64,000 nt of DNA from Oryzomicrobium sp. (GTDB lineage Bacteria > Pseudomonadota > Gammaproteobacteria > Burkholderiales > Rhodocyclaceae). A program made the position numbers and the translations under genes. Every line of letters starts with the position of its first letter. Position 1 is the stretch's first letter. Shown here piece by piece: positions 1-64,000 of the stretch. The stretch lies in NCBI RefSeq assembly GCF_021287045.1, contig NZ_JAJTBG010000004.1, forward strand, positions 1 through 64,000. Reading direction: 5' to 3'. Below the pieces are notes generated by a model. The model did not search any database. It worked only from the letters and a program-made list of their open reading frames with translations, and was not told the DNA's origin.

Positions 1-131
1 TGGGCGCCACCGGGGCGATCCGCACCGCCACCTTGCTGCACGGCCTGAAGCGCACTAAGGGCAAGTACGGCATGGTGACCATGTGCATCGGCACCGGCAT
101 GGGCGCCGCGGGGGTGTTCGAGGCGCTGTAG
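1..131 (+). CDS. Thiolase / acetyl-CoA acyltransferase, C-terminal fragment
   Basis: Only the last 42 codons lie in the window, read from base 3 to the TAG at 129-131. The stretch CIGTGMGAAGVFEAL is the C-terminal active-site signature of thiolases, in which the cysteine of CIGTGMG acts as the acid/base in thiolytic cleavage or Claisen condensation of acyl-CoA. GATGAIRTATLLHGLKR just before it is also typical of the family. The 5' part lies outside the window, so whether it is a beta-oxidation (FadA-type) or biosynthetic (PhaA/AtoB-type) enzyme cannot be decided. Confidence 0.85.
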   Translation, partial: GATGAIRTATLLHGLKRTKGKYGMVTMCIGTGMGAAGVFEAL

Positions 132-316
132 CCCCCATGGCGCGGGCGGACGGCGGGGAGGTCCGTGCCTCGTGCATCTGCCCATGCCTCCGGCAAGCCG
201 CAACCCGGCGCAACTAGGCGCCGGGCAAGGCTTGGCAGGGAAGTCGCCGGGCCGGAAAAACGGGCCGGAGGCGGGCGTGTAGAATCGGCGGGTCGTTTTT
301 TGCGCTGTCCGTCCCT

Positions 317-1783
317 TTGCCCTCCCGTCCCTCCGTTCCCCGCCGCCGCCTCGTCGCCCCGTCGTTCCGCACCCTGCTGACGGTGGCCTTTCTTCTGGCG
401 GCCTTGCCCCTGGTCGGCGCCCTGGTGGAGAGCGTCACCGGCCTGGAGCGGTTGTCCGGCGAAGCCCGCCAGGCGGTCACCCAGGCCGCCGCCGGCGCCC
501 GGGCCAGCCGGCAGCTGGCGGACCAGGCCCTGACCCTGGAGCGCATCGCCCGGCAGGTGGAAATCCTCGCCGACGCGAGCCTGATCGACGATTACAGCAC
601 GGTGCGCCAGCGCTTCAAGGCCACCTCCAGCGAACTGGCCCTGCTGCCCCTGTCCGAGGACCAACTGGCCACCCTCAACCGGGCGGTGGAAAGCGAGGAG
701 GCCCTGTTCGCCCGCCTGTCCGGCGCGGCCCGGGAAGGCACCCGCATGGCCGGCCTGGCCGAGGGCTACCGCAGCCTGTCGGACAGCGCCACCCGGCTCC
801 TGGCGGCGAGCAACGAGATCAACGACCGGGAAGTGACCCGTCTCGCCACCCTGGCCGCCGACACCGAGCGCCAGCTGTGGTGGCGCCTCACCGCCATGAT
901 CGGCCTGTCCCTTACCGGCGCGGTGCTGGCCTCCTGGCTGGTGGCCCGTCCCCTGAAAGCCCTGGACCGGGCGGTGCGTCGCCTGGGGGAGGGGGATTTT
1001 TCCCGGCCGGTGGCGGTGAGCGGCCCCGCCGACTTCGAGGAGCTGGGCCGCCGCCTGGAATGGACCCGGCAGCGCCTGGCCGACCTGGAAGACCAGAAGC
1101 AGCGCCTGCTGCGCCACGTCTCCCACGAACTGAAAACGCCCCTCACCGCCCTGCGCGAGGGCGCGGCCCTGCTCAAGGAGGGCGCCCTGGGCGATCTCAG
1201 CCCGGCCCAGGGGGAGGTGGTGGGCATCCTGGACGACCAGGCCCGTCAACTCCAGGCCCTGATCGAGCGTTTTCTCGACTACCAGCGCGCCCTCCAGGAC
1301 CTGGGGCGGGTCGAACTGATCCCCCTCGACCTGGCGGAACCCCTGCGGACGGCGGTGGATGCCCAGCGCCTGGCCGCCCAGGCCCGGGGCGTCGGCATCG
1401 CGGTGGCGGCCCCGGCGGCCCTGCGGGTGCGGGGCGACGCGGACAAGCTGGCCACGGTGATGGACAACCTGCTTTCCAACGCGGTCAAGTATTCCCCCGA
1501 AGGCGGCCAGGTTGCGGTGTGGCTCGCCGCAGAGGACGGCGCCGCCGTGCTGGAGGTCTGCGACCAGGGTCCGGGCATCGCGCCCGAGGCCCGGGACCAG
1601 GTCTTCCAGTGGTTCTACCGTGGCGCGCCGGGACATTCGGCCCTGGCCGGTTCGGGGCTCGGCCTGGCCATCGCCCGGGAGCTGGCCGAAGCCCAGGGCG
1701 GCCGCCTGACCCTGGAGGACGGGGCCGACCCGGACTACCCCGGCGCCGCCTTCCGCCTGACTTTGCCCTTGCTGGCCGATTGA
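317..1783 (+). CDS. glrK: Sensor histidine kinase, GlrK/QseE-like
   Basis: Membrane sensor kinase of 488 residues. An N-terminal membrane segment (about residues 14-36) is followed by a helical periplasmic sensor region, a second membrane segment (about 193-213), a HAMP linker, a HisKA domain with the phosphoacceptor His270 in SHELKTPLTALREGAALL, and a HATPase domain with N box (DNLLSNAVKYS), G1 (DQGPGIAPEARDQVF) and G2 (GSGLGLAIAREL). The ELKTPL-REGAALL pattern and the following lipoprotein and sigma-54 regulator genes match the glrK-qseG-glrR operon of enterobacteria. The only in-frame start near the expected N-terminus is TTG at 317 without a clear ribosome binding site, so the start is uncertain. 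Confidence 0.85.
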   Translation: MPSRPSVPRRRLVAPSFRTLLTVAFLLAALPLVGALVESVTGLERLSGEARQAVTQAAAGARASRQLADQALTLERIARQVEILADASLIDDYSTVRQRFKATSSELALLPLSEDQLATLNRAVESEEALFARLSGAAREGTRMAGLAEGYRSLSDSATRLLAASNEINDREVTRLATLAADTERQLWWRLTAMIGLSLTGAVLASWLVARPLKALDRAVRRLGEGDFSRPVAVSGPADFEELGRRLEWTRQRLADLEDQKQRLLRHVSHELKTPLTALREGAALLKEGALGDLSPAQGEVVGILDDQARQLQALIERFLDYQRALQDLGRVELIPLDLAEPLRTAVDAQRLAAQARGVGIAVAAPAALRVRGDADKLATVMDNLLSNAVKYSPEGGQVAVWLAAEDGAAVLEVCDQGPGIAPEARDQVFQWFYRGAPGHSALAGSGLGLAIARELAEAQGGRLTLEDGADPDYPGAAFRLTLPLLAD

Positions 1784-1814
1784 TCGGAAACACGCCGAAT
1801 CCACCGGCCGGCCC

Positions 1815-2324
1815 ATGAAAGACGCAACGATGATCCATTTCGACCCAACCGCGGCCCGGCGCTGGCTGCCCCGCCTGGCCCTGATCGCCCTGCTGCCCCT
1901 GGCGGCCTGCCAAAGCCTGCCGCCCCCCGCCAGCATGACCACCATCCCCGGCACCGAGGGTGCCCGGGTGCTGGACGCCCTGGCCCTGGGGCAGCGCGCC
2001 GCCCAGGCCGGCGGCGACGAGCAAAAGCGCGAGCTGACCCACGCCCAGCAGGCCTACGGTCGGGACAAGAGCCTGGAAAACCGCCTCAACCTGGCCACCC
2101 TGCTGGCCCTGCCCACGCCGACGCTGGGGGACGACGCCCGGGCCATCGCCCTGCTCGAACCGGTGGCCGGCGGCACCCCGGGGCCGGCCCGGGACTACGC
2201 CGGCTATCTGCTCGCCCAGTTGCGCGAGCGGGTGCGCGAGACCAAGTCATCCCGGCAGTTGAAGGACCAGGTGGATGCCCTGAAATCCCTGGAGCGCCAG
2301 TTCATCGAACGGGGAGGGCGCTGA
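1815..2324 (+). CDS. qseG: QseG-like outer-membrane lipoprotein
   Basis: Small lipoprotein of 169 residues. The N-terminal signal ends in a lipobox (LPLAAC, Cys32), so the mature protein should be lipid-anchored. The rest is charged and helical, without a catalytic motif. In enterobacteria QseG sits between the kinase and regulator genes and interacts with the kinase; the function here is inferred from position and size because sequence similarity in this family is low. It lies 31 bp after the kinase gene and 1 bp before the regulator gene, so the three are certainly one operon. ATG at 1830 is an alternative start. Confidence 0.7.
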   Translation: MKDATMIHFDPTAARRWLPRLALIALLPLAACQSLPPPASMTTIPGTEGARVLDALALGQRAAQAGGDEQKRELTHAQQAYGRDKSLENRLNLATLLALPTPTLGDDARAIALLEPVAGGTPGPARDYAGYLLAQLRERVRETKSSRQLKDQVDALKSLERQFIERGGR

Positions 2325-2325
2325 C

Positions 2326-3714
2326 ATGGCCGCTGCCCCGTCCTCGTCCCCATCCAAGGCCCTGGCCGTGCCCGACATCCTGGTGGTGGACGACGAGCCG
2401 GACCTGCTGCGCCTGATCGGCCTGCGCCTGACCGCCGCCGGCTACACGGTCCAGTCCGCCGCCAGCGGCGAGGCCGCCCTGGCCCTGTTCGACGCCCATG
2501 CCGGCGCCCGGCCCCGGCTGGTGGTGACCGACCTGAAGATGGGCGGCATGGACGGCCTGGCCCTGTTCGACGCCCTGCAAAAGCGCGCCCCGGGCCTGCC
2601 GGTGATCGTGCTCACCGCCCACGGCACCATCCCCGACGCGGTGGAGGCGGTGCAGCGCGGCGTCTTCGGCTTCATCCCCAAGCCCTTCGAGGGCTCCACC
2701 CTGCTCGCCGAGGTGGAGCGGGCCCTGGCCCTGTCGGCCTTGCCGCCGGCCGCCGCCGGAGGAGGGGACTGGCGCGAGGGCATCATCGCCGTGGGCCCGG
2801 CCATGCGCACGGTGCTGGAGCGGGCCGAACTGGTGGCCGCCACCGACGCCCCGGTGCTGGTGCTGGGCGCCAGCGGCAGCGGCAAGGAAGTGCTGGCCCA
2901 GGCCATCCACCGGGCCGGCCCCCGGGCGGCCCGGCCCTTCGTCGCCATCAACTGCGCGGCGATCCCCGAGCACCTGCTCGAATCCGAACTGTTCGGCCAC
3001 CGCAAGGGCGCCTTCACCGGCGCCGCCTACGACCACAAGGGCCTGTTCCAGCAGGCCGAGGGCGGCACCGTCTTTCTCGACGAGATCGGCGACATGCCCC
3101 TCATCCTCCAGGCCAAGCTGCTGCGTGTGTTGCAGGAGCGGGAGGTGCGCCCGGTGGGGGCCGCCGCCTCGGTGCCGGTGGATGTGCGGGTGATTTCCGC
3201 CACCCACCGCAACCTGGAGCAGGCCATCGCCGAGGGGCGCTTCCGCGAGGACCTCTATTACCGCCTCAACGTGGTGTCCCTGGTCCTGCCCCTGCTTTCC
3301 GAGCGGCGCGAGGACATCCCGGCCCTGGCGCGCCACTTCCTGCAACAGGCGGCGCAGCGCTACGGCCGCCCGGTGAGCGGCTTTGCCCCGGAGGCCCTGG
3401 AGTTGCTGGTGGCCGCCCCTTGGCCGGGCAACGTGCGCCAGTTGCAGAACGCGGTGGCCCAGGCCGTGGCTCTGACGCCCTCCGGCGTGGTGCCGGCGGA
3501 ACGGGTGCGGGAGGCCCTGCGCGACGAGCCGGTGGCCCTGACCCCCCTGGACGAGGCCAAGCTGGCCTTCGAGCGGGACTACCTGGTGCGCCTGCTCAAG
3601 CTCACCGCCGGCAACGTCACCCAGGCCGCCCGCCTGGCCGAGCGCAACCGCACCGAGTTCTACCGGCTGCTGGAACGCCACAGCCTGGACCCCAAGCACT
3701 TCAAGGACGCCTGA
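2326..3714 (+). CDS. glrR: Sigma-54-dependent response regulator, GlrR/QseF-like
   Basis: Sigma-54 activator of 462 residues. It has a receiver domain (about 17-130; acidic pocket VVDDEPD, phosphoacceptor Asp in VVTDLKMGGMDG, conserved Lys in IPKPFEG) and an AAA+ domain (about 150-385) with Walker A (GASGSGKE, about 182-189), the sigma-54 contact loop GAFTGA (about 228-233), Walker B (GGTVFLDEIGDM) and an arginine-finger region. A C-terminal Fis-type helix-turn-helix (NVTQAARLAERNRTEFYRLL) ends the protein. Phosphorylated by the adjacent kinase, it should bind upstream sites and open sigma-54 promoters. The next intergenic region carries a site matching the known GlrR recognition pattern and a sigma-54 promoter. 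Confidence 0.92.
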   Translation: MAAAPSSSPSKALAVPDILVVDDEPDLLRLIGLRLTAAGYTVQSAASGEAALALFDAHAGARPRLVVTDLKMGGMDGLALFDALQKRAPGLPVIVLTAHGTIPDAVEAVQRGVFGFIPKPFEGSTLLAEVERALALSALPPAAAGGGDWREGIIAVGPAMRTVLERAELVAATDAPVLVLGASGSGKEVLAQAIHRAGPRAARPFVAINCAAIPEHLLESELFGHRKGAFTGAAYDHKGLFQQAEGGTVFLDEIGDMPLILQAKLLRVLQEREVRPVGAAASVPVDVRVISATHRNLEQAIAEGRFREDLYYRLNVVSLVLPLLSERREDIPALARHFLQQAAQRYGRPVSGFAPEALELLVAAPWPGNVRQLQNAVAQAVALTPSGVVPAERVREALRDEPVALTPLDEAKLAFERDYLVRLLKLTAGNVTQAARLAERNRTEFYRLLERHSLDPKHFKDA

Positions 3715-3818
3715 GCCGGCCGGGGCCTGGGCCGGCACCTCGCCGGCCTAAGCCTGCCCGCACCTATCCGCACCTGTCCGACCTTCTCTGCGCTGGCATG
3801 GGCTTGTACGGGCCGAAT

Positions 3819-3855
3819 CCGCCTGCGGCCGGCCGGTGTCGTGGCGGGGTTTTTT
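3819..3855 (+). terminator. Possible terminator after glrR
   Basis: Arms CCGCC (3819-3823) and GGCGG (3843-3847) enclose a GC-rich interior that can fold further, followed by a run of six T (3850-3855). The outer arms are only five base pairs, so the call is weak, but it is correctly placed about 100 bp after the operon stop. Confidence 0.4.
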
Positions 3856-3860
3856 AGGAC

Positions 3861-3971
3861 GATGTATTAATAAAATTCAAGTAACCGGCCGATGCAAAAG
3901 CAAAGGTCCGCGCCAGTTATCGACTTTGGCGCAACGCCTTCCTGAATGTATTAAAAAAATTCAAGTATCGG
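3861..3971. repeat. Dispersed 111-bp intergenic element, copy A
   Basis: An AT-ended, GC-centred segment that aligns without gaps to 53184-53294; by eye 76 of 111 positions agree. Both start with GATGTATTAATAAAATT and end with GTATCGG, and share the central block CGCGCCAGTT. Within copy A the two AT-rich ends are direct repeats of 21 bp (3863-3883 and 3947-3967) differing at one base. No coding potential. It lies between the glrR stop and the GlrR-type sites. Confidence 0.65.
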
Positions 3972-4067
3972 GCGCGGAAGCCCCGGCATCCCGGTAGAAA
4001 GTTCGGGGCCGCCGGCCCCGGTTCGCGTATTGGAAAAACGGCGGGGCGGTACTGGCTCCGGGAATGC

Positions 4068-4085
4068 CGTCGGGACTGGACGACA
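4068..4085. promoter_or_regulatory. Second, imperfect GlrR-type site
   Basis: CGTC, ten bases, GACA: one mismatch from the TGTC-N10-GACA pattern of GlrR. It lies 79 bp upstream of the perfect site. Paired activator sites upstream of a sigma-54 promoter are usual for this regulator family. Confidence 0.45.
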
Positions 4086-4146
4086 GGTTGTTTTTCCAGG
4101 CGGAACAATGGCTTGCCGGCGTTTTCTCATGCCGGCTGTTTCCAGG

Positions 4147-4164
4147 TGTCGTCCCGGCCCGACA
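4147..4164. promoter_or_regulatory. GlrR binding site TGTC-N10-GACA
   Basis: TGTC at 4147-4150 and GACA at 4161-4164, separated by exactly ten bases. This is the recognition pattern described for GlrR (QseF) at enterobacterial glmY. It lies about 110-130 bp upstream of a canonical sigma-54 promoter, a normal enhancer distance, and 430 bp downstream of glrR itself. Confidence 0.7.
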
Positions 4165-4273
4165 GGTTTGCTGGGCGCAGGTGGGCTGCGGGCCTCGCCA
4201 GGGTCTTGTCCGTTCGGCCTGTTGTCATGCAGGTAATTGATTCATCGCGGTTTTCTCCATTGCGGCAGCGGCT

Positions 4274-4288
4274 TGGCACGGCTGTTGC
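4274..4288 (+). promoter_or_regulatory. Sigma-54 (RpoN) promoter
   Basis: TGGCACG (4274-4280), four bases, TTGC (4285-4288): an exact fit to the -24/-12 consensus TGGCACG-N4-TTGC. Transcription would start near 4300, about 40 bp before the glycine-zipper gene at 4339. With the GlrR-type sites upstream, this is probably a GlrR-activated promoter. Confidence 0.8.
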
Positions 4289-4338
4289 GATGTAGGGAGC
4301 AACGGTGCCTGTTCGGTACCGACCCTGGAGAAAACAAC

Positions 4339-4764
4339 ATGTCTCGCTCTCGTTTCCTGCTCCCCGCCCTGGTGGCCGGCCTGGCCGCCGCCCTGCTGGG
4401 TGGCGCGACCCCGGCTCTGGCCTACGGCGGCGGCGAAGCCGTCCTGGGTGGTGCCATCGGCGGCGCCGCCGGGGCCGCCGTCGGTTCGGCGGTCGGCGGC
4501 CGCAACGGCGCCATCGTCGGTGGCGCCCTGGGCGCGGCCACCGGCGTGGTCGTCGCCTCGTCTCCGGCGCCTTATTACGCGCCGCCGCCCCGGCCGGCCT
4601 ACGTCTATGCCCCGCCGCCCCCGGTGGTCTATGCACCGCCTCCGGCGCCGGTCTATGTGGTGCCGAGCTACGGCCGTCCCGTCTATGCGCCTTACGGCTA
4701 CTACGGCCCCCCGGGGCACTGGGGGCGCGAATGGCGCCATCACCGCCACTGGGATCGGGACTGA
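4339..4764 (+). CDS. Glycine-zipper exported protein with Pro/Tyr-rich tail
   Basis: Protein of 141 residues. A signal peptide (to about residue 28, ALA cleavage context) is followed by a Gly/Ala-rich stretch (about 30-75) with repeated GxxxG patterns (GGAIGGAAGAAVGSAVGG), the hallmark of glycine-zipper membrane-inserting segments. A low-complexity tail rich in Pro and Tyr (PYYAPPPRPAYVYAPPPP) follows, and the C-terminus is basic with many His and Trp. ATG at 4339 is chosen because GGAG lies 9 bp upstream and the signal peptide begins there; the frame is open further upstream but would run through the promoter. Likely an envelope protein made under GlrR/sigma-54 control; molecular function unknown. 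Confidence 0.8.
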   Translation: MSRSRFLLPALVAGLAAALLGGATPALAYGGGEAVLGGAIGGAAGAAVGSAVGGRNGAIVGGALGAATGVVVASSPAPYYAPPPRPAYVYAPPPPVVYAPPPAPVYVVPSYGRPVYAPYGYYGPPGHWGREWRHHRHWDRD

Positions 4765-4807
4765 TCCGCCCTGCCTTTTGCACCGATAAAAACACAGGAG
4801 ATCCATC

Positions 4808-5572
4808 ATGAACGCTTCCCCTGCCATCACTCCGACTTCCCTGGCTGCCGAGCAGCCTGCCAGCGCCGCTCCCGCCGCCAAGCCCCGCCTGCATCCGTTG
4901 CTCACCGCGGCGGCGGTGTCCGTCACCGTGTTCAGCCTGCTCGGCATCGCCGCAGTGACCGGCCTGCTGCCCCATGCCCAATCCACGGCGCCCTCCAGCC
5001 AGAGCGCCGCCGCCGAGGGGGCCGCCAAGGCCCTGATGTCCCCGGACGGGGCGTCCGGCCCGGCGCCGGCCGCTGCCACGGGCGGCCAGGCCGCTGCGCC
5101 TGTTGCACCATCTGAAACCCGGCCGGTGGCAGCGCCGCGCAGCCATCGCCAGGCGCCCTTGCAGGTCCGCTCCGGCGCGGGCGCCCAGCCCATGGCCAGC
5201 GCGGCCGAGGGCGCTCCGGCGGCTTCGGCTTCCGTCTGCGCCAGTTGCGGCGTGGTGGAGTCGGTGCGCGCCGTCGAGGTGGAAGGCAGCGGCAGCGGCC
5301 TGGGGGCTGTGGCCGGCGGCGTGACCGGCGGCCTGGTGGGCAACCAGATGGGCAACGGCAACGGCCGTACCGTCATGACCCTGCTGGGCGCGGTGGGCGG
5401 TGCCTTTGCCGGCAACGCCATCGAGAAGAACGTGCGCAAGGACACCGTGTACCGCATCACGGTGCGCATGGACGACGGTTCCTACCGCACCGTGTCCCAG
5501 TCCCACGTGCCGGCGGTGGCCGTGGGCGACAAGGTGAAGGTGATCAACGGCAGCGTGTCCGCCCGCTCCTGA
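4808..5572 (+). CDS. Glycine-zipper 2TM domain envelope protein (SlyB/17-kDa antigen type)
   Basis: Protein of 254 residues. A membrane anchor near residues 30-57 is followed by a long Ala/Pro/Ser-rich linker, then CASCGVVESVRAVEVEG (about residue 140) leading into the glycine-zipper 2TM domain (GSGLGAVAGGVTGGLVGNQ and GRTVMTLLGAVGGAFAGN). The C-terminal part (YRITVRMDDGSYRTVSQ) is the usual beta-rich end of the SlyB/Rickettsia 17-kDa family. Start ATG at 4808 has an AGGAG-type ribosome binding site. It lies 43 bp after the previous glycine-zipper gene with no visible promoter between them, so both probably share the sigma-54 promoter. Confidence 0.85.
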   Translation: MNASPAITPTSLAAEQPASAAPAAKPRLHPLLTAAAVSVTVFSLLGIAAVTGLLPHAQSTAPSSQSAAAEGAAKALMSPDGASGPAPAAATGGQAAAPVAPSETRPVAAPRSHRQAPLQVRSGAGAQPMASAAEGAPAASASVCASCGVVESVRAVEVEGSGSGLGAVAGGVTGGLVGNQMGNGNGRTVMTLLGAVGGAFAGNAIEKNVRKDTVYRITVRMDDGSYRTVSQSHVPAVAVGDKVKVINGSVSARS

Positions 5573-5632
5573 TTCCTATAGCAGTCCCCCGTATCGACTC
5601 CTCTTTCGATTCCTCCCGGTTCCTCCCTCTTG

Positions 5633-5668
5633 CCCGGCGCTTCGCTTTGCGACGCCGGGTTATTTTTT
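5633..5668 (+). terminator. Rho-independent terminator
   Basis: Perfect 7-bp stem CCCGGCG (5633-5639) / CGCCGGG (5653-5659) followed by a T-rich run (5660-5668). It lies 60 bp after the glycine-zipper gene stop and closes that transcription unit. Confidence 0.75.
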
Positions 5669-5693
5669 GGTGTGGAGGAGGCTGCATCCCAAG

Positions 5694-5723
5694 AAAAAAC
5701 GGGAGCCCGCGGGCTCCCGTTTT
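5694..5723. terminator. Bidirectional terminator between convergent genes
   Basis: Perfect inverted repeat CGGGAGCCCGCGGGCTCCCG flanked by A-run (5694-5699) and T-run (5720-5723). It serves suhB on the minus strand and backs up the plus-strand terminator. Confidence 0.85.
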
Positions 5724-5747
5724 CATTGGCGCGTTGCCATGGGCCGG

Positions 5748-6560
5748 TCAGGCCGGCAGGCGTTCGTCCCGGTGGCTCTGGATGATCTGCAACAGCTGGC
5801 CGAACACCTTAGGGTTGCCCGCCACCACGTTGCCGCTGTCCAGGTAGTTGGCTTCGCCGGCCAGGTCGGAGATCAGGCCGCCCGCTTCGAGGATGAGCAG
5901 GGAGCCGGCGGCGCTGTCCCAGGGGGCCAGGCCGAATTCCCAGAAGCCGTCGAGGCGGCCGCAGGCCACGTAGGCCAGGTCCAGGGCGGCGGCGCCCGGG
6001 CGACGCACGCCGGCGGTCTTTTCGGTGACTTCGCGGAAGATGTTCAGATAGGTATCCGCGTGGTCGAAGGTGCGGAAGGGAAAGCCGGTGCCGATCAGGG
6101 TGTCGGCCAGCTTGGCGCGGTTGGAGACGCGGATGCGGCGGTCGTTGAGGAAGGCGCCCCGGCCCCGGGTGGCGGTGAACAGCTCGTTGCGGTTGGGGTC
6201 GTAGACCACCGCCTGGGTGACCACGCCCTGGTGGGCGAGGGCGATGGAGACGGCGTACTGGGGAAAACCGTGGATGAAGTTGGTGGTGCCGTCCAGGGGA
6301 TCGATGATCCACTGGAATTCCGCGCCCTGGGCGCCGCTGCCGGGGAAGGCACCGGTCTCTTCTGCTAGAATTCCGTAATTCGGATACGCTTCGCGCAGGA
6401 CTTCGAGAATGGCCGCTTCGGCCGCCTGGTCCACCTCGGTGACGTAATCCTTGGGGCGCTTGGCCGCAACCCGGACGCTCTCCAGGTCCATGGAGGCACG
6501 GTTGATGATCTGACCGGCGCGGCGCGCCGCCTTGATGGCGATATTCAGGGCTGGATGCAT
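5748..6560 (-). CDS. suhB: Inositol-1-monophosphatase family protein SuhB
   Basis: Enzyme of 270 residues, the normal length. Metal-binding motifs of the inositol monophosphatase fold are present: EETG (about residue 69), the core DPLDGTTNF, and WDSAAG near 212. SuhB hydrolyses inositol-1-phosphate in vitro; in proteobacteria it is also a transcription/ribosome-biogenesis factor. The start at 6560 ([16 protein letters not shown]) is chosen because it matches the family N-terminus; the frame stays open upstream but would cross the divergent promoter region. Confidence 0.95.
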
Positions 6561-6682
6561 GATGATAAAGAACCGAAGTGCGGAACCGGCAGGCCGGTTC
6601 CGTAGATGCGGGGCTGGTTGCCGGGCCGGACTGGAAGCCCAGCGGACCCGAGATCGCCAACCGCGCGAAACAAAATAGCAAA

Positions 6683-6710
6683 TCGGGCGGCGCTTGCAGG
6701 CGCCGCCCGA
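6683..6710 (-). terminator. Strong hairpin with T-rich tail on the minus strand, upstream of suhB
   Basis: Perfect 11-bp arms (TCGGGCGGCGC at 6683-6693, GCGCCGCCCGA at 6700-6710) with a 6-base loop. Read on the minus strand it is followed by TTTGCTATTTTGTTT. It would stop antisense transcription leaving trmJ before suhB, or act in a suhB leader. Which of these applies is not visible. Confidence 0.5.
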
Positions 6711-6734
6711 CTCGTTTGATGGCCGCATTTTACT

Positions 6735-7556
6735 ATGAACACCGCAACCTCGCCTCTCCTTCCTTCCCCGGGTGCCGCAGACACAGCCTCGACGGCCCTG
6801 GCACTCATCCGCATCGTGCTGTGCCGGCCCAGTCATCCGGGCAACATCGGCGCCGCCGCCCGGGCGTTGAAGACCATGGGGCTGTCCCGCCTGGTGCTGG
6901 TGACCCCCAAGCTCTTCCCCGATCCCGAGGCCACCGCCCGGGCCGCCGGCTCCCAGGATGTGCTGGAGGCCGCCCGGGTATGCGACACCCTGGACGAGGC
7001 CCTGGACGGCACCGTCATGTCCCTGGCCCTGTCGGCGCGCAAGCGCGAGGTGGGGCCGCCCCCGCTGCCCGCCCGGGAGGCCGCCGCCGCCCTGGTGGAC
7101 TTCGCCTCCCGGCCAGACGAAGACGGGGGAGGGGAGGTGGCCCTGGTGTTCGGCAACGAGACCGTGGGGCTGTCCAACGAAGAAGCGATGCGTTGCAGCC
7201 GGCTGGTGACCATTCCCGCCAACCCGTCCTACAGTTCCCTCAACCTGGGGGCGGCGGTCCAACTGCTGGCCTGGGAAGTGCGCATGGCCGCCTATGCCGG
7301 GCGGCCACCGGAATCCACTGTCGCCACGCCGTTCTCGTCCCCCGTCGCCACCTTCGGCGACGTGGAGGGGTTTTACGCCCACCTGGAGCGGGTGATGATC
7401 GACAGCGGCTTCCACAACCCGGACCAGCCCAAGCGCCTGGTGCCCAAGCTGCGCCGCCTGTTCGCCCGGGCCGGGCTGGAGCGGGACGAGGTGAACATCC
7501 TGCGCGGCCTGCTGTCGGCGGTCGAAGCGAAAATGTCCGGCCCCGGCGGCAAATAG
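6735..7556 (+). CDS. trmJ: tRNA (cytidine/uridine-2'-O)-methyltransferase TrmJ
   Basis: SPOUT-fold methyltransferase of 273 residues that methylates the ribose of nucleotide 32 in tRNA anticodon loops. Diagnostic blocks: [20 protein letters not shown] near the N-terminus, and the knotted SAM site [16 protein letters not shown] followed by [19 protein letters not shown]. The C-terminal extension (about residues 200-273) is typical of TrmJ rather than short TrmL. Its stop codon overlaps an IscR-type box belonging to the downstream cysE-isc locus. Confidence 0.93.
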
Positions 7557-7577
7557 TTGAGCAAAAAAGTCGGGTAA
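7553..7577. promoter_or_regulatory. IscR type-1-like box upstream of cysE
   Basis: A 25-bp near-palindrome beginning ATAGTTGA and ending GTCGGGTAA. Scored by hand it fits 21 of 25 positions of the E. coli type-1 IscR consensus (ATASYYGACT, RWWWY, AGTCRRSTAT). It overlaps the trmJ stop and lies about 125 bp before cysE. Confidence 0.6.
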
Positions 7578-7699
7578 TTTAGAATTCAGTTAATCGAAAC
7601 GCCGTCGCGGCCAGGCGGGGCAGGGGTTGTCCCGCGGTTGTCACCGCAGTTGTCAAACATCCGGGCGCGTTTCACCACTTGAGAAAAGACCGTTCCATC

Positions 7700-8461
7700 A
7701 TGTTCAAGCGCATGCGCGAAGACATCCGTTCCGTGTTCGACCGGGATCCGGCCGCCCGTTCCATGTGGGAGGTGCTGACCTGCTACCCGGGCATGCACGC
7801 GGTGTGGATGCACCGGGCCGCCCACTGGCTGTGGGGCCACCGGCTGCGCTGGCTGGCCCGCTTCACCTCGCATCTGGCGCGCTTCTTCACCGGCATCGAG
7901 ATTCACCCCGGGGCCACCATCGGCCGCCGCTTCTTCATCGATCACGGCATGGGCGTGGTGATCGGCGAGACCGCCCTGATCGGCGACGACGTGACCCTCT
8001 ATCACGGCGTCACCCTGGGGGGCACCTCGTGGAACAAGGGCAAGCGCCATCCCACCCTGGAAGACGGGGTGGTGGTGGGGGCCGGCGCCATGATCCTGGG
8101 ACCCATCACCATCGGCGCCGGCGCCAAGGTCGGCTCCAATGCCGTGGTGGTCAAGGAAGTCCCGGCGGGCGGCACCGCAGTGGGCAACCCGGCCCGGCTG
8201 GTGCTGCGCGAGGATGCGGACAAGGACAAGGCACGCCAGGAAATGGCCCAGCAGATGGGCTTTTCCGCCTACGCCGTGGCCCGCAACGACGACGATCCCC
8301 TGGCCAAGGCCATCCACGGCCTGCTCGATCATGCGGTGGAAACCGACCGCCGCCTGGCGGTGCTGATCGCCCGCCTGGAACAGATGGGCTTGTCGGCGGA
8401 AGAGGCCCTGGCCACCGCCGACAAGTTCGACCCCAAATACTTGAGCAAAATAGTCGACTAA
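7700..8461 (+). CDS. cysE: Serine O-acetyltransferase CysE
   Basis: Protein of 253 residues that makes O-acetylserine, the first step of cysteine synthesis. It has the CysE N-terminal helical domain ([20 protein letters not shown]) and a left-handed beta-helix of hexapeptide repeats ([56 protein letters not shown]). His in HGVTLGG and in DHGMG are the usual catalytic/CoA-site positions. ATG at 7700 fits the family N-terminus; a TTG at 7679 is in frame. Cysteine supply next to the isc genes makes biological sense because cysteine is the sulfur donor for cluster assembly. Confidence 0.95.
8437..8461. promoter_or_regulatory. IscR type-1-like box 1 of a tandem array
   Basis: 25 bp from ATACTTGA to GTCGACTAA, overlapping the last codons and the stop of cysE. 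It fits 22 of 25 positions of the type-1 IscR consensus by hand count. Confidence 0.6.
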
Positions 8462-8486
8462 ATAGTTGACTAAAAATGGAGGGTAT
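8462..8486. promoter_or_regulatory. IscR type-1-like box 2 of a tandem array
   Basis: 25 bp from ATAGTTGACTAAA to GAGGGTAT, directly abutting box 1. It fits 21 of 25 consensus positions; the left half is perfect and the right half degenerate. Confidence 0.65.
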
Positions 8487-8490
8487 CGGT

Positions 8491-8515
8491 ATAGTTGACT
8501 AAACAAATCGGGTAT
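8491..8515. promoter_or_regulatory. IscR type-1-like box 3 of a tandem array
   Basis: 25 bp from ATAGTTGACTAAA to ATCGGGTAT, four bases after box 2. It fits 22 of 25 consensus positions. It lies about 90 bp before the iscR start, where autoregulatory IscR sites normally sit. Confidence 0.75.
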
Positions 8516-8606
8516 TGGCGCCAGGCAAGGCTTGGGGCTGTCCGGTTGTCTCACGTCATCGAATCACCGAATTCCGGGTACCAAGTTACTCGACTGCGAG
8601 GTTGTC

Positions 8607-9122
8607 ATGCGACTCACCACCAAGGGACGTTTTGCCGTCACGGCCATGATCGACCTGGCGCTTCGCGGTCAGGACGGGCCAGTCACCCTGGCCGGCATCA
8701 GCGAGCGGCAGAAGATTTCCCTCTCCTATCTCGAACAGCTCTTTGGCAAGCTGCGCCGCCACAAGTTGGTGGAGAGCGTGCGTGGCCCCGGCGGCGGCTA
8801 CTGCATGGCCAAGCCCCTGGACCAGGTGTCCGTGGCCGACATCATCCGCGCCGTTGACGAGCCTCTGGACGCCACCCAGTGCGGCGGTCGCGAGAATTGT
8901 CACGGCGAGCACCGCTGCATGACCCACGACCTGTGGACCACCCTCAACACCAAGATGTACGAGTACCTGAGTTCGGTCTTCCTGGCCGACCTGGTGTCCC
9001 AGCAGCAGGCCCGTTTGGCCGAGGCCGAAGGGGCCGAGGCTGGCGGCGTGGCCGGCGGGGTGGCGAGCATTCCCGCCGCCAGCCTGCACCGCAATTCGGC
9101 CAAGTCCCTGGCTGCCGTGTGA
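8607..9122 (+). CDS. iscR: Fe-S cluster regulator IscR
   Basis: Rrf2-family regulator of 171 residues. The N-terminal winged helix starts MRLTTKGRFAVTAMIDLAL. The cluster ligands are all present at the canonical positions: Cys92, Cys98, Cys104 and His107 (QCGGRENCHGEHRCMTH). With a [2Fe-2S] cluster the protein represses the isc operon through type-1 boxes; apo-IscR can still act at type-2 sites. The Gly/Ala-rich C-terminal tail is a little longer than in E. coli. Three IscR-type boxes lie directly upstream. ATG at 8607 is chosen because the conserved N-terminus begins there. Confidence 0.97.
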   Translation: MRLTTKGRFAVTAMIDLALRGQDGPVTLAGISERQKISLSYLEQLFGKLRRHKLVESVRGPGGGYCMAKPLDQVSVADIIRAVDEPLDATQCGGRENCHGEHRCMTHDLWTTLNTKMYEYLSSVFLADLVSQQQARLAEAEGAEAGGVAGGVASIPAASLHRNSAKSLAAV

Positions 9123-9155
9123 CCACCGGACGTTTGGCGATTTTCCGAGGCTGAC

Positions 9156-10316
9156 GTGTTCGCCCCCACCTACCTGGACCACAACGCCACCACCCCGATT
9201 GCCCCGGAGGTGCTGGACGCCATGTTGCCCTACCTGCGCGAGCAGTACGGCAACGCCTCCAGCCGTCACGAGTACGGCCGGGCGGCGCGGCGCGCCGTGG
9301 ACGAGGCCCGGGAGCAGGTGGCGATCGCGGTCGGCGCCCATCCCACCGAGGTGGTGTTCACCAGCGGCGGGTCGGAAGCCAACAACCTGTTCATCAAGGG
9401 CCTGTCCGCCGGTCACGCCCCGGGTGCCCTGGCCGTGTCGGCCATCGAGCACCCCTGCGTGATCAAACCCGCTGAGCAGTTGGCCCGGGCCGGCTGGGAC
9501 CTGACCAAGATCGGCGTGGACGGCCTCGGGCGCATCGACCCGGCCGCCTACGGCGCGGCCTTGGCCAAGCGCCCGCTGTTCGCTTCCGTGATGCTCGCCA
9601 ACAACGAGACTGGCGTGATTCAGGACGTGGCCGCCCTGGCGGGCCAAGCCCGGGACGCCGGCGTCTGGTTCCACACCGATGCGGTCCAAGCCCTGGGCAA
9701 GCGCCCGGTGGATTTCCGCGCCCTGGGCGTGGCGGCCATGACCGTGTCGAGCCATAAGATTTACGGCCCCAAGGGCGCCGCGGCCCTCATCCTCGACAAG
9801 CGGGTGGAGTTGCAGCCTTTGATCGCCGGCGGCGGCCACGAGCGCGGCCTGCGCTCGGGTACCGAGAACGTGGCGGCGATCGTCGGCTTCGGCCGCGCCT
9901 GCACCCTGGCGGCGGAACGCCTGGAGGCCCGCGCCACCCATGCCCGGGCCTTGCGCCGGCGCATCGAGGCGGGGCTGGCCGAGTTCGGCGCGACCCTGTT
10001 CGGCGCCCCCGCGGACGAGGCGCAGCGCCTGCCCAACACCACTTATTTTGCCTTTCCCGGCATCGACGGCGAGACCCTGGTGGGCAAGCTCGACCGGGAC
10101 GGTTTTGCCTGCGCCAGCGGCGCGGCCTGCTCGTCGGCCAACCCGGAACCGTCCCACGTGCTCGCCGCCATGGGCGTGGAACCCGGCCTGGCCCGGGGCG
10201 CGGTGCGCCTCAGCGTCGGCGAGGGCAACACCCCGGACGACGCCGAGCGCTTCCTGAAAACTTTGAAACAGACGGTGGAACGCTTGAAAAGCCTATCCGC
10301 CCTGACTACTGCCTGA
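9156..10316 (+). CDS. Cysteine desulfurase, second NifS/IscS paralogue
   Basis: PLP-dependent enzyme of 386 residues that removes sulfur from cysteine as a persulfide. Seen: YLDHNATTP at the N-terminus, [10 protein letters not shown], the PLP lysine in [10 protein letters not shown], and the catalytic Cys loop [16 protein letters not shown]. It differs clearly from the next gene, so it is an old paralogue, not a recent duplicate. The start is GTG at 9156 with CGAGG about 8 bp upstream. It sits between iscR and iscS and must be co-regulated; whether it feeds IscU or another acceptor is not known. Confidence 0.9.
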
Positions 10317-10380
10317 GCGGGCGCAGGCGGTAAAATACCGCCCGCCTCGCGATTACCCTGACTCAACGGAGCACAGAAAA

Positions 10381-11592
10381 ATGCTGAAATTGCCGATCTA
10401 CCTGGACTATTCGGCCACCACCCCGGTGGATCCCCGGGTCGCGGAAAAGATGATCCCCTTCCTGGTGGAGAATTTCGGCAACCCCGCTTCCCGTTCCCAC
10501 TCCTTCGGCTGGACCGCCGAAGCGGCGGTGGAAGAGGCCCGGGAGCAGGTGGCGGCCCTGGTGAACGCCGATCCCAAGGAGATCGTGTGGACCTCCGGCG
10601 CCACCGAGTCGAACAACCTGGCGATCAAAGGCGCGGCGAATTTCTATTCCGGCAAGGGCAAGCACCTGATTACGGTGAAGACCGAGCACAAGGCCGTGCT
10701 CGACACCATGCGCGAACTGGAGCGCCAGGGTTTCGAAGTCACCTACCTGGACGTCCAGGACAACGGCCTGCTCGACCTGGAAGCGTTCAAGGCGGCGATC
10801 CGCCCCGACACCATCCTGGCCTCGGTGATGTACGTGAACAACGAGATCGGCGTGGTCCAGCCCATCGCCGAACTGGGCGAGATCTGCCGCGCCAAGGGCG
10901 TGATCTTCCACGTGGATTCCGCCCAGGCCACCGGCAAGGTGGACATCGACCTGAGCACGCTCAAGGTGGACCTGATGAGCTTCTCCGCCCACAAGACCTA
11001 CGGCCCCAAGGGCATCGGCGCCCTGTACGTGCGCCGCAAGCCGCGCATCCGCCTCGAAGCCCAGATGCACGGCGGCGGCCATGAGCGCGGCATGCGCTCC
11101 GGCACCCTGGCCACCCACCAGATCGTCGGCATGGGCGAGGCCTTCCGCCTCGCCAAGGAAGAGATGGCCAGCGAGAATGCCCGCATCGCCAAGCTGCAAC
11201 AGCGCTTGCTGAAGGGCCTCACCGACATGCAGGAAGTCTATGTGAACGGCGACCTGATCCACCGGGTGCCCCACAACTTGAACATTTCCTTCGCCTACGT
11301 GGAAGGCGAGTCGATGATCATGGCAGTCAAGGACCTGGCCGTGTCGTCCGGCTCCGCCTGCACTTCCGCCTCCCTGGAGCCGTCCTACGTGCTGCGCGCC
11401 CTGGGCCGCAACGACGAACTGGCCCACAGTTCGATCCGCTTCTCCATCGGCCGCTTCACCACCGAGGAAGAGATCGACTACACCATCGACCTGATGCACA
11501 AGAAGATCGGCAAGCTGCGCGAACTGTCGCCGCTCTGGGAAATGGTCCAGGAAGGCATCGACCTGAACACCGTGCAGTGGGCCGCCCACTAA
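10381..11592 (+). CDS. iscS: Cysteine desulfurase IscS
   Basis: PLP enzyme of 403 residues, the normal IscS length (E. coli 404), starting [20 protein letters not shown]. The PLP lysine lies in [12 protein letters not shown] and the catalytic mobile-loop Cys in [17 protein letters not shown]. The C-terminus ([20 protein letters not shown]) matches the IscU-binding tail of classical IscS. It supplies persulfide sulfur to IscU and other acceptors. It follows the paralogue by 64 bp and precedes iscU by 55 bp. Confidence 0.97.
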
Positions 11593-11647
11593 GCCATCCG
11601 TAGCGCCAACAACGCGCCCGCGCACCCCCGACCCTAGGAGAAACATC

Positions 11648-12034
11648 ATGGCATACAGCGTCAAAGTGCTGGATCACTACGAAAACCCCCGCAACGTCGG
11701 CTCCTTCACCAAGGACGAAGAAGGCGTCGGCACCGGCATGGTGGGCGCCCCCGCCTGCGGCGACGTGATGAAGCTGCAGATCAAGGTGGGCAAGGACGGT
11801 GTCATCGAGGACGCCAAGTTCAAGACCTACGGCTGCGGCTCCGCCATCGCCTCCAGCTCCCTGGTGACCGAATGGGTCAAGGGCAAGAGCCTGGACGAGG
11901 CCCTGGAGATCAAGAACACCCAGATCGCCGAGGAACTGGCCCTGCCGCCGGTGAAGATCCACTGCTCCATCCTCGCCGAGGACGCCATCAAGGCGGCCGT
12001 GGCCGACTACAAGAAGAAGCAGGACGACAAGTAA
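11648..12034 (+). CDS. iscU: Fe-S cluster assembly scaffold IscU
   Basis: Scaffold of 128 residues on which [2Fe-2S] clusters are built. The three ligand cysteines are present: Cys37 in GAPACGD, Cys63 in [11 protein letters not shown], Cys106 in [12 protein letters not shown], with the assembly Asp39. The HscA recognition motif LPPVK directly precedes the last Cys. AGGAG ribosome binding site upstream of ATG 11648. Confidence 0.98.
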
Positions 12035-12105
12035 TCCCGCCGCGGGCCGCTCACGAGGCGGGCCCGCCGGACTTCCGTTCTTCTTCGTCTTCTTCAGGAG
12101 TCATC

Positions 12106-12429
12106 ATGGCTATCACTCTCACCGAAAGCGCCGCCAAGCACGTCACCGGCTTTCTTACCAAGCGCGGCAAGGGCGTCGGCCTGCGCCTGGGCGTGCGCAC
12201 CAGCGGCTGTTCCGGCATGGCCTACAAGCTTGAGTTCGTCGACGAACTGGGCGACGAGGATCAGGTGTTCGAGAGCCATGGCGTCAAGGTGGTGATCGAC
12301 CCCAAGAGCCTGCCCTACCTGGACGGCACCGAACTCGACTACGCCAAGGAAGGCCTCAACGAGGGGTTCAAGTTCAACAACCCCAACGTCAAGGATGAGT
12401 GCGGCTGCGGCGAGAGCTTCAAAGTCTGA
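12106..12429 (+). CDS. iscA: A-type Fe-S carrier IscA
   Basis: Carrier of 107 residues, the standard length, with the three conserved cysteines at Cys35 (SGCSGMAY), Cys99 and Cys101 (ECGCGESF). It moves clusters or iron to targets such as [4Fe-4S] enzymes. AGGAG upstream of ATG 12106. Its TGA overlaps the hscB ATG (ATGA-type overlap at 12427-12431). Confidence 0.97.
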
Positions 12430-12959
12430 TGGACCTGAGCGCCAACTACTTCGCCCTGTTCGAGCTACCGACCACCTTCGAACTCGACCGGGCGGCCCTG
12501 GACAGCCGCTACCGGGTGTTGCAGGCCGAGGTCCATCCGGACCGCTTCGCCGGCAGCACCGACGCCGAGCGGCGCCGCTCGATGCAGTGGGCCACCCGGG
12601 TGAACGAGGGCTACCGCGTACTGCGCCGCCCCCTGGACCGGGCCCGCTACCTGCTCGAACTGCAGGGCTTCGACGTGGATGCCGAGCGCAACACGGCCAT
12701 GGACCCCGAGTTCCTCATGGAGCAGATGGAGTGGCGCGAAGGCGTCATGGAGGCCCGGGCCGCCAGCGATCTGGCTGCCCTGGAGGACATCCACCGCCGC
12801 CTCAAGCACACCCTGGAAGCGCGCTACGACGAACTGGGCGAGTTGATCGACCAGCGCCAGGCTCATGCCGAGGCCGCCGGCAAGGTGCGGGAACTGATGT
12901 TCCTGGAAAAGCTGCTCAGCGAAGTGGACGACGCCCTGGCCGACCTGGAAGACGCCTGA
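12429..12959 (+). CDS. hscB: J-domain co-chaperone HscB
   Basis: Co-chaperone of 176 residues. The J domain carries the HPD motif at residues 36-38 (EVHPDRFAG); the C-terminal three-helix part binds IscU. It delivers IscU to HscA and stimulates its ATPase. The start overlaps the iscA stop, so translation is coupled. Confidence 0.96.
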   Translation: MDLSANYFALFELPTTFELDRAALDSRYRVLQAEVHPDRFAGSTDAERRRSMQWATRVNEGYRVLRRPLDRARYLLELQGFDVDAERNTAMDPEFLMEQMEWREGVMEARAASDLAALEDIHRRLKHTLEARYDELGELIDQRQAHAEAAGKVRELMFLEKLLSEVDDALADLEDA

Positions 12960-13090
12960 CCCGCACCCGAGCCGGCCGCCTGCCTTAGCCTGTACGCGCT
13001 ACGGTCCGCCTCATTGGCGCCGGGCGGGGCAGGGCAGCCCCGGCTTGGTGTTTGGTTTCCACCGTATTCACCCTTTCTACTCCAAGACCC

Positions 13091-14991
<1,901 letters not shown>

Positions 14992-14995
<4 letters not shown>

Positions 14996-15333
14996 CCCAG
15001 ATCATCGTCCTGCCCCACGTCGAACTCTGCCCCGAAGGCGCCGTCATCGACGCCGAACCCGGCCAGAGCATCTGCGAGGCCCTGCTCAAGCACGACATCG
15101 AGATCGAGCACGCCTGCGAGATGTCCTGCGCCTGCACCACCTGCCACGTGGTGATCCGCGAAGGCTTCGAGAGCCTCGAAGATGCCGAGGAAACCGAGGA
15201 AGACCTGCTCGACAAGGCCTGGGGCCTGGAACCGACCTCGCGCCTGTCGTGTCAAGCCAAGGTGGGCCATACGCCGCTGACGGTGGAAATCCCCCGCTAC
15301 TCGATCAATATGGCCAAGGAAGGGCACCGGTGA
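14992..15333 (+). CDS. fdx: Isc-type [2Fe-2S] ferredoxin Fdx
   Basis: Ferredoxin of 113 residues. The adrenodoxin-type ligand pattern is present: [15 protein letters not shown] plus a distant Cys in [10 protein letters not shown]. It donates electrons during cluster assembly. The start overlaps the hscA stop (ATGA). Confidence 0.97.
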
Positions 15334-15338
15334 GCACC

Positions 15339-15542
15339 ATGAGCGGATTCAAGTGGACCGACACCCTGCGCATCGCCGAAGAACTGGTCGATGCCTACCC
15401 GGAAGTGGACCCGACCAAGGTCAACTTCGTCGACCTGATGAACTGGGTCATGGCCCTGCCCGATTTCGCCGACGACCCCAAGCACTGCGGCGAACGCATC
15501 CTGGAAGCCATCCAGGCCGCCTGGATCGAAGAGCAGGAGTAA
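15339..15542 (+). CDS. iscX: Fe-S assembly protein IscX
   Basis: Small acidic protein of 67 residues with the IscX features FKWTDTLRIAEELVDAYP and a C-terminal helix ending IEEQE. It binds IscS and modulates cluster formation. Start ATG 15339 follows the fdx stop by 5 bp; GTG 15330 overlapping that stop is an in-frame alternative. Confidence 0.95.
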   Translation: MSGFKWTDTLRIAEELVDAYPEVDPTKVNFVDLMNWVMALPDFADDPKHCGERILEAIQAAWIEEQE

Positions 15543-15573
15543 GGGCGCTAAGGACGCCAATGCGGGAACCGTC

Positions 15574-15975
15574 ATGAGCACCATGTCCGACCTGCCCGGT
15601 GGCGGGCCCCAGCTCAACGTCTTCGGCGACCCCCTGGCCCCGTGCAGCGGCCGCGGATCGCCGCGCACCGGCTTCTACCGCACCGGCTGCTGCGAAAGCG
15701 GCCCGGACGACGTGGGCAGCCACACCGTCTGCGCGGTGATGAGCGCCGAGTTCCTCGAATTCTCCAAGGCCCGGGGCAACGACCTGTCCACGCCCCGGCC
15801 CGAATACGGCTTCCCCGGCCTCAAACCCGGCGACCGCTGGTGCCTGTGCGCGCCGCGCTGGCAAGAAGCCTTCCTCGCCGGCCACGCCCCCCAGGTGGTG
15901 CTGGCCGCCAGCCACTACGGTGCCCTGCAATACGCCAGCCTCGACGACCTGCGCCGGTTCGCGGTGCAGGGGTAG
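15574..15975 (+). CDS. DUF2237 family protein
   Basis: Protein of 133 residues of the uncharacterised DUF2237 family, recognised from LNVFGDPLAPCS, GFYRTGCCESGPDDVGSHTV and EFLEFSKARGNDLSTP. Six cysteines, including a CC pair, invite a metal or redox role, but no function is established. It follows iscX by 31 bp on the same strand, so it may be carried on the isc transcript. Confidence 0.85.
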   Translation: MSTMSDLPGGGPQLNVFGDPLAPCSGRGSPRTGFYRTGCCESGPDDVGSHTVCAVMSAEFLEFSKARGNDLSTPRPEYGFPGLKPGDRWCLCAPRWQEAFLAGHAPQVVLAASHYGALQYASLDDLRRFAVQG

Positions 15976-16109
15976 GGCGGACACTCGGGCAGTGCGCTGC
16001 GCCACTGCCGCTGAGTGAAGGCGGACTCAGCAAAATCCCCGTTCCCTGCCGCAAGCACCCTTGCTTGCCTTCCCGGCGACGGCTCCGCCGCCGGCCTCTC
16101 ACCCCTCAC

Positions 16110-16400
16110 ATGAATGATATCGAATCCCCCGCCGTCACCTGTTCCACCTGCCAGGCCTGCTGCTGCCGGCTGGAAGTGATGCTGATGGGCGACGACGACG
16201 TGCCCGAGGTCCTCACCGAGCAGGACGCCTGGGGCGGCTGGGTCATGGCCCGCCGTGACGACGGCTGGTGCGCCGCCCTGGACCGGGCCACCATGCTCTG
16301 CCGCATCTACGAGCGGCGCCCCTTCATCTGCCGTGAGTTCGCGATGGGGGAGAGCGATTGCCTGACGGAGCGGGCGTCGCTTGAACCGGCGCGAGGCTGA
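16110..16400 (+). CDS. YkgJ-family cysteine cluster protein
   Basis: Protein of 96 residues. The pattern CSTCQACCCRLEV, a second Cys in WCAAL, Cys in LCRIYERRPFICREF, and a last Cys define the zinc- or iron-chelating domain of the YkgJ/CxxCxxCC family. The exact ligand is unknown. It lies 134 bp after the DUF2237 gene; the gap has no clear terminator. Confidence 0.8.
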   Translation: MNDIESPAVTCSTCQACCCRLEVMLMGDDDVPEVLTEQDAWGGWVMARRDDGWCAALDRATMLCRIYERRPFICREFAMGESDCLTERASLEPARG

Positions 16401-16427
16401 ACCGGCCGGCGCCGGCACCGGGCCTGG

Positions 16428-18014
16428 CTACACGGACAGCAAGTGACGCACGATGGGCGGCGTGTCTCCCCGGTGGAAGCGTAGTACCTCGTCCTGGACA
16501 TCCGCCGCCGCCTTGGACACGCGCCGGTGCTGGCGCAGGTGTTCCGCCCAGGATTCGACCTTGAACCATTCGAGCATCGCGGCGGGGTCCGAGGCGTCTT
16601 CGCTCACGCCCCAGTCGTAGGCACCGTCGCGGCGGCGGTCCGCCGACAGCCGGGTCAGGCAGGCCAGGAAGGCTTGCCGCTCCATCGGGTCGATCCGGTA
16701 TTCGATCAGGATCAGCACCGGCCCCCGGTCGTACTCCACGGGGGCTGCCGTCAACGGCTCGGGCCAGTGGTTGGACGGCACCAGGTCCGCATCCCCCTTG
16801 GGCAGCTTCAGCCGGTGGAAGGCCAGGGCGACGATCACCAGTCCGACGGCCCCGGCCACCAGGGTCAGCGGCACTCCGATGGCGCTGGCGATGCCGCCCC
16901 AGGCCAGGCTGCCGGCCGTCATGGCACCGTTGAACACGGTGAGATAGACGGCCAGGGAACGCCCCCGCACCCAGTTGGGCAGGATGGATTGGGCCACCCC
17001 GTTGAGGGTGGTGAGGGCCGAAATCCAGGCGGCGCCGAGGGCCAGCAGGGCGATCAGCGCGGCCCACTGGGGCGGCGCCAAGGAGAGGAAAACCATCACC
17101 GCCGCCGTGACGACGGCGGCCATCAGCACCATGCCGTCCGGGCTCAGGCGCTCGCGCAGCCGGGGCATCAGCAGCGCACCTCCGATCGCCCCTAGGCCGA
17201 CCGCGCCGAGCAGCAGTCCGTAGAAGCCGGCGCCGCCACCCAGCAGCTTCCTGGCCACCAGGGGCAGCAGCGCCCAGACCGAGCTGGCCAGCATGAAGAA
17301 GAAAAAGGCGCGGACCAGCACCACATGCAGTTCGCGGCTGGCCCGGGCATAGCGCAGCCCGGCGCGGAAGGCGCCCAGAAACTGCTCCGACAGGTCGTCC
17401 TCGCCCGCCGCCGGGCGGCGCCACCACAGCAAGGCGGCGACCACGAACACGTAGCTGATGACGTCGACGCCATAGGTCACCGCGGCCCCCAGGCTGGCCA
17501 GGACCACGCCGCCGAGGGCGGGGCCGATGGCCCGGGCGATGTTGATGCCCAGGGAATTGAGCGCCACGGCGCCCTTGAGGTCTTTCTTGTCCACCAGCTC
17601 CGGCACGATGGCCTGCCAGGTGGGCCCCATCAGCGCCGCGCCGACGCCGCCCAGGAAGGTCAGCCCGATCAGGGAGGCGACCGATTGCAGGCCCGTGGCC
17701 GACAGCAGCATCAGGCAGATGCTGACGGCGGCGAGCAGCACCTGGATGCCGATCAGGAATTTGCGCCGGTCAAGGATGTCGGACAGCACCCCGGCCGGGA
17801 TCGCCAGCAGGAAGACCGGCAGGGTCGCCGCCGCCTGCACCATGGCCACGGCGGCGGGGGAGGCCGACAGGTCGGTCATCAGCCAGGCGCTGGCCACGTC
17901 GCGGATGAAGCTGCCGGTGTTGCCGATCACCGTCGCCGCCCACAGCACGGCGAAGAGTTTTTGCCGGAGGGGGGCGAAACCGCCGCTGGGGGCTGCTGCG
18001 CGTAGTTCGGTCAT
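16428..18014 (-). CDS. MFS transporter (MFS_3 / EntS-like) with C-terminal monooxygenase-like domain
   Basis: Protein of 528 residues. The first 400 residues hold about 12 hydrophobic segments of a major facilitator; IRDVASAWLMTDLS and PAGVLSDILDRRKFL (inter-helix 2-3 loop) are typical of the MFS_3 group that includes the enterobactin exporter EntS. A soluble C-terminal part of about 100 residues (VLILIEYRIDPMERQAF, FKVESWAEHLRQHRRVS) resembles the ABM dimeric ferredoxin-like fold often fused to this group. Substrate unknown. ATG 18014 overlaps the end of the upstream doxX-like gene. Confidence 0.85.
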   Translation of the reverse strand: MTELRAAAPSGGFAPLRQKLFAVLWAATVIGNTGSFIRDVASAWLMTDLSASPAAVAMVQAAATLPVFLLAIPAGVLSDILDRRKFLIGIQVLLAAVSICLMLLSATGLQSVASLIGLTFLGGVGAALMGPTWQAIVPELVDKKDLKGAVALNSLGINIARAIGPALGGVVLASLGAAVTYGVDVISYVFVVAALLWWRRPAAGEDDLSEQFLGAFRAGLRYARASRELHVVLVRAFFFFMLASSVWALLPLVARKLLGGGAGFYGLLLGAVGLGAIGGALLMPRLRERLSPDGMVLMAAVVTAAVMVFLSLAPPQWAALIALLALGAAWISALTTLNGVAQSILPNWVRGRSLAVYLTVFNGAMTAGSLAWGGIASAIGVPLTLVAGAVGLVIVALAFHRLKLPKGDADLVPSNHWPEPLTAAPVEYDRGPVLILIEYRIDPMERQAFLACLTRLSADRRRDGAYDWGVSEDASDPAAMLEWFKVESWAEHLRQHRRVSKAAADVQDEVLRFHRGDTPPIVRHLLSV

Positions 18015-18484
18015 GGCTGGCGGGACTCCGTCGCATATTGTTCCGTCGGCTGCCGTTCGGTCAGGTCGAGCCAGGCGACCAGCAGAAAGCCCCCGGCCAG
18101 GCCGAGGTGCTCGAAGAAGGCATTGGCCGCCATGAAGCGCTCCTGCCCCGGGGGTAGTTCCCAGAAGCGCAGGGCCAGCAAGGTTGCCAGCAGCGTGAAT
18201 CCGGACAGCGCGACGGCGCCGAGCCAGCGCCACCGCCCGGTCAGGATCAGCGCCGATGCGCCCAATTCGAGCAGGATGACCAGGGCGGCAAAGAGTGGCG
18301 CCGGGGCAAGCCCGGCATGGGCCATTTCTGCGACGGCTCCTGGGAAGTCATGGAGCTTGACCAACCCGCCTTGCAGGTAGGCGGCGCACAAACCGAGGTA
18401 GGCGGCGAAGCGTATGGCGTGGGAGGCAAAAACCGGCCGCGCGCAGGCGGCCAGTTTGTTGCCGATTGGGGTTGAGGCGGCCAT
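18011..18484 (-). CDS. DoxX family membrane protein
   Basis: Protein of 157 residues with four hydrophobic helices. YLQGGLVKLHDFPGAVAEM and LVILLELGASALILTGRW are typical of DoxX/DoxD-type proteins, whose role in bacteria is poorly defined (linked to redox/quinone or sulfur chemistry in some systems). It overlaps the MFS gene by 4 bp and lies 10 bp from the amidohydrolase gene; all three are one operon. Confidence 0.85.
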   Translation of the reverse strand: MAASTPIGNKLAACARPVFASHAIRFAAYLGLCAAYLQGGLVKLHDFPGAVAEMAHAGLAPAPLFAALVILLELGASALILTGRWRWLGAVALSGFTLLATLLALRFWELPPGQERFMAANAFFEHLGLAGGFLLVAWLDLTERQPTEQYATESRQP

Positions 18485-18494
18485 GGGTGGATGC

Positions 18495-20384
18495 CTACAC
18501 GGCCCAGCAGGAGCAGCCCAGGGCGCCGAAAAAGCCCTTCAGATCCGACACCGGCACCTTCGCACCCCAGGCCCGGGCGTGGTCGTGACCATGGAGGCCG
18601 CAGGCGCTGGCGCAGCCGCAGGAGGCGATCGCCTGGCGGCGCAGGGAATTTCGGCCCGCGCCCTCCGGCTCACCCCAGGCCGCGTAGCCCTTGAAGGTGC
18701 GCACCGGCGACCAGTCCGGCATGGCCGGCGGCACCGGGTTGTCGTCCAGGGGGGCGAACTCTCCCGCGCCATAGACGACGCGCCCGCCGACCATGGTCAG
18801 CTCGGAGGTGAGGAAGGAAAGCTCATCCTCGGCGCAGGCGAAGAAATCCTTGTCCGGCACGATCAGGTCGGCAAACTGCCCCGCCGCGATGCGGCCGCGC
18901 TTGCCTTCCTCGTTGGAAAACCAGGCCACCTTCTCGGTCCACATGCGCAGCGCCGTCTCCCGGCTAAGGCAGTTGCGGCGCGGATACATCTGCAATCCGC
19001 CCACCGTCTTGCCGGTGATCATCCAGGCCAAGGACACCCAGGGGTTGTAGGAGGCGACCCGGGTGGCGTCGGTGCCGGCGGAAACCTGCACGCCCTTTTC
19101 CAGCATGCGGGCGATGGGGGGCGTGGCCTCGGCGGCAGCGGCGCCGTAGCGCTCGACGAAGTACTCGCCCTGGTAGGCCATGCGATGCTGCACGGCGATG
19201 CCGCCGCCCAGGGCGGCGATGCGGTCGATGGACTTGTCCGAGATGGTTTCGGCGTGGTCGAAGAACCAGTTCAGTCCCTTGAGGGGAATGTCCTGGTTGA
19301 CCTTCTCGAACACGTCCAGGGCCCGGGAGATGGTTTCGTCGTAGGTGGCGTGGAGCCGCCAGGGCCAGCGGTTCTGGGCCAGGATGCGCACCACTTCTTC
19401 CAGTTCGCCTTCCATTTCCGGCGGCATGTCCGGCCGGGGCTGGCGGAAGTCCTCGAAGTCGGCGGCCGAGAACACCAGCATCTCGCCGGCGCCGTTGTGG
19501 CGGAAGTAGTCGTCGCCCTGCTTGTAGGTGACGGAGGAGGTCCAATTGAGGAAGTCCTCCTTCTCCTGCTTGGGCTTCTGGGTGAACAGGTTGTAGGCCA
19601 GGCGTACCGTCATCTGGCCCTCGTCGGCCAGCTTCTGGATCACGGCGTAGTCGTCCGGGTAGTTCTGGAAGCCGCCGCCGGCGTCGATGACCCCGGTCAC
19701 GCCCAGCCGGTTGAGTTCGCGCATGAAGTGGCGCGTGGAATTGACCTGGTAGTCGAAGGGCAGCTTGGGGCCCTTGGCCAGGGTGGCGTAGAGGATGGCG
19801 GCGTTGGGCTTGGCCAGCAGCAGGCCGGTGGGATTGCCGCTGGTGTCGCGGGTGATTTCGCCGCCCGGAGGTTCAGGTGTTTCCTTGGTGTAACCGACGG
19901 CGCGCAGGGCGGCGGCGTTGAGCAGGGCGCGGTCGTAGAGGTGCAGCAGGAAGACCGGGGTATCGGGGGCGATGGCGTTGATCTCGTCGATGGTCGGCAG
20001 GCGTCGTTCGACGAACTGGTGCTCGGTGAAGCCCCCCACCACCCGCACCCACTGGGGTGCCGGAGTGATCGCCACCTGGCGCCGCAGCATGTCCATGGCG
20101 TCGGCCAGGGAGCGCACGCCGTCCCAGCGCAACTCCATGTTGTAGTTGAGGCCGCCGCGGATCACGTGGGTATGGTTGTCGATCAGGCCAGGCAGGACGC
20201 TGCGTCCCTTGAGGTCGATGATGCGGGTGCCGCTGCCCGCCAGGGGCATCACCGCCTGCTCGTCCCCCACGGCCAGGAACTTGCCGTCCTTGACGGCAAC
20301 GGCGCTGGCGGTGGGATTGCCGGTGTCCAGGGTGGTGAAGCGGCCGTTGCGCAGAACGACGTCGGCGGTGGGGCGGGTCGTCAT
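18495..20384 (-). CDS. YtcJ-type amidohydrolase with Cys/His-rich C-terminal tail
   Basis: Metal-dependent hydrolase of 629 residues of the amidohydrolase_3 family. VLPGLIDNHTHVIRGG holds the HxH metal site; HATYDETI, FFDHAETIS and SAGTDATRVASYNP supply further metal-site His/Asp residues, and ADLIVPDKDFF is the typical end of the barrel. The last 45 residues add Cys and His (SCGCASACGLHGHDHA, ALGCSCWAV), suggesting an extra metal site. Natural substrate unknown. Start ATG 20384 has a GAGGAG ribosome binding site and overlaps the XapX gene by 4 bp. Confidence 0.85.
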   Translation of the reverse strand: MTTRPTADVVLRNGRFTTLDTGNPTASAVAVKDGKFLAVGDEQAVMPLAGSGTRIIDLKGRSVLPGLIDNHTHVIRGGLNYNMELRWDGVRSLADAMDMLRRQVAITPAPQWVRVVGGFTEHQFVERRLPTIDEINAIAPDTPVFLLHLYDRALLNAAALRAVGYTKETPEPPGGEITRDTSGNPTGLLLAKPNAAILYATLAKGPKLPFDYQVNSTRHFMRELNRLGVTGVIDAGGGFQNYPDDYAVIQKLADEGQMTVRLAYNLFTQKPKQEKEDFLNWTSSVTYKQGDDYFRHNGAGEMLVFSAADFEDFRQPRPDMPPEMEGELEEVVRILAQNRWPWRLHATYDETISRALDVFEKVNQDIPLKGLNWFFDHAETISDKSIDRIAALGGGIAVQHRMAYQGEYFVERYGAAAAEATPPIARMLEKGVQVSAGTDATRVASYNPWVSLAWMITGKTVGGLQMYPRRNCLSRETALRMWTEKVAWFSNEEGKRGRIAAGQFADLIVPDKDFFACAEDELSFLTSELTMVGGRVVYGAGEFAPLDDNPVPPAMPDWSPVRTFKGYAAWGEPEGAGRNSLRRQAIASCGCASACGLHGHDHARAWGAKVPVSDLKGFFGALGCSCWAV

Positions 20385-20659
20385 GATTGCTTCTCCTCGG
20401 GGGTTTTGCCGTGCTGCATGGCCTGGCGGCCGGGTAGCTGGCCAAAGACATGGGTCGTAGCCTGGGTTTTGGTGCAGGCGGAGGCGAATGCCGACCCCCT
20501 CAGCAATTGCTTGCCGACCGGAATGATTTGCTCGCCGATCAGGATGCCGAGCAGCCCCACCAGGGCCACCAGCGGCGGCGCGGGGGAGCGCACGTCGAGC
20601 AGGCTGTAGACGATGCCGACCAGCAGGCCGGCACCCAGGGACAGGACGTAGAGTTTCAT
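20381..20659 (-). CDS. XapX domain small membrane protein
   Basis: Protein of 92 residues. The first 50 residues form two hydrophobic helices around SLLDVRSPAPPLVALVGLLG, the signature of the XapX (DUF1427) domain; the remaining 40 residues are polar. The function of the family is unknown. It is regularly found next to amidohydrolases and isochorismatase-like hydrolases, as here. Confidence 0.85.
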   Translation of the reverse strand: MKLYVLSLGAGLLVGIVYSLLDVRSPAPPLVALVGLLGILIGEQIIPVGKQLLRGSAFASACTKTQATTHVFGQLPGRQAMQHGKTPEEKQS

Positions 20660-20788
20660 GGGCCATCCTCGCGCTGGGGCCGCTGATGGAAACCCCGCCG
20701 CACCGGCCGCTGGATACCAAGGGGCCGGGGAAGAAAGGCGGCGCCGCCCCAGCAGCGCCGCCCGACGGGGCCGGTAAGGTGTCCCGGC

Positions 20789-21484
20789 TTACTTCTTGGC
20801 CGGGTTGGGGCCGATGCGCTCGCCGTGCTTCACGCGCTCGGGGGCCTTGTGCACCATGGTGTAGGCGTAATCCACCCCCATGCCGTAGGCGCCGGAATGC
20901 TCCTGGACGAGGGCGATGACCGCATCGTAGGTTTCCTTGCGCGCCCAGTCCCGCTGCCATTCCAGCAGCACCTGCTGCCAGGTCATGGGGACAATGCCGG
21001 CCTGGACCATGCGGTCCATGGCGTACTTGTGGGCATCCGCCGAGGTGCCGCCGGAAGCGTCGGCCACCATGTAGATCTCGTAGCCGCCTTCCAGGGCGGC
21101 GCTCAAGGCGAAGGTGGTGTTGCACACCTCGGTCCACAGGCCCGCGACGATCACCTTCTTGCGGCCGGCAGCGGCGTTGGCGGCCAGGGCGTCGCGCACG
21201 TTCTGGTCGTCCCAGGAATTCATCGAAGTGCGTTCGAGAATCTTGTGCTCAGGGTAAACGGCCAGCAGCTCCGGATAGGTGTTGCCGGAAAAGCCATCGG
21301 TCTCGACGGTGGTGATGGTGGTCGGGATGTTGAAGATCTTGGCCGCCTTGGCCAGTCCCACGACGTTGTTCTTGAGGGTCTGGCGGTCGATGGACTGCAC
21401 GCCGAAGGCCATCTGGGGCTGCTGGTCGATGAAGATCAGCTGGCTGTTCTGGGGGGTGAGGACTTCCAGGTACTTGTTCGACAT
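20789..21484 (-). CDS. Isochorismatase-family hydrolase (YcaC-like)
   Basis: Cysteine hydrolase of 231 residues. The fold's triad is visible: Asp in FIDQQPQM, Lys/Arg region at KILERTSMNSW, and nucleophilic Cys in GLWTEVCNTTFAL. The long C-terminal part (QVLLEWQRDWARKETY, AYGMGVDYAYTMV) is typical of the YcaC group. Substrate not established. Transcribed with the pirin gene upstream and the XapX-amidohydrolase genes downstream. Confidence 0.87.
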   Translation of the reverse strand: MSNKYLEVLTPQNSQLIFIDQQPQMAFGVQSIDRQTLKNNVVGLAKAAKIFNIPTTITTVETDGFSGNTYPELLAVYPEHKILERTSMNSWDDQNVRDALAANAAAGRKKVIVAGLWTEVCNTTFALSAALEGGYEIYMVADASGGTSADAHKYAMDRMVQAGIVPMTWQQVLLEWQRDWARKETYDAVIALVQEHSGAYGMGVDYAYTMVHKAPERVKHGERIGPNPAKK

Positions 21485-21631
21485 GGTTTGCTCCTTGCTG
21501 GTTGGGGGGGCGCATGCCGATCATGCCGGCACACTGTTACGGTTCGCGGCAGGCGCCGGGGCGCTTGGGCGGGCCGTGCGCGGGGGGCACCGCAGAAGGC
21601 CCCCCGTGCTGGGTTCGGTTGGGGGAGGGGA

Positions 21632-22333
21632 TCAGCCGGCCGCGTCCACCAGGACGATTTCGGCGTCTTCGAGGGCGGTGACGCGGATGGTCTCCTCCTG
21701 GCGGATGGCGGCGCCGTCCCGGGTCTGGAGGGCAACGCCATTGACCTCGACCTGGCCGGCCGCCGGCACTAGGTAGCCATAACGCTCCGACCCCAGGCGG
21801 TACTCGGCGGTTTCGCCGGCCTTGAGGGTGGCGCCCAGGACCCGGGCGTCGGTGCGGATGGGCAGGGCGTCGTCGTCCCCCGCGATGCCGCTGGCCAGGG
21901 TGATGAACTGGCCCGAGCGGTCCGCCTTGGGGAAGGGTTTGGAGCCCCAGGAGGGCTGCTCGCCGCGCCGGTCGGGGAGAATCCAGATCTGGAAGATGCG
22001 GGTGATGCCCGGCTCCAGGTTGTATTCGGAATGGCGGATGCCGGTGCCGGCGCTCATCACCTGCACGTCGCCGGCCGCGGTGCGGCCCTTGTTGCCCAGG
22101 TTGTCCTGGTGGGTGATGGCCCCTTCGCGCACGTAGGTGACGATCTCCATGTCGGCGTGAGGGTGGGGCGGAAAGCCGGTGCCCGGGGCGATGGTGTCGT
22201 CGTTCCACACCCGCAGGGCGCCCCAGTTGAGGCGGGACGGGTCGAAATACTCGGCGAACGAAAAGTGGTGCTTGGCATCGAGCCAGCCGTGGTTGGCACC
22301 ACCCAGGCGGTCGAAGGGACGTCGTTCGATCAT
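21632..22333 (-). CDS. Pirin family protein (bicupin)
   Basis: Protein of 233 residues. The N-terminal cupin carries the pirin metal motif FPPHPHADMEIVTYV with HSEY further on; the C-terminal cupin lacks metal ligands, as usual. Bacterial pirins include quercetin dioxygenases and redox modulators. The start ATG 22333 (MIERRPFDRLGG) has a GAGG ribosome binding site and matches the family N-terminus. First gene of the minus-strand unit, divergent from the LysR gene. Confidence 0.9.
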   Translation of the reverse strand: MIERRPFDRLGGANHGWLDAKHHFSFAEYFDPSRLNWGALRVWNDDTIAPGTGFPPHPHADMEIVTYVREGAITHQDNLGNKGRTAAGDVQVMSAGTGIRHSEYNLEPGITRIFQIWILPDRRGEQPSWGSKPFPKADRSGQFITLASGIAGDDDALPIRTDARVLGATLKAGETAEYRLGSERYGYLVPAAGQVEVNGVALQTRDGAAIRQEETIRVTALEDAEIVLVDAAG

Positions 22334-22400
22334 GTGAATCCTCGTAGCGTTGCGCGTTGATGGACTCACTATAGACATCGGCATTAATGTTTAGAATGGA

Positions 22401-22416
22401 ATGAATGGCATTTCAT
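22401..22416. promoter_or_regulatory. Possible LysR operator in the divergent promoter region
   Basis: Arms ATGAA (22401-22405) and TTCAT (22412-22416) with a 6-base spacer, in a noticeably AT-rich 140-bp region between pirin and the LysR gene. Such dyads are typical binding sites of the divergently encoded LysR protein. The arms are short. Confidence 0.35.
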
Positions 22417-22475
22417 CGTTTCCATTTTTGATGTCAAATGCTCCGCATCGCCAGCCCGACCCACGAAGGAACCCC

Positions 22476-23402
22476 ATGAAGCGGCTACCCGATCTCGAAG
22501 CCTGGGCCATCTTTGCCAAGGTGGCCGAAACTACCTCGTTCGCCCGGGCGGCGGACGAACTCGGCCTGGCCCAAGCCACGGTTTCCAAGGCGGTCCAGCG
22601 CCTGGAGCAGCGCATGGGGACCATGCTGCTGCACCGCACCTCCCGGCGCATGTCGCTGACGGACAGCGGCTATGCCGCCCTGGAGCGCGCCACCCGCATC
22701 CTGGCGGAAGGCGAAGCCGTGGAAACCGAGGTGGCGGAACAGTCCACCAGCCTGCGCGGGCCGATCCGCGTCACCGTCCCCATGTCGTTCGGCCTCTCGT
22801 ACCTGGCCCCGGTGCTGCCCGAATTCATGGCGCGCTTTCCGGAGGTGGCCTTCGACTTCAATTTCAGCGACGAGATCGTCGACCTGGTCGCCAACCGTTT
22901 CGACATCGCCCTGCGCATCTCGACCCTGGCCGATTCCAGCCTGCTGGCGCGGCGGCTCTACGCCGTGCGCATCCTGCTGGTCGGCGCCCCGGCCTATTTC
23001 GAGCGCTTCGGGCGGCCCAAGCATCCCCGGGATCTCGCCCAGCACCGGGCACTGCACTATTCCAACTCGCGGACGGGCAGCTGCTGGCGCTTCAAGCACC
23101 CCGAGCATGGGGAATTCGCCCAGGCCATGCCGCTGCCCTTGCAGGCGAACAACGCCGAAGCCCTGGTGCCCGCCCTGCGGGCCGGGCTCGGCCTGGCCCT
23201 GCAACCGGAGTTCCTGGCTTGGCAGGACCTGCAATCCGGCGTGCTGGAAACGGTGATGGACGACTGGCAGGTCGATCCCATCGCCCTGCACATCGTCACC
23301 CCGCCAGGGCGCAGCCGCCCGGCCCGGGTCCAGGCCTTCATCGACTTCCTGTCCGAGCGCTGCGCCCAGGCGCCCTGGGTGCAGAAGATCGACGGAGCGT
23401 GA
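22476..23402 (+). CDS. LysR-family transcriptional regulator
   Basis: Regulator of 308 residues. N-terminal winged helix-turn-helix (FARAADELGLAQATVSKAVQRL, split across residues about 24-45) and a periplasmic-binding-like effector domain starting near residue 92 (GPIRVTVPMSFGLSYLAPVL). It is closest to the LysR subgroup that often controls pirin or quinone-detoxification genes. Divergent from the pirin-to-MFS operon, which it probably controls; effector unknown. ATG 22476 has AAGGA 8 bp upstream. Confidence 0.92.
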   Translation: MKRLPDLEAWAIFAKVAETTSFARAADELGLAQATVSKAVQRLEQRMGTMLLHRTSRRMSLTDSGYAALERATRILAEGEAVETEVAEQSTSLRGPIRVTVPMSFGLSYLAPVLPEFMARFPEVAFDFNFSDEIVDLVANRFDIALRISTLADSSLLARRLYAVRILLVGAPAYFERFGRPKHPRDLAQHRALHYSNSRTGSCWRFKHPEHGEFAQAMPLPLQANNAEALVPALRAGLGLALQPEFLAWQDLQSGVLETVMDDWQVDPIALHIVTPPGRSRPARVQAFIDFLSERCAQAPWVQKIDGA

Positions 23403-24107
23403 CGGCGCGCCTTCCGTCAGGGGCACCGTGGCCTTGCTTGCCAAGGCATAACTGCGCCTACGCTGGCCCTACGTTACGTACTCCGGTTTCGTTACCCCGG
23501 TAGATTTCCGCTCCTTCGGCCTTGGCCTGAGGCGTGATGGCCGAGAGGGGGCTTGCGGCCAGGCTATCCCTCGGATTTTGCGCGTAAGTCCGAGCGAACT
23601 GCCTTTGTAAATCCATGTGTGGCGCTATCTGCACAATTTAGGCGTAGCTATAGCCCTTCATATGCATACCAAGCGCTGTCTTGCACTTCTTCTTCGTCTT
23701 CTGCCGTTTTGGCTGAGTTTGCAGGGTGCTGTTTGATTTATGCAAAAATCATAAAAAATCGTCTTGTCAATCCAACAGCCTAGTCACGTCGAAGGTACTG
23801 CAGCGTTTCACAATTCACAGCTTCACTTTGACAAACACATCGCCTTTGCTTGCTGTACATGGTTTTGATGTTCCATTTGACATGAAATTTTGCTGTTGGC
23901 ATTATCGCCGAGTGGTGGTGAGGTGAATTATGTTCCATGCTTTTGAATTGTTTGGAATGTTTTTTTGCTTTGAATAAGCCGCAGGCCTTCCTCCTCGTAT
24001 TGAGCGCTGCCGAGGGAGGGAAAAATAATCTCAACACTATAGATGGACTGGGTAGCTGCCCTTCAAACCGTCCATTCAAATTTATGAAGTGCCTGTCTAG
24101 GGGGGGA

Positions 24108-24272
24108 ATGAGTCGGATTCTCTTCGTATGGGAATTGGGGGCTCACTTTGGCCACCTTAGCCGCGATATTCCTGTTGCTCAACGGCTGTGTGAAGAAGGG
24201 CATCAAGTTCGTTTTGCAGTACGCGATACCAGAGCAGCTGCCGGAGAGATGGGGGGAGGGGGGCTGTGTTAA
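24108..24272 (+). pseudogene. Glycosyltransferase N-terminal fragment
   Basis: ATG 24108 begins MSRILFVWELGAHFGHL, followed by VAQRLCEEGHQVRFAVRDTR: the N-terminal Rossmann segment of UDP-glycosyltransferase-like (GT1/GT28) enzymes. After about 44 codons the similarity ends and the frame continues as AGEMGGGGLC, which lines up with SGDMLRGDDLY of the neighbouring lipoprotein genes, then stops at 24272. The rest of the enzyme is missing, so this is a remnant joined to the decayed lipoprotein copy. Confidence 0.65.
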
Positions 24273-24497
24273 GTAGAAAATTAAGGGAACGGAGTAGTTT
24301 TTGGGGAGGTAGTAGATTTGAAAATCAGGCTCTCAATTAATATTGAAAGTTGCCATCTTTATTATCTAGTGCGGGGCCTTCAGCTTTATGTATGTCTGAT
24401 TACGTCTCAGCTGTACGCCAAGAGCGAGCCACCCAACGGTCCGGCTGGGTGAGGAAGTCGTTATGTGCTTACAATTTGCCCAAATTTACTATGGTAA
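24243..24497 (+). pseudogene. Decayed third copy of the tandem lipoprotein gene
   Basis: Codons from 24309 read VVDLKIRLSINIESC then HLYYLVRGLQLYVCLI and SQLYAKSEPPNGPAG, matching the intact genes' VDLKARLPKNIEECRIY, FLVRGPQLYVYLI and PQLRAKDEPRNGPAGW. The codon for that Trp is now TGA, after which similarity resumes (SRYVLTICPNLL) to a preserved TAA at 24495-24497. Upstream there is a TAG (GAG in the intact copies) and a frame shift. The 5' half and signal peptide are gone, replaced by the glycosyltransferase fragment. Confidence 0.8.
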
Positions 24498-24535
24498 TTT
24501 CTGATGCTTTGTACGGATTTTTTTGGTGAGTATTA

Positions 24536-24574
24536 ATGAATTTAAAATTTGTGTTGTGTGAAAGTGGGGGCTAA
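24536..24574 (+). CDS. Possible 12-codon leader frame before lipoprotein copy 1
   Basis: ATG 24536 encodes MNLKFVLCESGG and stops with TAA one base before the GTG start of the lipoprotein gene. The same end (LNMVLCGNGG, stop, one base, GTG) precedes copy 2. The lipoprotein's G-rich ribosome binding site lies inside its last codons. It may be a leader for translational coupling or the leftover tail of a lost upstream gene. Confidence 0.35.
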   Translation: MNLKFVLCESGG

Positions 24575-25076
24575 TGTGGAAGGCTTGAAGAAATTGTTTG
24601 GTTATTTTCTTTTGATGGTTTTTCTTCAATTGACCTCCGGGTGCGCTAGTCGAGGGGATGTTGTTTGGCATGGTTTTGCATTTAATTTTCTAGTGGATAG
24701 TCCTGATGCAGTACTGCTTGATTATCGTTATGGGGATTCAAAGAATCCAGCGGCCAGAAATGCTCCCGCCTTGAGGGATAGAGGTAAGTCTGATCAACAA
24801 TCTACAACTTCAGGCGACATGCTCCGGGGGGATGATCTCTATGTGAAATGGAGATTGAAAGATACCGGGGAGGTTTTTGAAGATACCGTTGATTTGAAGG
24901 CTCGTTTGCCAAAAAATATTGAAGAATGCAGGATTTATTTCCTGGTGCGTGGCCCTCAGCTTTATGTGTATCTGATTACACCTCAGCTGCGTGCCAAGGA
25001 TGAGCCGCGTAATGGGCCGGCTGGCTGGTCATATCGTCATGTTTTGACGATTTACCCCGACCTCGTTAAATAATAT
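24537..25076 (+). repeat. Tandem direct repeat, unit 1
   Basis: Pairs with 25143-25682 at an offset of 606 bp. From about 24693 to 25048 the two units look identical base for base; differences cluster at the 5' end and the last 20 bases. This suggests recent duplication or gene conversion centred on the 3' two thirds. Confidence 0.85.
24576..25073 (+). CDS. Uncharacterised lipoprotein, tandem copy 1
   Basis: Protein of 165 residues. A short signal ends in a lipobox (QLTSGC), followed by GFAFNFLVDSPDAVLLDYRYGD, GDDLYVKWRLKDTGEVFEDT and RGPQLYVYLITPQLRAKDE (each part of a continuous mature domain). From memory this resembles a widespread, unnamed proteobacterial lipoprotein family with a GDxLYVKWR-TGE-EDxVDL core that often occurs in tandem; no function is established. 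GTG 24576 is used because GGGGG lies 5 bp upstream and the signal peptide follows. Codon use is AT-rich, unlike the chromosome. Confidence 0.75.
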   Translation: MEGLKKLFGYFLLMVFLQLTSGCASRGDVVWHGFAFNFLVDSPDAVLLDYRYGDSKNPAARNAPALRDRGKSDQQSTTSGDMLRGDDLYVKWRLKDTGEVFEDTVDLKARLPKNIEECRIYFLVRGPQLYVYLITPQLRAKDEPRNGPAGWSYRHVLTIYPDLVK

Positions 25077-25102
25077 TTAAAATTGTATCAGGGAGATAAG
25101 AG

Positions 25103-25180
25103 ATGACCATTGCTGTCGATGTTGGTGATGTTATTGCGCAAATGGATTTAAACATGGTGTTGTGTGGAAATGGGGGCTAA
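25103..25180 (+). CDS. Possible 25-codon leader frame before lipoprotein copy 2
   Basis: ATG 25103 with GGGAG 8 bp upstream encodes MTIAVDVGDVIAQ followed by MDLNMVLCGNGG and stops one base before GTG 25182. Its last 12 codons match the leader frame of copy 1; the first 13 are unique. It has a better ribosome binding site than most real small genes here. Function unknown. Confidence 0.4.
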   Translation: MTIAVDVGDVIAQMDLNMVLCGNGG

Positions 25181-25682
25181 TGTGGAAGGCTTGAAGAAAT
25201 TATTTGGTTATTTTCTTTTAGTGGTTTTTTTTCAATTGACCTCCGGGTGCGCTAGTCGAGGGGATGTTGTTTTGCATGGGTTTGCATTTAATTTTCCAGT
25301 GGATAGTCCTGATGCAGTACTGCTTGATTATCGTTATGGGGATTCAAAGAATCCAGCGGCCAGAAATGCTCCCGCCTTGAGGGATAGAGGTAAGTCTGAT
25401 CAACAATCTACAACTTCAGGCGACATGCTCCGGGGGGATGATCTCTATGTGAAATGGAGATTGAAAGATACCGGGGAGGTTTTTGAAGATACCGTTGATT
25501 TGAAGGCTCGTTTGCCAAAAAATATTGAAGAATGCAGGATTTATTTCCTGGTGCGTGGCCCTCAGCTTTATGTGTATCTGATTACACCTCAGCTGCGTGC
25601 CAAGGATGAGCCGCGTAATGGGCCGGCTGGCTGGTCATATCGTCATGTTTTGACAATTTACCCCGACGTTGTTAAATAACCA
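25143..25682 (+). repeat. Tandem direct repeat, unit 2
   Basis: Second unit of the repeat beginning at 24537, same length and orientation, offset 606 bp. Confidence 0.85.
25182..25679 (+). CDS. Uncharacterised lipoprotein, tandem copy 2
   Basis: Same length (165 residues) and lipobox as copy 1. By eye only five residues differ: Met/Val and Leu/Phe in the signal peptide, Trp/Leu and Leu/Pro just after the anchoring Cys, and Leu/Val at the third-last residue. The C-terminal two thirds are identical. GTG 25182 with the same G-rich ribosome binding site. Tandem lipoproteins beside gene wreckage would fit an immunity or surface-variation cassette, but no partner toxin is present. Confidence 0.75.
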   Translation: MEGLKKLFGYFLLVVFFQLTSGCASRGDVVLHGFAFNFPVDSPDAVLLDYRYGDSKNPAARNAPALRDRGKSDQQSTTSGDMLRGDDLYVKWRLKDTGEVFEDTVDLKARLPKNIEECRIYFLVRGPQLYVYLITPQLRAKDEPRNGPAGWSYRHVLTIYPDVVK

Positions 25683-25802
25683 TTAAGACCGTGCAAGATG
25701 GATGGGGGATGGTTGTAAATGTCGGCGCTCTTATTCCGCAAGGTGTTCTCAAGGTGGTTGTTTATTGATTTCATGGCGTCTTTTGTTCGGAAAGTCTTGA
25801 TG

Positions 25803-25842
25803 AAAAAAATGGCTGACCCCGAAAAGGAATCAGCCATTTTTT
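25803..25842. terminator. Bidirectional terminator
   Basis: ATGGCTGA / TCAGCCAT arms with a 14-base loop, flanked by a run of A on the left and T on the right. It separates the lipoprotein genes from the convergent cation efflux gene. Confidence 0.85.
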
Positions 25843-25890
25843 GTAATTTCTTTAATAGACCACTCCCCAGAGTGTTCTTCGGAGTTTTTC

Positions 25891-26757
25891 CTAGCGCGGT
25901 TCCAGGTGCGTCGTCGCCACCAGATCGGGCAGGGTGGCTTCCAGCCGGGCTTCGACCTTGTCGAGCAGGTCGTGCCCCCGGGTGACGCTCCAGTCGCCGG
26001 GGACCAGGATGTCCACCTGGACGAAGGACTGGGCGCCGGCGCGGCGGCTTTTCAGGTTGCGGTAGATGGCTTCCGGGGGCAGCGTTGCGTCCAGGGCGGC
26101 GGTGAGTTGGGCCAGCTGCTCGGGCTCCAGGCTGCGGTCCATCAGGCCGTCCACCGAGGTTTGGCCGAGGCGCCAGCCCTCCAGCATGATGTGCAGGCCC
26201 ACGGCGATGGCGATGAGGGGGTCGAGCCAGTTCTGGCCGGTGAGGGCCACCAGCAACACGCCGGCCACTACCCCCACCGAGGTCCACACGTCGGTCATCA
26301 GGTGGCGCGAGTCGGCGGTCAGGGCAATCGAGTTGAAGCGCTTGCCGGCCCGGGCCAGGGTGAGGGCCACGGCCAGGTTGATGAGGGTGCTCAGGATCGA
26401 GAAGGCCATGCCCCAGCCCAGGGCTTCCAGGGGTTCCGGGTGGAGCAGGCGCTGCACGCCGGTGCCGACGATGGCCAGGGCGGCGACGAAGATCAGGCCG
26501 CCCTCGAAGCCGCTGGAAAAGTATTCCGCCTTGCCGTGGCCGAAGGGGTGGCCGTCGTCCGGCGGGGTGCGGGTGACCAGGATCACCCACAGGGCGAAGC
26601 CGGCGCCGGCCAGGTTGACGAAGGATTCTAGGGCGTCGGAGAGCAGGCCCACCGAGCCGGTGATCCACCAGGCCCCGGTCTTGAGGCTGATGGTGAGGAT
26701 TGCGGCGGCGATGGAGAGCCAGGCGTAGTGGTGGCGTTGGGCGGTATCGGGCAGCAC
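25891..26757 (-). CDS. Cation diffusion facilitator (CDF/FieF-like) transporter
   Basis: Membrane antiporter exporting divalent metal (Zn, Fe or similar) for protons. With GTG 26757 as start it has 288 residues: six helices carrying the metal-site motifs LLSDALESFVN (helix 2) and DSRHLMTDVWTS (helix 5), the GHGKAEYFS loop, and a cytoplasmic C-terminal domain from about residue 200 (QTSVDGLMDRSLEPEQL). The frame is open to a TTG at 26865, but those 36 codons would run through a long perfect hairpin (26782-26836), so the shorter start is preferred. Confidence 0.85.
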   Translation of the reverse strand: MLPDTAQRHHYAWLSIAAAILTISLKTGAWWITGSVGLLSDALESFVNLAGAGFALWVILVTRTPPDDGHPFGHGKAEYFSSGFEGGLIFVAALAIVGTGVQRLLHPEPLEALGWGMAFSILSTLINLAVALTLARAGKRFNSIALTADSRHLMTDVWTSVGVVAGVLLVALTGQNWLDPLIAIAVGLHIMLEGWRLGQTSVDGLMDRSLEPEQLAQLTAALDATLPPEAIYRNLKSRRAGAQSFVQVDILVPGDWSVTRGHDLLDKVEARLEATLPDLVATTHLEPR

Positions 26758-26781
26758 GGTTTTTAGGGGCAGTCCGGAAAG

Positions 26782-26836
26782 CCGCGCCAGTCGGGCATCT
26801 TCAGGCAGGGTGCCTGGAGATGCCCGACTGGCGCGG
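26782..26836. repeat. Long hairpin between serB and the cation efflux gene
   Basis: Perfect 19-bp arms: CCGCGCCAGTCGGGCATCT at 26782-26800 and its complement at 26818-26836. The interior AGGCA-GGG-TGCCT pairs further, giving about 26 bp with a three-base loop. No T-run follows on either strand, so it is not a classical terminator. It may be a REP-like element, an mRNA-stabilising end of serB, or a leader of the efflux gene. Confidence 0.75.
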
Positions 26837-26900
26837 GGTTGCAGGCAGGCAGGTCGGAGCGCCAATGGTGGCGCGGCTTTGTGACCTGCCGGCGACAGGG

Positions 26901-27746
26901 TCAGGCGAACAGGTTGACCAGGCCGTCCAGGCCGACGTGGTTGAAGGCCACCGAGGCTTTTTCCCGGGTGGCCGGCTTGGCGCGGAAGGCCACCGACAGG
27001 CCGGCCTCATTCATCATCATCAGGTCGTTGGCACCGTCGCCCACGGCGATCACCTGGTCCCGGGTGAGGCCCAGTTCGTCGCGCAGGCGGCACAGGTGGT
27101 GGGCCTTGGCGCTGGCGTCCACGATGTCGCCGACCACCCGGCCGGTGAGCTTGCCGCCGGCGATCTCCAGTTCGTTGGAGGTGGCGAAGTCGAAGCCCAG
27201 TTCGATGCGCAGGCGCTCGGTGAAGTAGGTGAAGCCGCCGGAGAGGATGGCGGTACGCAGCCCGGCGGCCTGGACCGCTTCGAGCAGGGGGCGGGCGCCG
27301 TCGGAGAGCAGCAGGCGCTCACCATAGACCCGGGCCAGCACCCGGGCATCCAGCCCGGCCAGCAGGGCCAGGCGGCGGCGCAGGCTTTCCCGGTAGTCGA
27401 TCTCGCCGCGCATGGCGGCCTCGGTCACCGCCGCCACCTCGGCCTTCTTGCCGGCGAAATCGGCCAGCTCGTCGATGCACTCGATGGTGATCAGGGTCGA
27501 GTCCATGTCGAAGCAGATCAGGCCGTAGTCGGACAGGGCCTTGCCGGCGGGGACGAAGGCCCAGTCGAGCTTTTCGGCGGCGAGCAGGGGCTCCAGGGTG
27601 GCGGCGAAGTCGGCCGGCCGAGTCACGCCGTAGAGCCGGTGCAGTTGGGGCGCGCGGGGCTCGGCCCGGGCGGCGCCGGTGGCCTGGACGAGGCGGTCGA
27701 GAAGGAAGGTGGGCAGGGGGCCGCCCTGGATGACGAGGTCGAGCAT
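26901..27746 (-). CDS. serB: Phosphoserine phosphatase SerB
   Basis: HAD-family enzyme of 281 residues, last step of serine synthesis. Motif I FDMDSTLITIECIDELA (about residue 78), motif II SGGFTYF, Lys in LTGRVVGD and motif IV GDGANDLMMMNEAG are all intact. The first 70 residues form the ACT-like N-terminal part found in proteobacterial SerB. Confidence 0.96.
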   Translation of the reverse strand: MLDLVIQGGPLPTFLLDRLVQATGAARAEPRAPQLHRLYGVTRPADFAATLEPLLAAEKLDWAFVPAGKALSDYGLICFDMDSTLITIECIDELADFAGKKAEVAAVTEAAMRGEIDYRESLRRRLALLAGLDARVLARVYGERLLLSDGARPLLEAVQAAGLRTAILSGGFTYFTERLRIELGFDFATSNELEIAGGKLTGRVVGDIVDASAKAHHLCRLRDELGLTRDQVIAVGDGANDLMMMNEAGLSVAFRAKPATREKASVAFNHVGLDGLVNLFA

Positions 27747-27814
27747 GGCAGAAAGTCGTGCGGCGGCCGAGGGGCCGCCGCGGTAGGGGTGAGGAAGTCG
27801 GGAACGGAGAAGGA

Positions 27815-28888
27815 TCAGCCGCGGCGGTTGGGCAGCACGTCGCGCAGCAGGGTGGCGGCGTCGCGCAGCATCTTCTCGGTGGTGGCCCAGTCCACGCAGC
27901 CGTCGGTGACCGAACAGCCGTACTTGAGCTGGGACAGGTCGGCGGGAATCGGCTGGTTGCCGGCCTCGATGTTCGATTCGATCATGGTGCCGACGATGGA
28001 CTTGTTGCCCAGGCGGATCTGGTTGACCACGTCGGCCATCACCAGGGGTTGCAGCTCGGGCTTCTTGTAGCTGTTGGCGTGGGAGCAGTCCACCACGATG
28101 TTGGCCGGCAGCTTGGCCTTGGTCAGGGCGGCCTCGGCCAGGTTGATCGACACCGTGTCGTAGTTGGGCCGGCCGTCGCCGCCGCGCAGCACCACGTGGC
28201 CGTAGGGGTTGCCGGTGGTGCGCACGATGGTCACGCCGCCGTCGTAATTGATGCCGAGGAAGGAGTGGGGCCGGGAGGCGGACAGGATGGCGTTGACCGC
28301 CACGGTCAGGTCGCCGCTGGTGCCGTTCTTGAAGCCCACCGGGGTAGAGAGGCCGGAGGAAATCTCACGGTGGGTCTGGGATTCGGTGGTGCGGGCGCCG
28401 ATGGCGGTCCAGGCGATCAGGTCGCCCAGGTACTGGGGCGAGATCGGGTCCAGGGCCTCGGTGCCGGCGGGCAGGCCAAGCTCGTTCACGTCGCGCAGGA
28501 ACTGGCGCGCCTTGGCCATGCCTTCGTCGATGCGGAACGAGTCGTCCATGTACGGATCGTTGATGTAGCCCTTCCAGCCTACGGTGGTACGGGGCTTTTC
28601 GAAGTAGACGCGCATCACCAGCACCAGGGTGTCGGACACCTCGTCGGCCAGGGCCTTCAGGCGCCGGGCATAGTCCAGGCCGGCCACCGGATCGTGGATG
28701 GAGCAGGGGCCCACCACCACGAAGACGCGGGGGTCGGTGCCGTCCAGGATGGCCTTGAGGGTTTCCCGGCCCTGCACCACGGTGGTGGCGGCGGCCTCGG
28801 TCATCGGGATCCGGTCCAGGACCTCCCGGGGCGTGGGCATGGGGTCGAATGCGGCGACGTGCAGGTCTTCGATGGCTTGCTCAATCAT
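27815..28888 (-). CDS. aroG: 3-deoxy-7-phosphoheptulonate synthase, class I (AroG/AroF type)
   Basis: Protein of 357 residues that condenses PEP and erythrose-4-phosphate, entry to the shikimate pathway. Metal and substrate motifs are present: VVGPCSIHDP, RVYFEKPRTTVGWKG, the GARTTESQTHRE block and DCSHANSYKKPELQP. Which aromatic amino acid inhibits it cannot be told by inspection. The gene lies 68 bp upstream of serB on the same strand. Confidence 0.95.
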   Translation of the reverse strand: MIEQAIEDLHVAAFDPMPTPREVLDRIPMTEAAATTVVQGRETLKAILDGTDPRVFVVVGPCSIHDPVAGLDYARRLKALADEVSDTLVLVMRVYFEKPRTTVGWKGYINDPYMDDSFRIDEGMAKARQFLRDVNELGLPAGTEALDPISPQYLGDLIAWTAIGARTTESQTHREISSGLSTPVGFKNGTSGDLTVAVNAILSASRPHSFLGINYDGGVTIVRTTGNPYGHVVLRGGDGRPNYDTVSINLAEAALTKAKLPANIVVDCSHANSYKKPELQPLVMADVVNQIRLGNKSIVGTMIESNIEAGNQPIPADLSQLKYGCSVTDGCVDWATTEKMLRDAATLLRDVLPNRRG

Positions 28889-28946
28889 GGCGTTGGCTTC
28901 TTGCGCTTTCTTGCGTTAAGGGGCGCCCGGGAAGAGCGCCGGTGCA

Positions 28947-31900
28947 TCAGGCGGTCAGTTTCTTGAACAGGTCCTTCACCGCGGCCACTCGGTCGGCAAG
29001 GGTCGGGCAGGAGCGGGAAAGAGCGAGTTTATCCTGTCCGGCCAGCTTGTAGTTCCGGTCGGTCTGGATGAGGTTGATGATCTTGATCGGCTCGATGGGC
29101 GGATTCTTCGAAAATTCCGGGCTGAACTGCACCGTCACCTGCTCCCGGGTGGCATCGAGCTTCTGCACGCACAGGGGCTTGGCCAAGAGGCGCAGGCGAT
29201 GGGTGGCGAGCAGCGACTGGGCCTGGGCCGGCAGCTCGCCAAAGCGGTCCACCAGCTCTTCCTGCAAGGCGGTGATCTCGTCGTCGGCCTCGCAGTTGGC
29301 CAGGCGCTTGTACAGGGACAGGCGCTCGTGCACGTCCGGGCAGTAGTCGTTGGGCAGCAGGGCCGGCACATGCAGGTTGATTTCGGTGGCCACCCCAAGG
29401 GGCTGGGCCAGGTCCGGCTCGCGGCCCTGCTTGAGCGCCGCAACGGCACGGTTGAGCATCTCGGTATAGAGGTTGAAGCCCACCTCCTGCATCTCGCCGG
29501 ACTGGTTCTCGCCGAGCACCTCGCCGGCACCACGGATCTCCAGGTCGTGCATGGCCAGGTAGAAGCCCGAACCCAGCTCTTCCATCATCTGGATCGCTTC
29601 GAGGCGCTGCTTGGCCTGTTTGGTCAGGGCCTTCTCGTCGAACACCAACAGGTAGGCGTAGGCCTGGTGATGGGAGCGGCCGACCCGGCCGCGCAGCTGG
29701 TGCAGCTGGGCCAGGCCGAACTTTTCGGCCCGGTTGATGAGGATGGTGTTGGCGTTCGAAATGTCGATGCCGGTCTCGATGATGGTGGTGCACAGCAGCA
29801 GGTTGGCCCGGCCCTGGGTGAAGTCGCGCATCACCCGCTCCAGCTCCCGCTCCGGCATCTGGCCGTGGCCCACGGCGATGCGCGCTTCGGGCAGCAGCTT
29901 GGTCAGCTTGTCGCGCATGTTGTCGATGGTGTCGACCTCGTTGTGCAGGAAGTACACCTGGCCGCCGCGCTTGAATTCGCGCAGCACCGCTTCGCGGAGG
30001 ATGCCGTCGGAGAACTTGGAGACGAAGGTCTTGATCGCCAAGCGCTTCTGCGGCGCCGTGGCGATGGCCGAGAAGTCCCGCAGCCCTTCCAGGCTCATGG
30101 CCAGGGTGCGGGGGATCGGCGTGGCGGTCAGGGTCAGCACGTCCACCTCGGCGCGCAGGGCCTTCAGGGCCTCCTTCTGGCGCACGCCGAAGCGGTGTTC
30201 CTCGTCGATGATGACCAGCCCCAGGTTGGGGAACTTCACGTCCTGCTGGATCAGCTTGTGGGTGCCGATCAGGATGTCGATCTTGCCCTCGGCCAGGTCC
30301 TTCACCGCCTGGGCGGTTTCCTTGGCAGTCTTGAAGCGGGAGATTTCGGCGATCTTCACCGGCCAGTCGGCGAAACGGTCGCAGAAGGTCTGGTAGTGCT
30401 GCTCGCACAGCAGGGTGGTGGGGCACAGCACCGCCACCTGCTTGTTGCCGGCCACGGCGATGAAGGCGGCGCGCAGGGCCACCTCGGTCTTGCCGAAGCC
30501 CACGTCGCCGCACACCAGCCGGTCCATGGGCTTGCCCGACTTCATGTCGTCGATCACCGCGGCGATGGCGGCGGCCTGGTCCGGGGTCTCCTCGAAGCCG
30601 AAACCGTCGGCGAAGGCGTCGTAGTCGCTGGCCTTGAAGGCGAAGGCATGGCCCTGGCGGGCGGCCCGGGCGGCATACAGGGCGAGCAGTTCGGCGGCGG
30701 TGTCGCGGGCCTGCTCGGCGGCGCGGCGCTTGGCCTTTTCCCACTGGCCCGAACCCAGGGTGTGCACCGGGGCAGCATCCGGGTCGGCGCCCGAGTAGCG
30801 GGAGATGACGTGCAACTGGGACACCGGCACGTACAGCTTGGCGTCGTTGGCGTATTCCAGGTGCAGGAACTCGGTGTTGCCTTCCCCCAGGTCCAGGCTC
30901 ACCAGCCCCAGGTAGCGGCCGATGCCGTGCTGCTCGTGCACCACCGGGTCGCCGACCTTGAGCTCGGTCAGGTCCTTCAGCCAGTTGTCCAGGCTGGCCT
31001 TCTTCTGGGCCGCGCGCTTGGCCCGGCGGGGGCTGCCGGCATACAGCTCGGTCTCGGTGACGAAAGCCAGGGCCTCGCTGCCGCTACCGACGATGAAGCC
31101 GGTTTGCAGCGGGCCGACCCCCAGGGCCAGTTGCGGCGCCCCCGGGCTGGCAAAGGCCGCCAGGTCGGGGCAGGGGGCGGGGCGCACCCCATGGTCCACG
31201 AAGGTTTCGTTCAGAGTTTCGCGTCGGCCGGCGGATTCAGCCAGTAGCAGCACTCGGCCCGGGAATGCGGCGGTGAAGGCCTTGAGGGCCGCCAGTGGGT
31301 CCTCGGCGCGGCGGTCCACCGCCACGTTGGGCAGGGGGGCGGCCAAGGCGGCGCTATCGGCGGCCGCCGATGCGGGGCGCAGGGCCAGCCGGCCGTAGCC
31401 CTTGGCGGCGATGAAGAAGGCTTCCTCGTTGAGGAACAGGGTCTCCGGCGCCAGCAGGGGCCGGGCCTTGTCCCCCTGGAGCAGGTTGTAGCGCGACTGG
31501 GTGTCCCGGGCGAAGTCGCGGATCGCCTCATCCACCGCGCCGTGCAGGCAGAGCAGGGCGTCCTTGGGCAGGTAGTCGAACAGGGTGGCGGCGTCCCCTT
31601 CCTCGAAGAACAGGGGCAGGTAGTACTCGATGCCCGCCGAGGGGATGCCGTTGGAGATGTCCTTGTAGATGCCGGACTTGGCCGGGTCGCCCTCGAACAC
31701 CTCGCGGAAGCGCTGGCGGAACAGGGTGCGGCCCCGGTCGTCCATGGGGAATTCCCGGGCCGGCAGCAGCTGCACCTCGGGCACCGGGTAGAGGCTGCGC
31801 TGGGAATCGGCGTCGAAGGCGCGCAGGGTCTCGATTTCGTCGTCGAACAGGTCGATCCGGTAGGGCAGCGGCGAACCCATCGGGAACAGGTCGATCAGCC

Positions 31901-32450
31901 CGCCGCGGATCGAGTATTCCCCCGGGGAGACCACCTGGGTGACGTTGGTGTAACCGGCCAATGTGACCTGGGCGCGGAAGGCTTCGGCGTCGAGCTGCTC
32001 GCCCTTCTTGAAGTGGAAGGTGTAGGCCGCCAGGAAGGCCGGCGGGGCCAACCGCACCACGGCGGTGGAGGCCGGCACCAGCACCACGTCGAACGCGCCC
32101 TTGTACAGCGCCCACAGGGTGGCCAGGCGCTCGGACACCAGGTCGTGGTGGGGCGAGAAGTTGTCGTAGGGCAGGGTCTCCCAGTCCGGCAGCAGGCAGA
32201 CCCGCAGCCCCGGGGCGAACCAGGGGATCTCGTCGAGCAGGCGCTGGGCGTCCTGGGCCGAGGCGGTGACCACCGCCAGAGGGCGCTTCAACCGGGTGGC
32301 CGCGGCGGCCAGGTAGAGGGCGTCGGCGGAGCCGGGCAGGGCCGGGGCGTCGATCCGTTCGCCGGGAGCGGGCAGGCGGGCGGGCAGGGCGGCGTTCATC
32401 TGCGCCAGCAGGGCCGGCGCCGGGGAAGGGGAGGATGCAGGGGCAGTCAA
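28947..32450 (-). CDS. mfd: Transcription-repair coupling factor Mfd
   Basis: Protein of 1167 residues, normal length. UvrB-like N-terminal modules are followed by the RNA polymerase-interacting domain (VHEQHGIGRYLGLVSLDLG, about residue 490), then the RecG-like translocase with Walker A GDVGFGKTEVALR, DEEHRFG, TATPIPRTLAMS and GRVGRSHHQAYAYLL, and a C-terminal TRCF domain. It removes stalled RNA polymerase and recruits UvrA. The start is TTG 32450 or ATG 32399; both are plausible, and neither has a strong ribosome binding site. Confidence 0.96.
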   Translation of the reverse strand: MTAPASSPSPAPALLAQMNAALPARLPAPGERIDAPALPGSADALYLAAAATRLKRPLAVVTASAQDAQRLLDEIPWFAPGLRVCLLPDWETLPYDNFSPHHDLVSERLATLWALYKGAFDVVLVPASTAVVRLAPPAFLAAYTFHFKKGEQLDAEAFRAQVTLAGYTNVTQVVSPGEYSIRGGLIDLFPMGSPLPYRIDLFDDEIETLRAFDADSQRSLYPVPEVQLLPAREFPMDDRGRTLFRQRFREVFEGDPAKSGIYKDISNGIPSAGIEYYLPLFFEEGDAATLFDYLPKDALLCLHGAVDEAIRDFARDTQSRYNLLQGDKARPLLAPETLFLNEEAFFIAAKGYGRLALRPASAAADSAALAAPLPNVAVDRRAEDPLAALKAFTAAFPGRVLLLAESAGRRETLNETFVDHGVRPAPCPDLAAFASPGAPQLALGVGPLQTGFIVGSGSEALAFVTETELYAGSPRRAKRAAQKKASLDNWLKDLTELKVGDPVVHEQHGIGRYLGLVSLDLGEGNTEFLHLEYANDAKLYVPVSQLHVISRYSGADPDAAPVHTLGSGQWEKAKRRAAEQARDTAAELLALYAARAARQGHAFAFKASDYDAFADGFGFEETPDQAAAIAAVIDDMKSGKPMDRLVCGDVGFGKTEVALRAAFIAVAGNKQVAVLCPTTLLCEQHYQTFCDRFADWPVKIAEISRFKTAKETAQAVKDLAEGKIDILIGTHKLIQQDVKFPNLGLVIIDEEHRFGVRQKEALKALRAEVDVLTLTATPIPRTLAMSLEGLRDFSAIATAPQKRLAIKTFVSKFSDGILREAVLREFKRGGQVYFLHNEVDTIDNMRDKLTKLLPEARIAVGHGQMPERELERVMRDFTQGRANLLLCTTIIETGIDISNANTILINRAEKFGLAQLHQLRGRVGRSHHQAYAYLLVFDEKALTKQAKQRLEAIQMMEELGSGFYLAMHDLEIRGAGEVLGENQSGEMQEVGFNLYTEMLNRAVAALKQGREPDLAQPLGVATEINLHVPALLPNDYCPDVHERLSLYKRLANCEADDEITALQEELVDRFGELPAQAQSLLATHRLRLLAKPLCVQKLDATREQVTVQFSPEFSKNPPIEPIKIINLIQTDRNYKLAGQDKLALSRSCPTLADRVAAVKDLFKKLTA

Positions 32451-32601
32451 CGCAAAACGGGCCCAGGGCGGGGGCCGTGGGCCGGAAAAATGACGGAAAG
32501 GAAGGATTATAGGCCCTGCCCGGGAGGGCAGGGGCGGTGCGCCGGAGATGGCCGGAAAAACGGCCGGAAAGACCCGCGGCTCCGCCGGGGGCGCTGGGAC
32601 A

Positions 32602-33033
32602 TCACGGCAGGTGGTGGGTGGCGTTGCTCACGGCGAGGAACACTTCGCGCAAGAAGATGCCCAGGCTGGCGATCAGGGCCACCATGGCGAGGATGAACAG
32701 CACCGCCACCGCCCGGGCCAGATCCACCGAGAGCAGGGCGCCGAGGAAGGCCCCGGCCACCACCAGGCAGACCAGCAGGGCCCCGGCCACCGCCGCCAGG
32801 ATGGCGAAGTAGATCAGGCGAATGCGTTGGAGCAGGACGCGCAGTTCGTCCCGGTCCAGGGCGGCGTGGGGGTCGCCCTGGGAAATCCGGTCCTGGAGCA
32901 GGCGGCGGCGATCCACGTTGCGGCCCAGGCGCACGTTGAGGGTGGCGACCAGGGTGGCCAGGGCGGTGAGCAGGAACACCGGGGCCACAGCCAGCTGGAT
33001 GACCCGGGAAATGTCGGTGAGATGGGTTTCCAT
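32602..33033 (-). CDS. DUF2721 membrane protein
   Basis: Protein of 143 residues with three hydrophobic helices (about 12-32, 73-98, 104-128). The pattern SRVIQLAVAPVFLLTALAT, a basic loop with DRDELRVLLQRIRLIY, and the two C-terminal helices fit the DUF2721 family, whose function is unknown. Divergent from modE. Confidence 0.85.
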   Translation of the reverse strand: METHLTDISRVIQLAVAPVFLLTALATLVATLNVRLGRNVDRRRLLQDRISQGDPHAALDRDELRVLLQRIRLIYFAILAAVAGALLVCLVVAGAFLGALLSVDLARAVAVLFILAMVALIASLGIFLREVFLAVSNATHHLP

Positions 33034-33099
33034 GGTTGGCGCTTTTTGGGTGATTTTTGCGGCAGCTTAAGGCAAGGACCGGAGAGAGGTCCTAAAATT

Positions 33100-33122
33100 C
33101 GCTATTCTTTTTATATATAGCG
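33100..33122. promoter_or_regulatory. ModE operator
   Basis: CGCTAT (33100-33105) and its partner in TATATAGCG (33114-33122) form the inverted pattern of ModE boxes. It lies about 30 bp before the modE start, so it probably mediates autoregulation, and possibly repression of the divergent DUF2721 gene. Confidence 0.65.
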
Positions 33123-33154
33123 CGCCCGATTCCGGGGGCGCTCAGGAGTACGCC

Positions 33155-34171
33155 ATGCCCCCTTCGACCCGCAGCAGCGACGGAGCGACCCTCAACCCCG
33201 TCGGCGCCGCCCCCACCGGCATCGCCTCGCCCCGGGCCCAGGCCGTCCTGGCGCCGGGGGACTTGGCCCCGGGCCCGGTGCCCCTGGGCCTGCATCTGGA
33301 AGGGCGCTTCTGGCTGACCATCGGTGCCTCCGGCTACGCCGGCGAGGGGCGGGTGGCGCTGCTCGAGGCGATCGACCAGCACGGCTCCCTCAACAAGGCG
33401 GCCAAGGCCCTGGGCCTGAGCTACAAGTCGGCCTGGGATGCCCTCCAGTTCCTCAACAACGCCGCCGGGGTGTCCCTGGTGGATGCCAGCACCGGCGGCC
33501 GGGGTGGCGGCGGCAGCCGCCTCACCCCTTCCGGGCGCTGGCTAGTGGAAGTGTTCAATCGGGTGAAGAGCGTGCATCGCCAGTTTCTCGACGCCCTGGC
33601 CGCCGCCGTGGCGCGCAGTGCCGAGGCCGGCCAGGGAGCGGGCGCCCCGGGGGCGCTGGAGCGGCTGTTCCTGCGTACCAGCGCCCGCAACCAGTGGCTG
33701 GGCACGGTGGCCGAAGTGCGGGAAGAGGGAGTTTCGGCGGAAGTGACGGTGGAACTGGGCGGGCAGACCCTGCGGGCCCGACTGACCGCCGGCAGCGTGC
33801 GCGAATTGGGGCTGGAACCCGGCACCGCCGTCTGGGCCCTGGTCAAGGCCCAGGGCGTTGCCTTTCTCGCGCCCGGCGAAGCGCTGCCCGACGCCCAGCG
33901 GCACTTCAACCGGCTGGCGGGGACGGTCGTTTCTGTCACCAGTGCCGGCGCCATGGACCGGGAGGTGGCCCTGGCCCTGCCCGGCGGCAACATGCTCTAC
34001 GGTGTGGTGGCGAAGGAGCGGGCGGAGGCCCTGGGCTTGCCGGAAGGTTTCGTTGCGCAGCCGGAAGGCGAGGGTGGCGAGGGTGGCGAGGAAGCCGAAC
34101 CCATGCCCCAACTCCAGCCCTTGTCGGCCGCGTTCGATCCGGGCCTGGTGATCCTGGGCGTTCTGGCCTGA
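33155..34171 (+). CDS. modE: Molybdate-responsive regulator ModE
   Basis: Protein of 338 residues. The ModE N-terminal LysR-like helix-turn-helix is clear (VALLEAIDQHGSLNKAAKAL, then LSYKSAWDALQFLNNAAG). Two Mop/TOBE molybdate-binding domains follow (RTSARNQWLGTVAEVRE; HFNRLAGTVVSVTSAG). An N-terminal extension of about 45 residues and an acidic, Gly/Glu-rich C-terminal insertion make it longer than E. coli ModE (262). No molybdate transport genes lie in the window. AGGAG ribosome binding site. Confidence 0.9.
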   Translation: MPPSTRSSDGATLNPVGAAPTGIASPRAQAVLAPGDLAPGPVPLGLHLEGRFWLTIGASGYAGEGRVALLEAIDQHGSLNKAAKALGLSYKSAWDALQFLNNAAGVSLVDASTGGRGGGGSRLTPSGRWLVEVFNRVKSVHRQFLDALAAAVARSAEAGQGAGAPGALERLFLRTSARNQWLGTVAEVREEGVSAEVTVELGGQTLRARLTAGSVRELGLEPGTAVWALVKAQGVAFLAPGEALPDAQRHFNRLAGTVVSVTSAGAMDREVALALPGGNMLYGVVAKERAEALGLPEGFVAQPEGEGGEGGEEAEPMPQLQPLSAAFDPGLVILGVLA

Positions 34172-34187
34172 TTCGCCAGGGGCGCCG

Positions 34188-34883
34188 TCAGGCGGACGCT
34201 CCCGCCGGGGGCAGCCAGCGGCGGACCCAGTCCGTGGTGGCCCGGGCGCTTTCCTTCCGTCCGGGGCAGCGGACCAGTTCGTGGGGCGCCTGCACCAGGG
34301 ACAGGGCATTGACCGCCGCGGCGGTTTCCCGGGTGTCCTGGGGCGCCTGGGGCGGCCGTTCCTCGGCCAGGTAGAGCAGGGGCACGGGCAGAAAGCCCAG
34401 GGCATGGCGCCCGGCCAGGTCGATGAAGCCGTTGCGGCACACCAGGGCCCGGCACGGCCCCTGGCGGGTGGCGGTCAGGCGCAGGGCCGCTGGGGCGCCG
34501 CCGCCGCTGGCGACAATGACCAGGGGCAGGTCCGGCGGCAGGCCGAGAAGGCGGCAATCCTTGCCTTGCAGGTAGCTCAGGCAGGCGGCCAGCCGGTTTT
34601 CCAGCAGGGGCACGTCCCGCACCAGATCCGGGTAACGGGTATCGAGGGGCGTCAGCAGGTCGATCCGGCACACGGCCAATCCCGCGCCGAGCAGGGCCTG
34701 GGCGATGGCATAGGGGCCGCCGTCCTGCTGGGAGGTGGGCTGGACCACCAGCGCCAAGGCCTGGGCCGGCGCGGCGGGCAAGGCCAGTTCTCCGGCCAGT
34801 TGGGCGGCGTCGCTGCGCAGGGTGAAGGGAAAGGCGGCGGCCGGTTCGGTCACTGGCGAAAGGGGCGATGGGGGGGCAGGCAT
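34188..34883 (-). CDS. Alpha/beta-hydrolase-like protein
   Basis: Protein of 231 residues with an alpha/beta-hydrolase-like layout: LALVVQPTSQQDGGPYAIAQ, a strand-turn VIVASGGGAPAALRL where the nucleophile elbow is expected, and a C-terminal helix. The elbow reads ASGGG rather than the usual GxSxG, so Ser is present but the motif is altered. It begins one base from the end of the MgtC/DUF4010 gene and must be co-transcribed with it. Substrate unknown. Confidence 0.6.
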   Translation of the reverse strand: MPAPPSPLSPVTEPAAAFPFTLRSDAAQLAGELALPAAPAQALALVVQPTSQQDGGPYAIAQALLGAGLAVCRIDLLTPLDTRYPDLVRDVPLLENRLAACLSYLQGKDCRLLGLPPDLPLVIVASGGGAPAALRLTATRQGPCRALVCRNGFIDLAGRHALGFLPVPLLYLAEERPPQAPQDTRETAAAVNALSLVQAPHELVRCPGRKESARATTDWVRRWLPPAGASA

Positions 34884-34884
34884 G

Positions 34885-36165
34885 TCAACCTCCGGCCAGG
34901 GCGTGGAGGCCCAGCCACCAGCCGGCGAAGCCTCCCCCGGCCACAGCGGAAAAGCCCAGGGCGATCCGTCCGGCCAGCCGGCGTCCCGCCACCACGGCGA
35001 CCACTGCCAGCTTGAAGCCTAGGTTGGCCAGCACGGCCAGGCCCACGGCGGTCACCGCCTGGGTGGCATTGACCCGCTCCAGGGCGAAGAGGCGCAGGCT
35101 CGACAGGGTGATGGCATCCACGTCGGTGAGGCCCGAGGCCAGGGCCACCAGGTAAAGGCCCCGGCTGCCGGCGATGTCGGCCAGCCAGGCGGACAGGAAC
35201 AGCACGGCGGCGTAGATGGCGCCGAAGGTCAGGGCGGCGCGGATCTCGGTGGGGTTGCGCAGTTCCAGCTGGGGCAGGGAATCCTGGCGTTCCATGCGGC
35301 GCCACATGACCACCGCTACGATCAGGCCCGCCAGGGCGCCGCCGGCCATGGTGGGCAGCAGGTGGGGCACCAGGGCGGGCTGGACCACGGCGGTGAGGGC
35401 CACCAGCCGCACCAGCACCACCAGGTTAGCGGTGAGGATGACGGTCAGGGCCAGTCCGCCCAGGGCTGGGGTTTCCCGGCTATGGCGGGAATAGACCAGG
35501 GTGGTGGCGGTGCTCGACACCAGGCCGCCCAGGATGCCCAGCAGCGGCGCCCCATGGCGCTGGCCGGCGATGCGCAGGGCGCCGTAGCCGGCCAGGGATA
35601 CGCCGGAGATGAGCACCACCATCCACCACACCTGGTAGGGGTTGATGGCCTGGTAAGGGCCGAAGCCCTGGTCCGGCAGCACCGGCAGGATCACTAGGGA
35701 GAGTACGGCGAATTGCAGGATGGAGATGATGTCCCGCTCCGTCAGCCGGCTGGTCAGGCGTTTGAGCTGGGCCTTGAAGTAGAGCAGCACGGTGCTGAGG
35801 ATGGCCAGCATCACCGCCTGGGTGCGGTATTCGTCGTACCAGGCCATGGCGCCGAAGCCGAAGGCCAGCAGCAGGGCCACCACCGAGGTGGTGCCCGGGT
35901 CGTCCTGGTCCGGGCGCACGGCGTAGCTGGCGATCATCATGGCCGCCACCGCCAGCAGGCCGGCGGCGATAAGCCAGGGCGAATCGAATTCGCCGGCGAG
36001 CAGGGCGCACACGGCGCCGAGCAGGGAGGTGAGGCCGAAGGTGCGCAGCCCGGCCCGGGAGGTGGCGCGCCGCTCTCGTTCCAGGCCCATGAGCAATCCC
36101 AGGCCCAGGGCGGTGAGAAAGCCGTGGGCGAATTCGAGGCCGACGTCGCTGAGTGGAGTGGTCAT
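34885..36165 (-). CDS. MgtC/SapB N-terminal domain plus DUF4010 membrane protein
   Basis: Membrane protein of 426 residues with about 12 helices. The N-terminal third (GLGLLMGLERERRATSRAGLR, broken by conserved FGLTSLLGAVCALL) is an MgtC-type domain; the rest is the DUF4010 domain (YQVWWMVVLISGVSLAGYGA; LASGLTDVDAITLSSLRLF). The function of the combined family is unknown; metal or ion transport is often suggested. Confidence 0.85.
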   Translation of the reverse strand: MTTPLSDVGLEFAHGFLTALGLGLLMGLERERRATSRAGLRTFGLTSLLGAVCALLAGEFDSPWLIAAGLLAVAAMMIASYAVRPDQDDPGTTSVVALLLAFGFGAMAWYDEYRTQAVMLAILSTVLLYFKAQLKRLTSRLTERDIISILQFAVLSLVILPVLPDQGFGPYQAINPYQVWWMVVLISGVSLAGYGALRIAGQRHGAPLLGILGGLVSSTATTLVYSRHSRETPALGGLALTVILTANLVVLVRLVALTAVVQPALVPHLLPTMAGGALAGLIVAVVMWRRMERQDSLPQLELRNPTEIRAALTFGAIYAAVLFLSAWLADIAGSRGLYLVALASGLTDVDAITLSSLRLFALERVNATQAVTAVGLAVLANLGFKLAVVAVVAGRRLAGRIALGFSAVAGGGFAGWWLGLHALAGG

Positions 36166-36431
36166 GATGGATTCAGCTTAGCGGATGGCAAGGGAAGGAA
36201 CAGCAGTTGCTCCCCGGCGGCCGGATTTGATCGGCGTGGCGGGAAGGGCGGTTGGCTTCCGGTAGAATCGCGGCCTCGGCCGCCTTCGCGGGGCCGGCGT
36301 TTTCCGGCGCAACCGCCGCGGCAGCCAAGGTGGCGGGCAACGGCATATGCTGTCATTGTGCCTCAACAGCGAGGCGCGAGGCCGCGCCGGCACCCACGCA
36401 TTCCCCCAGCCAAAACCACCCGATATCGTCC

Positions 36432-37157
36432 ATGTCCGTCGTTTCCCTGCCTCCCACGCCCGGCCACGCCCGCCACTATGCCATCGTGCCGGCGGCCGGC
36501 CACGGCAGCCGCTTCGGCAGCGAAACCCCCAAGCAATACCTGTCCCTGCTCGGTCGGCCCCTGCTGCACCACACCCTGGCGGTGCTGTGCGCCTGCCCGG
36601 CCATCGACCGGGTGTTCGTCGTGCTGGCGCCGGACGACGACTGGTGGGGGGGGTTCGATTGGAGCGCCCTGGGCAGCAAGCTGGAAACCGTGCGCCAGGG
36701 CGGCGCCACCCGGGCCGCCAGCGTCCAGGCCGGGCTGGCGGCGGCCGCCACCGCGGCGGCCGACGACGATTGGGTGCTGGTCCACGACGCGGCCCGGCCC
36801 TGCCTGTCCGCCTCTGCCCTCAACCAGTTACTCCAGACCCTGGCCGACGACCCGGTGGGCGGCCTGCTGGCGGTGCCGGTGGCCGACACCCTGAAGCGCT
36901 CCGACCAGCGTGATCGGGTGGCCGGCACCGTGCCGCGAGACGGGCTGTGGCAGGCCCAGACGCCCCAGATGTTCCGCTATGGCCTGCTGCGCGACGCGCT
37001 GCAACGCTTTCCCGACGTGACCGACGAGGCCGGCGCCATGGAAGCTACGGGCCACGTGCCCCGGCTGGTGCGGGGCGAGCTGGCCAACCTGAAAGTCACC
37101 TACCCCGCCGACCTGGCCTTGGCCGAGCGCTTGCTCGCCACGGCGCCCCGGGGCTGA
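36432..37157 (+). CDS. ispD: 2-C-methyl-D-erythritol 4-phosphate cytidylyltransferase IspD
   Basis: MEP-pathway enzyme of 241 residues. CTP-binding loop AIVPAAGHGSRFGSETPKQY at the N-terminus, VLVHDAARPC in the middle, and AQTPQMFRY and VTDEAGAME near the C-terminus are diagnostic. ATG 36432 places the loop at the normal distance from the start. Followed 39 bp later by ispF, the usual pairing. Confidence 0.96.
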   Translation: MSVVSLPPTPGHARHYAIVPAAGHGSRFGSETPKQYLSLLGRPLLHHTLAVLCACPAIDRVFVVLAPDDDWWGGFDWSALGSKLETVRQGGATRAASVQAGLAAAATAAADDDWVLVHDAARPCLSASALNQLLQTLADDPVGGLLAVPVADTLKRSDQRDRVAGTVPRDGLWQAQTPQMFRYGLLRDALQRFPDVTDEAGAMEATGHVPRLVRGELANLKVTYPADLALAERLLATAPRG

Positions 37158-37196
37158 TTCCACTTACTTCTTACAGTTCTCACAGGAAATTTCATC

Positions 37197-37709
37197 GTGC
37201 TCAGAATCGGACAAGGCTACGACATCCACGCCCTGGTGCCCGGGCGGCCCCTCGTCATCGGCGGCGTGACCCTTCCCTTCGACCGGGGGCTGCACGGCCA
37301 CTCGGATGCCGACGTGCTGATCCACGCCATCATCGACGCCCTGTTCGGCGCCGCCGGCCTGGGCGACATCGGCCGCCACTTCCCGGACACCGATCCCCGG
37401 TTCAAGGGCGCTGACAGTCGCGCCCTGCTGCGCGAGGCCATCGCCCGGGTGACCGAGGCTGGCTACGGCATCCTCAACCTCGACAGCACCGTGGTGGCCG
37501 AGGCCCCCAAGCTGGCGCCCCACATCCCGGCCATGGTAGCCAACATCGCCGCCGACCTGGGTCTGCCGGAAAAGGACATCAACGTGAAGGCCAAGACCGC
37601 CGAGAAGCTTGGGCCGGTGGGCCGCGGCGAGGGCATCGAGGCCCAGGCCATCGTCCTGCTCGGCGAGCTCGCCGACGAGGACGAGCATGATCACGACCAC
37701 GATCACTAA
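37197..37709 (+). CDS. ispF: 2-C-methyl-D-erythritol 2,4-cyclodiphosphate synthase IspF
   Basis: MEP-pathway enzyme of 170 residues. Zinc site and active site: [26 protein letters not shown] and [20 protein letters not shown]. The core is about 158 residues; the last dozen ([11 protein letters not shown]) form an acidic His-rich tail absent from typical IspF, possibly binding metal. Start GTG 37197 with AGGA upstream. Confidence 0.96.
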
Positions 37710-37751
37710 CCCTTTTTCTCTCCAACCTCCGCACCCTTTTCCGCCTTCGCC

Positions 37752-39149
37752 ATGATCAAGAAAATCCCCGTCGCCCAGTTGCGGATCGGCATGTTCGTCC
37801 ACGACTTCAACGCCGGGTGGATGGACCATCCCTTCCTCTTCAACCGGGTCATGATCAAGAGCGAGGGCGACCTGGCCAAGGTGCGCAACAGCCGCATCCA
37901 GGAACTGTTCATCGACACCGAGCGGGGCCTGGACGTGGAGGACGAGGCAGCAGCGGAAAAGCAATCCCGTCCCGAAACTTCTGCCCCGGCGGAAGCGCCG
38001 GTTGCGGCCGCGCTGGAAGCCGTGGCCGCAGTGGCCGGGCCGGGGGTGGCCGCCGATACGGCGGGTGGGGGCGGCGAGGCACCCCGGGAAACGGCCCTGG
38101 AGGCCGCGCCGGAGAAAGTGTCGGAGAAAGTGTCGGAAAAGGCGCCGGCCCCCGGCGAGCGCCTGGCCGCTACCGTGCGGGTCCCCACGGGCAACCCCGG
38201 TGGCGTTTCGCCCGGGGTGTCCCTGGGGGCGGAGATGGGCCGGGCCCGGGCCGCTTTCGGCGAGGCCACCCGGGCCGTGCGCTCGGTGATGGACGACGTG
38301 CGGGTCGGGCGCCAGGTGGAGCAGGCTCCGGTGCGGGCGGCGGTGGAAAAGATCACCGCCTCGGTGCTGCGCAACAGCCACGCCATCCTCACCCTGCGCC
38401 GCCTCCAGCAGCGGGTGGACGACTACACCTACAACCACGCGGTGGGGGTGTGCGCCATGCTGGTGGCCTTCGGCAAGTCCCTGGAACTGGACGAGGCCAT
38501 GCTCCACCAATTGGCCCTGGGCGGCCTGCTCCACGACGTGGGGCTGATGAAGCTGAGTACCGAGCTGATCACCAAGCCGGGCAAGCTGACCGAGGACGAA
38601 TTCAAGGTGGTGCGTTCCCACGTGGTGATGGGCCTGGACGTGGCCACTACCTTGCCCGGCCTGCCGCGCCACGCCCTGGAAGTGCTGGCCGAGCACCACG
38701 AGCGCATGGACGGCACTGGCTATCCCAAGGGGCTCAAGGGCGAGGCCATTTCCCTGGCGGGGCGCATGGCGGCCATCGTGGACGTCTATGACGCCATGAC
38801 TTCGCCCCGGGCCTACCGGGGGCCCACCCCGGCGTCCGACGCGGTGCGCCGCCTGTTCGAAGGGGGCGGCACCTTGTTCGATGCCGATCTGGTGAAGGCC
38901 TTCGTCAAGAACGTGGGCATCTACCCGGTGGGTTCCCTGGTGCGCCTGGAAAGCAACCGGCTGGCGGTGGTGGTGGCCCTGCACCGGGACAACCTGCTCA
39001 CCCCGGTGGTACGCATCATCTATGACGCCAAGCGCATGTACTACCTGCCGCCCGAGGACATCGACCTGGCCAAGCACGGCAGCGAGCGCATCGCCGGGGC
39101 CGAAGATGCGACCAAGTGGGGCATCGACGTGGCCCGCTTCCTGATCTGA
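37752..39149 (+). CDS. HD-GYP domain cyclic-di-GMP phosphodiesterase with DUF3391
   Basis: Protein of 465 residues. The N-terminal DUF3391 (KKIPVAQLRIGMFVHDFNAG) is followed by a low-complexity Ala/Glu/Pro region (about 60-150), then an HD-GYP domain with His261-Asp262 in LLHDVGLMKLS, HHERMDGTGYPKGL (GYP at 323-325) and downstream DVYDAMTS. All key residues of an active phosphodiesterase are present, so it should degrade cyclic-di-GMP. The gene starts 42 bp after ispF. Confidence 0.92.
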   Translation: MIKKIPVAQLRIGMFVHDFNAGWMDHPFLFNRVMIKSEGDLAKVRNSRIQELFIDTERGLDVEDEAAAEKQSRPETSAPAEAPVAAALEAVAAVAGPGVAADTAGGGGEAPRETALEAAPEKVSEKVSEKAPAPGERLAATVRVPTGNPGGVSPGVSLGAEMGRARAAFGEATRAVRSVMDDVRVGRQVEQAPVRAAVEKITASVLRNSHAILTLRRLQQRVDDYTYNHAVGVCAMLVAFGKSLELDEAMLHQLALGGLLHDVGLMKLSTELITKPGKLTEDEFKVVRSHVVMGLDVATTLPGLPRHALEVLAEHHERMDGTGYPKGLKGEAISLAGRMAAIVDVYDAMTSPRAYRGPTPASDAVRRLFEGGGTLFDADLVKAFVKNVGIYPVGSLVRLESNRLAVVVALHRDNLLTPVVRIIYDAKRMYYLPPEDIDLAKHGSERIAGAEDATKWGIDVARFLI

Positions 39150-39264
39150 TTCCCGGGTCCCGGCGGCCGCCCGCGATTTTTTACCTCCTTTTACTCGCCC
39201 TCGCCGCCTTCCCCCCGTAATATCCAGCGTTATAAAAACGATCACGCTGAAGGGACACACCTTG

Positions 39265-41757
39265 GTGGACGAAAGGGAGATGGAGGAGGGCACCGTTCAA
39301 TCGGTGCTGGAGCAGGTCCGCTTCGAACAGCTGGCCGACAACCTGCCGGAAAGCTTCTGGCTGATCGACACCGCCGCCAAGCAGGTGGTGTTCGTCAATG
39401 CCGCCTATGAGCGCCTGTGGGGCGGCAGCCGGGAGGATCTGTGCCGGGACCGCTTTTCATGGCTGTCCTGCGTCCATCCGGACGACCGGCCGCGGCTGCG
39501 CCGGGTGGTGGCGGAAAACCGCTTCGGCGGCGTCAATGAAACCTTGCGCGCCTTGCATCCGGACGGCAGCGTCCGCTGGCTGCAATTGCGCAGCTTCGCC
39601 ATGGCCGACGAGGCCGGGCGCATCCACGGCGTCGGCGGCATCGCCCTCGACATCACGCCCCTGGTGCAGCAGCGCGACGAGCTGGCGGCGAGCATTTCCA
39701 CCAACCGTTCGATTCTCGACGCCCTGCCGGCCCACATCGCCCTGCTCGACGAAACGGGGCGCATCCTGGCGGTCAACGCCGGCTGGCGCCATTTCGCCGA
39801 GGAGAACGGCTATCCGGACGATTCCGCCGGGGTCGGTCTCAACTACCTGAGCCTGTGCACCGGCGACGGGGTGGCGGTGGCGGCGGCCTCCGAGCACGTC
39901 CAGTCGGGCCTGCACGCCGTGTTGTCGGGCGCCCGCGACGAGTTCTCCACCGTCTACTCCTGCCACGGCAAGAACGCCGAGAGCTGGTTCCGCCTCCTGG
40001 CCACACCCCTGCGCGCGCCGGGCAAGGGCGCGGTGGTGATGCACATCAACGTCACCGAGAGCGTCAAGGCCGAGCGCCAACTGGCCCAGGCCGCCCACTA
40101 CGACGCCCTGACCGGTCTGCCCAACCGGCTGCTGGTGCGCGACCGGATCGAGCAGGCCCTGGCCAGCGCCCACCGGGAAGGCAAGCGGGCGGCGGTGATG
40201 GTGGTGGACCTGGACCGCTTCAAGCTGGTCAACGACACCTTCGGCCACGGCGTCGGCGATGCCCTGCTGGTGGCTGCCGCCGACCGCATCGCCACCGTGC
40301 TGCGGGAGAGCGACACGGTGGGGCGCATGGGCGCCGACGAATTCGCCATCGTCGTTCCCGACCTGGAGTCCAGCGAGGACGCCACCATGGCCGCCCAGCG
40401 CATCATGGAGGCCCTGGCCCGGCCGATCCACGCCGAGGGCCAGGAACTGTACGCCCAGGCCAGCGTCGGCATCGCCCTCTACCCGGACGACGGGATCGAG
40501 GCCGAGGCCCTGATCCGCAACGCCGACACCGCCATGTACCGGGCCAAGGAACTCGGGCGCAACGGCATGCAGTTCTACACCGCCTCGATGAATACCCGGG
40601 CCCAGGGCCAGTTGCAGATGGTCATCGACCTGCGCCGCGCCCTGGAGCGGGACGAATTCGTCCTGCACTACCAGCCCAAGGTCAGTTGCGCCAGCGGCGC
40701 CATCGTCGGCTTCGAGGCCCTGCTGCGCTGGCGTCATCCGGCCCGGGGCCTGGTGCCGCCGGACCAGTTCATTCCCCTGCTCGAAGACACCGGCGGCATC
40801 ATCGCCGTGGGCGCCTGGGTGCTGCGCCAGGCCTGCGCTCAGGCCGCCACCTGGCACCGGGAGGGGCTGGGCGCCCCGTCGGTGGCGGTGAACCTGTCGG
40901 TGCGCCAGTTGCTCCAGCCCAACCTGGTGGAGATGGTCGGCGCCGAACTGCGCCGCGCCGGCTTGCCGGCCGGCGCCCTGGAGCTGGAGATCACCGAGAG
41001 CATGCTGATGCACAACGTGGAGGATGCCATCGCCACCCTGGACGGCCTCAAGCAACTGGGCCTGCGCATCGCGGTGGACGATTTCGGCACCGGCTACTCC
41101 AGCCTCTCTTACCTGAAGCGTTTTCCCCTGGATTCGGTCAAGGTGGACCGCAGCTTCGTCCAGGACATCGTGGCCGATCCGGGCGACGTCTCGATCACCC
41201 GGGCGATCATCACCCTGGCCCACAACCTCAAGCTGAGGGTGGTGGCCGAAGGGGTGGAAACCGAGGCCCAGCTGGCGCTGCTGTCGAGCAACGGCTGCGA
41301 CGAGATTCAGGGTTACTACTTCAGCCGCCCGGTGCCGGCGGAGGAAGCGGGCGACCTGCTGCGGGCCGGCCGCCGCCTGCCGGAGGCCCTGCTGTCGCGC
41401 CATCCGGCGGGGACGGACCATGCCATCGGGCTTGAAGCCCTGCTCCAGCGGACTACCCTGGATGTAACCCAGGAAGTGGTGGAGATGTTCCCCTGGCCCC
41501 TGTTCGGCATCGACAACGAGGGGCTGGTGGTCGCCGCCAACGGCGAGGCCCAGCGCTTGGCTGGACGGGGTGCGCTGGTGGGCGAGCCGGCTGCCGCCTG
41601 TCTCCCGGCGGCTGTGATGGATCTCTTGGCACAACGGGAGGCAACCCCGCACCGGGTGGACTGCGCCCAGGGCCGTTTTCTTGTATTCTGCCGCCCCCTG
41701 GGGCCGGCCGTCGAGCCCCGGGGCTGGCTGTTGCTGGCTTTACCCGAGGAGCGATGA
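39265..41757 (+). CDS. PAS-GGDEF-EAL signalling protein
   Basis: Protein of about 830 residues. PAS domains (about 10-130 and 150-270) are followed by a GGDEF domain from residue 281 (DALTGLPNRLLVRDRI) and an EAL domain from about 485 (FEALLRWRHP; VDDFGTGYSSLSYLK). The GGDEF signature reads GADEF, a degenerate form, so cyclase activity is doubtful; the EAL motifs look intact. A further 120 residues after the EAL resemble a PAS-like end. The start is GTG 39265 or TTG 39262; AAGGGA lies upstream of both. Confidence 0.92.
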   Translation: MDEREMEEGTVQSVLEQVRFEQLADNLPESFWLIDTAAKQVVFVNAAYERLWGGSREDLCRDRFSWLSCVHPDDRPRLRRVVAENRFGGVNETLRALHPDGSVRWLQLRSFAMADEAGRIHGVGGIALDITPLVQQRDELAASISTNRSILDALPAHIALLDETGRILAVNAGWRHFAEENGYPDDSAGVGLNYLSLCTGDGVAVAAASEHVQSGLHAVLSGARDEFSTVYSCHGKNAESWFRLLATPLRAPGKGAVVMHINVTESVKAERQLAQAAHYDALTGLPNRLLVRDRIEQALASAHREGKRAAVMVVDLDRFKLVNDTFGHGVGDALLVAAADRIATVLRESDTVGRMGADEFAIVVPDLESSEDATMAAQRIMEALARPIHAEGQELYAQASVGIALYPDDGIEAEALIRNADTAMYRAKELGRNGMQFYTASMNTRAQGQLQMVIDLRRALERDEFVLHYQPKVSCASGAIVGFEALLRWRHPARGLVPPDQFIPLLEDTGGIIAVGAWVLRQACAQAATWHREGLGAPSVAVNLSVRQLLQPNLVEMVGAELRRAGLPAGALELEITESMLMHNVEDAIATLDGLKQLGLRIAVDDFGTGYSSLSYLKRFPLDSVKVDRSFVQDIVADPGDVSITRAIITLAHNLKLRVVAEGVETEAQLALLSSNGCDEIQGYYFSRPVPAEEAGDLLRAGRRLPEALLSRHPAGTDHAIGLEALLQRTTLDVTQEVVEMFPWPLFGIDNEGLVVAANGEAQRLAGRGALVGEPAAACLPAAVMDLLAQREATPHRVDCAQGRFLVFCRPLGPAVEPRGWLLLALPEER

Positions 41758-42605
41758 TGACCTTAAGCCCCCTGACCCTGGCCGAGCTCGAAGGGAGCCT
41801 GGGCCGGCTGCCGTCGATGCCGGCGGTGGTGACCGAGCTGCTGCTGCGCCTCGAGGATCCGGAACTGGACACCCGCCGCCTGGCCCACGACATCGCCCGG
41901 GACCAGTCCCTGGCGGCCAAGACCCTGCGTATCGCCAACTCGCCCTTCTACGGCCTGCGCGGCCGGGTGGCGAGCATCCAGGACGCGGTGACCCTGCTCG
42001 GCCTGCACACCATGCGCACCCTGATGCTGGCCGCCGCCGCCGGCGAGACCCTGGGGCGCCTGACCGCCGAGGGGTTGGATACAGCCACCTACTGGCGCCA
42101 CTGCACGGCGGCGGCGGTGGTGGCCAGGGTGCTGGCGCCCCGCGCCAAGGTCAATCCGGAAAGCGCCTTCGTCGTCGGGCTGCTCCACGACATCGGCCGG
42201 CTAGTGATCGCCACCAACTACCCGGCCCACTACAAGGCGGTGCATGAACGGGCCAGAGCCGAGGGCCTGCCCCTGATCGATGCCGAACGCCTCTGCCTGG
42301 GCATCGACCACGTCCAGGTCGGGGAACTGCTGGCGCGGCGCTGGGTATTCCCCGCCACCATCGTCGACGGCATCGCCGGCCACCATGCGCCGGAACGCTG
42401 GCCCGAGCAGCCCCTGGCCGCCGTGGTCAGCCTGGCTGACAGCGGCGCCTACGAACTCGGCCGGCACCTGGCCGGCGCCTGGAATCCGCCTCCCCGCTCC
42501 GAATACGCCTGGAACGCCCTGGGTCTGGATGAAGCCACCTGGCAAGCGGCCCTCGACGAGGCCCGGCCGGGGGCCGAGGAATTCTCCCTGGTGTTCGGCG
42601 CCTGA
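41754..42605 (+). CDS. HDOD domain protein
   Basis: Protein of 283 residues. The HDOD core is visible: LPSMPAVVTELLLRLEDPEL, LAAKTLRIANSPFYGLRG, IQDAVTLLGLHTMRTL, then a degenerate HD site in GLLHDIGRLVIA. HDOD proteins act as non-enzymatic or signalling modules tied to cyclic-di-GMP, chemotaxis and stress. The start overlaps the stop of the GGDEF-EAL gene (ATGATGA), so both are translated together. Confidence 0.92.
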   Translation: MMTLSPLTLAELEGSLGRLPSMPAVVTELLLRLEDPELDTRRLAHDIARDQSLAAKTLRIANSPFYGLRGRVASIQDAVTLLGLHTMRTLMLAAAAGETLGRLTAEGLDTATYWRHCTAAAVVARVLAPRAKVNPESAFVVGLLHDIGRLVIATNYPAHYKAVHERARAEGLPLIDAERLCLGIDHVQVGELLARRWVFPATIVDGIAGHHAPERWPEQPLAAVVSLADSGAYELGRHLAGAWNPPPRSEYAWNALGLDEATWQAALDEARPGAEEFSLVFGA

Positions 42606-42612
42606 GGCTGTT

Positions 42613-42634
42613 GCAGCGCCGTCTTCGGCGCTGC
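42613..42634. repeat. GC-rich hairpin after the HDOD gene
   Basis: Perfect 9-bp stem GCAGCGCCG / CGGCGCTGC with loop TCTT, 8 bp after the HDOD stop and between convergent genes. It lacks a T-run; probably a transcript end structure. Confidence 0.5.
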
Positions 42635-42708
42635 GCGATCCGGCGGGGGAGGGGGCACCGTAATCTGGCCGGCGTCTGCCCTCTGTTCTTTCCCGCTTTT
42701 TCCGTGCC

Positions 42709-44091
42709 CTAGCCCTGGCGCGGCAGGACGATCCTGGCACGCAGGCCGCCCCCTTCCCGTGGCAGCAGGTCCAGGCGGCCGCCGTGGGCCCGGGCGGCGG
42801 CATCGACGATGGCCAGTCCCAGGCCCGTGCCCGAAACACCGCCCCGGGCGCTGTCGCCGCGCATGAAGGGGCGCTTCAGGGCTTCCGCCAGGGCCGGGTC
42901 GATGCCCGGGCCCCGGTCGAGCACTTCCAATACCACCTGGCGCTGCCGGCCGCTGCCTTCCTCGTGCAGACGGAAGGTCAGCCCGGGGACCATCGAGCCG
43001 TTGGGGGTGTCGACGCCGGCATAGCGCCGGGCGTTCTCGCCCAGGTTGGTGAGCGCCCGTTCCAACACCCGGCGCTTGACCGGCAGCGGCGCTACCGTCT
43101 CCAGTTCCAGGCTGGCTTCGGGGAAGCGCCGCGCCACGCCGGTGATGATTTCGCCCGGATCGTAGGGCTGGGGCGTTTCTTCCCGGGCGCCCCGGGCGTA
43201 ATCGAGAAACTGGGTGAGCAGCCCGTCCATGGTTTCCACGTCGGCCACCATGCCGCCCTTGAGTCCATCGTCGCTGGTGCTCATCTCCAGGGCCAGGCGC
43301 AGCCGGGCCAGGGGGGTGCGCAGGTCGTGGGAAATGCCGGCCAGCACCTGGGCACGCTCGTTCTCGTTGCTGGCCAGGTCGGTGGCCATGCGGTTGATTG
43401 CGCTGGCCAGCACGGCCAGTTCCAGGGGGCCGTCCTCGTTCAGGCGGGCGGGGCGTTCGCCCCGGCCCACGGCCACGCACACCCGGGCCATCTCGGCCAG
43501 GGGGCGGCCGACCCGGGCAACGATGAACCAGGCGCCGGCCAGGGCGAAGGTCAGGGCCAGGGCGCCCCAGCCCAGCCATTCCCAGGGCGTGCGCCGCTGG
43601 GCGCGGTTTTCCGGCAGCACCACCCAGTATTCGTCCTCGGGGTCGTCGGCGGCCACGTGGAAGCTGGTCCACAGCCCCGGCTCATCGTCCAGAGCGATGG
43701 CGAAGCGGGTGGAAAAGCCCAGGGCCAGGCGCACCTGGCTGGCGTAGGTGGCGAAGAAGGGGTTGTCCGGCAGGGGCGTCAGCTTGTCGCCGGCATCCGC
43801 AGGAATCACCCGGATGCCCTCGCGCAGGGCCAGGTCGTCGAGGAGCGCCAGGCGCTCGCTGGGGGCGGCGTGGAGGAGGGCGGAGCGGGTCAGGTTGACC
43901 ACGCTGGCGGTCAATTCCGCCAGCTGCCGGGCCCGGGGTTCCCGTTCCGAATAGCGTAGCAGCAGGGCCCAACTGGTGACCGCCAGGATCAGCACCAGGG
44001 CGATCAGCAGGAAGGTGCGCCACAGCAGGGTACGGGGCCACAGCTGGCCCCAGTAGAGGCGCCAGGAGGATGGGCGGTCCGGATCGGTCAC
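42709..44091 (-). CDS. Sensor histidine kinase, EnvZ-like
   Basis: Kinase of 460 residues. Membrane segments near 22-46 and about 177-200 flank a periplasmic domain. Then come HAMP, HisKA with His255 in ISHDLRTPLARLRLALEM, and HATPase with ALTNLGENARRYA, DRGPGIDP and GTGLGLAIV. The layout and the OmpR-type partner upstream point to the EnvZ/OmpR class; signal unknown. The start is GTG 44091, overlapping the regulator's stop (GTGA). It is taken as a true start since the first membrane helix follows at the right distance. Confidence 0.92.
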   Translation of the reverse strand: MTDPDRPSSWRLYWGQLWPRTLLWRTFLLIALVLILAVTSWALLLRYSEREPRARQLAELTASVVNLTRSALLHAAPSERLALLDDLALREGIRVIPADAGDKLTPLPDNPFFATYASQVRLALGFSTRFAIALDDEPGLWTSFHVAADDPEDEYWVVLPENRAQRRTPWEWLGWGALALTFALAGAWFIVARVGRPLAEMARVCVAVGRGERPARLNEDGPLELAVLASAINRMATDLASNENERAQVLAGISHDLRTPLARLRLALEMSTSDDGLKGGMVADVETMDGLLTQFLDYARGAREETPQPYDPGEIITGVARRFPEASLELETVAPLPVKRRVLERALTNLGENARRYAGVDTPNGSMVPGLTFRLHEEGSGRQRQVVLEVLDRGPGIDPALAEALKRPFMRGDSARGGVSGTGLGLAIVDAAARAHGGRLDLLPREGGGLRARIVLPRQG

Positions 44092-44849
44092 GTAGCGTGC
44101 GGGGTGGGGGCGGCAGGGGCTCCGATGCCGCCGGGCTCGTCGGGCACGAACACGTAGCCGAAGCCCCACACGGTTTGCAGGTAGCGCGGGTTCTGCGGGT
44201 CCGGCTCCACCAGCTTGCGCAGGCGGGAGACCTGGACATCGATGGCCCGGTCGAAGGGGCCGTGCTCCCGTCCCCGGGCGAGCTGGGTGAGGCGGTCCCG
44301 GGACAGGGGCTGGCGCGGGTGCTCCATGAGCACCTTGAGCACGGCGAACTCGCCCGTGGTGAGGCGGGTCACTTCGCCCTGGCGGGCGATCTGGCGGGTG
44401 GACATGTCCACTTCCACGTCGCCGAAGCCGATCACCCCGGGCTTGGACGCCGGGGCGCCCGGCGGGGGCAGGCCGCGCCGGCGCAGCACGGCCTGGATGC
44501 GAGCTACCAATTCCCGGGGATTGAAGGGCTTGGGCAGGTAGTCGTCGGCGCCCATCTCCAGGCCGACGATGCGGTCGATCTCGTCGCCTTTGGCGGTGAG
44601 CATCAGGATGCCCAGCTGGGCATCGGCCGAGCGTAGGCGCCGGCATATCGACAGGCCATCCTCCTCGGGCAGCATCAGGTCCAGCACCAGCAGGTCGAAG
44701 GCCTCCCTGGAAAGCAGCCGGTCCATGGCCGCGGGGGATTCGGCCGCCTTGACGGTGAAACCCTGTTCGCCGAGGTAGCGGGTCAGCAGGTCGCGCAGTC
44801 CCTGGTCGTCGTCTACCACCAGGATGCGTTTGGGCGTGATCGTGTTCAT
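44088..44849 (-). CDS. OmpR-type response regulator
   Basis: Regulator of 253 residues. Receiver domain with VVDDDQGLRD, phosphoacceptor Asp in LLVLDLMLPEEDG and Lys in LPKPFNPREL, and a C-terminal winged helix (LTTGEFAVLKVLMEH; DVQVSRLRKLVEPD; VWGFGYVFVPD). It resembles OmpR closely. Translationally coupled to the kinase gene. Confidence 0.94.
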   Translation of the reverse strand: MNTITPKRILVVDDDQGLRDLLTRYLGEQGFTVKAAESPAAMDRLLSREAFDLLVLDLMLPEEDGLSICRRLRSADAQLGILMLTAKGDEIDRIVGLEMGADDYLPKPFNPRELVARIQAVLRRRGLPPPGAPASKPGVIGFGDVEVDMSTRQIARQGEVTRLTTGEFAVLKVLMEHPRQPLSRDRLTQLARGREHGPFDRAIDVQVSRLRKLVEPDPQNPRYLQTVWGFGYVFVPDEPGGIGAPAAPTPHAT

Positions 44850-45063
44850 GGTGGTTATCGTAGCGTGGTCAATGCCGGGTGGATAGGGCGTGGTTGGGGG
44901 CAGATGGAGAGAATCGTCAGCAGGTGTTTCGGAAACGCCGTGGCGTCACATTTTCTTACAACTCGACGCAGGGAGAAATGGGCAGGGGGCGGCGCTGCCG
45001 CTAAGATTCGGTCATGACGAGTGGTCCCCGACATGGCCCGGACCACGGTTTTTGGAGCGTTGA

Positions 45064-45630
45064 ATGCAATCCCGCCGTTTTTCCCCGTTTTTCGGCAATG
45101 TCCTGCGCCAGACCGCTCTGGCCTGGGGGCTTGCCGCCAGCTTGGGCAGCCTGCCGGCCCTGGCCCAGACGGGAACGGCGCCGACGGTTTCCGGCAGCAC
45201 CGCCAGCGCTCCGGGGCCGGTGGCGCCCATGGTGAGCCTGGAAAAGTGGAAGCGCATGACGGCGGACGAGCGCCGCGCCGAGCGTGAGCGGGTGCGTAGC
45301 CAGTGGCCGCGGATGAGCGACGCGGAGCGCCAGGCCGCCCACCAGGCGATGCGTGAGCGCCTCGACTCCTTGTCTCCCGAACAGCGCCAGGAAATGCGTC
45401 AGCAACTGCGCCAGGAAGGGCGGGAAGCCTGGGAGAAACTGTCGCCGGAAGAGCGCCAGGCCCGCCGCGAGGCGATCCGGGAACGCTGGCAGAGCATGCC
45501 GCCCGAGGAGCGCCAACAGTTGCGCGACAAGCTGCGCGAGCGCCGGGCCCTGGAAGGGGTGCCGGCGAGAGCGGAGCCGCCACCCACGCCCCCCCTTTCC
45601 GGCCCCCGGCCGTTGCCGCACCGGCCCTGA
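45064..45630 (+). CDS. DUF3106 exported protein
   Basis: Protein of 188 residues. A signal peptide to about residue 35 (ALAQ) is followed by a highly charged helical region rich in Arg, Glu and Gln with repeating SPEERQ/MSDAERQ-type units (WPRMSDAERQAAHQAMRERL), typical of DUF3106. The pattern recalls CpxP/Spy-like periplasmic helical proteins, but similarity is compositional. Pro-rich C-terminus. Divergent from the OmpR-type operon across a 214-bp gap. Confidence 0.8.
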   Translation: MQSRRFSPFFGNVLRQTALAWGLAASLGSLPALAQTGTAPTVSGSTASAPGPVAPMVSLEKWKRMTADERRAERERVRSQWPRMSDAERQAAHQAMRERLDSLSPEQRQEMRQQLRQEGREAWEKLSPEERQARREAIRERWQSMPPEERQQLRDKLRERRALEGVPARAEPPPTPPLSGPRPLPHRP

Positions 45631-45711
45631 TCCCCAGCCGATCTTCGCTGTAGTTTCCAGCCCGGCTCGCCACCCCTGATTCTTTTCAGTCTTCTTTCCG
45701 GTGCCCTCGCC

Positions 45712-47334
45712 ATGCCAATCGATCATGGATTTTCCCCAGGCCGCCGCCGTTGGCTGAACCGCACCGGAACGGGCCTCTTGGCCCTGCCCCTGGGGGCCTC
45801 CCTCGGCCTGGCCGCGCCGGCCTGGGCGGCCCGCCGCGAGAACGATGCGGTACTGGGTGAAGCCGGCGCCCGCCACCTCCTGGCCCGTACCGGCTTCGGC
45901 GGCCGGCCGGCGGACTTGGCCGCCTACGCCGGGCTGACCCGCGTCGCGGCGGTGGACCGCCTGCTCGCCCGGCCCCCCACGGCGCCTCTGCATGCGCCCC
46001 CGGCCGACGCCCTGGAGTACGTCTCGCCCCAGCGCCTCAAGGAAATGCGCGAGGAGGACCGCAAGGCCTTCCAGCAGGAACGCTTCCGCGTCGGTGCCGA
46101 GATGCGCGCCTGGTGGCTCCAGGAGATGATCGAGGCCGATCCGTCCCGGGCCCTGGTGGAGCGGATGACCCTGTTCTGGCACAACCATTTCGTTTCCAGC
46201 GACCAGAAGGTCCACGCCCATTCGTTCATGGTCCGCCAGAACCTGCTGTTCCGGGAAAACGCCCTGGGCAATTTCGGCGACCTGCTCCACGCCGTGGGCA
46301 AGGACCCGGCCATGCTGGTGTACCTGGACGGCGCCCAGAGCCGGCGCGAGAGCCCCAACGAGAACTTCGCCCGGGAGGTGATGGAACTGTTCACCCTGGG
46401 CCGGGGGCATTACCAGGAAGGCGATATCCGCGAAGCGGCCCGGGCCTTCACCGGCTGGAGCATCGAGCCCCAGACCGGGGAGTTCCGCTGGCGGCCCTTC
46501 TTCCACGACACCGGCGTCAAGACCGTGCTTGGCCGCAGCGGCAATTTCGACGGCGACCAGGTGCTCGACATCCTGCTCGCCCAGCCGGCCTGCGCCGAGT
46601 TCATCGCCGCCAAGCTGTGGCAGGACTTCGTCGCCCCCCCGGGGGACGATCCCGCCCAGGCCCGGGCCATCCAGCGCCTGGCGGCGGTGCTGCGCGACAG
46701 CGGCTACGACCTGCGCGCCACCCTGGGGGCCCTGCTGCTGTCCGAGGCCTTCTGGGCGCCCCAGAACCGGGGGCGACTGGTCAAGTCGCCGGTGGACCTG
46801 GTGGCCGGCACGGTACGCACCCTGGACGTGACCGTGCCCGACGCCCTGCCGCTGGCCTTCATCGTGCGCAACCTGGGCCAGGACCTGTTCGCCCCGCCCA
46901 ATGTGCGCGGCTGGCCGGGGGGCGAAGCCTGGATCAATTCCACCTCCCTGCTGGCGCGCAAGGCCTTTCTCGAACGGCTGCTGCGCGGCGAGGACTTCGT
47001 CGAGCCGATGCGCCATTTCGACGGCCAGCAGGCCCGCTACGACGACGCCACGCCAGTCATGAAGCGGCGCACCGCCCAGTTGCGCGAAGCCTTCGGCCAG
47101 GTGGGCGGCCGCATGGACGGCGACGCCCGCTTCCGCCTGGTGGCGGCCTGGTCGGCGGTACGGGTGGACAGCAGCCGCCTGCTCGACCGCTTTCCCGACC
47201 ACCGCGGCCTCGAAGCCGCCCTGCTGGCGGTGCCTCCGGTTAACCCGCTTGCCGCCGGCGGGATGAACGATGCACCCACCGGCCTCGCCCTGATCCGGGC
47301 CCTGGCCCTCGATCCCGCCTACCAGCTTCTCTAG
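45712..47334 (+). CDS. DUF1800 family protein
   Basis: Protein of 540 residues. The N-terminal signal has a twin-arginine-like RRRWLNR before a hydrophobic stretch. HLLARTGFGG, the block MTLFWHNHFVSS, NENFAREVMELFTLG and FTGWSIEPQ are signatures of DUF1800, a family of exported proteins of unknown function. It is almost always paired with a DUF1501 gene, as here 9 bp downstream. Confidence 0.9.
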   Translation: MPIDHGFSPGRRRWLNRTGTGLLALPLGASLGLAAPAWAARRENDAVLGEAGARHLLARTGFGGRPADLAAYAGLTRVAAVDRLLARPPTAPLHAPPADALEYVSPQRLKEMREEDRKAFQQERFRVGAEMRAWWLQEMIEADPSRALVERMTLFWHNHFVSSDQKVHAHSFMVRQNLLFRENALGNFGDLLHAVGKDPAMLVYLDGAQSRRESPNENFAREVMELFTLGRGHYQEGDIREAARAFTGWSIEPQTGEFRWRPFFHDTGVKTVLGRSGNFDGDQVLDILLAQPACAEFIAAKLWQDFVAPPGDDPAQARAIQRLAAVLRDSGYDLRATLGALLLSEAFWAPQNRGRLVKSPVDLVAGTVRTLDVTVPDALPLAFIVRNLGQDLFAPPNVRGWPGGEAWINSTSLLARKAFLERLLRGEDFVEPMRHFDGQQARYDDATPVMKRRTAQLREAFGQVGGRMDGDARFRLVAAWSAVRVDSSRLLDRFPDHRGLEAALLAVPPVNPLAAGGMNDAPTGLALIRALALDPAYQLL

Positions 47335-47343
47335 GAGACTGCC

Positions 47344-48567
47344 ATGGACCGCCGCAGCTTCCTCTTCGGCCTCGGGGCCGCCAGCCTCACCGTGCTGAGT
47401 GCAACCTCCCGGGCCGCTCCCCAGATGGATTCTTCCAGAATGCCCGCCAGCGGCGGCGCGCCGGACATGCCCCGGGGCAGCCCCCATTACGAGCGCCTGC
47501 TGGTGCTGGTGGAACTCAAGGGGGGCAACGACGGGCTGAACATGGTGGTGCCCTACGCCGACCCCCGCTACGCCGCCCTGCGCCCCCGGCTGGGCTTAAA
47601 GCGCGAACAGGTCCTGCCCCTGAGCGAAGCCGCCGGCCTGCACAACGCCCTGGAACCCCTCCTGCCCCTGTGGCGCGACCGCCAGCTGGCGGTGGTCCAG
47701 GGTGTGGGCTACCCGGACCCGGACCTGTCCCACTTCCGCTCCATCGACATCTGGGAGACCGCTTCCGGCGCCCACGAGACCCGCAGCGACGGCTGGCTGG
47801 CCCGGGCCTTCGCCAAGGCCCCGGTGCCCGCCGCCTTCGCCGCCGACGGAGTGGTGCTCGGCGCCGCCGACATGGGGCCCTTTGAAGGCCCGGGCAGCCG
47901 GGCCATCGCCCTGGCAAACGCTGACCAGTTCCTGCGCCAGGCCCGGCTCGCCCAGCCCGGCGGCGAGGCTGCCCGGGCCAACCCGGCGCTCGCCCACCTG
48001 CTCAAGGTGGAGCAGGACGTGAGCACGGCGGCCAACCACCTGGCCGGCGCCGCCAGCGCCTCGCCCTTGAAAACCGCCTTTCCCGGCGGCCCCTTCGGCC
48101 AGGCGGTGAAGACTGCTTGCCAGCTGGTGGCGAGCAACGCCGGGGTGGCCTGCCTACGCATCACCCTGAACGGCTTCGACACCCACCAGAACCAGGCCGG
48201 CGCCCAGGCCGGCCTGCTGCGCCAGCTGGGCGAGGGCCTGGCCGCCCTGCGGGCCGGCCTCGCCGAGTCCGGCCGCTGGAACGACACCCTGGTGATGACC
48301 TATGCCGAGTTCGGCCGCCGTCCCAAGGAAAACCAGTCCGGCGGCACCGACCACGGCACCGCCGCGCCCCATTTCGTCCTCGGTGGCCGGGTGGCCGGCG
48401 GCCTCTACGGCGCCGAGCCGGCACTGGACCGGCTCGACGGCAACGGCAACCTGCCCTTCGCCGTGGACTTCCGCCAGCTCTACGCCACCGCCCTGGACAA
48501 CTGGTGGGGCATCCCCTCCCGGGACATCCTGGGCGGGCGCTTCGCATCCCTGCCGTTGCTCGCTTGA
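47344..48567 (+). CDS. DUF1501 family protein
   Basis: Protein of 407 residues. DRRSFLFGLGAASLTVL is a twin-arginine-type signal. LVELKGGNDGLNMVVPYADP, FGRRPKENQSGGTDHGTAAP and the terminal metal-like motifs place it in DUF1501, a sulfatase/phosphatase-fold family of unknown function. It forms the conserved DUF1800-DUF1501 pair with the preceding gene. Confidence 0.92.
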   Translation: MDRRSFLFGLGAASLTVLSATSRAAPQMDSSRMPASGGAPDMPRGSPHYERLLVLVELKGGNDGLNMVVPYADPRYAALRPRLGLKREQVLPLSEAAGLHNALEPLLPLWRDRQLAVVQGVGYPDPDLSHFRSIDIWETASGAHETRSDGWLARAFAKAPVPAAFAADGVVLGAADMGPFEGPGSRAIALANADQFLRQARLAQPGGEAARANPALAHLLKVEQDVSTAANHLAGAASASPLKTAFPGGPFGQAVKTACQLVASNAGVACLRITLNGFDTHQNQAGAQAGLLRQLGEGLAALRAGLAESGRWNDTLVMTYAEFGRRPKENQSGGTDHGTAAPHFVLGGRVAGGLYGAEPALDRLDGNGNLPFAVDFRQLYATALDNWWGIPSRDILGGRFASLPLLA

Positions 48568-48705
48568 ACCGCAAGGCAGGGGAGGGCAGCGGTTCGCCCC
48601 GGCCCGTCTTCAGCGGCTCGTTCGCGCCGTAAAAGCGTCGGCCGGGTACGCCACGCCCATGCCCGCCGGGGCGGAGTGGCGGGCTAACAGGGTACAATCC
48701 GCCCC

Positions 48706-49434
48706 ATGAAACTGCTTGCCCTGGACACCACCACCGAGGCCGGCTCCTGCGCGCTCTGGCTCGATGGCCGGGTGATCGCCCGGGACTGCCCGGCGGGACG
48801 CTCCCACTCCGAAACCCTGCTGCCCCTGACCCGGGACCTGCTCGCCGAGGCCGGCGTACCGTTTTCCGGCTTGGACGCCATCGCCTACGGCGCCGGCCCT
48901 GGGGCCTTCACCGGGTTGCGGGTGGCCTGCGCCGTGGCTCAGGGCCTGGCCGTGCCCTTCGACCTGCCGGTGGTGCCGGTGGGCTCCCTGCTCACCCTGG
49001 CCACCGCCTGCGGCGCAGCCACCGGGGCGCAGCGGGTGCTGGCCCTGCTCGATGCGCGCATGAACGAGGCCTATGCCGGCCGCTATGTGCGCGGCGCCGA
49101 TGGTGCCTTTCACCCGGAGCACCCGGAAGGGGAGGACCGGGTCGGTCCGCCCCAGGACATCGAATTGCCCGACCCGGCCGAGGGCTGGGTGAGCGCCGGC
49201 AACGCCCCGGCAGCCTACCCGGCCCTGGCCGAGCGCCTGGCTGCCGCCGCCATCCCCCACCACCCGGCGTTGCCCCAGGCCGCTACCGTGGCGGCCCTGG
49301 CCGCGGCCCGGCTGGCCGCCACGCCCCGGGCCGACTGGGGCCAGTTCGACGCCGCCCTGGCGGCGCCGGTGTACGTGCGCGACAAGGTGGCCTTCACCGT
49401 GGCCGAGCGGCTCGCCCAGGGAGGCAAGGCGTGA
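48706..49434 (+). CDS. tsaB: tRNA t6A synthesis protein TsaB
   Basis: Protein of 242 residues with the ASKHA fold: LALDTTTEAGSCALW at the start and GAGPGAFTGLRVACAVAQGL in the middle. It pairs with TsaD in making threonylcarbamoyl adenosine in tRNA. Overlaps rimI by 4 bp, the frequent tsaB-rimI pairing. Confidence 0.95.
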   Translation: MKLLALDTTTEAGSCALWLDGRVIARDCPAGRSHSETLLPLTRDLLAEAGVPFSGLDAIAYGAGPGAFTGLRVACAVAQGLAVPFDLPVVPVGSLLTLATACGAATGAQRVLALLDARMNEAYAGRYVRGADGAFHPEHPEGEDRVGPPQDIELPDPAEGWVSAGNAPAAYPALAERLAAAAIPHHPALPQAATVAALAAARLAATPRADWGQFDAALAAPVYVRDKVAFTVAERLAQGGKA

Positions 49435-49904
49435 GCCTGGCGGCCGAAACCCGGGAGCTGACACCCATGACCGAGGGCGACCTGGACGCGGTGCTGGCGA
49501 TCGAGGCCGCCACCGCGGCTTTTCCCTGGCAGCGTGGCCATTTCGCCGATTCCCTCAAGGCCGGCTACAGCGGCTGGACCCTGCGAGTGGGCGGCCAGGT
49601 GGTGGGCTACGCCATGATCATGGCGGCGGTGGACGAGGCCCACCTGCTCAACATCGCCATCGACCCGGCCTTGCAGCGCCGCGGCCTGGGCCGCTGGCTG
49701 CTGGTACGGGCCATGGATGCGGCGCGCCAGTCCGGCATGTTTTCCATGCTGCTCGAAGTGCGGCCCTCGAACGAAGGCGCCCGGGCGCTCTATGCCGCCC
49801 TGGGCTTTGCCGAGATCGGCCGGCGCAAGGGCTACTACCCGGCGGCGGATGGCCGGGAGGACGCCATCGTGATGCAGCGCGCCCTGGTGGAGGCCCAGGC
49901 ATGA
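49431..49904 (+). CDS. rimI: Ribosomal-protein-alanine N-acetyltransferase RimI
   Basis: GNAT enzyme of 157 residues with the acetyl-CoA loop [18 protein letters not shown] and [20 protein letters not shown]. It acetylates the N-terminal Ala of ribosomal protein S18. Start GTG 49431 overlaps the tsaB stop (GTGA). Confidence 0.93.
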
Positions 49905-50731
49905 AGCCGGTGCTGCTCTCCCGGGAAGCGATCCTGGCCGAAATGGGCATCGGCCCGGTGTGGGTGCCGCGCCAGGGCGGTGAGACGCCCGATGCCATGG
50001 CCGAAGCCGCCGTGAGCACTGCGCCCGAAGCGCCCGCCGCCCCTGAAATCCCTGCCGTCGACCGCCCCGCCCGGTCCTTCCCGGGCCGCCCCGCTGCACC
50101 AGTGAACGCGCCTCGGCCCGCGGCCGAGGCTGCGCCCCGCGTGGCTACCCCGGTGACGATTCCCCCCGGCCTGTCCTGGCCCGAGCTGCGCCAGACGATT
50201 GCCGATTGCCGGGCCTGCGGGCTGTGCGAAAAGCGCACCCAGGCCGTGCCCGGGGTGGGGGACGAGCAGGCCGACTGGCTGTTCATCGGCGAGGGCCCGG
50301 GGGCGGACGAGGACGCCCAGGGCGAACCCTTCGTCGGCCAGGCCGGCAAGCTGCTCGATGCCATGCTGGCGGCCATCGACCTGAAGCGCGGCGAGGACGT
50401 CTACATCGCCAACGCGGTGAAGTGCCGCCCGCCCGGCAACCGCACCCCGGAGCCGGCCGAGATGGCCGCCTGCCGGCCGTTCCTCACCCGCCAGATCGAG
50501 TTGCTCCAGCCCAAGCTGCTGGTGTTGCTCGGCCGGGCCGCCGCCGACAGCGTGCTGGGCCTGGAAAAACCCCTGGCCGCCATGCGCGGCCGGGTGCACG
50601 AGTACCAGGGCATCCCGGTGGTGGTGACCTACCACCCGGCCTATCTGCTGCGCAACCTGCCGGAGAAGGCCAAGGCCTGGGAAGACCTGCTCTTCGCCCG
50701 GCGCACCATGGCCCGCCTGAAGGGGCACTGA
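49901..50731 (+). CDS. Family 4 uracil-DNA glycosylase with Fe-S cluster
   Basis: Protein of 276 residues. The catalytic domain (about 90-276) shows [18 protein letters not shown] with the cluster cysteines, the uracil pocket [33 protein letters not shown] with a third Cys, and HPAYLLR near the C-terminus: family 4 (UdgA/thermostable type). The N-terminal 85 residues are a Pro/Ala-rich linker, as in many betaproteobacterial members. Overlaps rimI by 4 bp. Confidence 0.93.
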
Positions 50732-50742
50732 ACCCGTGACCC

Positions 50743-50773
50743 GCGCGGCGCCCCTTGCAGGATCGGCGCCGCG
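50743..50773. repeat. GC-rich hairpin upstream of lemA
   Basis: Perfect 10-bp arms GCGCGGCGCC (50743-50752) and GGCGCCGCGC (50764-50773) with an 11-base loop, just after the glycosylase stop. No T-run. Confidence 0.5.
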
Positions 50774-50876
50774 CCCCTACCTTGACGGCATGAGACTGGA
50801 TCGGACCGATCCGCCGCTGCCGAGCCGTCCCCGTCATTTCGCCCATCGCCTTATCGCTTCTCCCCCCGGAGGTCCC

Positions 50877-51560
50877 ATGCGTTTCCGCCTGATCGCCCTG
50901 TTCGCCCTGGCCGTGTCCCTGCTCTCGGGCTGCGGCTACAACGAGTTCCAGCGCCTGGACGAAGAGTCCAAGGCCGCCTGGTCCGAAGTGATCAACCAGT
51001 ACCAGCGCCGCGCCGATCTGGTGCCCAACCTGGTGAATACGGTGAAGGGCTACGCCTCCCACGAGAAGGAGGTGCTGACCCAGGTGACCGAGGCCCGGGC
51101 CAAGGTGGGCAGCCTCCAGGTGACGCCGGAGCTGGCTAACAATCCGGAAGCCCTGGCCAAGTTCCAGCAGGCCCAGGGCGAACTGTCCTCGGCCCTGTCC
51201 CGGTTGCTGGTGGTGTCCGAGAACTATCCGCAACTCAAGGCCGACGCTGCCTTCCGCGACCTGCAAGCCCAGCTCGAAGGCACCGAGAACCGCATCACCG
51301 TGGCGCGCAACCGCTACATCCAGTCGGTGCAGGTCTACAACACGGCGGTGCGCTCCTTCCCCAACAACCTGACCGCCATGGCCTTCGGTTACAAGCCCAA
51401 GGCCAATTTCAGCGTGGATAACGAAAAGGCCATTTCCACGGCCCCCACCGTGGATTTCGGCGGCGCCAAGCCTGCCGCGCCTGCCCCCGCGCCCGCTCCT
51501 GCGCCGGCCGAAGCCCCGGCCAAGGCGCCGGGTGGGGCAGCGCCGGTGTCGGGCTACTGA
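50877..51560 (+). CDS. lemA: LemA family protein
   Basis: Lipoprotein-like protein of 227 residues: SLLSGCGYNEFQ gives a lipobox Cys. LemA domain signature: WSEVINQYQRRADLVPNLVN and ENRITVARNRYIQSVQVYN. The last 50 residues are Ala/Pro-rich. Function of LemA is not settled. Start ATG 50877 has a GGAGG ribosome binding site. First gene of a lemA-TPM-TPM unit. Confidence 0.92.
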   Translation: MRFRLIALFALAVSLLSGCGYNEFQRLDEESKAAWSEVINQYQRRADLVPNLVNTVKGYASHEKEVLTQVTEARAKVGSLQVTPELANNPEALAKFQQAQGELSSALSRLLVVSENYPQLKADAAFRDLQAQLEGTENRITVARNRYIQSVQVYNTAVRSFPNNLTAMAFGYKPKANFSVDNEKAISTAPTVDFGGAKPAAPAPAPAPAPAEAPAKAPGGAAPVSGY

Positions 51561-51576
51561 TTCGCCTGGTCGGACC

Positions 51577-52512
51577 ATGGTCGCCAGCACAGGCATCACG
51601 TTGGGTTCTTTTCGCGTGGTCCGCCAAACTCCGCGCCAGTGCTTGATCCTGGCGTGGTGCCTGCTGATCGCCGCATGCTGCCTCGTTCTCCCGGCCTGGG
51701 CTGCGGAGAATGAGGCGGGGCGCGGCCTTGCGCCCATCCCGCCGTTGACCGCCCGGGTCACCGACACCACCGGTACCCTGCCCGCCGACCGCCGCCAGGC
51801 CCTGGAGGCCAAGCTGGCCGCCTTCGAGAAGGACAAGGGCGCCCAGATCGCCGTGTTGATCGTGCCCACCACCCAGCCCGAGGCCATCGAGCAGTATTCG
51901 CTGCGGGTGGTGGAGGCCTGGAAGCTGGGCCGCACCAAGGTGGACGACGGCCTCTTGCTGGTGGTGGCCAAGAACGACCGGCGCCTGCGCATCGAGGTCG
52001 GCTACGGCCTGGAAGGAGCGGTGCCGGACGCCATCGCCAAGCGAGTGGTCAGCGAGGTGATCGCGCCCCGTTTCACCGCTGGGGATTTTCCGGGGGGCAT
52101 CGAGGCTGGGGTGGATGCCCTGATCAAGATCGTCTCCGGCGAACCCCTGCCGCCGCCCGCCGCCAAGGCGCCGTCCGGGCAGGGGGCGGAAGGGGATCTG
52201 GAATCCCTGTTCGTGCTGGTGATGATCATGGCCCTGGCCGTGGGCCAGGTGCTGCGCGCCGTGTTCGGCCGCCTGTTCGGCTCCCTGGCCGTGGGCGGCG
52301 CCACCGGCGCCCTGGCCCTGCTGATCGCCGGCAGCCTGGGCATGGCGGCCCTGGCCGGCCTGGCCGCCTTCGTCTTTTCCCTGCTCGGCCTGAGCCCGGC
52401 CATGCTGCGCGGCGGCGGCCTGGGTGGGGGAGGCTTCGGCGGCTCCCGGGACGGCGGGTTTTCCGGCGGTGGCGGCCGTTTCGGCGGCGGTGGCGCTTCG
52501 GGAGGATGGTGA
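51577..52512 (+). CDS. TPM domain (YgcG-type) membrane protein
   Basis: Protein of 311 residues. Signal peptide to about residue 43 (PAWAA), TPM domain (about 55-185; VTDTTGTLPADRRQALEAKL, LLVVAKNDRRLRIEVGYGLE), two membrane helices (about 210-275), and a Gly-rich end (GGSRDGGFSGGGGRFGGG) typical of YgcG proteins. Family function unclear. 16 bp after lemA. Confidence 0.9.
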   Translation: MVASTGITLGSFRVVRQTPRQCLILAWCLLIAACCLVLPAWAAENEAGRGLAPIPPLTARVTDTTGTLPADRRQALEAKLAAFEKDKGAQIAVLIVPTTQPEAIEQYSLRVVEAWKLGRTKVDDGLLLVVAKNDRRLRIEVGYGLEGAVPDAIAKRVVSEVIAPRFTAGDFPGGIEAGVDALIKIVSGEPLPPPAAKAPSGQGAEGDLESLFVLVMIMALAVGQVLRAVFGRLFGSLAVGGATGALALLIAGSLGMAALAGLAAFVFSLLGLSPAMLRGGGLGGGGFGGSRDGGFSGGGGRFGGGGASGGW

Positions 52513-52513
52513 A

Positions 52514-53017
52514 GTGACGGTAACCCGCGTGTTCAAGCATCTGCTCGTCCCCGGCTGGTGGGGGCGGCGCCACTTTCCCTCCGGCAGCCTGGCGCGCATC
52601 GAGGCGGCCATCGCCGATTCCGAGGCGCGCCACGGCGGCGAACTGCGCTTCGTGGTCGAGACCGCCCTGCCGCTGGCCTACCTGCGCCGGGGCGAGGCCG
52701 GCATCCGGGAACGGGCCCTGGACCTGTTCTCCCACCTACGGGTGTGGGACACCGAGGGCAACACCGGCATCCTGGTCTATGTGCTGCTGGCGGACCGTCG
52801 GGTCGAGATCGTGGCCGACCGGGGCATCCACGCCCGGGTCGGCGAGGCGGCCTGGACGAAACTGTGCCGCCAGATGGGCGAGGCCTTCCGCGCCGGCAAT
52901 TTCGAGGCCGGTACCCTGGCGGCCCTGGCGGACATCACCGTCCTGCTCGAAGCCCACGTCCCGCCGCCGCCGGGCAATCCCAACGAACTGCCCGACCGTC
53001 CCCTGGTGCTGGGCTGA
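52514..53017 (+). CDS. Second TPM domain protein
   Basis: Protein of 167 residues lacking a signal peptide. It contains a TPM domain: IEAAIADSEARHGGELRFVV, LVYVLLADRRVEIVADRGI. GTG 52514 begins 1 bp after the previous stop, with GGAGG at 52501-52505 as ribosome binding site. It completes the common lemA-ygcG-TPM trio. Confidence 0.88.
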   Translation: MTVTRVFKHLLVPGWWGRRHFPSGSLARIEAAIADSEARHGGELRFVVETALPLAYLRRGEAGIRERALDLFSHLRVWDTEGNTGILVYVLLADRRVEIVADRGIHARVGEAAWTKLCRQMGEAFRAGNFEAGTLAALADITVLLEAHVPPPPGNPNELPDRPLVLG

Positions 53018-53183
53018 CCGCTACGCCTCCGGTGCCGGAGGCGCTCAATCCCGATCTGAAGAATGCACGCCCGGCGCCCTGGATGGCGCACCCGGGCCGG
53101 TGCCGTGCCGGCTATAGGGGCCGGTCCGGCCGGGAACAGGTTTGCGTCTGGGGAGGGCGTCGGCGCCGAGGAGTCTGGCTGGC

Positions 53184-53294
53184 GATGTATTAATAAAATT
53201 AATACGTTGGGCTGACGGAAAATCGAAGGTTCGCGCCAGTTGCGGAGTTTGTCTTTTCGGCCGCCGGGAAACATGAAGAAAATTAATGTATCGG
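53184..53294. repeat. Dispersed 111-bp intergenic element, copy B
   Basis: Aligns without gaps to 3861-3971 (76 of 111 identical by eye). Its left end contains a perfect dyad GTATTAAT-AAA-ATTAATAC (53187-53205). It lies between two convergent genes, in a 306-bp gap that holds no gene. Confidence 0.65.
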
Positions 53295-53323
53295 CCGGCA
53301 GCCGGTGGCCGGGGCGGGGCGTG

Positions 53324-54673
53324 TCAGGTCGACTGGGGCGTGAGGGCTTCCTCGGCCCAGGCCAGGGCTGTCCGGTGGGCGTCGTTCAGGGTGGCAGCAT
53401 CCAGGCCGAGTTGGGCGGCCAGGTCGGCGGTCCGGGCCGCTTGGCCCTTTTCCACCGCCAGGGCGAGCATCAGGAAACGGGCGTAGGGGCCGGTATTGGT
53501 CAGCAGCACCTCGCTGACGTCTTCCGGCAGGCGCAGCTTTTCCAGGACCCGGGGCAGGGGCTGGGCCAGCAGCAGTTCGAACAGGGAAAGCAGGCCCACC
53601 AGGAACAGTTCGTCGCAGGCGCTGCGGGGCAGGGCGTCTGCCGCCGCGATTTCGAGGAAGCGGGCGCGGCACAGGGCGACTTCGAGCAGGGCCTCGTCCC
53701 GGTCCCGGGTCTGGCCGACGCGGAACATGGAGACGGTGAGCCAGCGGTAGAGCCGGTCCCGGCCGAGGACCAGGATGGCCTGCTCGATGCTCGCCACCGG
53801 GCTGGTGAGGCCGGCGGCGGGAGAGTTGGCCAAGCCCAGCAGCTTGAGGGCTACTCCGGGGTCTTTCTTGGCGATCACGCCGAGCTCGGCCGGGTCGGCG
53901 TCGCTGCGCAGCAGGTTGAGCATTTCGATGAGCACCAGCCGGCTCTGGTCGAGTCGGCTTTCCTGCTCGTCCTGGTCCGGGGTGGTGAGGAAATCGCCCA
54001 GGCAGTAGTCGAAGCCCCGGCTGGCGACCATGCGCCGCTCGGGCCAGGCGTGCACGTCCTCGGCGGCCAGTTGCAGCCCGGGCCGGATCGCCTTGAGCTG
54101 GCGGGCCATCTTCTCGAAGGCTTGCAGCGGGTAGTCGCGCAGGGAAAGAAACACCACGTCGGCGGAAGCGGCGTGGAGCAGGGTGGCCGGGGCCAGGTCC
54201 ACGCCGGCGAGGGCGGCCCGGGCGCCGCTGTCGCGCAGGCGCTGGATCACCGCGGCGCCGGTGTCGCTGGCGATGAAGCCGGCGGGTTCGCGGCGCAGAT
54301 CGAGCAGGAACAGGGTGTGGGGCGCTGCCAGGGGCAGGTGTTCGTCGCGCAGCACCGCGTCGGCGGTGATCGGAATCACCGCCAGGCGGCGCTGGGCGAA
54401 GGCGGCAATGCCGGCGTCGGCCAGGGCCGCCAGCAGCAGGGACGAGGCCCCCGGGGCGGTGTCCGACTGGTAGGTGAAACGGTAGCCGTACAGCCGGTTG
54501 CGCTCGTCCACTACTTCCTCGCGGCGCAGCAGGGCCTCGGCGACCTGGCGGCGGGCCGCGTCGGGGGCCGGCGCAGGCATCGCCGCCGGTTTGCCGGGAG
54601 CGGGGGAGGGCGCGGAGGAAGGGGGGGCGTCGGCACCGTCGTCGCGGCGCTTGAAGAAGCGGCTGAAAAGCAT
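53324..54673 (-). CDS. Degenerate EAL plus HDOD domain protein (YuxH-like)
   Basis: Protein of 449 residues. An N-terminal Ala/Pro-rich linker (15-40) is followed by an EAL-like domain in which the catalytic motif is lost (DERNRLYGYRFTY where active enzymes read GYELL), then an HDOD domain (about 240-440; DPGVALKLLGLANSPAAG, IEQAILVLGRDRLYRWL). It is the YuxH-type architecture; no enzymatic activity expected, more likely a cyclic-di-GMP-related adaptor. Confidence 0.88.
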   Translation of the reverse strand: MLFSRFFKRRDDGADAPPSSAPSPAPGKPAAMPAPAPDAARRQVAEALLRREEVVDERNRLYGYRFTYQSDTAPGASSLLLAALADAGIAAFAQRRLAVIPITADAVLRDEHLPLAAPHTLFLLDLRREPAGFIASDTGAAVIQRLRDSGARAALAGVDLAPATLLHAASADVVFLSLRDYPLQAFEKMARQLKAIRPGLQLAAEDVHAWPERRMVASRGFDYCLGDFLTTPDQDEQESRLDQSRLVLIEMLNLLRSDADPAELGVIAKKDPGVALKLLGLANSPAAGLTSPVASIEQAILVLGRDRLYRWLTVSMFRVGQTRDRDEALLEVALCRARFLEIAAADALPRSACDELFLVGLLSLFELLLAQPLPRVLEKLRLPEDVSEVLLTNTGPYARFLMLALAVEKGQAARTADLAAQLGLDAATLNDAHRTALAWAEEALTPQST

Positions 54674-54822
54674 TGGTTCCCTGATGCGCGTTATGCGCGT
54701 TATGGATTATTCCGGCGTCTGGCGCGCCGTATATGGTGAAACGCTAATTTTATGCCCCGCGCCGGTGCGTCGGGAGGAATTACGGCACGTTCCTTCCGGC
54801 GCGGGGCATGAGCAGCAGGCGG

Positions 54823-57525
<2,703 letters not shown>

Positions 57526-57555
57526 GGCGTCTCCTTGTGGGATGTCGCGGAAAGG

Positions 57556-57569
57556 TTCCCGATCGGGAA
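57556..57569. promoter_or_regulatory. 14-bp palindrome in the acnA upstream region
   Basis: Perfect palindrome TTCCCGATCGGGAA about 30 bp before the acnA start, in the acnA-acnB divergent region. Its position suggests an operator; the regulator is unknown. Confidence 0.5.
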
Positions 57570-57692
57570 TCTTCGATCATAGTCCGACCCGGCGCGGTCT
57601 GCCGGGTTCCTCCGGACACGGCCTTCGGTCCTGCGGCCGGTGTCTAATCCCGAACATGCCAGTGTTTTTTTGCGCTTTTTTGGCGCCCGACG

Positions 57693-57721
57693 TTCACACC
57701 CCAACGCTAAAAAGCTATCAT
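57693..57721 (+). promoter_or_regulatory. Sigma-70 type promoter of acnB
   Basis: TTCACA (57693-57698), 17-bp spacer, TATCAT (57716-57721). It is about 70 bp before the GTG start of acnB, in the most AT-rich part of the gap. Confidence 0.55.
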
Positions 57722-57789
57722 ATATAAGACTTGGGTCCGCCACTCGCGGATGCCAGGGAGTTTGGACCTTCTCGTGTGAGGATTGAGCC

Positions 57790-60387
57790 GTGCTGGAAAC
57801 CTATCGTGCCCACGTGGCCGAGCGCGCTGCGCTTGGCATTCCGCCCCTGCCGCTGACGGCGAAGCAGACCGAAGAGCTGATCGCGCTGCTGAAGAATCCG
57901 CCCAAGGGCGAAGAGCAGGCGCTGGTCGATCTGATCACCCACCGCGTGCCGGCCGGCGTGGACGACGCCGCCAAGGTCAAGGCCGCCTTCCTCTCCAAGG
58001 TCGCCAAAGGTGAAGAGTCCTGTGGCCTGATCCCCCGCGCCAAAGCTACCGAACTGCTGGGCACCATGCTCGGCGGCTTCAACATCAAGCCCCTGATCGA
58101 CCTGCTCGGCGATGCCGAAGTGGGCGGCGTGGCGGCCGAGGGCCTGAAGAAGACCCTGCTGGTGTTCGACTACTTCCACGATGTGGCCGAGCTGGCCAAG
58201 GGCGGCAACGCCAACGCCAAGGCCGTGCTGCAATCCTGGGCCGACGGCGAATGGTTCACCTCCCGTCCCGAAGTCCCCGCTTCCCAGAAGCTCACCGTTT
58301 TCAAGGTCACCGGCGAAACCAACACCGACGACCTGTCCCCGGCACCTGACGCCTGGTCCCGTCCCGACATCCCGCTGCACGCCCTGGCCATGCTGAAGAA
58401 CCCGCGCCCGGGCATCACCCCGGAAGAAGCCGGCGTGCGCGGCCCGGTCAAGTTCCTCGAAGAACTGCGCGCCAAGGGCAATCTGGTCGCCTACGTGGGC
58501 GACGTGGTCGGTACCGGCTCCTCCCGCAAGTCCGCCACCAACTCGGTGCTGTGGTTCACCGGCGAAGACATCCCCTTCGTGCCGAACAAGCGCTTCGGCG
58601 GCGTGTGCCTGGGTTCCAAGATCGCCCCGATCTTCTTCAACACCATGGAAGACGCCGGCGCCCTGCCGATCGAAATCGACGCCGGCCAGATGGACATGGG
58701 CGACGAGATCGAACTGAAGGTCGACCACGCCAACGGCAAGGTCACCGCCCTCAAGAACGGTGCCGTGATCGCCGAATCCCAGCTCAAGACTCTGGTGATT
58801 CTGGACGAAGTGCGCGCCGGCGGCCGCATCCCCCTGATCATCGGTCGCGGCCTCACCGCCAAGGCCCGTGAGGCCCTGGGCCTGGCCCCCTCCACCCTGT
58901 TCCGCCTGCCTCAGAACCCGGCCGATTCCGGCAAGGGCTTCTCCCTGGCGCAGAAAATGGTCGGCCGTGCCTGCGGCCTGCCGGAAGGCCAGGGCATCCG
59001 CCCGGGCACCTACTGCGAACCGAAGATGACCACCGTCGGTTCCCAGGACACCACCGGCCCCATGACCCGCGACGAGCTGAAGGACCTGGCTTGCCTGGGC
59101 TTCTCCGCCGACATGGTGATGCAGTCCTTCTGCCACACCGCCGCCTACCCCAAGCTGGTGGACGTGCGCATGCACCGTGAGCTGCCGTCCTTCATCAGCA
59201 CCCGCGGCGGCGTCGCCCTGCGTCCCGGCGACGGCGTGATCCACTCCTGGCTGAACCGCCTGCTGCTGCCCGACACCGTCGGCACCGGCGGCGACTCCCA
59301 CACCCGCTTCCCGATCGGCATCTCCTTCCCGGCCGGCTCCGGTCTGGTGGCCTTCGCCGCCGCCACCGGCGTGATGCCCCTGGACATGCCCGAATCCGTG
59401 CTGGTGCGCTTCAAGGGCAAGATGCAGCCCGGCGTCACCCTGCGCGACCTGGTCAACGCCATCCCCCTGTACGCCATCCGCCAGGGCCTGCTGACCGTCG
59501 AGAAGAAAGGCAAGAAGAACATCTTCTCCGGTCGCATCCTGGAAATCGAAGGTCTGCCCGACCTGAAGGTGGAACAGGCTTTCGAACTGACCGACGCCTC
59601 CGCCGAGCGCTCCGCTGCCGGCTGCACGGTGCACCTCAACAAGGAACCGATCGTCGAGTACATGAACTCGAACATCACCTTGATGAAGTGGATGATCGCC
59701 AACGGCTACCAGGATGCCCGCACCCTGAAGCGCCGCATCAAGGCCATGGAAGAGTGGATCGCCAAGGGCGAACTGCTCAAGGGCGATGCCGACGCCGAAT
59801 ACGCTGCCGTGATCGAGATCGACCTGGCCGACATCAACGAGCCCATCGTTGCCTGCCCGAACGACCCGGACGACGTGAAGCTGCTGTCCGAAGTCGCCGG
59901 CGACAAGATCGACGAAGTGTTCATCGGCTCCTGCATGACCAACATCGGCCACTTCCGCGCCGCGGGCAAGGTGCTGGACGGCAAGTCCGACATCCCGACC
60001 CGCCTGTGGATCGCCCCGCCGACCAAGATGGACGCCATGATCCTCAACGAGGAAGGCTACTACTCGGTCCTCGGCAAGTCCGGCGCCCGCATGGAAATGC
60101 CCGGCTGCTCCCTGTGCATGGGCAACCAGGCGCAGATCCGCAAGGGTTCCACCGCCATGTCCACCTCCACCCGGAACTTCCCGAACCGGCTGGGCATCGA
60201 CACCCGGGTCTACCTGGGTTCCGCCGAACTGGCGGCCGTCTGCGCCCTGCTTGGCAAGATCCCGAGCGTGGCCGAGTACATGGAGCAGGTGAACGTGGTC
60301 AACCAGAAGGCCGCCGACATCTACCGGTACATGAATTTCGACCAGATCGCCGAATTCCGCGACGTGGCCGACACCGTTACCCTCTGA
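57790..60387 (+). CDS. acnB: Bifunctional aconitate hydratase 2 / 2-methylisocitrate dehydratase AcnB
   Basis: TCA-cycle enzyme of 865 residues, exactly the AcnB length, starting at GTG 57790 ([16 protein letters not shown]). The N-terminal HEAT-like domain is followed by the swivel domain. Cluster ligands lie in [15 protein letters not shown] and [35 protein letters not shown] is conserved. Codon use is strongly biased to a few codons, as expected for a highly expressed gene. Confidence 0.98.
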
Positions 60388-60436
60388 TCCACGGGTAACG
60401 ATGCAGAAATAAAACCAAAGGAAGTAGCGAGGAGGG

Positions 60437-60471
60437 AACGGCTCCGCCCACAAGGCGGGGCCGTTTTTTTT
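60437..60471 (+). terminator. Terminator after acnB
   Basis: AACGGC-CCGCC arms pair with GGCGG-GCCGTT across a short loop, followed by a run of eight or more T. Clear Rho-independent terminator. Confidence 0.88.
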
Positions 60472-60510
60472 CTGGAGACTGGCCGGGCAAGAGTCGCAGC
60501 CGGCCGTGAT

Positions 60511-61035
60511 TCAAGGCGCCCGGTCGATCAGCGCCGCCATGCGCCGGGCCACGGCGGGTACCGCCAGGCGGTGGATGGGAAGCACCAGGGCCAGGTAGAT
60601 CCGGCCCAGCCGGTTGTGGGGACGCACCAGGGTCGAGGCGCTCAGGGCCGGCGTGCCGCCATCGCCGCCGTTGTCGTCGAGCAGCAGGGAGATGCGGAAA
60701 TTCAGGTGCCGGTCGTCGTCGCCGAGCACCGCTTCCCGGCCGTCCAGGGCCAGCAGGCGGAACAGGCCGATCCGCTGCCCCACCGTGAAGGGAGGCGCGA
60801 TGGGCAGCATCGGCCCGGTGCCGGTCTTCAGGCCGAAAGGGCGCACCAGAACGTTGCGCAGTGCCGTCAGGCGCGACAGCCAGGGCGGCACCGCGGCGAA
60901 GAACAGGGCCACCAGGCCCTCGGCATCCAGATCGCACCGGCGCACCGGCAGGGTGAAGGAATCCCGGTAAGAGTAGGCGGCCTGTTCGCCGTGGAGGCGG
61001 GAGGCGAGGGGAATGCGGTCGGTGAGTTCGGGCAT
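60511..61035 (-). CDS. DUF2867 family protein
   Basis: Protein of 174 residues. YRDSFTLPVRRCDLDAEGLV, the FAAVPPWLSRLTALRNVLV helix and LGDDDRHLNFRISLLL fit the DUF2867 family (related to the START-like fold). Function unknown. Convergent with acnB. Confidence 0.8.
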   Translation of the reverse strand: MPELTDRIPLASRLHGEQAAYSYRDSFTLPVRRCDLDAEGLVALFFAAVPPWLSRLTALRNVLVRPFGLKTGTGPMLPIAPPFTVGQRIGLFRLLALDGREAVLGDDDRHLNFRISLLLDDNGGDGGTPALSASTLVRPHNRLGRIYLALVLPIHRLAVPAVARRMAALIDRAP

Positions 61036-61173
61036 GGCGGCCTCTGGCGGTTTGAAGGATGCGCCGGACTCTAGCGCCGGCCTCGCCTGGGCGTCTTGTA
61101 GCGAAACGACATGGGGATGCTGGGCCTGGCTACGCCCCGGCTTTCTGCTCGGCGCGGTGGGCCGGAGCGCAGC

Positions 61174-62028
61174 CTAGAAGCCGGTGCCGCCGAAAAAATC
61201 CACGATCTGCCGGCGTGAGAACAGGTAGGGCCATAGGGCCGGATCGCGCTCGGCGCAGCGGCGCTGCCATTCCCCCGGGGAGTAGCCGGTGAAGTGGCGC
61301 ATGTCCCGGCTCAAATGGGCCTGGTCGGCATAGCCCGCCTCGGCGGCCAGGCCAGCCCAGTCCAGGGAATGGCGCGCCCCGGCCAGGGCGGGGGTATCGA
61401 GCAGGCGGGCGATCAGGGAACTGCAACGCAGTTGCTGCCGCACCTTGCGCCAGGGTTGGCCGAAGCTGGCGAGAAAACGCCGCTCGAACTGGCGCACCCC
61501 GATGCCGTGCTGCTCCGCCAGCGCCGCCATGGGGCGGGCGTGCCAATCGGCCGGCAGCGCCAAGTCCGGGCCAGGAGCTGCAATGCTGCGGCTGCGGCGC
61601 ACGAGAAAATTCTCGAACTGGGCCAACTGGGCATCCTCATCCGGCGCCGCCGCCAGGGATTCGGCCAGGGTCGCCACCTCGGCCCGGGGCACCAGTTCTT
61701 CCAGGGCGAACAAGCCCTCGCAGACCGTATCGTTGGGCATGCCCAGCAGGCAGCGGAGCCCGCCCGGGCGCACTGCCGCCATCAGCACCCGGGTGCCGGG
61801 AGCGGCTGCGGCGAAGCGGGGTGTGCCGGTCCCGCCGCACAGGCATAGGGTCGGCATGGGTACGGGGCCGTCCGGCAGGTCGAGGCGGATGCTGCCGCGC
61901 AGCACTAGCAGGAAGATGGCGTGGATGCTGGCCGGCTTGGCATAGGGGCCGGCGGGCAGGGTGGTGACCAGCAGGCTCTGGATGAGGCCGGCCAGGGCGG
62001 GGGCCGGGGGGCGCAGGCGGGTATCCAT
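61174..62028 (-). CDS. AraC-family transcriptional regulator
   Basis: Regulator of 284 residues. An N-terminal cupin-like sensor region (about 20-150; AIFLLVLRGSIRLDLPDG) is followed by a C-terminal AraC DNA-binding domain with two helix-turn-helix motifs (GIGVRQFERRFLASFGQPWR; AAEAGYADQAHLSRDMRHFT). Target not evident; neighbours are a DUF2867 gene and a PEP-utilising enzyme on the same strand. Confidence 0.9.
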   Translation of the reverse strand: MDTRLRPPAPALAGLIQSLLVTTLPAGPYAKPASIHAIFLLVLRGSIRLDLPDGPVPMPTLCLCGGTGTPRFAAAAPGTRVLMAAVRPGGLRCLLGMPNDTVCEGLFALEELVPRAEVATLAESLAAAPDEDAQLAQFENFLVRRSRSIAAPGPDLALPADWHARPMAALAEQHGIGVRQFERRFLASFGQPWRKVRQQLRCSSLIARLLDTPALAGARHSLDWAGLAAEAGYADQAHLSRDMRHFTGYSPGEWQRRCAERDPALWPYLFSRRQIVDFFGGTGF

Positions 62029-62064
62029 GGCGTCATGATACCGGTGCCCCCCGGGGTGTTTCGC

Positions 62065-64000
62065 TCAAGGTGCGGATTCCGTTGGCGCCGGCGCGCTGCG
62101 GCGCACGGTGCCGCGGCTGCCGTCCACCTCCACCGTTTCACCCGAAGCGAGGGCGGCCAGGATGCCGGGCAGGTTGACCACCGCCGGGATGCCGAACTCC
62201 CGGGCGACGATGGCGCCGTGGGAAAGGTAGCCGCCGGTTTCCATCACCAGGCCGCCGGCCTTGAGAAAGAGCGGGGTCCAGGCCGGGTCGGTGGAGGGGG
62301 CGACGAGGATTTCGCCCGGGGCGAGGTGGATGCCGTCTTCCGGGCGGTGAATCAGGCGGGCCGCCCCCGTGGCGGTACCGCAGCCCACCGCGACGCCGGT
62401 CCAGCAATCCGCCCCGGCATTGCCCACGGCGGGTTCGGCGGGAGGTTGGGGGCGGGCTTCGGCGGCGCTGCCGAGGATCACTTCCGGTGGCGTCTGCGCT
62501 TCCCACTCGGCCAGGCGCCGCCGCCGGGCCGCCACCCGGGGGGCCAGGGCCTGGGCGCCGATGCGGCCCTTCAGGGCGTCGTCCAGCTCGTGATGGGTGA
62601 GGTCGAAGACTTCCTCCCGGGAATGCAGCGTGCCCCGCTGCGCCAGTCGCCGGCCGGCTTCGAGCAGCAGGCGGCGACTGACTTCGGCGCAGGCGATGAA
62701 GGCGCTGCGGGCCAGTTCCCGGTCGCCGATTTCGTTGCGGGCGATGCCCACCAGTACTCGGGCCGCGAGCCGTTTTGCCCAGGGAAGCCCCCGCTGGAGC
62801 CGGGACCAGGCCGTCCGGGCCGCTTCATCGCGCCGGCGCGCGATGGCGCCCAAGTCCGCATCCACCAGGCCGGCCACCGTATCGAGCAGGTAGTCCGGGT
62901 TTTCGCGGAAACGGGGGTTGCGCAGATAACTTTCGTAAATGCCCCGGTGGCCGTAGCGGTCGAGGAAGTCGGCAAAGCCCCGGCGGAAGGGGCTGTCGGC
63001 GGGCAGCCGGGCCAGGTCCCAGGGGGCGCCCTGGCGGAGCCAGTCCCGGGCGGCGGGCTCGGCCCGGGCCGCACTGGCGAGGGCGGCGAGGTCGTAGCCC
63101 TGCTGGGCGCTGACGCTGGGCGGCCCGCCGGCCATTACCGCCGCCACGAGGGCGTGGCCTTCGCCGGGCAATTGCGTTTCCACCAGATTCACCAACTGGT
63201 ACAGGTTGGCGCCGCCGGACCCTTGCAGGAAGGCCATGCCGATGCGGTTGCGGAAATAGGCGCGGTTGGCCGCGAGCCGTCCGGCCAGGGTGGCATCGGC
63301 CAGACCGGTCAGATCGTCCTGGCGCCAGCGGCGGGCCTCGGCGAAGGCCTGGGCGGCCTCGGCCTTGCCCTGCCGGCGCAGCGCCCGGGCGCCCACCAGG
63401 TAGCGCAAGGTGTGGCGGACCCAGGCCAGCCGAAGCCTCCAGGTGGCGGGCGGCACCGTGATTTCGGGCTGGTGGCCGCCCATCAAGCCGTTCATCTGTT
63501 TGGGCGTGATGCCGAAGCCGGAATAGCCTTCCCACTGCACCAGGGCGGCATTGATATAGAGCCGGCCGCCGAGGAGGGCGAAGCGCCGCGCGCCCGCCAG
63601 CAGGGGAAAGCCGGCGAGGCGGTGGCCTTGTTCGAGCATGGTGTCCACCATGCCGCGCCAGTGGAACCAGTCCATGGCGTTCATGGGCAGGGGCGCCACG
63701 TCGCGGCTGTTGCCGTTGGTCCAGATGGCCGCCTGCCCGGCCAGCTCCGGGTAGCAGTGCCAGGGCCGGGCGGTGACCGGGCGGGCCTGGACGAGGTGGA
63801 AGCGCTCGCCGTCCCACACCCATTCGATGTCGAAACAGGGATCGGCGTAATCCAGGGCCTGAGCAGCATCGCGCAGCAAGCGGGCCAGTTCGACGGCGTG
63901 GGTATCGTCCAGCAGGGGGGCGGCATCGCTGCTCTCCGGCGGCAGCGTCTCGTGCCGGGTGCCGCCTCCGGGGGCCGGGACGACGCGGACGTTCTGCCGG
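62065..64000 (-). CDS. PEP-utilising / phosphohistidine-domain enzyme, N-terminus outside window
   Basis: 645 codons are visible and the frame runs off the window edge, so the N-terminal ATP-grasp part is cut. FDIEWVWDGERFHLVQARPV is the end of a PEP-synthase/PPDK-type ATP-grasp domain. The C-terminus has the swivelling phosphohistidine domain: catalytic His in ETGGYLSHGAIVAREFGIPA, ending in a VEVDGSRGTVRR strand. About 450 residues lie between them without a PEP-lyase barrel, so it is a rifampin-phosphotransferase-like dikinase rather than PEP synthase itself. Substrate unknown. Confidence 0.85.
   Translation of the reverse strand, partial: RQNVRVVPAPGGGTRHETLPPESSDAAPLLDDTHAVELARLLRDAAQALDYADPCFDIEWVWDGERFHLVQARPVTARPWHCYPELAGQAAIWTNGNSRDVAPLPMNAMDWFHWRGMVDTMLEQGHRLAGFPLLAGARRFALLGGRLYINAALVQWEGYSGFGITPKQMNGLMGGHQPEITVPPATWRLRLAWVRHTLRYLVGARALRRQGKAEAAQAFAEARRWRQDDLTGLADATLAGRLAANRAYFRNRIGMAFLQGSGGANLYQLVNLVETQLPGEGHALVAAVMAGGPPSVSAQQGYDLAALASAARAEPAARDWLRQGAPWDLARLPADSPFRRGFADFLDRYGHRGIYESYLRNPRFRENPDYLLDTVAGLVDADLGAIARRRDEAARTAWSRLQRGLPWAKRLAARVLVGIARNEIGDRELARSAFIACAEVSRRLLLEAGRRLAQRGTLHSREEVFDLTHHELDDALKGRIGAQALAPRVAARRRRLAEWEAQTPPEVILGSAAEARPQPPAEPAVGNAGADCWTGVAVGCGTATGAARLIHRPEDGIHLAPGEILVAPSTDPAWTPLFLKAGGLVMETGGYLSHGAIVAREFGIPAVVNLPGILAALASGETVEVDGSRGTVRRSAPAPTESAP

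Follow-up and report, generated by a model that had tools for sequence, protein, structure and literature searches.

The closest described systems are those of enterobacteria, in which QseF (GlrR) is reported to bind TGTN12ACA sites together with IHF at glmY, to use such promoters for the small RNA glmY, and to control rpoE (PMC6075780). The qseEGF cluster has also been described as widespread in Betaproteobacteria and is known in Acidithiobacillia (PMC12691602; also PMC8895600 and PMC12194929), and sigma-54 has been proposed as a controller of the bacterial exterior, in an envelope thesis that lists a QseF-like activator class (Francke 2011, PMC3162934). Neither “bactofilin” nor “zipper” occurs in the main text of PMC3162934, a term search of PMC12316311 gave no match, and a term search in the main text of the Paraburkholderia phymatum RpoN transcriptome paper gave no BON domain, bactofilin or glycine-zipper, which is neutral either way (PMC5979394). 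Among the papers listed by searches of an open-licence PMC library, which lacks most subscription papers, we found no targets of GlrKR (QseEF) in Betaproteobacteria and no report of GlrR (QseF) control of glycine-zipper, BON or bactofilin genes, in keeping with the first-pass annotation, which knew of no description of such a regulon branch. Here, we analysed a 64-kb window (the whole stretch of 64,000 nucleotides) in which a region downstream of glrR is very probably a control switch by which GlrR turns on two adjoining envelope genes.

The glrR locus and its predicted control region

The window contains three genes in the kinase–lipoprotein–regulator order of QseEGF (Table 1). In one pairwise alignment, the kinase has Arg opposite both R70 and R73 of its E. 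coli counterpart, two positions reported to contact QseG (PMC12691602). The protein encoded at 1815..2324 had no Pfam or NCBIfam match and no BLAST match to E. coli QseG, and tblastn homologues of its gene were found in the equivalent place in several relatives. The regulator displays a receiver, a sigma-54 AAA domain and a GlrR-type DNA-binding end. Its best score among the NCBIfam models listed was to GlrR (587.8 bits; next ntrC, 410), and since this falls under the model cut-off of 763 we do not claim it as an NCBIfam equivalog. GlrR orthology rests on gene order and on a search of this genome with E. coli GlrR, for which the 2326 gene was the best match (E 2e-153; next 1.5e-89). The DNA-binding end reads GNVTQAARLAERNRTEFYRLL here vs GNVTHAARMAGRNRTEFYKLL in E. 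coli GlrR, including a DNA-binding helix RNRTEFYRLL vs RNRTEFYKLL.

Table 1. Coordinates of the glrKR genes, the predicted control elements and the genes behind them in the window
Feature	Position	Strand	Evidence
glrK (qseE), sensor histidine kinase	317..1783	+	Pfam HAMP, HisKA, HATPase_c; 33% identity to E. coli GlrK, 487 aa, E 8e-69
qseG-like lipoprotein gene, between glrK and glrR	1815..2324	+	Lipobox LAAC by eye; position
glrR (qseF), sigma-54 activator response regulator	2326..3714	+	Best NCBIfam model GlrR
UAS1, distal putative GlrR site	4068..4085	+	CGTCGGGACTGGACGACA; 1 mismatch to TGTC-N10-GACA
UAS2, proximal putative GlrR site	4147..4164	+	TGTCGTCCCGGCCCGACA; 0 mismatches to TGTC-N10-GACA
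IHF-like site	4230..4242	+	CAGGTAATTGATT; one mismatch to YAANNNNTTGATW; start 44 bp before promoter
Predicted sigma-54 promoter	4274..4288	+	TGGCACGGCTGTTGC; 0 mismatches to TGGCACG-N4-TTGC
GZ1, secreted YMGG-like glycine-zipper protein, Tyr/Pro-rich tail	4339..4764	+	Pfam Gly-zipper_YMGG E 1.3e-4, below gathering score
GZ2, SlyB-like glycine-zipper protein	4808..5572	+	Pfam Rick_17kDa_Anti 38.3 bits; SlyB 7ojf E 1e-10, residues 144-232
Likely terminator of GZ1-GZ2 operon	5633..5668	+	GC stem, ~12-nt loop, T run; by eye

Between glrR and the gene at 4339 lie 624 bp without a clear gene. The first-pass annotation had placed here one exact and one single-mismatch TGTC-N10-GACA site and an exact sigma-54 promoter, directly downstream of glrK-qseG-glrR; all three sequences are found where it had read them, the gene order is present with a regulator supported as GlrR, and the last promoter base (4288) does lie 51 bp before the ATG of the glycine-zipper gene. 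The 64-kb window has no other exact UAS and no second exact sigma-54 site, while at up to one mismatch we counted 25 UAS against 14.9 expected and 1 sigma-54 site against 2.1 expected. Given that such single-window counts are weak and unstriking, the case was instead built on comparison.

Across the whole genome, the exact UAS occurs 43 times (25 for a reversed control), and a perfect sigma-54 site lies within 160 bp of two of these 43, namely at the window locus and ahead of a bactofilin gene; another (L007) is accompanied by a sigma-54 site with 2 mismatches, and seven by 3-mismatch sites only. Starting from the 19 strong sigma-54 sites of the genome, a UAS with at most one mismatch is found upstream of the same two, the window promoter and that of the bactofilin gene, and a third (L117) has a UAS match with 2 mismatches. 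In a second genome of the same genus (G042), both UAS and all 15 promoter letters are retained, as is a TTGAT lying past UAS2 and ahead of the promoter, while the spacers have diverged; there it is UAS1 that is exact (TGTCGGGGCTAAACGACA) and UAS2 that holds the mismatch, the reverse of the window. The glrR–UAS1 gap (3736-4065) is ~315 bp longer than in G042, through insertion here or loss there, and includes two 28-nt direct repeats (3862-3889 and 3946-3973, 89% alike, ATGTATTAATAAAATTCAAGTA).

The promoter is followed by two glycine-zipper genes, GZ1 and GZ2. GZ2 has the glycine-zipper 2TM domain followed by a SlyB-like region that is typical of the SlyB family, but where SlyB has a lipobox, its N-terminus is a membrane helix without lipobox cysteine, accompanied by a CASCG (CxxCG) motif (all by eye), and it is therefore named SlyB-like rather than SlyB. 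The likely terminator at 5633-5668 was absent from a hairpin scan that allowed loops of at most 8.

Conservation, operator geometry and co-occurrence with GlrR

A search with the window GlrR identified matches at E <= 1e-100 in 60 of 101 genomes of the family, of which 44 at E <= 1e-154, together with two clear partial matches, were taken as bearing GlrR (46 genomes). Within 460 nt past the glrR stop, 45 orthologue loci (L060 had no downstream sequence and was left out) included 21 with an exact UAS, 27 with a sigma-54 site at up to one mismatch, and 19 with both, vs 2.4%, 1.4% and 0.4%, respectively, of 8288 background windows. Neither an exact UAS nor such a sigma-54 site was found in the same 460 nt at nine distant homologues. 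We then defined an element as a UAS with at most one mismatch followed at 50-115 bp by a sigma-54 site with at most two, downstream of glrR. This element was detected at 65 of 125 loci of GlrR-family genes from the family, the order and named genomes, the order and named loci being part of the matches found and two loci (L060 and L202) being excluded as too short. By contrast, controls on the same 125 loci yielded 0 (reverse complement), 3 (reversed UAS) and 0 (inside glrR).

By set, the element was present at 30/45 family orthologue loci, 25/42 order loci, 10/29 named loci and 0/9 distant homologues, and thus absent at 15, 17, 19 and 9, respectively; one of the nine distant homologues (L093) is a truncated GlrR that was scored as GlrR-positive in the bactofilin comparison. 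Named loci with the element came from Methylophilaceae, Herbaspirillum, Rubrivivax, Chitinimonas, Janthinobacterium, Duganella and Dechloromonas, and one locus each from Gammaproteobacteria, Desulfobulbaceae and Nitrospirota displayed it as well, while it was not found at the Halomonas, Kushneria, Neptuniibacter and enterobacterial glrR loci examined. Separately, TGTCT...AGACA palindromes are seen near glrR in L185, L202 and L130, possibly reflecting a shift of GlrR specificity.

The first-pass annotation had proposed that the local targets are a pair of glycine-zipper envelope proteins, and had named a lack of site conservation beside the orthologous gene as what would refute this. The sites and promoter recur downstream of glrR in the family and the order, which supports that proposal at the sequence level, and they are kept beside the orthologous gene: among 30 loci picked by GZ2 protein similarity from many more matches and judged by one rule, the element was found at 7/7 glrR-linked SlyB-like genes vs 1/23 unlinked paralogues. 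The UAS of this single unlinked case (L320, G097:C13) reads TGTCAGGCTTTGCTGACA and lacks the G/C refinement described below, so that its element is perhaps due to chance. The 4339 gene, considered as the key conserved target, was borne out only in part: GZ1-like genes beside glrR were observed in the window's own genus and in a few other relatives, whereas a GZ2-type gene lies downstream of glrR at 16/46 family loci, making the 4808 gene the more widely kept of the two.

Alignment of the proximal sites yielded TGTCGCC-N4-GGCGACA, although the query had asked only for TGTC and GACA. For the analyses of spacing and IHF, one repeat within the 65 loci (L182, identical to L084) was removed, leaving 64. 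Distances between UAS2 and the sigma-54 site fall into clusters of ~52 (51-53), 64 (61-67), 75 (72-78), 85 (83-88), 95 (93-96) and 107 (105-109) bp, with an 11-bp periodicity (Rayleigh p ~2e-19 for 89 distinct promoters, a test that omits three bactofilin spacings above 115 bp, namely 121, 140 and 142) that was recovered separately for glrR-linked (n=64, p 4e-13) and bactofilin promoters (n=25, p 3e-7). Clustering at ~11 bp is what would be expected if the activator must occupy one face of the DNA. An IHF-like site (at most one mismatch) is present in 35/64 glrR-linked spacers vs 2.9 in shuffles, most often 30-33 bp ahead of the promoter. The window itself is unusual among the compared promoters in its spacings, with 79 bp between the two UAS and 109 bp from UAS2 to the promoter, which falls in the longest cluster (107 bp in G042), and its IHF-like site is likewise offset from the usual ~30-33 bp.

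To look at this arrangement independently of glrR, we searched for an exact composite pattern (UAS TGTCG-N8-CGACA, 57-87 bp, TGGCAYR-N5-TGC). This genome and G042 have no match because their spacings exceed the range of the pattern. In an order-wide sample, 34/300 genomes matched (control, 0), and GlrR was found in 34/34 of these vs 120/300 overall (p 1e-15); in a class-wide sample, 14/369 matched (control, 2), with GlrR in 13/14 vs 92/369 (p 8e-8); and in the family, 34/199 matched (control, 1), of which the 16 among the 101 genomes with GlrR data included 15 with GlrR vs 46/101 (p 2e-5), all p values overstating independence because genomes share ancestry. The order-sample matches came from 24 genera and the class-sample matches from 14, with one matching genome (G115) common to both samples. 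A composite without any GlrR match was seen in two exceptions, G090, a family genome that is 86% complete, and G553 of the class sample. At the level of sequence, the composite element is thus a marker of GlrR-bearing genomes.

Genes behind GlrR-type promoters

Putative targets were assigned from the first open reading frame 18-170 nt from each glrR-linked promoter, a rough reading based on crude motifs, with Pfam applied to eight representatives only. Of 62 first ORFs called, 49 could be given a motif class: GZ2-like (17), other glycine zipper (10), BON (12), EF-hand (6), EF-hand plus BON (3) and bactofilin (1). The other 13 fell outside these classes, including one (L057) that is BON by Pfam. 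In Dechloromonas denitrificans, a member of the same family, the gene linked to glrR is of BON type by motif. Hence, the first gene often appears to encode a small envelope protein (48/62), whether a SlyB-like or OsmB-/YMGG-like glycine zipper, a BON protein, an EF-hand protein or a combination of the latter two. The E. coli roles of BON proteins and of glycine zippers of the SlyB and OsmB types lie in outer-membrane integrity or stress. The glycine-zipper pair is supported as the local target, and the predicted target set is wider than this pair, extending to BON, EF-hand, OsmB-like and bactofilin genes.

Bactofilin, a polymer used in cell shape, would be a second target, often unlinked to glrR, and in this genome too. 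Here, its gene (G000 C5:58614-59520; L102, L279) is preceded by a UAS pair 65 bp apart and a perfect sigma-54 promoter. When bactofilin loci were chosen by protein only, the upstream region had a UAS pair, a UAS plus sigma-54 site, or both of these at 29/35 loci in GlrR-bearing genomes vs 1/10 in GlrR-negative ones (p 5e-5), and two GlrR-negative loci (G066 and G080) showed a lone exact UAS. Where a pair could be scored (search range 60-90 bp), the two UAS were 65-68 bp apart in 25/25 bactofilin loci. In the 35 GlrR-bearing genomes, bactofilin lay within 11 kb of glrR in 17 and within 4 kb in 16, often on the glrK side. The 37 composite matches in the 199 family genomes included 17 before bactofilin (3 of these directly downstream of glrR) and 12 others linked to glrR, the remainder being 1 at an unlinked BON gene and 7 without assigned target.

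Several further genes were observed behind such promoters. In other orders of the class, 5/16 composite matches lie before small secreted EF-hand-like proteins (by eye; L412, L413, L416, L420 and L421). At L410, L411 and also L137, the first gene encodes a small protein that we take to be a CsbD-like stress protein, with a SlyB-like gene behind it in L410 and L411. In L391, L392, L393 and L275, the gene after the GlrR-linked promoter encodes a large membrane glycosyltransferase, presumably resembling MdoH of periplasmic glucan synthesis, and at L395 a composite element stands ahead of another glycosyltransferase gene, which we assume to be WecG/TagA-like, with no GlrR match in the stretch examined.

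Interpretation and comparison with known systems

The sequences themselves establish how the sites are arranged and conserved, their helical phasing and their co-occurrence with GlrR. The mechanism that we infer from them would start with GlrK phosphorylating GlrR, in partnership with the QseG-like lipoprotein at the outer membrane, through which a signal such as envelope stress is likely sensed. GlrR would bind both UAS upstream of 4274, IHF would bend the spacer, and GlrR would then drive the sigma-54 polymerase into the open complex, with the result that an envelope signal would switch on the GZ1-GZ2 operon. Likeness to glmY argues strongly for activation of GZ1-GZ2 by GlrR. Less firmly, the roles of related E. 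coli proteins suggest that the products may hold the envelope together under stress. Since the same kind of element precedes the bactofilin gene, GZ1-GZ2 and bactofilin would together form a small envelope regulon.

The palindromes could conceivably be bound by a different sigma-54 activator, as about a dozen other proteins of this genome contain a GlrR-like sigma-54-activator domain. This is improbable, however, given that the control region adjoins glrR, that composite and GlrR co-occur in 34/34, 13/14 and 15/16 genomes, and that the recognition helix is near-identical to that of GlrR from E. coli, where the same sites are found at its known target glmY. A second alternative accepts the promoter but makes its product a small RNA, for which enterobacteria are known to use such promoters (PMC6075780), with the glycine-zipper genes as bystanders. 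We consider it somewhat less probable still: only ~39 nt separate the inferred start site from the ATG, and 45/62 of the called first ORFs start 40-100 nt past the promoter (search 18-170 nt). A small RNA product was rejected on Rfam results, as no family was found in the window at gathering score and GlmY was not found in this genome; among 31 family genomes the GlmY family had one match, exactly at the Rfam cut-off of 33 bits, which may be chance (L277, G024 C26:47052-47213).

As for chance resemblance in GC-rich DNA, the counts within the window alone are near expectation, yet cross-species conservation, the controls and the phasing of spacings all contradict it, and it was rejected as having next to no likelihood. 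Activation of the adjoining envelope genes by GlrR thus remains the preferred reading, and the recurrence of the element in relatives, including before bactofilin, points to a GlrR job unlike that in E. coli. Looking further back, GlrKR may be an old Pseudomonadota sigma-54 envelope-integrity system with primarily structural targets (SlyB- and OsmB-like glycine zippers, BON, EF-hand and bactofilin), the enterobacterial GlmY branch being a later specialisation, a scenario on which we are evenly divided. If GlrR acts as proposed, this would provide a concrete and testable regulon for GlrKR outside enterobacteria, a link between a stress system and a cell-shape polymer, bactofilin, and a sharp operator (TGTCGCC-N4-GGCGACA twice, an IHF-like site and sigma-54) usable for finding targets in other genomes.

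Overall, the regulator and operator are known, and what is new is the proposed targets and the gene arrangement. E. coli rpoE resembles the present proposal in placing an envelope-stress function under sigma-54/QseF control (PMC6075780), but there control would pass via a sigma factor, whereas here it would act on structural envelope genes. E. coli glmY shares with the window the same UAS palindrome, a sigma-54-like site and a position adjoining glrK-qseG-glrR. Unlike the two UAS of the window, glmY has three, all exact, and two of them are 63 bp apart, compared with 65-68 bp for the bactofilin pairs; its IHF-type TAACTCATTGATT lies between those two UAS, whereas the IHF-like site of the window lies past UAS2, ahead of the promoter; and the glmY product is a small RNA encoded upstream of glrK, whereas the window promoter stands downstream of glrR and before protein genes. 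SlyB, for its part, is PhoPQ-controlled, and in these bacteria GlrR would, if the scenario of an old envelope-integrity system is true, itself directly control genes whose E. coli counterparts answer to RpoS, Rcs and PhoPQ.
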